IMG/VR virus record: IMGVR_UViG_3300009124_000063
Span: 1 to 30,932 of that record
Length of the DNA: 30,932 bases
Origin: a virus
Reading direction: 5' to 3' (one strand)
In this document: positions 1-30,932 of the stretch, piece by piece
How the letters are laid out: every line of letters begins with the position of its first letter
Numbering within the stretch: the stretch's first letter is position 1
The notes under the pieces: generated by a model
Told to the model about the DNA's origin: nothing
The model's database searches: none
What the model saw: only the letters and a program-made list of their open reading frames with translations
Program-made: the position numbers and the translations under genes

Positions 1-426
1 AATCACGATATCTCAGGGAGCATCTGGCTACGAAAGCACATTAAGCATTTGTTTGCTAACGAGCCAAGGCTTGAGGTTATTGACAATGACTTCCCCTATT
101 ACGCCTACCTGCATGGCAAGACTATGCTGGGATTTCATCATGGGCATAAGGTGAAAATGGCGCAGTTGCACAAGCTATTTGCTAGTGAGCCAAGGTTTAG
201 GGGGATGTGGGGAGAGGCGGATTACACCTACATCCACACCGGACACTATCACCATGAGAGGGTTGTTGAAGACGGTGGAGCCATCGCAGAGCAGCATCCA
301 ACACTAGCTGGCCGGGACGCATACGCGGCAAGAGGTGGCTGGGTGTCTCTGAGGGGCGCAAAGGTAATTACCTACGATAAACATGATGGCGAAATCGCCA
401 GAATAACAGTGAGGCCGCGTGTATGA
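1..426 (+). CDS. Calcineurin-like metallophosphoesterase, C-terminal part (5' end outside window)
   Basis: The frame is open from the first base and begins directly with Asn-His-Asp, the GNHD metal-binding motif of calcineurin-like phosphoesterases, so the start lies upstream. About 45 codons on there is a His-rich GFHHGH, and at codons 81-84 a GHYH, matching the GHxH motif that closes the two-metal site. Known members hydrolyse phosphodiester or phosphomonoester bonds and include SbcD/Mre11 nucleases. Phage versions are often small stand-alone proteins. Substrate cannot be told from the fragment. The stop overlaps the next start (ATGA), so the two are probably cotranslated. A TTG at 49 is an internal codon, not the true start, because the NHD motif precedes it. 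Confidence 0.72.
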   Translation, partial: NHDISGSIWLRKHIKHLFANEPRLEVIDNDFPYYAYLHGKTMLGFHHGHKVKMAQLHKLFASEPRFRGMWGEADYTYIHTGHYHHERVVEDGGAIAEQHPTLAGRDAYAARGGWVSLRGAKVITYDKHDGEIARITVRPRV

Positions 427-680
427 TTCCGGTGTTTAAGGTTCCGATGGGAAAGGGTGAGGTGGCTTTGCTGACATCAACGGTCGGCGCTGCCATGCCA
501 AACCCAGCCAATAAAAACATCACAGATGTTTACACTGACACATTCCCGGAGGGGATCACGGTGGACATACCGCTGACTGATTTTGTTAGGGTGTGGCTGA
601 CCTGCTTATGCTGTGAACTTGAGGAGCTTGAGGGAGAAATTGAGTACATCATTTCGGATCCCAGTTCGGAGTTGCATTAG
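423..680 (+). CDS. Hypothetical phage protein
   Basis: An 85-residue protein starting at ATG 423 inside the previous stop (ATGA overlap). It is acidic toward the C-terminus (ELEELEGEIE) with a Cys pair (CLCC) at about residues 61-64. No signal peptide or membrane segment is convincing. Its tight coupling to the phosphoesterase suggests shared expression. I do not recognise a family. Confidence 0.6.
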   Translation: MIPVFKVPMGKGEVALLTSTVGAAMPNPANKNITDVYTDTFPEGITVDIPLTDFVRVWLTCLCCELEELEGEIEYIISDPSSELH

Positions 681-859
681 GGGCTTTTGCTTTTACTTTC
701 ACCTATACCGTTACCTTTACCTGTACCTACTTAAAAACCGGCTAAAGCCACATCAGGTAATGGTTTCAGGCGAATCGCTTGGCAAAGATTCGACCCTTGA
801 TGAACGTAGCGGGTTGGATAACTTCGTCTTAACGTATATTAAACAAACCGGGAGGGTTT
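681..859 (+). other. Intergenic leader with no convincing gene
   Basis: A 179-bp gap, one of the longest in the window. It holds the degenerate hexamer run described separately and an AT-richer stretch near 831-846. A weak sigma70-like pair can be drawn (TTGGAT 814-819, TATTAA 837-842, 17-bp spacer), which could drive the genes from 860 on. A GGGAGGG at 850-856 sits only 3 bases from ATG 860. The reading frame crossing it (613-882) lacks its own start context and is not counted as a gene. Confidence 0.35.
695..730 (+). repeat. Degenerate hexamer tandem repeat (ACYTNT-like, six units)
   Basis: Six consecutive 6-base units can be read: actttc, acctat, accgtt, accttt, acctgt, acctac. Positions 1-2 are always AC, position 3 is nearly always C and position 4 mostly T. 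The run is pyrimidine-rich on this strand and noncoding. Such a run could be a replication or binding iteron or simple slippage; function is unknown. Confidence 0.55.
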
Positions 860-1081
860 ATGAGAGAGGCACATATCAGTGAGTTTGAAACAAAAAGAAG
901 CGGCTTCACCGGATGCCGCGAATGTGGGCGTGTATTCACAGGTACGGAGGCTTTTGACATCCACCGAGTAGGGGAGCATGGGGTAAACAGATCGTGCGCC
1001 ACAGACCCTCTGACAGTGGGCCTACAGCTAGATGAAAAAGGTAGGTGGCTGAAGGATAGGAGTGATTGCGGTGGCAATTAA
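860..1081 (+). CDS. Small zinc-finger-like phage protein
   Basis: A 73-residue protein with one clear finger: C19-x2-C22, then the FTGTEAFDIHRVGEH stretch giving H35 and H40 (C-x2-C-x12-H-x4-H). The FTG-x-x-AFD-x-HR-x-G signature recurs in small phage and actinobacterial proteins, where it is predicted to bind one zinc ion. Role is likely nucleic-acid or protein binding; this is inference. The 3' end overlaps the following nuclease-like gene by 11 bases when that gene starts at 1071. Confidence 0.7.
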   Translation: MREAHISEFETKRSGFTGCRECGRVFTGTEAFDIHRVGEHGVNRSCATDPLTVGLQLDEKGRWLKDRSDCGGN

Positions 1082-1454
1082 ACGGGACGCTGCTGACATT
1101 TGGTTCAGCAAGGCGGTGCGAGCTAGGGATGGCAAGTGCCTGCATACTGGCAGAACTGACGCATTGGAGTGCGCCCACATCTACGGACGCCGGGCCAAGA
1201 TTCTTAGGTGGAGCCTAGACAACGCGGTAACCCTAACCCATGCCAGCCACCGTTATTTCACTGAGAACCCGGTGGCGTTCCACGACTGGCTGGAAATGAC
1301 GCTAGGGCATGGGCACATGGAGATTCTCCGGGAGAAGGCCCGGGGCCACATGAAGACCAATGATGCGCTTAGGAAGGAGATAGCCAAGCACTATAGGGAG
1401 GAATTGAAGAAATTAGAGGCAGATCCTGACTATAAATTAATTTCATTTAATTAG
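1071..1454 (+). CDS. HNH-like nuclease with eroded zinc ribbon
   Basis: Start GTG 1071 is preferred over in-frame GTG 1062 because AGGAG at 1058-1062 then lies 8 bases upstream. The 127-residue protein has the layout of phage HNH proteins: C34-A-H36, a W-S-L-D-N stretch giving N51, then SHRYF giving H60, followed by ENPVAFHDWL. Catalytic-type H36, N51 and H60 are kept. The family normally has two CxxC zinc pairs, and here they are mostly lost: the first is C23 then T26, the second T56 and S59. The C-terminal third is basic and helical (EIAKHYREELKKLE). It may still cut DNA, or serve in recombination or packaging as NinG- or HNH-type proteins do. Assignment is by motif only. Confidence 0.62.
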   Translation: MAIKRDAADIWFSKAVRARDGKCLHTGRTDALECAHIYGRRAKILRWSLDNAVTLTHASHRYFTENPVAFHDWLEMTLGHGHMEILREKARGHMKTNDALRKEIAKHYREELKKLEADPDYKLISFN

Positions 1455-1462
1455 AAAAAAGG

Positions 1463-1489
1463 GGTGTACGCGCACACACATTGGTGTAC
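1463..1489 (+). promoter_or_regulatory. Direct repeat GGTGTAC x2 before the methyltransferase gene
   Basis: GGTGTAC occurs at 1463-1469 and again at 1483-1489, a 20-bp offset close to two helical turns. CA-repeat sequence (cgcacacaca) lies between. It lies just after the previous stop and 46 bp before the chosen methyltransferase start, as a binding site would. No bound protein is known; promoter elements are not obvious. Confidence 0.3.
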
Positions 1490-1534
1490 TATCTGTCTTG
1501 TGGTCAGACACAGCACGCCTTGGAGGGTATGGAT

Positions 1535-2647
1535 GTGAGATACGGGTCAGTATGCTCTGGCATAGAGGCCGCGACTATGGCGTGGCATGGTTTAGGATGG
1601 GAACCCGCATTTTTTTCTGAAATAGAGCAGTTCCCGCGCGAGGTGCTGGCGCACCATTACCCCGAGGTTCCATGCCACGGGGATTTCACCACTATCGGAG
1701 AGGATGACTATGGATCAATCGGACTTTTGGTTGGAGGAACCCCTTGCCAATCATTCAGCATCGCCGGACTCAGAGGCGGAATGGATGATGAGCGCGGTAA
1801 CTTGGCACTCGAATTCATTAGGCTTGCTCAACGCAAGCGGCCCAAGTGGGTGGTCTGGGAAAACGTCCCCGGTGTGTTGTCATCGAACGGAGGACGGGAC
1901 TTTGGCTCCTTCCTCGGGGCGCTGGCTGAAATCGGGTATGGGTTCGCCTACAGAATTTGTGACGCTCAATACTGGGGAGTGGCCCAGCGACGCCGCCGTG
2001 TGTTCGTTGTCGGATACTTTGGAGATTGGAGACGTGCCGCAGCGGTTCTTTTTGAGCGCGAAAGCTTGCTCGGGCATCCTGCGCCGAGCCGAGAAGAGGG
2101 GGAAAGAGTTGCCCTCGCTGTTACAACTGGCCCTCCATTCAGTCGCACAGGGAACGAGCGAGTAGAGTGCGAGGCCATTGTGCCTATGCAGACAGTGGGC
2201 GCACTAGATACTCAGTGCGGATTGGCGCGGCAGGCCCACCAGAGCCTAAACGCCGGGCACTACGTCCTAGAGCGCGACGTGATGGGGACGCTGACCGCCC
2301 GGATGTTTAATTCGCTTGGGAGCCGGGACGTTGAGGAGGGCGCTGTCATCCCTTTCTCTGCTTACAACCAGTCGGTTGAGACGGATGATGTATCGCAGAC
2401 TGTTGCGGCCCGTAACGATCAGGACACGGCCTCGTGTGTGGCAAGCAACCTAAACGTCAGACGCCTGACACCAACGGAGTGCGAGAGGCTTCAGGGATTC
2501 CCCGACGGCTTCACGCAAATCCCGTACCGCAACAAGCCAGCAGATAAATGTCCCGATGGGCCGAGGTACAAGGCTCTGGGTAACTCAATGGCTGTGCCTG
2601 TCATGCGTTGGATCGGTGAGCGGATACAGCAGGTTGATAGCTTATGA
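1535..2647 (+). CDS. C5 cytosine-specific DNA methyltransferase
   Basis: Transfers methyl from S-adenosylmethionine to C5 of cytosine in DNA. From GTG 1535 the protein is 370 residues. GGAGGG at 1522-1527 lies 7 bases before this start, while ATG 1529 would be too close, and the protein then begins at the SAM-binding motif (VRYGSVCSGIEAAT). Further motifs are PCQ with catalytic Cys71 (GGTPCQSFSIAG), ENV at 109-111, QRRRR at 151-155 and the C-terminal RLTPTECERLQGFP with GNSMAV at 349-354. Residues about 180-300 are the variable target-recognition region. No restriction enzyme gene is adjacent, so this is an orphan enzyme, probably protecting phage DNA or altering expression. Target sequence cannot be read. 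The stop overlaps the next start (ATGA). Confidence 0.95.
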   Translation: MRYGSVCSGIEAATMAWHGLGWEPAFFSEIEQFPREVLAHHYPEVPCHGDFTTIGEDDYGSIGLLVGGTPCQSFSIAGLRGGMDDERGNLALEFIRLAQRKRPKWVVWENVPGVLSSNGGRDFGSFLGALAEIGYGFAYRICDAQYWGVAQRRRRVFVVGYFGDWRRAAAVLFERESLLGHPAPSREEGERVALAVTTGPPFSRTGNERVECEAIVPMQTVGALDTQCGLARQAHQSLNAGHYVLERDVMGTLTARMFNSLGSRDVEEGAVIPFSAYNQSVETDDVSQTVAARNDQDTASCVASNLNVRRLTPTECERLQGFPDGFTQIPYRNKPADKCPDGPRYKALGNSMAVPVMRWIGERIQQVDSL

Positions 2648-2832
2648 CTGAAGCAGAACACTACAGGGCAAAGTATGTTGCGTACCGCGCCCTATGCTTT
2701 TCGCTTATCACCCGGCTTGAGGATGATGAGCATTTAATGCGTGACTTGGTGCAGGAATTTCGTACACTACAAGAGTCGCCAGAGTACGGGGACAGTAGGT
2801 GGAAGGAGAAGCATGGCATCCCATTCGACTGA
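2644..2832 (+). CDS. Hypothetical small protein
   Basis: A 62-residue, mainly helical, acidic protein starting at ATG 2644 inside the methyltransferase stop. It has no cysteine cluster or membrane segment. The 3' end overlaps the next gene's start by 20 bases. Not recognised. Confidence 0.55.
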   Translation: MTEAEHYRAKYVAYRALCFSLITRLEDDEHLMRDLVQEFRTLQESPEYGDSRWKEKHGIPFD

Positions 2833-3085
2833 GCCAGTAAGCGATGAGCGCCTTGAGACGTTCATCAAAAAAAAGTATGGCTGGCAATCTCTTTTGCCGT
2901 CAGAGCAAATGTCTCTGGCGGTGGAGGTTATGCGGCTGCGCTACCTGATGGGCAAGCAGTTTGAGTTCATCAGTGAGTCGCTGGAGCATAAAAAAGCGGC
3001 CCGGGAGTACCGGGATCTGATATGTAAAACGTCCGACGGAGGGCATCATGAAAGCGATAATGGATCTAATGAGGGATATGCCTGA
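2813..3085 (+). CDS. Hypothetical small protein
   Basis: Start ATG 2813 is chosen over the longer in-frame start at 2741 because GGAAGGAG at 2801-2808 lies just upstream and the extra residues would only overlap the previous gene. The 90-residue product has a Lys-rich FIKKKYG, a helical middle (EQMSLAVEVMRLRYLMGKQFEF) and a polar tail. Not recognised. It overlaps the next gene by 38 bases. Confidence 0.55.
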   Translation: MASHSTEPVSDERLETFIKKKYGWQSLLPSEQMSLAVEVMRLRYLMGKQFEFISESLEHKKAAREYRDLICKTSDGGHHESDNGSNEGYA

Positions 3086-3254
3086 GCACATTGTGTGGCT
3101 GTTAATCGTCGCTGTGGCGGCTGGCTACTTGTATGTGGGCAAGGCAGACTTTGACGAGGTGGTGGCGGCAGACGAGAATTACTGCCACATGGTTGAGGTG
3201 TACAAGCAGACTGACGGCGAGAATGGCTGGCCTGCGTACAGGGGGGAATGCTAA
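3048..3254 (+). CDS. Small single-pass membrane protein
   Basis: A 68-residue protein with one hydrophobic segment at about residues 14-31 (HIVWLLIVAVAAGYLYVG) and a polar, acidic C-terminal domain with two Cys. GGAGGG sits 5 bases before ATG 3048. The segment is long enough to cross a membrane; charge suggests the tail lies outside the cytoplasm, which is inference. It lies among early-type genes far from the lysis cassette, so it may act on the host envelope or in exclusion rather than lysis. Family not recognised. Confidence 0.55.
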   Translation: MKAIMDLMRDMPEHIVWLLIVAVAAGYLYVGKADFDEVVAADENYCHMVEVYKQTDGENGWPAYRGEC

Positions 3255-3652
3255 TGGGCCATAAAGCGTATGCAACAACGGACGAGACTGGCAACCTGTT
3301 GATTTACGGATTTTCGCTGGCAAGTGGTATCAGTCCCGATCTCCCGTCTCTTTCTAGCAAGGCCAGCAGACCGACAATGCCAACCAACAGCCGGAAGATT
3401 GACAACCCAGAGATAATGCTAGATGAGCGAGTTCTTATTGCCGACCGCTCACTAGCTCCGTATCACTTCCTATCAACGATTGCCAAAAGAAAAGAGGGCC
3501 AGTTGCGCGGCCCAATTTACATTGCAAGGAAAAGCGAAAACCGCAAGACCGTGCTGTACCTCAAAACTACGGAGCGGCTGTATTGCTGTGAACTGCACGG
3601 TTCTAGGTATAACGATTGGAAGCTAGGCCAAAAAAGGGTTGAGGATGACTAA
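3254..3652 (+). CDS. Hypothetical protein
   Basis: ATG 3254 (TAATG overlap with the previous stop) or ATG 3248 could start it; a run of six G at 3241-3246 serves either. The product of about 132 residues has a Ser/Pro-rich N-terminal third and a basic C-terminal half with a strand-like region (RKTVLYLKTTERLYCCELHG). No known motif is visible. The stop again overlaps the next start. Confidence 0.55.
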   Translation: MGHKAYATTDETGNLLIYGFSLASGISPDLPSLSSKASRPTMPTNSRKIDNPEIMLDERVLIADRSLAPYHFLSTIAKRKEGQLRGPIYIARKSENRKTVLYLKTTERLYCCELHGSRYNDWKLGQKRVEDD

Positions 3653-3846
3653 TGTGGATTGCACCGTGGGATGATGAGGATGTCCGCATCGCGCTACAGG
3701 CGGCAACGCAGATGGCAGAGCGATGGGGTGAAGACATGGCGATCATGAGTGATCTGTCGGTCAAGCCGTTGCGGGAGGTTGAGGGTACTCCGCTTGAAAT
3801 TGTGAGGTGTCCAGCAGCTTTAAAGAAGGTCGCCAATAAGCGATAA
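3652..3846 (+). CDS. Hypothetical small protein
   Basis: A 64-residue protein starting at ATG 3652 in a TAATG overlap. It is helical (DVRIALQAATQMAERWGEDM) with a basic end. It closes the first gene cluster; the longest break before the terminase genes follows. Not recognised. Confidence 0.5.
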   Translation: MWIAPWDDEDVRIALQAATQMAERWGEDMAIMSDLSVKPLREVEGTPLEIVRCPAALKKVANKR

Positions 3847-3876
3847 TAGATAGGTGGGATTTGTCGGTTTTACTCC

Positions 3877-3935
3877 GGCCCCTCCCTCCGGCGGCGAGGC
3901 GTAGCGTCGTGTATAGGCCAGATACGAAAGGGGCC
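3877..3935 (+). other. Structured noncoding element upstream of the terminase genes
   Basis: GGCCCCT (3877-3883) pairs perfectly with AGGGGCC (3929-3935), enclosing 45 bases. Inside is GTAT (3911-3914) with ATAC (3922-3925) and a 7-base loop. A competing pairing, CCTC (3881-3884) with GAGG (3896-3899), would break the outer stem, so two folds are possible. CTCCGG is repeated at 3873 and 3886. The element is GC-rich and lies in the 139-bp gap 3847-3985. At 59 bases with no T-arm signature it is too short for a tRNA, and no T tract follows, so it is not a simple terminator. It may be an RNA switch, processing site or packaging signal. Confidence 0.4.
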
Positions 3936-3985
3936 ATCTAACTCATAGAGAGTAGTATCTGTCCGTCTACGTCACCATTTGGGGA

Positions 3986-4234
3986 ATGGGAATGCAACAA
4001 TTGCTGTCGATACAGTGGTATCCGGTGGCGTTCGGTGAGATGCCAGATGCCGAGGGCACTTATCTCGTTGCGTTCTCAGATGGATCAGTAGAAAGCTATC
4101 CTATGGACGCTAAGGACATACAGGATGGCGAGATACACTGCGGTACTGCCGTAGGTGAGTGGTGGGCAGCCAGTCCGCCGCATCCTGAGCGGTCAGATTT
4201 TATGCTAGATATCAGTGAGTTGATTGAAGAGTGA
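3986..4234 (+). CDS. Hypothetical protein, possibly DUF551-like
   Basis: An 82-residue acidic protein; ATG 3986 or ATG 3992 may be the start (GGGGAATGGGA precedes). The pattern IQWYPV, then MPDAEGTYLVAFSDGSV, then WAASPPHPE recalls the small DUF551-type phage proteins with a W-x-P-V start, G-x-Y-L-V strand and W...P-P-x-P end. That resemblance is by eye only. The stop overlaps GTG of the small terminase gene (GTGA). Confidence 0.55.
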   Translation: MGMQQLLSIQWYPVAFGEMPDAEGTYLVAFSDGSVESYPMDAKDIQDGEIHCGTAVGEWWAASPPHPERSDFMLDISELIEE

Positions 4235-4542
4235 ACAGTAGGAAGGGCATACCAAATCGCAATAAGCGGTTCCTGTTAAACAGGTTGCAGGATATGTATG
4301 GGGATGACTTCCATCCGATTATGCGTATGGCAGAGCAGGCCGTGAGATTGCATGAGCGGGCAGAGACTGGCGACACTGCTGATATCAAGGCCAGCATAGA
4401 TGCGTGGGATAAGATCGCTGCGTACACTGAGCCTAAGCTGAAGGCTACCGAGGTTGATCTAACTACCAGTGACGGCAGTATGTCGCCTACGGTAATTGAA
4501 CTGATACCGCGACTCCCCGATGACGAATATAGCGACGATTGA
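4231..4542 (+). CDS. terS: Terminase small subunit (probable)
   Basis: A 103-residue protein from GTG 4231. The N-terminal KGIPNRNKRFLLNRL is the basic, Asn-rich opening of many phage small terminases. It is followed by a helical core (DFHPIMRMAEQAVRLHERAE, then DAWDKIAAYTEPKLKATEVD); the P-K-L-K-A ending of the core is common in this group. The C-terminus is acidic. It would recognise phage DNA and hand it to the large subunit. Support comes from position: its last 23 bases overlap the start of the large terminase gene. Confidence 0.75.
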   Translation: MNSRKGIPNRNKRFLLNRLQDMYGDDFHPIMRMAEQAVRLHERAETGDTADIKASIDAWDKIAAYTEPKLKATEVDLTTSDGSMSPTVIELIPRLPDDEYSDD

Positions 4543-5800
4543 ACTACCGCCAAAGCTGATCGAGTTATTCAGTGGTGAGGCGAGATATCGTTGCGCTTAT
4601 GGTGGTCGTGGTTCTGGGAAGAGTCGCTCTTTTGCAATCATGGCCTGCGTCAGAGGTTATATCTGGGGTCAGCAGGGCCGCTCGGGACAAATACTGTGTG
4701 CCCGTGAGTTCATGAACAGTCTGTCTGATAGCTCGTTTGAGGAGATCTCAGGGGCTATTAAGACGTATGACTGGCTGGCTGAGTATTACGAGGTTGGTGA
4801 GCGATACATACGCTCTAAAGACGGCAACATTGAGTTCACCTTTGCCGGTCTGCGTAGGAACCTCGACAGCATCAAATCTAAGGCCCGTATACTGCTCTGC
4901 TGGGTCGATGAGGCGGAGACGGTATCAGCTACTGCGTGGGACAAACTCGACCCCACAATCCGCGAGGAAGGCTCAGAACTATGGGTATCGTGGAACCCAG
5001 AGAGCAACCTATCAGCCACGCACCAAAGGTTCCGTAAAGACCCGCCAGAAAGCAGCAAGATCGTGGAGATCAACTGGCGCGACAACCCATATTTCCCCAA
5101 GGTGCTGGAGTTGGTGCGGAAGAATGACTTTGAGAAGCGCCCGGACAACTACGATCACATCTGGGAAGGCGCATTCCTAACCCACCATGAGGGCGCGTAT
5201 TACTCGCTAGAGATGCGTGACGCCAACGCTCAGGGCAGGATCACCGCAGTTCCGTATGAGACTGGCTCCCCGGTCATTACCGCATGGGACTTAGGGATAG
5301 GCGATACAACGGCAATCTGGTTCGCCCAGATGATTGGCCCTGAGACGCGCCTGATCGACCACTACGAGGCGTCTGGGGTCGGCCTAGACCACTACGTCAG
5401 GGTGTTGCAGCAGAAGGGCTACGTCTACGATCAGCATATCCTGCCGCATGATGTCAGGGTGCGGGAGCTAGGATCGGGCAAGTCACGGCTTGAGACGCTA
5501 CAATCTCTCGGGCTAAACAACATTCAGATAGCGCCACAGTTGAACGTAGATGACGGGATACAGGCGTCACGGTCTTTACTAGCAACGTGCTGGTTCGACG
5601 CTGAGAAGTGCGCCCACGGCGTTGATGCTTTGCGGGCATACCACCGCGAGTATGACGATAACAACCGTGTGTGGAAGGGAAGGCCAGCGCATGACTGGTC
5701 GAGCCACTCAGCAGACGCATTTAGGTATCTAGCGGTGGGATACAGGAAGACATCAAACTGGGGTGATCCTATACGCCGTAACCTACGCGGCATAGCGTGA
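4520..5800 (+). CDS. terL: Terminase large subunit (ATPase and nuclease)
   Basis: The DNA-packaging motor. The 426-residue protein has Walker A at 28-35 (GGRGSGKS), a Walker B-type ILLCWVDEAE at 124-133 with D130/E131, and a coupling-motif stretch LWVSWNP at 154-160. The nuclease half carries the likely metal-binding Asp residues D257 (TAWDLGIGDTT), D311 (PHDVRV) and D399 (SADAFRYL). This arrangement fits the Terminase_3/PBSX-type family, and the length is normal. It docks on the portal and cuts the concatemer. It starts inside the small terminase gene, and a short gap separates it from the PAPS-reductase-like gene. Confidence 0.95.
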   Translation: MTNIATIELPPKLIELFSGEARYRCAYGGRGSGKSRSFAIMACVRGYIWGQQGRSGQILCAREFMNSLSDSSFEEISGAIKTYDWLAEYYEVGERYIRSKDGNIEFTFAGLRRNLDSIKSKARILLCWVDEAETVSATAWDKLDPTIREEGSELWVSWNPESNLSATHQRFRKDPPESSKIVEINWRDNPYFPKVLELVRKNDFEKRPDNYDHIWEGAFLTHHEGAYYSLEMRDANAQGRITAVPYETGSPVITAWDLGIGDTTAIWFAQMIGPETRLIDHYEASGVGLDHYVRVLQQKGYVYDQHILPHDVRVRELGSGKSRLETLQSLGLNNIQIAPQLNVDDGIQASRSLLATCWFDAEKCAHGVDALRAYHREYDDNNRVWKGRPAHDWSSHSADAFRYLAVGYRKTSNWGDPIRRNLRGIA

Positions 5801-5801
5801 T

Positions 5802-5811
5802 ACACTAGTGT
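5802..5811 (+). promoter_or_regulatory. 10-bp palindrome ACACTAGTGT
   Basis: A perfect palindrome immediately after the large terminase stop, 21 bases before the next start. The half-site ACACT/AGTGT is the core of the palindrome at 30162-30179, so both might bind one regulator. A weak extended -10-like TGATACACT overlaps it. Function is inferred only. Confidence 0.3.
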
Positions 5812-5832
5812 TTGCGATCTGGAGGGATTCGT

Positions 5833-6663
5833 ATGACATTCAAACTAAACGAGCCATCGTGCATCAGCTTTTCGGGGGGCAGGACTAGCGCCTATATGCT
5901 TTGGCGGTTCATCGAAGCCAACGACGGCTTGCCTGATGACTGCATTGTGACCTTTGCCAACACGGGCAAGGAGGCAGAGGAAACGCTGGAGTTTGTTAGG
6001 GACTGCGGCAAGTATTGGGACGTTCCGATTGTCTGGCTGGAATACCAATGGGCAGAGAAAACTAAGGATCGCTTCAAGGTTGTCGATTTCAATACAGCGG
6101 CAAGGGACGGCGAACCGTTTGAGGCATTGATTCACGCCAAGAAGTATCTGCCCAACCCTGTCGCACGGTTCTGCACGATTGAAATGAAGATAAAGACCAT
6201 TGCCCGTTATTTGGTGGCCCAAGGCGCGGCAGAGGACATGGGAAGCGCAGAGGCAATGTCTATTATCGGCATCAGGGCAGACGAGCAACGCAGGGCCGCG
6301 AAGATTGAGCCACACCGCAGACCGCTAGTGGCGGCAGGCGTCACCAAAGAGACAGTCAGTCAGTTCTGGGCAGAACAACCGTTCGACCTAAAGCTGCCTA
6401 ACGTGAATGGCGTTACACCCCACGGCAACTGCGATCTCTGCTATCTGAAGGGCGCAAACCTTATTGAGTCACTCATTCTTGAGAAGCCTAGCCGCGCGGA
6501 TTGGTGGGCAAGGATGGAGCGTGAATGTCCTGCAACGCGGCAATCAGGAGCCAGATGGCGCAATGACCGTCCGACTTATGGGGAGATGCAGGTTATTGCT
6601 AGGGAGCAGGGCCAGCTTGATTTGGCTGGGGATGAAACAGTGCCATGCTTCTGTGGTGATTAG
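5833..6663 (+). CDS. PAPS-reductase-like protein (adenine nucleotide alpha-hydrolase fold)
   Basis: ATG 5833 is chosen because GGAGGG (5821-5826) lies 6 bases upstream; an earlier in-frame start at 5812 would precede this site. The 276-residue protein has the family's pyrophosphatase loop SFSGGRTS at 12-19. It then has a Cys-Thr pair in RFCTIEMK (C114), CDLC at 200-203 and CFC at 272-274. Five spaced Cys suggest a metal or Fe-S site. Relatives activate a substrate by adenylation or bind adenylyl-sulfate compounds; the group includes PAPS reductase and DndC of DNA phosphorothioation. Phage members are common but mostly uncharacterised. Sulfur assimilation, nucleic-acid modification and defence evasion are all possible. 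Confidence 0.8.
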   Translation: MTFKLNEPSCISFSGGRTSAYMLWRFIEANDGLPDDCIVTFANTGKEAEETLEFVRDCGKYWDVPIVWLEYQWAEKTKDRFKVVDFNTAARDGEPFEALIHAKKYLPNPVARFCTIEMKIKTIARYLVAQGAAEDMGSAEAMSIIGIRADEQRRAAKIEPHRRPLVAAGVTKETVSQFWAEQPFDLKLPNVNGVTPHGNCDLCYLKGANLIESLILEKPSRADWWARMERECPATRQSGARWRNDRPTYGEMQVIAREQGQLDLAGDETVPCFCGD

Positions 6664-6672
6664 CCTAGCGAT

Positions 6673-6680
6673 GGTATAAT
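6673..6680 (+). promoter_or_regulatory. GGTATAAT element (copy 1)
   Basis: A perfect -10 hexamer TATAAT (6675-6680) in a 22-bp gap, followed by five G and the ATG at 6686. No -35 hexamer is seen at the right spacing. Transcription would start at about the ATG, so it may give a leaderless message or serve genes farther down. The same octamer occurs at 8508 and 17185. Confidence 0.4.
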
Positions 6681-6685
6681 GGGGG

Positions 6686-7108
6686 ATGGCAGATAACCCC
6701 TTTGAAAACTACGGTTTGATGGAGCGGCTATTGGACTACAACCCAATGACCGTCATCCGCAATCCAATAGACACCATGCAACACCTCGCATTTCCAGAGG
6801 CGATAGCTCAGCGCATAATGCGGGAGAATCCGGAGCTTGGGCCTCGCGTTGATCGCGGCATCCTAGATATGGCTATCAACTTTGCTGGTGGCTATGACTG
6901 GGCTGCTAGGGAAGGGATAACGCCACAGGCGGCAAAAGAGATGGCAAGAGCGTACCAGTACAGGGATTACGCAGAGCGCCCAGATGACGCCATCCAAGAC
7001 TATTACGAGAACGTTGCAGGCATTGATGCGTTTACGGGTGAGCGCGTCCCAACAAGTAGCCTGATTGAGATGGCGCTTGAGTACGCTAGGAATAAGGCGA
7101 GCAAATGA
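6686..7108 (+). CDS. Hypothetical protein
   Basis: A 140-residue helical protein; ATG 6686 directly follows a GGGGG. It has a short hydrophobic middle (ILDMAINFAGGYDWAA) and many acidic residues, with YQYRDYAERPDDAIQDYYENVAG in the second half. It overlaps the next gene by 4 bases (ATGA), so the two are probably functional partners. Not recognised. Confidence 0.6.
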   Translation: MADNPFENYGLMERLLDYNPMTVIRNPIDTMQHLAFPEAIAQRIMRENPELGPRVDRGILDMAINFAGGYDWAAREGITPQAAKEMARAYQYRDYAERPDDAIQDYYENVAGIDAFTGERVPTSSLIEMALEYARNKASK

Positions 7109-8505
7109 GCAACGATATGCCGCAGCTACTCCCATACCAGCCGGGCTTCATTGAGTCAGCCCGAGATAAGATCGCGTCAGGTTTGCTAGGCATGGGTCTG
7201 TATGAAGACAACCCGTATGCCGCATATAGAGCCGCTGAGGGTCTGCTGTCGGTTGTGGACTTCCTGCCCGGAATAGGCGACGCAAAAGGCGCTGTAGAGA
7301 CGGTGGATGCCGCGAATAAGGGCGATTACGCAACCGCTGGACTCATGGGTGCTGCGACCGCTGCAGGCGTTGTTCCAGTGCTGGGTGATGCTGCGTCTGC
7401 GGTGCTGATGGGAATAGCAAGGCGCGGAGGAAAAGAGGACAGGCTTTTGGATTTAGGCTTTCTTAGTCCTGAGTACCTTGATAACCCAACCCAGATCAAA
7501 AGGGCTGAGACAAGCTACGATAAGGCCATGAGTGGTAGCAAGGGCTTTGCTGACAGGGAGGCGATTGCTATAGCGAACCAAGGGGAGACTGTCAGAGAGG
7601 TTCAAGAGTTTCCGCAAACATACATTAGTCCGGAGGTTCTAGCATCTGGTGATTACGCCTTAACACCAGTGCGTGGCGACAGGTCATTTATAGGGCTGAT
7701 AGATATGGTAGGAGGAGTCCCCACTGGGAGATCAGTTCCTGTGCAGGGTGGCGCTCAATACCCGCAGGCTAACCCAGAGGCGTGGCAATCAAACCTTGCG
7801 GTGGCACAGTCACAGCATGACAAGTTCAAAAGAATTGCTGAGCAGACGGGAAGGCAGCCGATAGGCATTTATAACACCATGGGCTTGGAGTCAGTTAATT
7901 TCTCTACGCCTCCAGCGGAGGTTATGTTTTTGCAGACCAAGAACATCAACATCCCCAAAAAAGACAAAACAGCGTTTGATAAAGAGCTAAAGGCGACATA
8001 CAAAGATTGGCCCGGCTTGGACAGCCCAGACGCAATGGATTGGATTCTTGGTCGAGGTGACTTCCCTAATGAGGGCAAGCGCCGCACTAAGTTCACCACT
8101 CTAATGGGCATGGCAAAGTACAGGGATAGGGGCTTTCCCTCGTATGGTCAGGTGCTTGAGGCATCTACGTTGCCGGAATTGCGCCAAGCAGAGCTTGGTG
8201 AGTCTGGATTTACGATGCTTTTGCCAGATGTTTCTCGTGACGTTTTTCCGAGCAGCAGGCATCAATCATATGACACTGTAATGCCGGGCAGTTATTTCGG
8301 TTCTTTAGAGCAGCCAGTACCGTTCTCGGTTATGTTCCCTGACTATTACCAAGCTGCTAGGCAAAGGATGACGAGTGGAAGCGTCCCCAGACCATTTACC
8401 CACACTGAAGCCATTGACGCGATGAATAAGCGCAAAGACGGCTTTATAGTGCCGGATCAGCAATGGCTTGATGGGCTGATGTCATATATAGAAAGTCAGC
8501 GGTAA
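7105..8505 (+). CDS. Large unknown phage protein with a pre-toxin-like hydrophobic N-terminal segment
   Basis: The protein has 466 residues. Residues about 47-104 form a Gly/Ala-rich hydrophobic region with two related turns, LPGIGDAKGA (54-63) and VPVLGDAASA (91-100). This resembles the segment that precedes toxin domains in polymorphic toxins and occurs in large polyvalent phage proteins. The remaining 360 residues are soluble and not recognised; conserved-looking blocks include KRRTKFTTLMGMAKYRDRGFPS, SSRHQSYDTVMPGSYFG and PVPFSVMFPDYYQ. No catalytic motif is evident. Its place between terminase and the tail genes suggests a late product, perhaps carried in the virion or delivered to the host. 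It is translationally coupled to the gene before it. Confidence 0.65.
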   Translation: MSNDMPQLLPYQPGFIESARDKIASGLLGMGLYEDNPYAAYRAAEGLLSVVDFLPGIGDAKGAVETVDAANKGDYATAGLMGAATAAGVVPVLGDAASAVLMGIARRGGKEDRLLDLGFLSPEYLDNPTQIKRAETSYDKAMSGSKGFADREAIAIANQGETVREVQEFPQTYISPEVLASGDYALTPVRGDRSFIGLIDMVGGVPTGRSVPVQGGAQYPQANPEAWQSNLAVAQSQHDKFKRIAEQTGRQPIGIYNTMGLESVNFSTPPAEVMFLQTKNINIPKKDKTAFDKELKATYKDWPGLDSPDAMDWILGRGDFPNEGKRRTKFTTLMGMAKYRDRGFPSYGQVLEASTLPELRQAELGESGFTMLLPDVSRDVFPSSRHQSYDTVMPGSYFGSLEQPVPFSVMFPDYYQAARQRMTSGSVPRPFTHTEAIDAMNKRKDGFIVPDQQWLDGLMSYIESQR

Positions 8506-8507
8506 CA

Positions 8508-8515
8508 GGTATAAT
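8508..8515 (+). promoter_or_regulatory. GGTATAAT element (copy 2)
   Basis: TATAAT at 8510-8515 in the 22-bp gap before the basic-protein cluster; ATG 8528 follows 12 bases later. Initiation about 7 bases after the hexamer would give a leader of only a few bases. No matching -35 element is seen. Confidence 0.4.
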
Positions 8516-8527
8516 ACGGGGTTACTG

Positions 8528-8761
8528 ATGAAGCCAGCGAAAGGCAAGGCAAGAGTCAAAAAGACCGCATCTGGCAAGAAGGTCAGCTACGGTCAGAAAG
8601 GCGCAAGTGTGAAGCCCGGGACAAAGAAGGGCGACTCATACTGCGCTCGCTCTGCTGGGCAAATGAAGAGCCACCCAAGGGCGGCGAAAGACCCTAACTC
8701 GCCGTTGCGGTTATCTCGCAAGCGGTGGAAGTGTTCTGGCACTAAGTCGAGGAAGAAGTAA
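8528..8761 (+). CDS. Small Lys/Arg-rich protein (basic cluster 1)
   Basis: A 77-residue protein, about a third Lys or Arg, opening KPAKGKARVKKTASGKKVSYG and ending KSRKK. A central GDSYCARSAGQM block and a C-terminal RLSRKRWKCSG make it more than simple sequence. Its charge suggests DNA or RNA binding, perhaps inside the capsid. Similar small basic proteins are frequent beside tail or adaptor genes in T7- and SU10-like marine phages, with no proven role. The stop overlaps the next start (TAATG). Confidence 0.7.
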   Translation: MKPAKGKARVKKTASGKKVSYGQKGASVKPGTKKGDSYCARSAGQMKSHPRAAKDPNSPLRLSRKRWKCSGTKSRKK

Positions 8762-8940
8762 TGGGCATGGGCGTCAAGCATTACTTTAAGGACGGCAAGG
8801 AGCATAAGGGCGGTTATCACAAGATGCCGGACGGGTCGCTGCACTCTGGCGCGACTCACGGTAAAAACAGCAAGCGGTTGTACCACTATGGCGATCTAAG
8901 CCAAAAATCAAAGCGCAAAGCGCGGGAGACTTGGAAGTAA
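8761..8940 (+). CDS. Small basic His/Gly/Lys-rich protein (basic cluster 2)
   Basis: A 59-residue frame from ATG 8761 to TAA 8938-8940. It overlaps the previous stop by one base and the next start by one base. The sequence opens MGMGVKHYFKDGKEHKGGYH and contains MPDGSLHSGATHGKNSKRLYH. It is strongly basic with seven His. No other frame covers this interval, and it has stop/start coupling on both sides, supporting a real gene. Function unknown. Confidence 0.68.
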   Translation: MGMGVKHYFKDGKEHKGGYHKMPDGSLHSGATHGKNSKRLYHYGDLSQKSKRKARETWK

Positions 8941-8987
8941 TGCCGTATCACAAGGGTAAAAAGAAAGGTAAGAAGCGTGGCAAGTAA
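8940..8987 (+). CDS. 15-residue poly-basic micropeptide (basic cluster 3)
   Basis: ATG 8940 overlaps the preceding stop (TAATG). The peptide is MPYHKGKKKGKKRGK: 9 of 15 residues are Lys or Arg. It is too short for routine gene calling, but its composition matches both neighbours, and it fills the only uncovered stretch of the cluster. It could be a DNA-condensing peptide, or merely a coupling leader for the next gene. Moderate to low certainty. Confidence 0.42.
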   Translation: MPYHKGKKKGKKRGK

Positions 8988-9132
8988 GGGCTTGTACGCC
9001 AACATTCACGCCAAGCGCAGGCGCATAGCGGCTGGCTCTGGCGAGAAGATGCGGAAAGCTGGGTCGAAGGGTGCGCCTACGGCTAAGGCATTCAAGCAGT
9101 CGGCTAAGACTGCCAAGAAGCGGAACAAGTAA
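8977..9132 (+). CDS. Small Lys/Arg/Ala-rich protein (basic cluster 4)
   Basis: A frame of 51 residues from GTG 8977, opening with the SKGLYANIHAKRRRIAAGSG stretch and then EKMRKAGSKGAPTAKAF, ending AKKRNK. The KGLYANIHAK...EKMRK pattern is one I associate with tiny proteins of marine T7-like phages that sit next to head-tail genes. A GTG start inside the preceding frame is consistent with coupling, and the stop abuts the adaptor ATG. Function is unknown; nucleic-acid contact is likely from charge. Confidence 0.68.
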   Translation: MASKGLYANIHAKRRRIAAGSGEKMRKAGSKGAPTAKAFKQSAKTAKKRNK

Positions 9133-9753
9133 ATGGCACTGTCAAACTATACTGAGCTAAAGGCGTCGATCGCTGACTTCCTAAACCGCGATGACCTGAC
9201 AAGCGTGATCCCCGACTTCATTGCGCTGGCTGAGGCGGCAATCAACCGCGATATCCGCCACTATGAGATGGAGAACAGGGCTACGGCTGACCTAGACCAG
9301 CAGTACCTAGACAGGCCATCTGATTGGGTTGAGACAATCCGCATCAACATCACCAGTGGCGGCACTCGTCACCTTGAGCACCTGTCATCTGCGTCTATGG
9401 CTGATAAGCGAGCAGGGGCAGAGAACACGACCGGAGAGCCGCGATACTACCGTCACGCTGAGAGGGCATTTGAGGTATTCCCAACGCCTGATGGGACGTA
9501 TGAGGTGGAGTTGCTGTATTACCAAAAGATCCCATCGCTGGCGACCAACTCAACCAACTGGTTGCTAACAGATCACCCAGACATCTACCTGTATGGCGCT
9601 CTCTTGCATTCAGCGCCGTATCTCGCTGAAGACCAGCGTGTTGGTGTGTGGGCGCAGCTATACTCTGCTGCTAGGGATAGGGTCAATCAAAGTGGGGAGC
9701 TTGCGTCATTCTCAGGCTCTGGGCTTACATTAAAAGTTAAGGGGCTAGGATGA
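9133..9753 (+). CDS. Head-tail adaptor protein (SU10-type)
   Basis: A 206-residue protein with the family opening YTELKASIADFLNRDDLTS, then PDFIALAEAAINRDIRHYEM and a strand-rich middle. It contains WVETIRI, the EVFPTPDGTYEVELLYYQKIP block and LLTDHPDIYLYGALLHSAPYL. These blocks are typical of the adaptor that sits below the portal in SU10-like short-tailed phages. It would link portal and nozzle. Its gene starts right after the basic cluster and overlaps the next start (ATGA), but lies about 13.6 kb before the portal gene. Confidence 0.8.
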   Translation: MALSNYTELKASIADFLNRDDLTSVIPDFIALAEAAINRDIRHYEMENRATADLDQQYLDRPSDWVETIRINITSGGTRHLEHLSSASMADKRAGAENTTGEPRYYRHAERAFEVFPTPDGTYEVELLYYQKIPSLATNSTNWLLTDHPDIYLYGALLHSAPYLAEDQRVGVWAQLYSAARDRVNQSGELASFSGSGLTLKVKGLG

Positions 9754-10163
9754 GCTTTTCAGACTACCTAGAGGATAAGATCCTCGATCACGTTTTTGGC
9801 GGGGTAGCATACACTGCGCCGTCTACGCTTTACGTTGGGTTGTTTACGTCAACTGCGAGCGACTCTGCCGCAGGCACTGAGGTATCAGGCAACGGATATG
9901 CGCGTCAGACCGCCGCATTTACGGTATCGGGGACAACCCCTACTACAGCCGCGTCTAGCGCCAATATAGAGTTCCCAGAGGCCACAGGCTCATGGGGGAC
10001 TATCACCTATGCGGGTATCTTTGATGCGCTCACAGGCGGCAATATGCTGGCCTACGCAGAGCTTACAGACCCTGCCGACTTTGTTACTGCGCTTCCGAAG
10101 GCTGTAGATACTGGTGACATCCTACGGATCAATGCTGGCAACCTGAAGGTGACGCTTGACTAA
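9750..10163 (+). CDS. Phage tail-fibre-like structural protein
   Basis: A 137-residue protein of a family common in tailed phages. It opens SDYLEDKILDHVFGG, followed by PSTLYVGLFTSTASD, then FPEATGSWGTITYAGIFDA and an end GDILRINAGNLKVTLD. It is all-beta in appearance and usually annotated as tail fibre. It probably forms or decorates the fibre base. Coupled to the adaptor before and to the long fibre after (TAATG). Confidence 0.72.
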   Translation: MSFSDYLEDKILDHVFGGVAYTAPSTLYVGLFTSTASDSAAGTEVSGNGYARQTAAFTVSGTTPTTAASSANIEFPEATGSWGTITYAGIFDALTGGNMLAYAELTDPADFVTALPKAVDTGDILRINAGNLKVTLD

Positions 10164-12694
10164 TGACTACCATCGTAACCCGAACGGAGACGCAGACTGA
10201 CGGGACTGCGCCAAAAAACTCAGAGCTTTCATGGTCTGAGGTAGATACCAACTTTATCAACCTCAATGACGATAAGGTTGAGGTTTCTGGCGCTATCATC
10301 TTTGCAGCTAAGGCTGGGGAGGCGCTTTCTAAGGGCGATGTAGTCTATGTGTCGGGTGTCAGTGGTAATGAGCCAGTAGTCTCTAAGGCAGACGCTGATG
10401 ATGCCGCTAAGATGCCTGCATTTGGCTTGGCTGAGGCTGACGCTAACCTTAACGCCGCAGTCAACGTAGTTACGTTCGGCACACTCTACGATCTGGATAC
10501 CTCTGCGTTTAGCGCGGGGGATGCCGTATACGTCTCCACAACGGCTGGTAGCTTGACCGCAACCAAGCCTACTGGTGAGTCATCACTTCTGCAAAACCTT
10601 GGCCTAGTAATCCGCTCACACGCTTCTGCGGGGTCTATCAAGGTAGGTGGCGCAGGCCGTACCAATGCTGTCCCTAACCTAAATGATGGCAACGTCTTTA
10701 TCGGTAATGCGAGCAATCAGGCAGAGGCTAGGGCGCTTGTAGAGGCCGACATTAGTGATTTGCAAGCGTACCTCACTAGCGTGTCGGTTAGTGGGCTTTC
10801 GGATGCCACGATTACTTCGGTAGCGGACAATGAAGTGCTTGCATACGACAGCACTAGCTCTGAATGGATTAACCAAACGGCGGCAGAAGCTGGGCTGGCA
10901 ACATCTGCCCAAGGATCTCTTGCTGATAGCGCACTGCAACCGGCTGACCTTAGCGTTACGACTAACGCGGTAGGAACGGCTGCATTAACGTATACCAGTG
11001 GAACGGGTGTATTCAGTTATACGCCGCCCGACTTGTCTGGATACCTAACCACCGTATCTGTGGATAGCCTTTCTGATGCCACTATCACAACGCCAGCAGA
11101 CAACGAGCTTTTTGCGTATAACTCAGCGACTAGCGAGTGGATCAACCAAACCCCAACGGAGGCTGGATTTGCCACGGTAGCTACGTCTGGTGCGTATTCT
11201 GATTTATCAGGAACGCCAACTAATGTCAGCACCTTCGCTAATGATGCAGGATACCTAACCAGCTACACAGAAACAGATACGCTTGATTCAGTAACAGGGC
11301 GAGGCGCTACGACTACCAACGCGGTAACGGTTGGCAATCTAACTTCCACAGGCATCGACGATAACGCAATAAGCACTGCGATCACGATTGACTCTTCACA
11401 GCAGGTTGGTATTGGAACCGCCTCACCTGCAAACCTTGTGGACATCGTTAGCAGTGCCTCAACGCCCACATTAAGAATACAAAGCACCAACGGATCTTCT
11501 ACTACGCCAACGCTAAAATTTGACGGCATTAATGACGGCACTATACAAATGGCGAGCGGGGGGCTAGGCGGCTTAACCATCCAGCGGGATGGTGGTGCTG
11601 GGCTGTTGTTCAAGAATAGCGCCAGCGAGATAGATGTTACCGGCACGTTTACCACCTTCACCTCTACTGGCATCGACGATAACGCCACCAGCACAGCGAT
11701 CACGATTGATAGCTCGCAGAACGTGGGGATTGGTCAGACTGCGCCAGATACTAGCGCCAGCTACGCCACGCTTCACGTAGGCGACAATGCCGCGTCTCCA
11801 GACAACGCTAGGCTCATCTTGGAAGGTAGTACCAACAAGTACGGCATATACGCCTTTGGCACTAACTTGGGTATATATGATTACACGAGCGGGGCGAATA
11901 GGCTTACGCTTGATTCCAGTGGCAACATAGGGCTGGGCGACGGCACTATATCCGCAACGCTTGATTTGCATTCAACAACGGCTGGGCGAGTGCTTTCGGT
12001 AGAAGGCTCTGGCGGCAAATGGGCATCTATTGTTAGCGGCACAGGCACTACTGGCCCAGTGTTGGCGTTTAATAACACTGCATCGCGTTTCCGCATTGCG
12101 TCGGGGACTGACAAGCTAGGCACTGGGTTAACAGAACACCTCATTGTTGAGCCAAGCGGCGACGTAGGGATAGGCGTTGTTCCGGGGGCGGGCCGTCTTT
12201 ATATACAAGGTAGCACATCAGACTCTACCGCTTATGCACAGTACACGAGGAATAGCGGAGGCAATCAGCTATTCTCTATACGTAATGACGGTTTAATGAG
12301 TACAGGGCTTCAGGCTACTTCACCCTATAACCTGACCACTGGTTTCTCGGCCAATATGCACGTAAACAGCGCCGGTAATGTCTTTAGGTCAACGTCATCA
12401 GCAAGGTACAAAAGAAACATTCAAGACATGACGTATGGCGTAGCGGATGTGATGAATCTGCGAGCCGTTACCTTTGAGCAAAAGAACGAATACCCAAGCA
12501 ATACATACGCAGGCTTTATCGCTGAAGAAGTACACGACGCGGGGCTTGTGGAGTTCGTTGAATACAACGACGCAGGACAGCCCGACGCTGTACACTACGC
12601 CAACATGGTGTCACTGCTTACCAAGGCAATACAAGAACAGCAGGCAACCATTGAATCGCTAACCGCACGCATTGAACAACTGGAGGCCAACTAA
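10163..12694 (+). CDS. Long tail fibre with C-terminal S74 intramolecular chaperone
   Basis: An 843-residue host-recognition protein. The N-terminal 170 residues include a KAGEALSKGDVVYVSG module common in phage fibres. Two near-copies follow at about 203-245 and 294-337 (DATIT...ADNE...AY...SEWINQT). Two copies of a GIDDNA-x-STAITIDSSQ-x-VGIG block come after, near 396-418 and the matching region encoded at about 11668-11738. The end is a Peptidase_S74 domain: SSARYKRNI with putative dyad S745 and K750, AGFIAEEV, then a coiled-coil tail (AIQEQQATIESLTARIEQLE). In known proteins this domain helps trimerise the fibre, then cuts itself off at the Ser. Confidence 0.88.
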   Translation: MTTIVTRTETQTDGTAPKNSELSWSEVDTNFINLNDDKVEVSGAIIFAAKAGEALSKGDVVYVSGVSGNEPVVSKADADDAAKMPAFGLAEADANLNAAVNVVTFGTLYDLDTSAFSAGDAVYVSTTAGSLTATKPTGESSLLQNLGLVIRSHASAGSIKVGGAGRTNAVPNLNDGNVFIGNASNQAEARALVEADISDLQAYLTSVSVSGLSDATITSVADNEVLAYDSTSSEWINQTAAEAGLATSAQGSLADSALQPADLSVTTNAVGTAALTYTSGTGVFSYTPPDLSGYLTTVSVDSLSDATITTPADNELFAYNSATSEWINQTPTEAGFATVATSGAYSDLSGTPTNVSTFANDAGYLTSYTETDTLDSVTGRGATTTNAVTVGNLTSTGIDDNAISTAITIDSSQQVGIGTASPANLVDIVSSASTPTLRIQSTNGSSTTPTLKFDGINDGTIQMASGGLGGLTIQRDGGAGLLFKNSASEIDVTGTFTTFTSTGIDDNATSTAITIDSSQNVGIGQTAPDTSASYATLHVGDNAASPDNARLILEGSTNKYGIYAFGTNLGIYDYTSGANRLTLDSSGNIGLGDGTISATLDLHSTTAGRVLSVEGSGGKWASIVSGTGTTGPVLAFNNTASRFRIASGTDKLGTGLTEHLIVEPSGDVGIGVVPGAGRLYIQGSTSDSTAYAQYTRNSGGNQLFSIRNDGLMSTGLQATSPYNLTTGFSANMHVNSAGNVFRSTSSARYKRNIQDMTYGVADVMNLRAVTFEQKNEYPSNTYAGFIAEEVHDAGLVEFVEYNDAGQPDAVHYANMVSLLTKAIQEQQATIESLTARIEQLEAN

Positions 12695-13045
12695 ATGGCA
12701 AACTATAAGGAAACAACTGTCGCTGGAAGTTCATACGTTCGCGCAAACGGCGTCACTATTACCAACGGCGAAGGGAACAAGAACATCTATTTCGACGAGG
12801 AGAAGGTGATTAATCTGGGCGATGGCGATGTCATTCGCAAGCCAGCGGGTCGCGTTGGTTCACCATTCTCAATCGAAAACGCTGGAACCGAATTTCCTCT
12901 GCTAAACCCAGAGACGGGCGAGGTGCTTGTTCAAGGTGCTCAGATGACATACGAGGGTGTCTATGCCGCACTCTATAGCCTGTACATCCATCTAGCAAAA
13001 GAGCGTGACGCTGCGTTAGCGCAAGAAGACTCCCCAGCGGAATAA
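12695..13045 (+). CDS. Hypothetical virion-associated protein
   Basis: A 116-residue acidic protein directly abutting the fibre stop. The centre is strand-rich (KNIYFDEEKVINLGDGDVIRK), followed by a helix (YEGVYAALYSLYIHLAKERDAAL). Position suggests a fibre accessory or assembly factor. Not recognised. Confidence 0.6.
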   Translation: MANYKETTVAGSSYVRANGVTITNGEGNKNIYFDEEKVINLGDGDVIRKPAGRVGSPFSIENAGTEFPLLNPETGEVLVQGAQMTYEGVYAALYSLYIHLAKERDAALAQEDSPAE

Positions 13046-13059
13046 AAGTGGTTTTGTAG

Positions 13060-13584
13060 ATGGCTAGATACGTCACAGCGGGATATTGGGTTAGAGGCTA
13101 CGCAGAGGGCGATTACACCTATGCTGCGGCATCTTCTGACGCCACATCTGCTGTAGACGCTGGCGCTAACATCATTGTCAGTATGGCGGCGGGGTCTGAT
13201 GGATCGTCAGCTACGATAGCGTCTCCATACAGAATAAAGTTTGTTGGCTTTAAGTCAGATGGTGCATCTGATGTCGATCTAGGGATAAATCGGTATCGGT
13301 TGTTTGGTGTATTACCGGCTGGGTCATCTATTGGTAAGGCAAGCCTGTCACGCACAATAACTGTCTCAGGCGGTAAAGTTTCTGCTGATGGTGATATGGG
13401 GTTTTCTGCCCGCCTCAAGTGGGAGAATGAGCCTGAGCCGGGCGATGCTTGGGAAGACAGGGATGAACCTATTGGTATTTGGGCTGATCGCGCAGAACCC
13501 GGTGATACTTGGACTGACAGAAGTGAGCCTTCAGGCATTTGGACTGATCGGCCTGAGCCGGGCGACTCATGGAGTGACGCATAA
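13060..13584 (+). CDS. Tail-associated protein with C-terminal Trp decapeptide repeats
   Basis: A 174-residue protein. Residues 1-115 are a beta-type domain (GYWVRGYAEGDY, SPYRIKFVGFKS). Residues 126-174 are five tandem copies of a 10-residue E-P-x-x-x-W-x-D-R-x unit. Similar W-T-D/E-P repeats occur in phage tail-region proteins of unknown role. The gene lies between fibre and adhesin, and its stop overlaps the adhesin start, so a part in host binding or fibre attachment is likely. Confidence 0.68.
   Translation: MARYVTAGYWVRGYAEGDYTYAAASSDATSAVDAGANIIVSMAAGSDGSSATIASPYRIKFVGFKSDGASDVDLGINRYRLFGVLPAGSSIGKASLSRTITVSGGKVSADGDMGFSARLKWENEPEPGDAWEDRDEPIGIWADRAEPGDTWTDRSEPSGIWTDRPEPGDSWSDA
13435..13581 (+). 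repeat. Coding tandem repeat, 30-bp unit, five copies
   Basis: Encodes residues 126-174 of the Trp-repeat protein. Unit cores alternate between EPGD-x-W and EP-x-GIW, so the real period may be 60 bp (GDxW plus GIW). Copies differ at many third positions, so the repeat is old and kept by protein selection rather than freshly duplicated. The last copy is one residue short. Confidence 0.8.
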
Positions 13585-14435
13585 TGTTTAGGGGTTTGGT
13601 GGTAGCGAAAGGCCGCGTAGCCAAGGATGATCAAGTATTCTCAACGGTTGGTAATACCAGCTTTACGGTTCCAGCAAATGTTAATTTTATCTCTGCCGTC
13701 TGTGTAGGCGGTGGCGGCGGTTCAGCCTCCGCTCACCCGTCATCTGCGAGAGGCGCGGGCGCTGGCGGCGATTTGGTCTATGGGACGGTTCCTGTAACGC
13801 CGGGGGAGACGCTGACTGTAGTTGTTGGTGATGGCGGCGACGCGGCGGCTTATAGCTCTAGTACCGTTGGCGGGCATGGCGGCTCTTCTGGCATTAAGCG
13901 GGGTGCTACATTCATTCTGCGGGCCAAGGGCGGAAAAGGCGGGGGCAATGCCACTACAGAAGACACAAATATCATTTCTGATGACGCAACTAGCTCTGGT
14001 GAAAACTCTGGCGGTACTGGCGCGACTAGCGGGGCTGGTGGCCTTGGCGGTGGTGGGGCGGCAGGATATTCCGGCAGCGGCGGTAATGGCGGGTCTAATA
14101 CTGTTGCTGCCACAAATGGAGCAGGCGGCGGTGGCGGCGGTGGCGCATACAGCACTTACACTAACTATGTCGGCGGTTACGGCGGTGGGGTGCATTTGTA
14201 TGGCGCAGGATCAAATGGCGCGGCTGGCGTAAACACTCCAAGCGAGTGGAATGGGGACGATGGCTCTTCTGATGCGGACGGTATCGCGTCCCCGTCATAC
14301 GCAAAAGGCAAAGGCGCTCCAGCACCTGCTACTAGCTCCGGCTTTAATGGGCGAGAAGGGGGATCTGGAGGTGTTCGCATTGTATGGCCCGGTCAATCAT
14401 CATTCTTCCCCTCCACCGACGTAGGCGAACCGTAG
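13584..14435 (+). CDS. Glycine-rich receptor-binding protein (adhesin)
   Basis: A 283-residue protein. Residues 1-50 form a beta domain (VFSTVGNTSFTVPANVNFISAV). A long Gly/Ala/Ser-rich body follows with many GG, GGG and one run of seven Gly, and a typical end GGSGGVRIVWPGQSSFFPS. Gly-rich arrays with intervening loops form polyglycine-helix tips in adhesins such as S16 gp38, where the loops touch the receptor. Here it would sit at the fibre tip. Codons are dominated by GGC/GGT, which leaves an artefactual Pro-rich frame on the opposite strand. It starts in the previous stop (TAATG). Confidence 0.75.
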   Translation: MFRGLVVAKGRVAKDDQVFSTVGNTSFTVPANVNFISAVCVGGGGGSASAHPSSARGAGAGGDLVYGTVPVTPGETLTVVVGDGGDAAAYSSSTVGGHGGSSGIKRGATFILRAKGGKGGGNATTEDTNIISDDATSSGENSGGTGATSGAGGLGGGGAAGYSGSGGNGGSNTVAATNGAGGGGGGGAYSTYTNYVGGYGGGVHLYGAGSNGAAGVNTPSEWNGDDGSSDADGIASPSYAKGKGAPAPATSSGFNGREGGSGGVRIVWPGQSSFFPSTDVGEP

Positions 14436-14467
14436 TAAAATATAGGGAAACTAATTAGGACTAATTT

Positions 14468-14977
14468 ATGGCAACTACCCCGTATAGCTTTAACCTCCCC
14501 GCGATTGGTGGCGATGCAGACCAGTGGGGGACACTGCTAAATAACAACTGGACAAGCCTTGCAACCATTCTTAGCGCAGGCGGATCTGCTGGCGGAAGCA
14601 ACATACTAAACCTTGATGATTATACCGCTGACGGCATGACGCTCACGGGTGTAGTCTCGATTGACATTGATGGCAGTATCACCGAGGAAGTGCATTCGGC
14701 AGGCGATGCTGGGACGATTGATATTGACCCAGCAAACGGCACGATACAGACAATCGCAATGGAAGGCGAGATCACAATCACATCAAGTTTGGCAACGGGT
14801 CAATTTGTCACCTTGCGAATTACATCCGTAGACTCAGACGCTGTCAATTGGCCTCCGATGGAGTGGCTGTTTGGTCAAACCCCGTCCCTCAGCACTACTG
14901 GTACTAACTGGGTGCAGCTTTGGAATGTAGGCGGCACTTTGTACGGCTCATATATCGGATACACGGCGACCCCATAA
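14468..14977 (+). CDS. Tail-fibre-like structural protein
   Basis: A 169-residue protein, opening YSFNLPAIGGDADQWGTLLNNNW, an opening common in phage fibre and baseplate proteins (P-x-x-G-x-x-x-x-WG-x-x-L-N-x-N-W). A beta-rich remainder follows (TIDIDPANGTIQTIAM, FVTLRITS, TGTNWVQLW). The 32-bp gap before it has a -10-like TAAAAT and a direct repeat CTAATT-AGGA-CTAATT close to the start. It is likely part of the distal tail. Confidence 0.7.
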   Translation: MATTPYSFNLPAIGGDADQWGTLLNNNWTSLATILSAGGSAGGSNILNLDDYTADGMTLTGVVSIDIDGSITEEVHSAGDAGTIDIDPANGTIQTIAMEGEITITSSLATGQFVTLRITSVDSDAVNWPPMEWLFGQTPSLSTTGTNWVQLWNVGGTLYGSYIGYTATP

Positions 14978-14978
14978 T

Positions 14979-16892
14979 ATGCCATTAGTTAAGCTAGATA
15001 TCCCCGCAGGCGTCTACAGTCACGGCGTAGACTTGGATTCTAAGGGTCGCTGGCTTGACTCCAGCCTTGTGCGCTGGACTAACAACGCACCGCAGCCAGT
15101 AGGCGGGTGGGTTGAGTTCGCAAACATCGAGACAATTAATAATGACCCTCAGCTTGAGGATGCGGCTGATTGGACGCTCAGTCTTGGCTCTTCACACGAC
15201 TCTACAGAAAACACGCTAAATATAACCGTAGATGGTGGGACAATTAGCCAAGGGTCGCTTTCGCTGTTAGCGGACACAGAATACTCCATAGATATTTCAG
15301 TGTTATCGGTAACGTCCAACGTGATTGGCGTATCGGTTGATCTTGGCGGAACAACTGCTGGGACTATAACCCCTGCAAGTGTGGCCCAATCAGCACTTCA
15401 CTCATTTGATGTAACACTAGGCGCGTCCCCTACATCTTCCTTTGAGCTTACATTGAGTGCGTTTGCTGACGGGTCGCCGCCGTTAGCTGTATTTACCAGT
15501 ATCGTAATCAGGCAAAAAGACAGAGTTTCTAGAGGTTCCCATGCGTGGGTGACCAATGCGGGAGCGCCCTATATCGCGGCAGGATCGTATAACCGCCTTG
15601 CCGCATCAGATGGTAACGGCGTCGTTTACGATATCACCCCGTCAGGACTTAGCACCGGCATCGCAGAGGCTTCTGAGAACCTTGGTTATGGCGGGAAGAA
15701 TTACGGGGCTGGATCATACGGAACGCCTAGAGAACGAGACTACAGCATCGCTCCGGCAACCAACTGGACTCTAGACAATTGGGGTCAAAACCTTGTTGCC
15801 TGCTCTGATGCCGCTGGCCTTGTTTATGAGTGGGTTTTTGATCCTGCAACTGGCACTCCAGAGGCGCAGGCAAAGGCCATTACTACGGCTAACGGATATA
15901 CAGAAAATGCCCCCACTGGGATTGACGCGCTAGTAGTTACGGCAGAGCGGTTCCTTTTCTGCTTGGGAACAGGAGACAGCACAAGGCAGGTCAAGTGGTC
16001 AGATCGGGAGAATCTGGGGGTGTGGACTCCCTCATTCACAAACGAGGCTGGAGATATTGAGCTTCAGACTTCTGGCAAGATTGTGGCTGGCGCAAGGGTG
16101 AGAGGCAGGACGCTAATCTGTACGGATATTGACGCATGGGTGGCGACATATCAGGGGCCACCTACGGTATACGGATTCCAAAAGATAGGTAACTCCTGTG
16201 GCCTTGTAGGGCGCAATATGCTGGCTTCTGTCGGCCCCACAGCCTTCTGGATGGGTGAGCGCAACTTCTTTGTCTACGACGGCTCCACGGCCCGTGTGCT
16301 GCCTTGTGAGGTGCATGACAAGGTATTTACCGAGATGAACCATGACCGGCTAAGTCATGGCTTCTGCGTGGCTAACCAGAAGTTTAACGAGGTGTGGTGG
16401 TTTTACCCCGGCGATGCCCAAGACGAAAACACGCGGTATGTAGCCTACGACTACAATGAAAACCATTGGCTTGTGGGCGATCTAGCGCGGTCTACTGGGG
16501 TGGACTCGGGCGTGTTTGTTGACCCCATGTGGCTCGGCATTGACGGCACGATATACCGCCATGAGTCAGGATATGGTCATGAGAGCAGCCCAGTATTCTT
16601 AGAGAGCGGCCCGATCAACTTTGATGATGGCGACAATGTTGTCAGGATCACAGAGATGATCCCAGAGGAAGAGACGCAGGGCGAGGTAGGTATTGTCTTC
16701 AAAACTCGCTTTTACCCAAATGGCGAGGAAACGCGTCACCCAGCAACTTTGGGCGAGAGCTATGACCCAGCAAACCCCACCAGCATCCGGATGACGGGGC
16801 GGCAGTTCCGAGTGCGGATTGAGGGTGATGCCGAGACTAACTGGCGGTTTGGTGATGTCCGATTGCGGGTTAGCGGCGGCGGTAGAAGGTGA
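14979..16892 (+). CDS. Tail nozzle-like protein (putative)
   Basis: A 637-residue protein. It opens with VKLDIPAGVYSHGVDLDSKGRW and PQPVGGWVEF, the start of a family widespread in short-tailed phages. A Gly/Ser-rich insert at about 60-175 is followed by repeating strand blocks resembling a beta-propeller: NWGQNLVACSDAAGLVYEW, KWSDRENLGVWTP, IELQTSGKIVAGARVRGRTLI, NSCGLVGRNMLASVGPTAFWM, FNEVWWFYPG. P22 gp10 and SU10 nozzle proteins have such folds and close the tail tube. Assignment to nozzle is inference from fold and position; tail structural protein is safe. Confidence 0.62.
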   Translation: MPLVKLDIPAGVYSHGVDLDSKGRWLDSSLVRWTNNAPQPVGGWVEFANIETINNDPQLEDAADWTLSLGSSHDSTENTLNITVDGGTISQGSLSLLADTEYSIDISVLSVTSNVIGVSVDLGGTTAGTITPASVAQSALHSFDVTLGASPTSSFELTLSAFADGSPPLAVFTSIVIRQKDRVSRGSHAWVTNAGAPYIAAGSYNRLAASDGNGVVYDITPSGLSTGIAEASENLGYGGKNYGAGSYGTPRERDYSIAPATNWTLDNWGQNLVACSDAAGLVYEWVFDPATGTPEAQAKAITTANGYTENAPTGIDALVVTAERFLFCLGTGDSTRQVKWSDRENLGVWTPSFTNEAGDIELQTSGKIVAGARVRGRTLICTDIDAWVATYQGPPTVYGFQKIGNSCGLVGRNMLASVGPTAFWMGERNFFVYDGSTARVLPCEVHDKVFTEMNHDRLSHGFCVANQKFNEVWWFYPGDAQDENTRYVAYDYNENHWLVGDLARSTGVDSGVFVDPMWLGIDGTIYRHESGYGHESSPVFLESGPINFDDGDNVVRITEMIPEEETQGEVGIVFKTRFYPNGEETRHPATLGESYDPANPTSIRMTGRQFRVRIEGDAETNWRFGDVRLRVSGGGRR

Positions 16893-17179
16893 GCAAAGAA
16901 TCTCCACCACCCTATTCCCGAGAAACCCCGCACCTGTGGGCTGAGGATCTTAATGATTACTTGGTGCGCGTCAGGGAGATTGTTGCCCAGAAGCAAGCAT
17001 CTAGCTCGGCTACGGAAAACGGCATCCTGCTGTATGACGCGGCTAACGACTACTTGGTTGTTTCCGTTGGCAGTGAGTTTGTGCAGATATTGATGGCGAA
17101 AGGTAACAGTTTGCCTACGTCTTTGCCCGGAGAATCCGGCGTAATATGGAATGACGGAGGCACGTTAAAGGTATCGTAA
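16889..17179 (+). CDS. Small tail-region structural protein
   Basis: A 96-residue protein from GTG 16889, overlapping the previous stop (GTGA). The N-terminal half is helical (AEDLNDYLVRVREIVAQKQAS); the second half is strand-like and ends GESGVIWNDGGTLKVS, an ending seen in short phage tail proteins. Role unknown. Confidence 0.58.
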   Translation: MSKESPPPYSRETPHLWAEDLNDYLVRVREIVAQKQASSSATENGILLYDAANDYLVVSVGSEFVQILMAKGNSLPTSLPGESGVIWNDGGTLKVS

Positions 17180-17184
17180 GGGGT

Positions 17185-17192
17185 GGTATAAT
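17185..17192 (+). promoter_or_regulatory. GGTATAAT element (copy 3)
   Basis: TATAAT at 17187-17192 in an 11-bp gap; its last two bases are the first two of the next gene's ATG. If it is a -10, initiation would fall inside that gene, so it could only serve genes further down or a shorter product. No -35 is visible. Confidence 0.3.
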
Positions 17193-17559
17193 GGAGGAGT
17201 TGGAAACTGAATTAGAGCGTTGTAGGCCGTGGATAGAGGCGGCATTAGACAGAGGCGGTAATACTCATTTGTTTGAGGATATCGTAGATGCGGTCAAGAT
17301 GGGAACGATGCAGTTTTGGCCTGCTGAAGACGCTTGCGCGGTTACGGAGATAATCGTGTACCCCAGAAAAAAGGCTTTTCACGTTTTTTTGGCTGGGGGG
17401 AATATGGATACGATAGTCGAGATGGATGCGTCGGCTGTGTATTTTGCAAAGCAGAATGGCTGTAGCGCCATGAGCATTGCGGGCCGGAAGGGATGGCAAA
17501 AGGTTTTAGAGCATAAGGGCTACAAGCCTGTACTCACAAGTTTAGGAAAGGACATTTAA
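17191..17559 (+). CDS. GNAT-like phage protein
   Basis: A 122-residue protein, ATG 17191 with AAGGGG upstream. MQFWPAEDACAVTEIIVYPRKKAFHVFLAGG reads as the central strands of a GNAT acyltransferase fold, and SIAGRKGWQKVLEHKGYKPV as the C-terminal GR-x-GW...GYK region. A canonical acetyl-CoA loop (Q/R-x-x-G-x-G/A) is not evident, so activity is uncertain. Related proteins sit beside internal-virion genes in other short-tailed phages. It heads the block of internal-protein-like genes. Confidence 0.55.
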   Translation: MEELETELERCRPWIEAALDRGGNTHLFEDIVDAVKMGTMQFWPAEDACAVTEIIVYPRKKAFHVFLAGGNMDTIVEMDASAVYFAKQNGCSAMSIAGRKGWQKVLEHKGYKPVLTSLGKDI

Positions 17560-17560
17560 T

Positions 17561-18115
17561 ATGGGCGGCGGTGGAAAGGGCGGAAGCCAGTCAACCAAGG
17601 TAGAGATTCCAGCGTGGGCTGAGGCAGCCATGAAAGAGAATCTCAAGAAAGCATCAGCGATGGGCGAGATAGGCTATATGCCTTATTACGGCCCAGATGT
17701 TGCGGCCTTCACCCCGCTGCAAGAGGCTGGGATGCAGGGTGCGTATGATGCGGCTTCTGCATTTGGGCTGGCGGCTCCCGGCGGCAACGCTCTTGCTGGC
17801 ATTCCAGAGGCTCAGACCTTTGCGGGCGGTGTAAGAGGCTATTCTTCTGGTGACTTGTTTGAGCAGGCTCGCGCTGAGTTTGAGGCTAGGAACCCGCAGC
17901 AAGCGGCGGCATATAACAAGTTCTTTGTCCCTTACGGTGGCGGCAATACTGGCGGTGGCGCAGTAACCCCCGGCCCGATGAATGACCCCGGCTTCACTCC
18001 GCCAAGGGGTGGATACTATGGAGGGTTCCCCGGCATTCCGGGAATAGGCATGGATCCTAACTCTCCAGAGTGGCAAGCCTTCATTCAGCAATTCCAAAAC
18101 ACACAGGTGGTTTAA
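17561..18115 (+). CDS. Putative internal virion protein, Gly/Pro-rich
   Basis: A 184-residue protein. It has a Gly-rich start (MGGGGKGGSQS) and a conserved-looking block WAEAAMKENLKKASAMGEIGYMPY followed by GPDVAAFTPLQEAGMQ. Next comes AGGVRGYSSGDLFEQARAEF, and then a disordered Gly/Pro tail. It has AGGAAAGGA upstream of the start. The MPYYGPDVAAFTPLQ block is one I associate with virion-protein operons of short-tailed phages. Likely ejected with or packed beside the DNA; inference from context. Confidence 0.6.
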   Translation: MGGGGKGGSQSTKVEIPAWAEAAMKENLKKASAMGEIGYMPYYGPDVAAFTPLQEAGMQGAYDAASAFGLAAPGGNALAGIPEAQTFAGGVRGYSSGDLFEQARAEFEARNPQQAAAYNKFFVPYGGGNTGGGAVTPGPMNDPGFTPPRGGYYGGFPGIPGIGMDPNSPEWQAFIQQFQNTQVV

Positions 18116-18116
18116 T

Positions 18117-18566
18117 ATGTTTGCCCAACAATCTAGAGCGCAATTTGCACCTATGAGTGCGCCTCCCGGCAGTCCCCGGCAAGGAATTGGCGGCGGCGGC
18201 AAAGGCGGGGCATCGAGTTCTTCTCCCGGAAGCGTTGGCAAAGGCGGGGCCAACTTTAATGACCGGAATAAAATTGGGCTGTCTCAGTTCCCCGGCCTTA
18301 ATGGCAGCCCAAGCCAAGCCATGCAGGGCGCTATGAATGCCGCTAATACGGCGACAATGCCAGCAAGGGGATCATTTATGGCTCCTGCCGCTCCAGATTT
18401 AAACTTTCAAACCGGCGGCGGATTCCAGATGCAGCCAATGATGCCCAGTCCGCGACCAATGGTTAATTTCGGGCAAGTACAGCCGATAAATAATCCTGTA
18501 TTCCCGTCTGGTAATAACTTGCCAGCAGTCTTAATGCAAATGCCTCAAGGCTTTGGAGGCATCTAA
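18117..18566 (+). CDS. Low-complexity Gly/Pro/Met-rich protein
   Basis: A 149-residue protein with Gly-Lys-Gly runs (GIGGGGKGGASSSS), a Met/Pro/Gln-rich second half (FQMQPMMPSPRPMVN) and no clear fold. It is probably disordered and part of the internal-protein set. The GGGGKGG motif recurs in the genes on either side, which suggests shared origin or shared binding. Coupled to the next gene by TAATG. Confidence 0.55.
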   Translation: MFAQQSRAQFAPMSAPPGSPRQGIGGGGKGGASSSSPGSVGKGGANFNDRNKIGLSQFPGLNGSPSQAMQGAMNAANTATMPARGSFMAPAAPDLNFQTGGGFQMQPMMPSPRPMVNFGQVQPINNPVFPSGNNLPAVLMQMPQGFGGI

Positions 18567-19771
18567 TGGGCGCACCAGCAGGCGGACAAACCACAGCACC
18601 AGCAACTGGAGGCAAGGGTGGCGGAATGGCTGGCCCTTCATACCAAGGGCTTGATGCGTTCCAACAAGCGTCTCAGGGCATGACGCAGGCGTATGGCGGC
18701 GCTCAGAACGCGATGTATTACCAGCCCATGATGATTGGCAACTTGCCGCAGGCTGGCGGTGGCGGGGCTTCAGCGCAAATGCTTGACCCCAACTCAACAA
18801 ATTATCAAGCGGCGCAGTTCCAGCAGGCTGACCTTGATCGGTTCATGAACCCCTACACGGGGCAGGTAATTGACCAATCACTTGCAGATATTGAGCGGGC
18901 AAGGCTACAGCAGTCCAACCAAGCGGCGGCACAGGCTACTGCGGCAGGGGCTTTTGGTGGCTCAAGGGGCGCGTTGATGGAGGCAGAGATTGCCCGCAAC
19001 GCATTGCAACAAGGCGCAAGCACGGCGGCTGATTTGCGTAATCAGGGCTTCCAGTTTGCCTCTCAAATGGGTCAGCAAGATGCTGCTCGACGACAGCAAG
19101 CACTACAGCAGAATGCACAGCAACAGCTTCAAGCACTGCTTGCGAATCAGGCTTCCGGCCTTGCGGCGTCACAAACCAACGCTCAACTCGGCGCTCAAGC
19201 AAGTATCGCAAACGCAGCTAACGCGCTTAATGCGGCAATGTCGAATCAGTCAGCAGGGTTGCAGGGATCTTCTCAGCAACTTGCGGCTGCGCTTGGCCTT
19301 GGCAATCTATCAAACCTTGGCTTTGGTATGGGTCAAGACGTTCTGCAAGGAATGCAGCAGCAAGGCTTGGTGCAACAGATGATGCAGCAGCAACTCATTG
19401 ACGCGGCTAAAGGTCAGTACGGCGGCTATCAAGGTCAGCCTAGCACTGCGCTTGGCTATCTTGCTCAGGCACTTGGCGCTACCCAAGTTCCGCAAAGCCA
19501 GTCCACGTCCAGCAACCCGGGATTGTTTGGCTGGGCGTCTATGCTGCTGGGGTCTGATGCTAGGCTCAAGAAGAACATTCGCAGAGTCGGCAAGACCCCC
19601 GGCGGTCACAACCTGTACGCATGGGACTGGAAGAAGCAAGCCAAGAGCGTATTTGGCAAGTCCGGCTCTGACATGGGCGTATTGGCACAAGAGGTTATGG
19701 AAACTAGGCCGGATCTGGTCATCCAGTTCCCTGATGGCTACTACCGCGTAAACTATGGGGGCATCTCATGA
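18566..19771 (+). CDS. Gln/Ala-rich virion protein with short C-terminal S74-type domain
   Basis: The protein has 401 residues. After a Gly-rich start, residues about 70-100 carry QADLDRFMNPYTGQVIDQSL. This is followed by a long Gln/Ala helix with QATAAGAFGGSRGALMEAEIAR, ending at about residue 310. The C-terminus from S330 reads SDARLKKNI...GVLAQEVMETRPDLV...GYYRVNYGGIS, a Peptidase_S74 core with a possible Ser330/Lys335 pair. It stops right after the core and lacks the usual coiled-coil tail. Q/A helices suit an ejection protein that forms a channel. The gene sits among internal proteins and not with the fibres, so the S74 domain may fold this protein. Confidence 0.7.
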   Translation: MGAPAGGQTTAPATGGKGGGMAGPSYQGLDAFQQASQGMTQAYGGAQNAMYYQPMMIGNLPQAGGGGASAQMLDPNSTNYQAAQFQQADLDRFMNPYTGQVIDQSLADIERARLQQSNQAAAQATAAGAFGGSRGALMEAEIARNALQQGASTAADLRNQGFQFASQMGQQDAARRQQALQQNAQQQLQALLANQASGLAASQTNAQLGAQASIANAANALNAAMSNQSAGLQGSSQQLAAALGLGNLSNLGFGMGQDVLQGMQQQGLVQQMMQQQLIDAAKGQYGGYQGQPSTALGYLAQALGATQVPQSQSTSSNPGLFGWASMLLGSDARLKKNIRRVGKTPGGHNLYAWDWKKQAKSVFGKSGSDMGVLAQEVMETRPDLVIQFPDGYYRVNYGGIS

Positions 19772-20178
19772 CGCCAGCAATGGGCTTAATGAAGCTAATT
19801 GAAGTCGGTCTTGAAAAAGGCGGCATCCGAGACTCTATGGCTACTCGGCAGGCAAACCGCGCTGGTGAGGCTATGCAGATGGCTAATCAGCCGCTTATGT
19901 CCCCAGTAGACACTGGTGGCCCTTTTTCTCAGCCTGCCCCTCAAATGTCTCCAGTGATGCCTCAGCTTACTGATACGTCTCCAGACACTTTTGACAAGAT
20001 CATGAATGTTGTTGGGATGCTTGGCCCCGGCGGTACTATGCAGGGAGGCGCACCGCAAGCTCTGAACGGCCCAGCAAATGTTCCCAACATGGGCATGACC
20101 GCGCAGGACATGATGCAGAACAATCAAGGCGGTGGCGGATTGCTAACGATTATGAAATTGATGGGCATGGGGGCATAG
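19768..20178 (+). CDS. Small Met/Pro/Gly-rich virion-associated protein
   Basis: A 136-residue protein starting in the previous stop (ATGA). It has an N-terminal helix (LMKLIEVGLEKGG), many Met and Pro, and a hydrophobic end (LLTIMKLMGMG). Low complexity; likely part of the internal-protein set. Not recognised. Confidence 0.55.
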   Translation: MTPAMGLMKLIEVGLEKGGIRDSMATRQANRAGEAMQMANQPLMSPVDTGGPFSQPAPQMSPVMPQLTDTSPDTFDKIMNVVGMLGPGGTMQGGAPQALNGPANVPNMGMTAQDMMQNNQGGGGLLTIMKLMGMGA

Positions 20179-20179
20179 A

Positions 20180-21496
20180 ATGGCGTTAATTGATTTGCTC
20201 TTAAATGCGCTAGACCCTACAAAGCAGACAACGCCACCGTATGTTCCCGGGCCTGCACAGTCGCCCTCGGTGTTTGCTGGATCACCTTTTCCGGTCAATC
20301 CAAATCCAAGAAGCGCAACTCAGCCAACGCCACGGCTTGAGCCTGTTTCTGTGCCAGAGCGCGACATTAAGATGAGCGATCCGCAGGTGCAAAGAATACT
20401 TGCAATGACGCAAGCGCCTCAGTTGCGATCTGTCTCTGGTGGGCCAACATCCGGTCGCGGAGCGGTAGAGCAGCCCGGTCTTTTGTCTCGTCTTGGCAGG
20501 GGCGCACTTGATTACTTGTCTGACCCGATTAACCGCAAGCAGTTGGCAATCGGCTTTAACGCCATGCGCCTCAACCCAGACGCTAATTTAGCCAAATCGC
20601 TACAAAGCCAGATTGAGACTGAGCAAGGGCTACGGCTGCTCCGATCTCAAGGCAACAAGACTGCTGATGCGTTAGAGCAAAGGGCCAACAAGATCGCCGA
20701 GACCGATCCGCAGAGGTCGGCACAGCTTCTTACTGCGGCAGAGTTTATCCGTAACAATCCAACCAACACTGAGGGGATTTCGGCTGCCGCCAACTTGCTA
20801 TTTGACTCGTCCGGCTTTGCGCCTACGGTGTCAGGCGTCCAAACAGATCCCGTAACTGGTGAGCAGTATGTAGTGATCACTGACCGCGACACGATGCAGC
20901 CTAAGAAAATGATTGTTGGTGGCGCAAGGCAGCTAACACCAGCGCAAGAAGCAGAGCTTGAAACGCAAAACGCCGTTAGGCTACAAGACATCAAGTTTGC
21001 CCAAGAGAAAGGTCAGGCTGTAATGGGCCAAGCAGATGTCCTAAACAATTCCATTACGATGTATGGACAGGCACTTGATGCGCTGGACAGGGGCGCGGGT
21101 TCTGGCTGGGTTAGGGACTTTATGCCCTCACTTGATGAAGCGACCGCAGATTTACGGCGGATCGCAAATCAGTTAGGTATTGATGTCATCAATTCGGCAA
21201 CATTTGGCGCTTTGAGCGAGAAAGAGCTACAGCTTGCCTTGCGAACTCAGTTAGACCTTACGCTTTCCCCGCCCGAGCTAAGAAAGCAGATTGAGGCGCA
21301 AATGAGGGCAAAAGATAAGCTAAGGGCAGAGCTTATTAAAATGGCGCAAGACCTTACTAGCGGTGTCGGGTATTCAGATTACATTGCGAAATATCAGTTT
21401 GTGCCTCTAGCGCCACCAGACGGTGTGCCTATGGATCTGTGGAGGGCCGCAAGCCCCGCACAAAAAAGAGAACTAACAGCAGCGGCGCAGCAATAA
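20180..21496 (+). CDS. Putative internal (DNA-ejection) virion protein
   Basis: A 438-residue protein. The first 90 residues are Pro-rich and extended. Then there is a helical body, from NRKQLAIGFNAMRLNPDANLAKSL onward. A short strand section (EQYVVITDRDTMQPKKMIVGG) interrupts it. The C-terminal block NSATFGALSEKELQLALRTQLDLTLSPPELRKQIEAQM is a block I associate with phage DNA-transfer proteins. No enzyme motif is seen. Together with its neighbours it probably builds the trans-envelope conduit. Confidence 0.62.
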   Translation: MALIDLLLNALDPTKQTTPPYVPGPAQSPSVFAGSPFPVNPNPRSATQPTPRLEPVSVPERDIKMSDPQVQRILAMTQAPQLRSVSGGPTSGRGAVEQPGLLSRLGRGALDYLSDPINRKQLAIGFNAMRLNPDANLAKSLQSQIETEQGLRLLRSQGNKTADALEQRANKIAETDPQRSAQLLTAAEFIRNNPTNTEGISAAANLLFDSSGFAPTVSGVQTDPVTGEQYVVITDRDTMQPKKMIVGGARQLTPAQEAELETQNAVRLQDIKFAQEKGQAVMGQADVLNNSITMYGQALDALDRGAGSGWVRDFMPSLDEATADLRRIANQLGIDVINSATFGALSEKELQLALRTQLDLTLSPPELRKQIEAQMRAKDKLRAELIKMAQDLTSGVGYSDYIAKYQFVPLAPPDGVPMDLWRAASPAQKRELTAAAQQ

Positions 21497-23352
21497 TGGC
21501 TAGAACAACAGAAGAAATTCTTGCAGAAATTCGGGCTGGGCAGGCTCGATCCTCTGCCGCGCCGGTAGAATCGCAAAAGTTCCGCACAGCCTTGCAGGGT
21601 GCTACTTACAACTTTGCTGATGAAATAGAGGCTGCTGTCCGTAGCGTCCTACCAGAATCTTTAGGTGGTGGTGAATACGAGCAGATTCGCAATGAGTTAC
21701 GTCAAAAACTTTCGGCGTACAAAAAGGCTAACCCGGGGGAGGCATTGAGCTACGAGCTTGCTGGCGCATTGGTTCCTGCGATTGGCATGATGGCAGTACC
21801 CGGCGGTCAGGCTTTGGGCGGTGCAAGATTGGCTGCTGTCGCTGGCGCTGAGGGGCTTGGGTCTTATTTGGGAGAGGTTGAAGAACTTTCTGATGTCACG
21901 CCGGGAGGAGCGGCCTTAGCTACTAGCATTAGCGCAGTAGGTGGCCCATTGGCGCAGAAGGGACTATCTGTCGCAGGCGCTGGCGGTAGTCAGTTGATCA
22001 AGTATGTCAGGGGCAAGTTTGGCGATGCACCCGCTACGGCAGTGCAGTCAGAGTTGCGTAGGCTTGCTGCGGCGACAGGCCAGAGTGTTGAAGAAGTCAT
22101 ACAAGATGTCATGGACGGCAGGATCATGGCAGAAAACAAAACCCTACAGGCGTCCGTAAGGGCGCTGCGGAGCCAAGGCGGTGGCGCGGCTAGAGAGATT
22201 ACAGAGCGGCTACCAGTAAGGCGTAAAGCTACACGCGCTGCTGCGATGGAAGGTATGCAAGAAGGGCTTGCTCCCGGCGTATCTGGCAATGTCATTAAAG
22301 CAATGAAGGCTACGGATGAAGAGCTTGGCAGGCTAGAGAGAGAGGCTTACGAGGCTGTCTTTGGCGGAATCCCGAATGTAAACACCAAGATAGCTAGAGA
22401 GATTGAGTCGATCCTCGGGCGCTTCCCAGATGCTCGCAGGGCGCTGACAAGCATTTACAACAAGCGAAACACCGTACCGCTCTGGGATGAAGAGCGAAAC
22501 ATACTGCGCCGAGTGCCTAGCCTAGAGGATGCCGAGATTGTTCGCAGACTGCTAGATGATGAGGCGTCAGTGTTGTTCCGCGCAGGATCTGGAACAGAAG
22601 GCGCAGCGACCGCCGATGTAGCAAAATCCCTCAGAGAGATGCTTGATGAGTCTTACGATGGCTTGCGTACAGTAAGGGCCAACGCCGCAGCGCGTAGGGA
22701 AATACGCGACCAGTTTGACGCAGGGCGAAAGGCTATCAGGATGAATTCTGATGAGCTAGAAGTTATTTTTGAGCAAGTTAAAGGCAAGGGCGATGCGGCA
22801 GTACGCGCTTTCCGCGCTGGTGTTATGGATGCTATTAGAAATAAGTCCGAGATTTCTCCCGGGCTTATGGGACGCCTTGCTGATCCTGAACGTCGGGAAG
22901 GCGCTGTGTTGCGTGTTGTTTTCCCAGATGAAAGCATGGAGCAAATACAGAAGCGGCTAGAGATAGCAGAAGGTTCTCAGGAGCTTTATAACAAGGTTAT
23001 GTTTAACTCTATGACAGCCCCAGAGCAGGCTGCCAGATCACTAATCGGTACTGGCGACATCAGTGCATTTGAGATGCGCGAGTTGTTGACGGGCAACCCT
23101 GCTGCGCTTATGGCTGGTCTTGGGAAAATGGTTGCCAAGGCCATACCTGAGATGTCAGACGCAGACCGCACGAGCGTTGCAAGGGTGCTGCTGTCTGATG
23201 ATCCGCAGCTAGTAATGAAGGCGCTAACAGACAACACCCAGCTTGATAAACTGCTGGCGAAAATACAGCAAGTCGTAAATGCTGGTGCTGCGGGCGTAAG
23301 AACAGGTGTCACTCAGCAGACCGGCGGACTACTGGCAGAAGGTAACTATTAA
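21496..23352 (+). CDS. Large internal virion / ejection protein (putative)
   Basis: ATG 21496 (TAATG) is chosen; an in-frame start at 21439 would only extend back over the previous gene. The 618-residue protein has a short strongly helical start. It then has the block ATYNFADEIEAAVRSVLP and YEQIRNELRQKLSAYKKANPGEALSYELAGALVP, typical of large internal proteins in aquatic short-tailed phages. A hydrophobic Gly/Ala region follows at about residues 85-170 (GMMAVPGGQALGGARLAAVAGAEGLGS), and the rest is helical and Arg/Glu-rich. No transglycosylase Glu motif is evident. The hydrophobic stretch could enter the host membrane during ejection. Confidence 0.65.
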   Translation: MARTTEEILAEIRAGQARSSAAPVESQKFRTALQGATYNFADEIEAAVRSVLPESLGGGEYEQIRNELRQKLSAYKKANPGEALSYELAGALVPAIGMMAVPGGQALGGARLAAVAGAEGLGSYLGEVEELSDVTPGGAALATSISAVGGPLAQKGLSVAGAGGSQLIKYVRGKFGDAPATAVQSELRRLAAATGQSVEEVIQDVMDGRIMAENKTLQASVRALRSQGGGAAREITERLPVRRKATRAAAMEGMQEGLAPGVSGNVIKAMKATDEELGRLEREAYEAVFGGIPNVNTKIAREIESILGRFPDARRALTSIYNKRNTVPLWDEERNILRRVPSLEDAEIVRRLLDDEASVLFRAGSGTEGAATADVAKSLREMLDESYDGLRTVRANAAARREIRDQFDAGRKAIRMNSDELEVIFEQVKGKGDAAVRAFRAGVMDAIRNKSEISPGLMGRLADPERREGAVLRVVFPDESMEQIQKRLEIAEGSQELYNKVMFNSMTAPEQAARSLIGTGDISAFEMRELLTGNPAALMAGLGKMVAKAIPEMSDADRTSVARVLLSDDPQLVMKALTDNTQLDKLLAKIQQVVNAGAAGVRTGVTQQTGGLLAEGNY

Positions 23353-25442
23353 TGCTCAAGCCAATGACAGAACAAGAAATCGAGTCAATCGCCCGTGAAG
23401 CGGTCAATGATTCGGTTGATTTTGTAGAGTCCGAAATTGCCGAAGACCGCATCAAGGCGCAACGATACTTTGACGGCGAGGTAGATATTGGCGAGGAAGA
23501 GGGACGGTCGAAGGTTGTTGCCACCAAGGTGCGCGACACAATCCGAGCGATCAAGCCGTCCCTCATGCGCGTATTCCTATCTACGGATAAGCCCGTAGAG
23601 TATGTACCACGCGGCCCTGAAGACGTACAGGCGGCAGAGCAGGCCACCGAGTATATGCACTACGTCTTTAATGAGCATAACGGCTACCGAGTGCTGAATG
23701 ACGCTTTCCACGATGCAATGGTCAAGAAGGTCGGCATCGTTAAGGTCTACTGGGACAACTACCAAGAGCAAGAAACATACGAGTTTGAAAACCTCAACGA
23801 GATGGAATATCGCGTCCTGACGATGGATGACGATGTTGAGGTGCTTGAGTCTACAACTCGAATTGAGATTCAAATTGATGAGATGGGGATGGAGATTGAA
23901 ACCCCCATCTACGATTTGAAAATTGCTCGCTACAAAGATGTCGGCAAGATGTGCATTGAGTCAGTGCCGCCGGAAGAGTTCTTTGTTGATCGAAACGCCA
24001 GAAACATCAAGGACGCCTACGCGGTGTGCCACCGTACAGAAATGCGGATTGGCGACCTGATATCTATGGGCTATGACTACGAGGATGTGAAGGATCTGAC
24101 GGGACTTCAGCACTCAGACACGTTCTCAGAGGTTGAGGAGTTTGAGCGCAGGGGCTACGAAGAAGATTACTCCGACGAGGATATCCAAGATCCGGCTATG
24201 CGCCTTGTTGCCGTCACTGAGGTTTACATGAAGATTGATGTGACCGGCAGTGGCGTCCCTACGCTGCAAAAGGTCACCCTTGGCGGAGCCGCCTATAAGT
24301 TGCTGGATTACATGGCCTGCTCGCACATTCCGTTTGCCGTGTTTGAAGTAGATCCAGAGCCGCACACTTTCTACGGTCGATCGGTAGCTGATTTGATCAT
24401 TAACGATCAGGACGCATCCACGGCTATGCTGAGGGGTGTTCTGGATAACGTAGCCCTGACCAACAACCCGCGTCTTGAGATTGTTGACGGCGCTGTAAAC
24501 ATTGATGATCTGCTAAACAATGAGATTGGCGGCATCATCCGAGTTAAGCAGGCTGGCGCTATACAGCCGCAGGCGATCCCATTTGTTGCCGGTCAAACGC
24601 TGACCGCGCTCCAGTACATGGATCAAGAGATTGAGAATAAGACAGGCGTAACCAAGGCGTCTACTGGCCTATCTCCAGACTCATTGCAAAACACTACCGC
24701 CGCCGCAGTTCAGGCCACCGTACAGGCTCAGGCAGGGCAGATTGAGGTTATGGCTCGCAATCTTGCTGAGGGCGGTATGCGGCAGATGTTTACTTTGATG
24801 CTCAAGGTAATGCATGAGAACGTGGAAGAGGCGCAAATGATGCGCCTTGTTGGTGAGGGGTATGTCCCGGTAGATCCGCGCTCTTGGAACGTCACGATGG
24901 ACGTAACGGTGAACGTGGGTCTAGGCACTGGGCGCGAGGAACAGAAGCTGGCGGCACTTATGCAGGCATTCCAAGTTCAGCAGCAAATACTTGGTCAGTA
25001 CGGGCCGCAGAATGGAATCGTGACGCTCACTCAAGTGCGTAACACTCTGGCAGACATTCTTGCCCTTAACGGCATCCGCAACAGTACCCGCTACTTCAAT
25101 CCCATGAACCCGCAGGTTGAGCAGCAGTTGCTAATGCAACAACAACAAGCGGCCCAGCAACAGCAGGGTCAGCCACAAGACGCGCAGGCTCAGGCGTACC
25201 TACAAGCCGAGTCAATGAAAGCGCAGGCCAAGGCTCAGACCGACATGGCTAAGTTGCAGGCTCAGGCGCAGAAGGATCAATTCAAGATGCAGCTAGACGC
25301 TCAGAAGGCGATGGCTGACGATGACCTTGCGCGTGATAAAATGGATCAAGACTTGTTGATTAGCGCGGCTGAGATACTTGGCAAGTACGGCACTGCGCTA
25401 GACGTACAGAGAATTAAGCAAATGCAGGCAATGCCTAGATGA
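23352..25442 (+). CDS. Portal protein (P22-like)
   Basis: A 696-residue protein forming the dodecameric vertex through which DNA passes. The N-terminal part reads like the P22-type portal family: DRIKAQRYFDGEVDIGEEEGRSKVVATKVRDTI, PSLMRVFLSTDKPVEYVPRGPED, and AFHDAMVKKVGIVKVYWDNY. The clip/stem region follows, with PFAVFEVDPEPHTFYGRSVADLI and GVLDNVALTNNPRLEI. Residues about 590-670 are a Gln/Ala/Lys helix (QQQQAAQQQQGQ and following), fitting the long barrel or crown of large portals. It starts in the previous stop and overlaps the next start by 4 bases. Confidence 0.88.
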   Translation: MLKPMTEQEIESIAREAVNDSVDFVESEIAEDRIKAQRYFDGEVDIGEEEGRSKVVATKVRDTIRAIKPSLMRVFLSTDKPVEYVPRGPEDVQAAEQATEYMHYVFNEHNGYRVLNDAFHDAMVKKVGIVKVYWDNYQEQETYEFENLNEMEYRVLTMDDDVEVLESTTRIEIQIDEMGMEIETPIYDLKIARYKDVGKMCIESVPPEEFFVDRNARNIKDAYAVCHRTEMRIGDLISMGYDYEDVKDLTGLQHSDTFSEVEEFERRGYEEDYSDEDIQDPAMRLVAVTEVYMKIDVTGSGVPTLQKVTLGGAAYKLLDYMACSHIPFAVFEVDPEPHTFYGRSVADLIINDQDASTAMLRGVLDNVALTNNPRLEIVDGAVNIDDLLNNEIGGIIRVKQAGAIQPQAIPFVAGQTLTALQYMDQEIENKTGVTKASTGLSPDSLQNTTAAAVQATVQAQAGQIEVMARNLAEGGMRQMFTLMLKVMHENVEEAQMMRLVGEGYVPVDPRSWNVTMDVTVNVGLGTGREEQKLAALMQAFQVQQQILGQYGPQNGIVTLTQVRNTLADILALNGIRNSTRYFNPMNPQVEQQLLMQQQQAAQQQQGQPQDAQAQAYLQAESMKAQAKAQTDMAKLQAQAQKDQFKMQLDAQKAMADDDLARDKMDQDLLISAAEILGKYGTALDVQRIKQMQAMPR

Positions 25443-25669
25443 ATATAAAGGATCTGGGCGCTGGCATAAGGCGTCTACAAGGTGATGAGGCATTCAATTA
25501 CCTTGTGGAGAAGATTAAAAAAGATCAGGGCGATATCTTTTTTAACCCGTACTCATCTGATGATGACCGGGCGGAGGCGCACACGATTGTTCGGGCGCTT
25601 GGAAAGATCGAAGATTGCATGGCCCAAGTCCTACAGGATGAGGCGATCTACGACAAAAAACACAAATAA
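25439..25669 (+). CDS. Small head-gene-cluster protein
   Basis: A 76-residue helical protein between portal and scaffold. Its blocks GDEAFNYLVEKIKKDQGDIFF and DRAEAHTIVRALGKIEDCMAQV resemble short proteins found in this place in other phages. Coupled to the portal (ATGA). Role unknown, perhaps head assembly. Confidence 0.62.
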   Translation: MNIKDLGAGIRRLQGDEAFNYLVEKIKKDQGDIFFNPYSSDDDRAEAHTIVRALGKIEDCMAQVLQDEAIYDKKHK

Positions 25670-25681
25670 GGACTCAGTACC

Positions 25682-26617
25682 GTGGATACGACTGAACTTG
25701 ATAAGTTTGAAAGCGCCGTTGAAGGTTTACTTGCCCCGCAACCAGAAGCCGAAGAGGTGGAGGACGAGGTAGTTGAAGAGGACGAAGCCGAAGTAGAGGC
25801 TGAGTTCGATGAAGTGGAGTCAGATGATGACTCCGAGGACGAATACGAAGACGCTGAGGAAGCAGAGACTGCGGCCCCCGATCTATACACCGTCAAAGTT
25901 GACGGCAAGGAAGAACAGGTAAGCCTAGATGATCTCAAGCGAGGATACAGTGGTCAGAAGTATGTCCAGAAGGGTATGCAGGAAGCCGCTTCAATGCGAA
26001 AGCAGGCAGAAGAGGTTTATGCACACCTATTAAATGAGCGCCAGCAGATCGGACAACTGTTGCAGTATGCACAGAACGGTCTGCCGCAAGCGCCGACACC
26101 TCCAGATAAGTCACTCAGGGATATTGATCCCATCGGGTACAGCAGTGCCAGAGAGGACTACGAGGAGGCAAAGCAGGCATATGACGCACAAATCTACCAG
26201 TTGCAGCAAGCGGTACAGCAACAGGGTCAGGCCCAGCAATATGCCCAGCGCGTTTATTTAGAGCGTGAGATGGAGACGCTAAAAACTTTAGTGCCAGAGT
26301 TTTCTAGCCCAGACACAGCCGCTCAGACCCGTGACCGTCTAGTGACGATGGGTCAAGAGATTTACGGCTACGACCCGGGTGAAATTGGTGCAGTAATGGA
26401 TCACCGAGCAATCCGCGTATTGCACGACGCCATTAAGTACCAAGAATTGATGTCTGGAAAGAAGCAGGCCCAGAATAACGCCAAGCCAAAGGCAAAGCGT
26501 ACCGTCCGGGCTGGCGCTAAGAAGACGCGATCCAACGCAGACGCCGAGCGACAAACTCGACAAAAACTGAAGAAGAGCGGAAGCATTGACGACGCTCTAT
26601 CACTAATCCTTAAATGA
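25682..26617 (+). CDS. Capsid scaffolding protein (putative)
   Basis: A 311-residue protein from GTG 25682. Residues about 20-62 are almost wholly Glu/Asp with few other residues. Then a helical, Gln-rich middle (QIYQLQQAVQQQGQAQQYAQRV) is followed by a strongly basic end (KPKAKRTVRAGAKKTR, QTRQKLKKSGS). An acidic, coiled-coil protein with a basic tail lying between portal and major capsid is the classic scaffold layout; the basic end would bind the capsid shell. No protease motif is seen. Confidence 0.72.
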   Translation: MDTTELDKFESAVEGLLAPQPEAEEVEDEVVEEDEAEVEAEFDEVESDDDSEDEYEDAEEAETAAPDLYTVKVDGKEEQVSLDDLKRGYSGQKYVQKGMQEAASMRKQAEEVYAHLLNERQQIGQLLQYAQNGLPQAPTPPDKSLRDIDPIGYSSAREDYEEAKQAYDAQIYQLQQAVQQQGQAQQYAQRVYLEREMETLKTLVPEFSSPDTAAQTRDRLVTMGQEIYGYDPGEIGAVMDHRAIRVLHDAIKYQELMSGKKQAQNNAKPKAKRTVRAGAKKTRSNADAERQTRQKLKKSGSIDDALSLILK

Positions 26618-26627
26618 GGTAATTAAC

Positions 26628-27575
26628 ATGGCACAGCCAGGAAACACCTTTGACAGTTATGACGCTGTCGGCATCAGGGAAGACCTTTCCGATGTCATCC
26701 ATGACGTATCCCCCGAAGATACACCTTTTTACTCATCCTGCGCGAAAGCTAAGGCCCGCAACACTTACCATGAGTGGCAAACTGACGCACTGCGTTCATC
26801 AGCAACCAACGCGCACATTGAAGGTGACGCGACTGCTGCTGAGGCTCGCACCGCGACCACCCGCCTGGGCAACTACACGCAAATCTTCAAGAATGCGGTA
26901 ATCATCCCCGGCACTGACGAAGGTCTTGATAAGGCCGGTCGTGCTAAGGAAATGGCTTACCAGACTCTGAAGATTGCAAAAGAGCAGAAGCTGGACATCG
27001 AGAAGGCTTTGTTTGCTAACAACGCTCGCGTTGCTGGCGATAGCTCAACTGCGCGTGAGCTTGCTGGCCTTCCTTCATGGATCGTCACCAACATCGACGA
27101 GGCCGGTGACGCTACTGCGGCTACTGGTAACGGCACTGACGCTCGCACTGACGGTACGGCTGCGGCTTTCTCTCAGACCCGTTTTGACAGCGTAATGCAG
27201 TCAATCTGGGAGTCTGGTGGCAAGCCCGACACGGTTTACCTGACTGCATATCAGATGAATGTTGCCCTTGGCTTTGCCGGTAACAACAATCAGCGTAGCA
27301 ACATCACCGCTGAAGCTGAGAAAGTCATCAAGCACATGAGCGTCTATGTTACTCCCTGGGGCACGGTTAAGTTTGTACCCTCGCGTGAGCAGCGTGGCTC
27401 TGATGTCTTTGTTATCCAAGACGATATGTTTGCGGTTGGCGTACTGCGTCCGACCAAGAACGAAGCCTTGGCGAAAGACGGTGACTACGAGAAGCGTCAA
27501 GTTCTGACTGAGCTTACTTTGGTCAGCAAGAACGAGAAGTCATCTGGTGCAGTTTACGATTGCTCCACTAGCTAA
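26628..27575 (+). CDS. Major capsid protein (DUF5309 / SU10 type)
   Basis: The 315-residue shell protein. It opens NTFDSYDAVGIREDLSDVIHDVSPEDTPFYSS, followed by YHEWQTDALR, RLGNYTQIFKNAVIIPGTDE and LDIEKALFANN. It closes with RPTKNEALAKDGDYEKRQVLTELTLV. This series matches the DUF5309 capsid family of SU10-like phages (HK97 fold). GAGG at 26616-26619 is 8 bases before the ATG. Codon use differs from its neighbours: 14 of 15 Arg codons are CGC/CGT, while tail genes use AGG freely, as expected for the most abundant protein. A strong terminator follows at once. Confidence 0.9.
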   Translation: MAQPGNTFDSYDAVGIREDLSDVIHDVSPEDTPFYSSCAKAKARNTYHEWQTDALRSSATNAHIEGDATAAEARTATTRLGNYTQIFKNAVIIPGTDEGLDKAGRAKEMAYQTLKIAKEQKLDIEKALFANNARVAGDSSTARELAGLPSWIVTNIDEAGDATAATGNGTDARTDGTAAAFSQTRFDSVMQSIWESGGKPDTVYLTAYQMNVALGFAGNNNQRSNITAEAEKVIKHMSVYVTPWGTVKFVPSREQRGSDVFVIQDDMFAVGVLRPTKNEALAKDGDYEKRQVLTELTLVSKNEKSSGAVYDCSTS

Positions 27576-27582
27576 TCCTGAC

Positions 27583-27604
27583 GGGGGCTTCGGCCCCCTT
27601 TTTT
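27583..27604 (+). terminator. Rho-independent terminator after the capsid gene
   Basis: GGGGGC (27583-27588), a TTCG loop and GCCCCC (27593-27598) form a perfect 6-bp stem closed by the very stable C(UUCG)G tetraloop, followed directly by six T (27599-27604). It lies 8 bases after the capsid stop. It is the only textbook terminator I found in the window and would reduce transcription into the lysis genes. Confidence 0.93.
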
Positions 27605-27617
27605 CGTTGAGGGCAAA

Positions 27618-27914
27618 ATGAAGAAAAAAGAAACATTTGTTGATCTGGAGGGGTCAAAATTTGGCATCCTTACAGAGTACGACAACACGCCATACCTAGA
27701 GCGTAATGAGCAGTTGCGATCTGCCGGTGTTGGCAAGAACGACATGCTCTCTGACTCATGGTATGTCGGAGATATCCCCATGCACGTTCTCGCTCAGTGG
27801 ATGAAGGAGGAGCGAGTGTCTTGGGAAGATCATGACGGGATGCAGAGGCTGATCATCAAAAAGCTAAATGATCCCGATTTTAAAAAATTAAGGATTGTTG
27901 AGGGAAGAATATGA
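27618..27914 (+). CDS. Hypothetical protein downstream of the capsid gene
   Basis: A 98-residue protein beginning KKKETFVDLEGSKFGILTEYDN. A middle DSWYVGDIPMHVLAQWMKEERVSW and an end LNDPDFKKLRIVEGRI form a pattern I associate with small proteins near the capsid gene of short-tailed phages. No motif suggests an activity. It is the first gene after the terminator, with a 4-base overlap into the lipoprotein gene. Confidence 0.6.
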   Translation: MKKKETFVDLEGSKFGILTEYDNTPYLERNEQLRSAGVGKNDMLSDSWYVGDIPMHVLAQWMKEERVSWEDHDGMQRLIIKKLNDPDFKKLRIVEGRI

Positions 27915-28654
27915 AAACCATTTTTTCTTTGGCGGTAATTGCGGTTTTGAGTGGCTGCGCCTCATCTGCCAGCCAATACTACGAGGCAGTTCAAAAGGCG
28001 GCGGAGGCTAACTCTGCTGCGGCACAATCTAAATTTGAGGCTCTGTCAAAGATCGCGGCAAGCGGTGACGGGCAGGCGGCAAGTGCTGCTGTTATGGCAT
28101 TAGCTCTTACTCAAACACCAGCCATTCAGCCTATGCCCCAACAATCTGAGGCGTTGCAGTGGGCTTCTGTTTTGGCGTCCCCGGTGTCATCTCTCGGCAT
28201 GATGTGGATACAGGCTGACTCCGCTAAGAAAATGGCCGAATATAACAGTCAGGTTGATTTGGCTCGCATCTCTGCTGAGTCTGCTGATAACCAGTCATTG
28301 TACGCGGCGTTTAACAATGGCGCGGCACTGACGGCTGATGTCGCTACGGCTGGCTTCACCGCTATGGGCAATGTTGATTACACGCCATTTGTTGATGGCA
28401 TGGTCACCTTGGGCACGACCGGCATGACCGAGCTTGGCGATCTTGGCGCTACTGGGATCAATGGAGTTGTTGATGTCAGCACTGTTGGCTTGAACTCTAT
28501 GGTAACGCTGGATGCTGGCAACAACGCCTTGCTGGGTGGGATTTGGTCTGAGTACACGGCAACCATCTCAGAGATCATGAAGAACGTCCCGCAGGTGACC
28601 TGCACCGTCACGACAAATGCTGATGGAACATCGTCAGTCAACTGCGCTCCATGA
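27911..28654 (+). CDS. Predicted lipoprotein
   Basis: A 247-residue protein with a short Lys start, a hydrophobic stretch and the lipobox L-S-G-C16 (KTIFSLAVIAVLSGCASS), so signal peptidase II and lipid attachment at Cys16 are expected. The mature part is Ala/Gly/Thr-rich, helical first (NSAAAQSKFEALSKIAAS) and then strand-like with repeating hydrophobic Gly/Thr blocks (DLGATGINGVVDVSTVGLNSMV). It would face the periplasm. Possible roles are lysis or superinfection exclusion; no family was recognised. Overlaps the next gene (ATGA). Confidence 0.62.
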   Translation: MKTIFSLAVIAVLSGCASSASQYYEAVQKAAEANSAAAQSKFEALSKIAASGDGQAASAAVMALALTQTPAIQPMPQQSEALQWASVLASPVSSLGMMWIQADSAKKMAEYNSQVDLARISAESADNQSLYAAFNNGAALTADVATAGFTAMGNVDYTPFVDGMVTLGTTGMTELGDLGATGINGVVDVSTVGLNSMVTLDAGNNALLGGIWSEYTATISEIMKNVPQVTCTVTTNADGTSSVNCAP

Positions 28655-28797
28655 TAAAATTAGCCGTAGCTGCGCTAGTGATTCTTTTGTGTGGCTGCGG
28701 CACAACCATAACGTCCGATAGTCGGGCGTTTATTTGTATAGGCATTTGCGCGGCAACTGAGTCGCATAAAGAGGTATCAGGTGATGGCTCAGGATGA
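28651..28797 (+). CDS. 48-residue predicted lipoprotein (possible outer-membrane spanin)
   Basis: ATG 28651 lies inside the previous stop (ATGA), and the frame ends at TGA 28795. The protein opens MIKLAVAALVILLCGCGTT: two charged or polar residues, a hydrophobic run, and a lipobox L-C-G-C16. The mature part is about 33 residues and holds two more Cys. Size, lipobox and position just before the holin-type genes fit a spanin subunit of the Rz1 type, though it lacks the usual proline richness. The gene is too short for routine callers. It overlaps the next gene by 14 bases. Confidence 0.6.
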   Translation: MIKLAVAALVILLCGCGTTITSDSRAFICIGICAATESHKEVSGDGSG

Positions 28798-29065
28798 TGT
28801 ATTTCTTACTCGGCTTGATCGGTTAGAAACAAAGCTGGATAAGCTGGCTGAGGCCGTGAGCGCAATTGCCCGAGTGGAAGAGAAAGTGTATTCGTCTAAC
28901 AAGCGTGTTGATCGGCTTGAGTACCGTATTGACCTGATTGAGTCTGATGTTGATAAGGCCAAAGAGACGATTAACAAGAACGCTCAAACCGTGAAGGCAA
29001 CGGAGCGGTTTTTCTGGATTCTGATATCTGCGATTGTGTCTATCGCGGTATATATGTTGAGGTGA
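28784..29065 (+). CDS. XhlA-like coiled-coil membrane protein
   Basis: ATG 28784 is favoured over GTG 28781 since GAGG (28771-28774) lies 9 bases upstream. The 93-residue protein has a long heptad coiled coil (RLDRLETKLDKLAEAVSAIARVEEKV, then NKRVDRLEYRIDLIE) and a C-terminal membrane segment FFWILISAIVSIAVYML. This matches XhlA-type proteins, which sit in the membrane and aid lysis with a holin. It could also be an inner-membrane spanin partner, but those usually have the membrane segment at the N-terminus. Overlaps the next gene. Confidence 0.65.
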   Translation: MAQDDVFLTRLDRLETKLDKLAEAVSAIARVEEKVYSSNKRVDRLEYRIDLIESDVDKAKETINKNAQTVKATERFFWILISAIVSIAVYMLR

Positions 29066-29067
29066 GT

Positions 29068-29367
29068 ATGGATCGCAACCAAGACTTTGAGGTGGCAGCG
29101 CAGGCTATGGCAGAGGTAGGCGAGGCGCTGAAGGGCTACGTTTTCCGCGTTGGTGATGCCACATCTCAACTTGCAAATGTCACCCTGCTATTTGGCGACA
29201 ATCCCAATGAGTCAATCAGTAGCCGGTCATATCGTTGCCGAGAGAAATGGTATTGGAATGCGTCTATGGTGGGAATAGATTTCCTGTTTCGACCGTTGGG
29301 TAAGGGCCATTGTAAGCAAGCGTACTTGCGTGACCTGCAACGCGCCAGCGAGATGATCTCTAGGTGA
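29068..29367 (+). CDS. Hypothetical lysis-cassette protein
   Basis: ATG 29068 has GAGG 5 bases upstream; GTG 29062 is an alternative that overlaps the previous stop. The 99-residue product ends with SSRSYRCREKWYWNASMVGIDFLFRPLGKGHCKQAYLRDL. This Arg/Trp/Cys pattern recurs in a small protein of many phage lysis regions, with no known function. There is no membrane segment, so it is not itself a holin. Confidence 0.6.
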   Translation: MDRNQDFEVAAQAMAEVGEALKGYVFRVGDATSQLANVTLLFGDNPNESISSRSYRCREKWYWNASMVGIDFLFRPLGKGHCKQAYLRDLQRASEMISR

Positions 29368-29765
29368 TGGGAGTTATAGAGCTTATTGCCGGGGTATTTA
29401 AGCCTGCGGCAGAGTTAATTGACGAACTGCACACATCTGATGAAGAGCGGCTCAAGGCAAAAGGCCATCTGCTTGATGTGCAGGCGGCTGCAATGCAGCG
29501 CGTCTTTGATTACGAGGCAGAGACGTTAAAGGCTAAGGCTGGCATAGTACAGGCTGAGGCCCAGTCAGAGCACTGGATCACCGCAACGTGGCGACCGATT
29601 ACCATGCTGACGTTCCTAGCCCTTGCGGTTGGGGATTCAATGGGATGGCTGCCAAACCCGCTCAGAGATGAGGCGTGGACTTTGTTGCAGATCGGGCTTG
29701 GCGGCTACGTTGTCGCCCGGTCTGGCGAAAAGATTGTTACTCAGGTTAGAAAGACTCAAGAGTGA
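29367..29765 (+). CDS. Holin, 3TM gene-transfer type
   Basis: ATG 29367 or GTG 29364 may be the start. The 132-residue protein begins GVIELIAGVFKPAAELIDELHTSDEER. It has a helical, charged middle (MQRVFDYEAETLKAKAGIVQAEAQS), then WITATWRPITMLTFLALAVGDSMGW and a second hydrophobic segment (LLQIGLGGYVVARSGEKI). The sequence S-E-H-W-x-x-x-x-WRP is the signature of the 3TM holin family found in gene transfer agents and many phages. It would open the inner membrane to the endolysin; its gene overlaps the endolysin start. Confidence 0.78.
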   Translation: MGVIELIAGVFKPAAELIDELHTSDEERLKAKGHLLDVQAAAMQRVFDYEAETLKAKAGIVQAEAQSEHWITATWRPITMLTFLALAVGDSMGWLPNPLRDEAWTLLQIGLGGYVVARSGEKIVTQVRKTQE

Positions 29766-30121
29766 ATTATTTTTCTGAAGATGAGCTACGCTGTCAGTGT
29801 GGCTGTGATGTTTATTTGTTTGATGAAGAAATACTTAGAATACTTAATGGCATTCGTTCTGATTGTGGCTTCCCTCTGCCCGTTAGTTCTGGTTACCGTT
29901 GCCTTAAACACCCTTTAGAGCACCACAAGGATCATGTCGGCGCACATTCCACAGGTAAGGCCGTGGATATAGCCGTTGACAGAGACAAGGCGCACAAACT
30001 CCTACAGGTGGCATTTGCCCACAACGTCCCCCGGGTTGGCGTAAACCAGCGCGGAGAGGGGCGATTCATTCACCTAGACTGGTGCGACGATAAACTATCC
30101 CCCACGGTCTGGTCATACTGA
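29762..30121 (+). CDS. Endolysin, peptidase M15 family
   Basis: A 119-residue protein from GTG 29762 (GTGA overlap with the holin gene). It cleaves peptide cross-links of peptidoglycan in Peptidase M15_3 fashion. Zinc ligands are H62 and D69 in AHSTGKAVDI and H104 in FIHLDW, with D106 next to it; SSGYRC (42-47) is another family landmark. A Cys-rich CQCGC at 11-15 is unusual but occurs in phage relatives. There is no signal peptide, so it depends on the holin. Its length is that of the bare catalytic domain. Confidence 0.88.
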   Translation: MNYFSEDELRCQCGCDVYLFDEEILRILNGIRSDCGFPLPVSSGYRCLKHPLEHHKDHVGAHSTGKAVDIAVDRDKAHKLLQVAFAHNVPRVGVNQRGEGRFIHLDWCDDKLSPTVWSY

Positions 30122-30140
30122 CTGTAGCCTAAAGCTACAG
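30122..30140 (+). other. Perfect hairpin after the endolysin gene
   Basis: CTGTAGC (30122-30128), loop CTAAA, GCTACAG (30134-30140): a 7-bp perfect stem beginning on the first base after the endolysin stop. No T tract follows, so it is not a standard terminator; it may stabilise the 3' end of the lysis message or end it with Rho. Confidence 0.5.
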
Positions 30141-30155
30141 GCCGCACACAAAAAG

Positions 30156-30184
30156 TTGTACACACACTAAAAAGTGTGTAGACT
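30156..30184 (+). promoter_or_regulatory. Candidate promoter with palindromic operator in the spacer
   Basis: TTGTAC (30156-30161) and TAGACT (30179-30184) are spaced 17 bp apart, as in a sigma70 promoter, each a partial match. The spacer contains a perfect palindrome: ACACACT (30162-30168), AAAA, AGTGTGT (30173-30179). A dimeric regulator bound there would block polymerase. It lies upstream of a new gene cluster beginning at 30229. Confidence 0.5.
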
Positions 30185-30228
30185 CGGCTCTGTCGATAGG
30201 GATCTGGCCCTGTCATACGGAGGACAAT

Positions 30229-30453
30229 ATGCCCACAGATGAAGTTAAGCTGAAGAACGCCCGCAAGTTGCTGGCATCCATCATTGATCTGGTGCAGGAA
30301 TCCATCACTCGGGATGGAGACTTTCACCGCACCATAGACCGCGAACGATCCCCACAGCAGTGGCAGTATTTCGACGGCTTTCTGACTGCTCGCAATCTCG
30401 ACCTAGAGCACCTGTATCGGTTGCGCGACTTCATGGCGGAGGATGTTTTATGA
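30229..30453 (+). CDS. Hypothetical protein
   Basis: A 74-residue acidic helical protein with a strong ribosome-binding site (CGGAGGA, 6 bases from the ATG). It has Leu/Lys-rich EVKLKNARKLLASIIDLVQESI and RERSPQQWQYFDGFLTARN. First gene after the promoter-like site, so probably early. Not recognised. Overlaps the next gene (ATGA). Confidence 0.6.
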   Translation: MPTDEVKLKNARKLLASIIDLVQESITRDGDFHRTIDRERSPQQWQYFDGFLTARNLDLEHLYRLRDFMAEDVL

Positions 30454-30575
30454 ATGCCTCGCATAATTTTATTCTTTTTTTGATCTTTGTCGGTTGTATG
30501 GCCTGCATTGTGTTAACTGGCGGGTGTGAGACTGTACATAGTGATGACATAAATTGGGAGTGGCCTAAACGATGA
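30450..30575 (+). CDS. 41-residue membrane or lipoprotein-like peptide
   Basis: ATG 30450 follows GGAGG at 30438-30442 and overlaps the previous stop; the frame ends at TGA 30573. It reads MNASHNFILFLIFVGCMACI, then VLTGGCETVHSDD. A hydrophobic segment of about 20 residues is followed by T-G-G-C26, a relaxed lipobox, and a 15-residue polar tail. It could be a small lipoprotein or a single-pass membrane protein. The in-frame extension upstream to 30360 is not used, because this start has the better context. Function unknown. Confidence 0.55.
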   Translation: MNASHNFILFLIFVGCMACIVLTGGCETVHSDDINWEWPKR

Positions 30576-30862
30576 GCGCGTTAGCGATTTGGATTAACTA
30601 CGAGCCTGAGACTGAGGAGCAGGATCTGGTCGCTGGCGCTCGCATCATTGATGTCGAGGAGCACGGGTGCTGGGTTATGGCAGACGTAGCAGACATAGAT
30701 GCCCAGTACAGCATCAATGGCGGCGTCTACCGTGATGAGTTTTGGGGGCAGGTAGCCATGATTGAGGAGATCGAGTATACCGTCCACAAGTGCAATTGGA
30801 TGGGATACAAGATCATTAACGCTGAGGAGGTTGTTGAGACGCTGGAGGCTATGTATGTCTAA
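30572..30862 (+). CDS. Hypothetical acidic protein
   Basis: A 96-residue protein with many Glu and Asp and several Trp, starting in the previous stop (ATGA). Strand-like EHGCWVMADVADIDAQYSI and a C-terminal helix (AEEVVETLEAM) are visible. No motif recognised; the third gene in the cluster that starts at 30229. Confidence 0.55.
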   Translation: MSALAIWINYEPETEEQDLVAGARIIDVEEHGCWVMADVADIDAQYSINGGVYRDEFWGQVAMIEEIEYTVHKCNWMGYKIINAEEVVETLEAMYV

Positions 30863-30932
30863 GATAGACCAAGAGTTGCAGGAGTATGTAGACACCTACT
30901 ACCGCAATCGTCCGCTGTTTGCTGTAAGCGAC
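30855..30932 (+). CDS. Hypothetical protein, 5' end only
   Basis: ATG 30855 lies inside the end of the previous gene (8-base overlap), and GGAGG at 30844-30848 is 6 bases upstream. The frame stays open to the window edge, giving 26 residues beginning MSKIDQELQEYVDTYYRNR. Too short to assign; it shows that the cluster continues. Confidence 0.5.
   Translation, partial: MSKIDQELQEYVDTYYRNRPLFAVSD

Follow-up and report, generated by a model that had tools for sequence, protein, structure and literature searches.

Two small proteins of the podovirus T7, gp7.3 and gp6.7, are encoded in its structural block and ejected from the virion. The first, gp7.3, sits at the adaptor–nozzle junction, where its lysines K84 and K85 contact the DNA end, and gp6.7 bridges the portal and the core (PMC11784390). 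The gene cassette described here also belongs to a podovirus structural block, with portal, adaptor or capsid genes close by, both in the viral contig analysed and in P-SCSP1u and pelagiviruses. Its products are putative virion proteins, it differs from the T7 genes in order and lengths, and the likeness is drawn by analogy, with no homology claimed.

Closer in sequence are two families previously known only as families of unknown function, DUF6321 (PF19846) and phrog_16028. DUF6321-type sequences occur in 547 phage records, mostly from phages that infect aquatic organisms, cyanobacteria and SAR11 among them, and no paper in the literature searched names the domain. In T4-like cyanophages the domain occupies the C-terminal part of larger proteins, the T4-GC119 proteins; stand-alone DUF6321 proteins also exist and adjoin phrog_16028 proteins. 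A third family, phrog_7595 (basic proteins of 87–93 aa), likewise adjoins phrog_16028 proteins and matches weakly inside phrog_220, annotated as "minor head protein and DNA pilot". Neither the linkage of such genes as an exchangeable cassette nor a selected 15-codon gene among them was found described in the literature searched.

Results

The window, a viral contig of 30.9 kb, carries the cassette at 8528–9132, with all four frames on the plus strand:

4520–5800: terminase large subunit (terL), from Pfam/PHROG profile search
8528–8761, plus strand: A77, 77-aa basic protein, ATG start; divergent relative of DUF6321
8761–8940, plus strand: B59, 59-aa His-rich basic protein, ATG start; no family match
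8940–8987, plus strand: P15, 15-aa peptide MPYHKGKKKGKKRGK, ATG start
8977–9132, plus strand: C51, 51-aa basic protein, GTG start; phrog_16028
9133–9753, plus strand: SU10-type adaptor; Pfam SU10_adaptor, 128.9 bits; phrog_2941
23352–25442: SU10-type portal, from profile search of the window

The original prediction of four consecutive frames of 77, 59, 15 and 51 residues joined by stop/start overlaps was borne out. The B59 start overlaps the A77 stop as TAATG, B59 and P15 share one nucleotide in the same arrangement, and P15 overlaps C51 by 11 nt; the idea that P15 exactly fills the gap between its neighbours fails on these overlaps. The proposed position between terminase and adaptor genes is accurate on the downstream side, where the C51 stop at 9132 abuts the adaptor ATG at 9133, but loose upstream, where three further genes (5812–8505) separate the end of terL at 5800 from A77. 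Immediately 3′ of terL lies a PAPS-reductase-like gene (5812–6663; phrog_424, E = 2e-47). Elsewhere in the window, a Peptidase_S74 (chaperone of endosialidase) domain ends two separate genes (10163–12694 and 18566–19771), and positions 1481–2647 encode a C-5 cytosine DNA methylase (184 bits).

Net charges are +23 for A77, +9 for B59, +8 for P15 and +15 for C51. Among 46 predicted genes ranked by charge per residue, A77 (0.30), C51 (0.29) and B59 (0.15) take the first three places, followed by a gene at 0.04, with a median of −0.03. The description of all four products as Lys/Arg-rich needs correcting for B59, a His-rich protein of moderate basicity.

All four frames are genes. Related stretches in IMG/VR number at least 597 for A77, 360 (in viral contigs) for B59 and at least 594 for C51. 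Pairwise Nei–Gojobori comparisons gave median dN/dS values of 0.105 for A77, 0.095 for B59, 0.138 for C51 and 0.076 for the adaptor, ratios that are only rough because dS is high (medians 1.3–1.5), and third-position changes were in excess. A77, B59 and C51 are conserved coding genes under purifying selection. P15 was recovered in four DNA versions encoding one identical peptide; the six variable sites all fall at codon position 3 and are all synonymous, an outcome with P of about 3e-4 given a probability of 0.26 that a random substitution is synonymous. These ratios, the synonymous-only variation of P15 and the conserved gene order place the frames beyond chance. The check originally proposed, conservation of the frames and of their order in relatives, bore the frames out, and neither the lack of conservation nor the random substitution pattern named as grounds for discarding them was seen (dN/dS 0.10–0.14 for A77, B59 and C51). 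The expectation that gene callers would miss three of the frames applies to P15 alone, since the annotations of isolates include relatives of the other three, A77, B59 and C51, as hypothetical proteins.

C51 matches phrog_16028 along its whole length (E = 6.4e-27; residues 1–49 to profile positions 1–49 of 50) and departed from it in no feature compared, and the family, found in 127 phage records, keeps specific invariant residues. B59 had no match among Pfam, PHROG or NCBIfam models, the last of which returned nothing for the cassette proteins of the window, and P15 matched no library searched. The B59 family alignment shows four invariant histidines (H7, H20, H33 and H42), and its predicted structure is of lower confidence than that of A77.

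A77 of the window had no Pfam match to DUF6321 at E up to 1, falling short of the gathering score of 28.5 bits, and as member 1 of the A77-family scan it had none at E up to 0.1. The DUF6321 model was matched by 16 of 48 A77-family members, the two families align by hhalign with a probability of 96.3% (E = 1.7e-9), and C39, R41, W67 and C69 do not vary in the aligned rows of either family; the N-terminal half of the window A77 differs. Membership of DUF6321 was rejected on the gathering score; with the common core and the profile similarity both present, A77 is best described as a divergent relative of DUF6321. AlphaFold2, run on an alignment of window and viral-contig sequences, predicts a hairpin followed by helices, with a best pLDDT of 87 and pTM of 0.69, although the alignment is shallow and the five models range from 69 to 87. 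A PDB fold search with this model found no match; among viral models the top hits are phage proteins that are uncharacterised, and DUF6321 proteins come further down the ranking. For the cassette proteins as a whole, no credible relative of solved structure emerged by sequence search, and none by fold.

The surroundings of the cassette were assessed from two sets of loci, one fetched through C51 alone (73 loci) and one through the adaptor alone (42 distinct loci with at least 1.8 kb upstream). Another small basic family lies within 600 nt of C51 in 48 of the 73 C51-anchored loci, and A77/DUF6321 in 35 of them. The nearest larger neighbour upstream of C51 is a terminase (phrog_2) in 22 of 65 cases and a scaffold (phrog_1018) in 6 of 65; downstream, it is a portal (phrog_156) in 15 of 58. 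C51 and A77/DUF6321 are often adjacent in otherwise unrelated head/packaging blocks of T7-like cyanophages, pelagiphages and SU10-type podoviruses, the order being MCP, DUF6321, C51 and gp11 adaptor in P-SCSP1u, and scaffold, a 34/35-aa basic ORF, C51, DUF6321 and MCP in pelagiviruses. In some relatives (L243, L255) phrog_7595, a separate sequence family absent from the cassette of the window, holds the place of A77. C51 and DUF6321 also occur within one protein (L353, L354, phrog_11180 and phrog_28131), as in the single ORF at L353:2983–3393. In addition, C51 is embedded in a 402-aa protein with no Pfam match at L362:2422–3627.

The cassette is accessory, since 16 of the 42 adaptor-anchored loci carry none of its families (26 of 42 do) and these families are likewise absent from P-SSP7 and Syn5. 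It may also be exchanged as a unit. Conservation of A77 can exceed that of the adaptor (93% versus 51% in L092, 94% versus 46% in L138), and in L279, L278, L274 and L085 the end of C51 and the first part of an adaptor gene are followed by partial adaptor copies and then by the full adaptor; both patterns would fit such exchange. In L085:973–2169 the partial copies, which match window positions 9541–9662, 9551–9592 and others, are spaced at about 300-nt steps; in L274, L278 and L279, too, copies recur in the interval from the C51 end to the full adaptor. The gene that directly precedes the cassette, in the place held in the window by 5812–8505, is highly variable: in some relatives (L104:2829–4733, L251:2480–4339 and L138:2021–4771) it gives a sub-threshold match to ART-PolyVal, the ADP-ribosyltransferase of polyvalent phage proteins, and in others to DUF7178.

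C51 relatives were also found in Variovorax and Xenophilus chromosomes (L359, L377, L395 and L400), where the companion basic families are absent. In L377 and L395 the adjacent gene encodes an Lhr-type helicase, whereas the neighbours in L359 and L400 are genes for transporters or metabolism. Because the neighbours tested are mostly cellular, a prophage origin was not assumed, and these may be cellular genes.

The position of P15 is a slot with variable content. Of 42 distinct relatives in which A77/B59 and C51 lie at least 30 nt apart, 36 have an ORF there whose start falls on the preceding stop and which runs to the start of C51. These ORFs encode 15–39 residues, mostly strongly basic, with a median net charge of 0.42 per residue. 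Among the remaining six, L244, L283 and L284 have two basic ORFs in succession, the first of 14–16 residues. The slot is occupied by at least three sequence types: GKKKGKKRGK peptides (14–20 aa), MPKVGGKKYPYTKAG... (34 aa) and Cys-rich CKGC... (27–38 aa). Some relatives have almost no gap before C51 and no slot ORF.

Published virion data bear on the cassette indirectly. The S-SSM5 annotation attaches the note "similar to Synechococcus phage S-SM1 protein" to the DUF6321-bearing GC119, to capsid, portal, tail and neck genes, and to GC190, GC969, gp14 and gp21; in the S-SSM5 stretches examined the note is absent from replication and metabolic genes. PMC3037559 names GC190, GC969, gp14 and gp21 as found in the S-SM1 virion, which indirectly suggests, by way of the annotation, that GC119 was detected there as well. 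The published virion proteomics searched yielded no detection of the exact cassette proteins. The DUF6321 protein SSZBM1_192 is not among the examined entries of the S-SZBM1 virion table, and a term search of the P-SCSP1u cryo-EM paper found mention of neither mass spectrometry nor small proteins. S-SZBM1_139, which is virion-detected, was considered as a C51 protein and dropped; it has only a different 45-residue motif, common to P-HM2_164. Trypsin digestion of P15 gives no peptide of usable length, so its absence from published virion proteomes would say little.

Discussion

The explanation tentatively preferred here, though held at somewhat less than even confidence, is that A77, B59, P15 and C51 form a modular accessory cassette whose products are located in the virion and contact the packaged DNA near the portal–adaptor vertex, where they hold or deliver its end. 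Encoded in the head/neck block, the proteins would be expressed late, probably in translational coupling with the adaptor, and would most likely end up in the particle. There they may touch DNA near the portal–adaptor vertex and help to hold the DNA end or deliver it, a place and timing of action that would make the cassette work somewhat like T7 gp7.3 and gp6.7, by analogy and not by homology. Consistent with this reading are the selection on the genes, including synonymous-only change, the overlapping or abutting stops and starts that run through to the adaptor, the recurrent head/packaging neighbourhood, the C51–DUF6321 fusion, the T4-GC119 note and the gp7.3 precedent. Counting against it are the negative outcome of the virion proteomics search, including that for SSZBM1_192 among the S-SZBM1 entries examined, the phages and adaptor-anchored loci that do without the cassette, the mostly cellular neighbours of chromosomal C51 relatives, and an A77 fold with no PDB match.

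A rival reading, which we consider somewhat unlikely, is a non-virion role: the proteins would be made during infection for assembly, packaging, RNA binding or host takeover, and would then be left out of the particle. In its favour are the negative proteomics search, the lack of the families in P-SSP7 and Syn5, and the chromosomal relatives of C51 with their mostly cellular neighbours; the variable genes adjoining the cassette, ADP-ribosyltransferase-like in several relatives, also favour it. The repeated head/packaging placement in unrelated phages and the indirect evidence on GC119 argue the other way.

For P15 the question is narrower. As a coupling spacer that merely passes ribosomes from B59 to C51, it would encode a functionless peptide. 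The stop/start overlap at each end, the conserved 3′ end that overlaps the C51 start region and the several unrelated sequences able to occupy the slot are all compatible with this. A spacer is not required, since in some relatives the slot is missing and the gap is near 0 nt, and synonymous change at six of six variable sites argues that the peptide itself matters. P15 could thus be a spacer, but the likelihood seems low.

According to the original prediction, basic proteins in a virion-gene block suggest DNA condensation or an internal head location. The block itself is supported, in that relatives lie in head/packaging and neck blocks; condensation and internal-head location are candidate roles only. 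In a protamine-like scheme many packaged copies would neutralise DNA charge inside the head, as the very high net charges (+23 on 77 residues, +15 on 51) and the head/packaging context would allow, and P15-slot peptides do keep composition more than exact sequence. Of the four products, only P15 has the low complexity and the lack of a conserved folded core expected of such a polycation; C51 keeps specific invariant residues. Pure condensation is made less likely by the invariant Cys/Arg/Trp/Cys residues and predicted fold of A77 and by the invariant histidines of B59, none of which simple charge neutralisation needs, and related podoviruses manage without the cassette. We regard it as improbable.

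That the frames are open by chance, in DNA rich in purines, is highly improbable, and for A77, B59 and C51 the selection tests refute it: 15 open codons are unremarkable for P15 in length alone, but the hundreds of relatives, the low dN/dS and the synonymous-only change in P15 speak against chance, as do the stops in the other two frames of 24 and 32 of 36 filled slots, a count biased on its own because slots were picked as open in the coding frame.

A bolder extension of the preferred virion reading, which must be considered doubtful, is that tiny cationic virion proteins are encoded across aquatic phages in a widespread cassette open to exchange, with one slot for interchangeable, separately selected peptides of as few as 14–15 residues, and that they sit on the DNA end at the head–tail vertex. 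The selected 15-codon gene is an example of what gene callers and trypsin-based proteomics overlook, and the linkage of DUF6321 and C51 as a neighbouring, sometimes fused head/packaging module gives these families a concrete, testable role.
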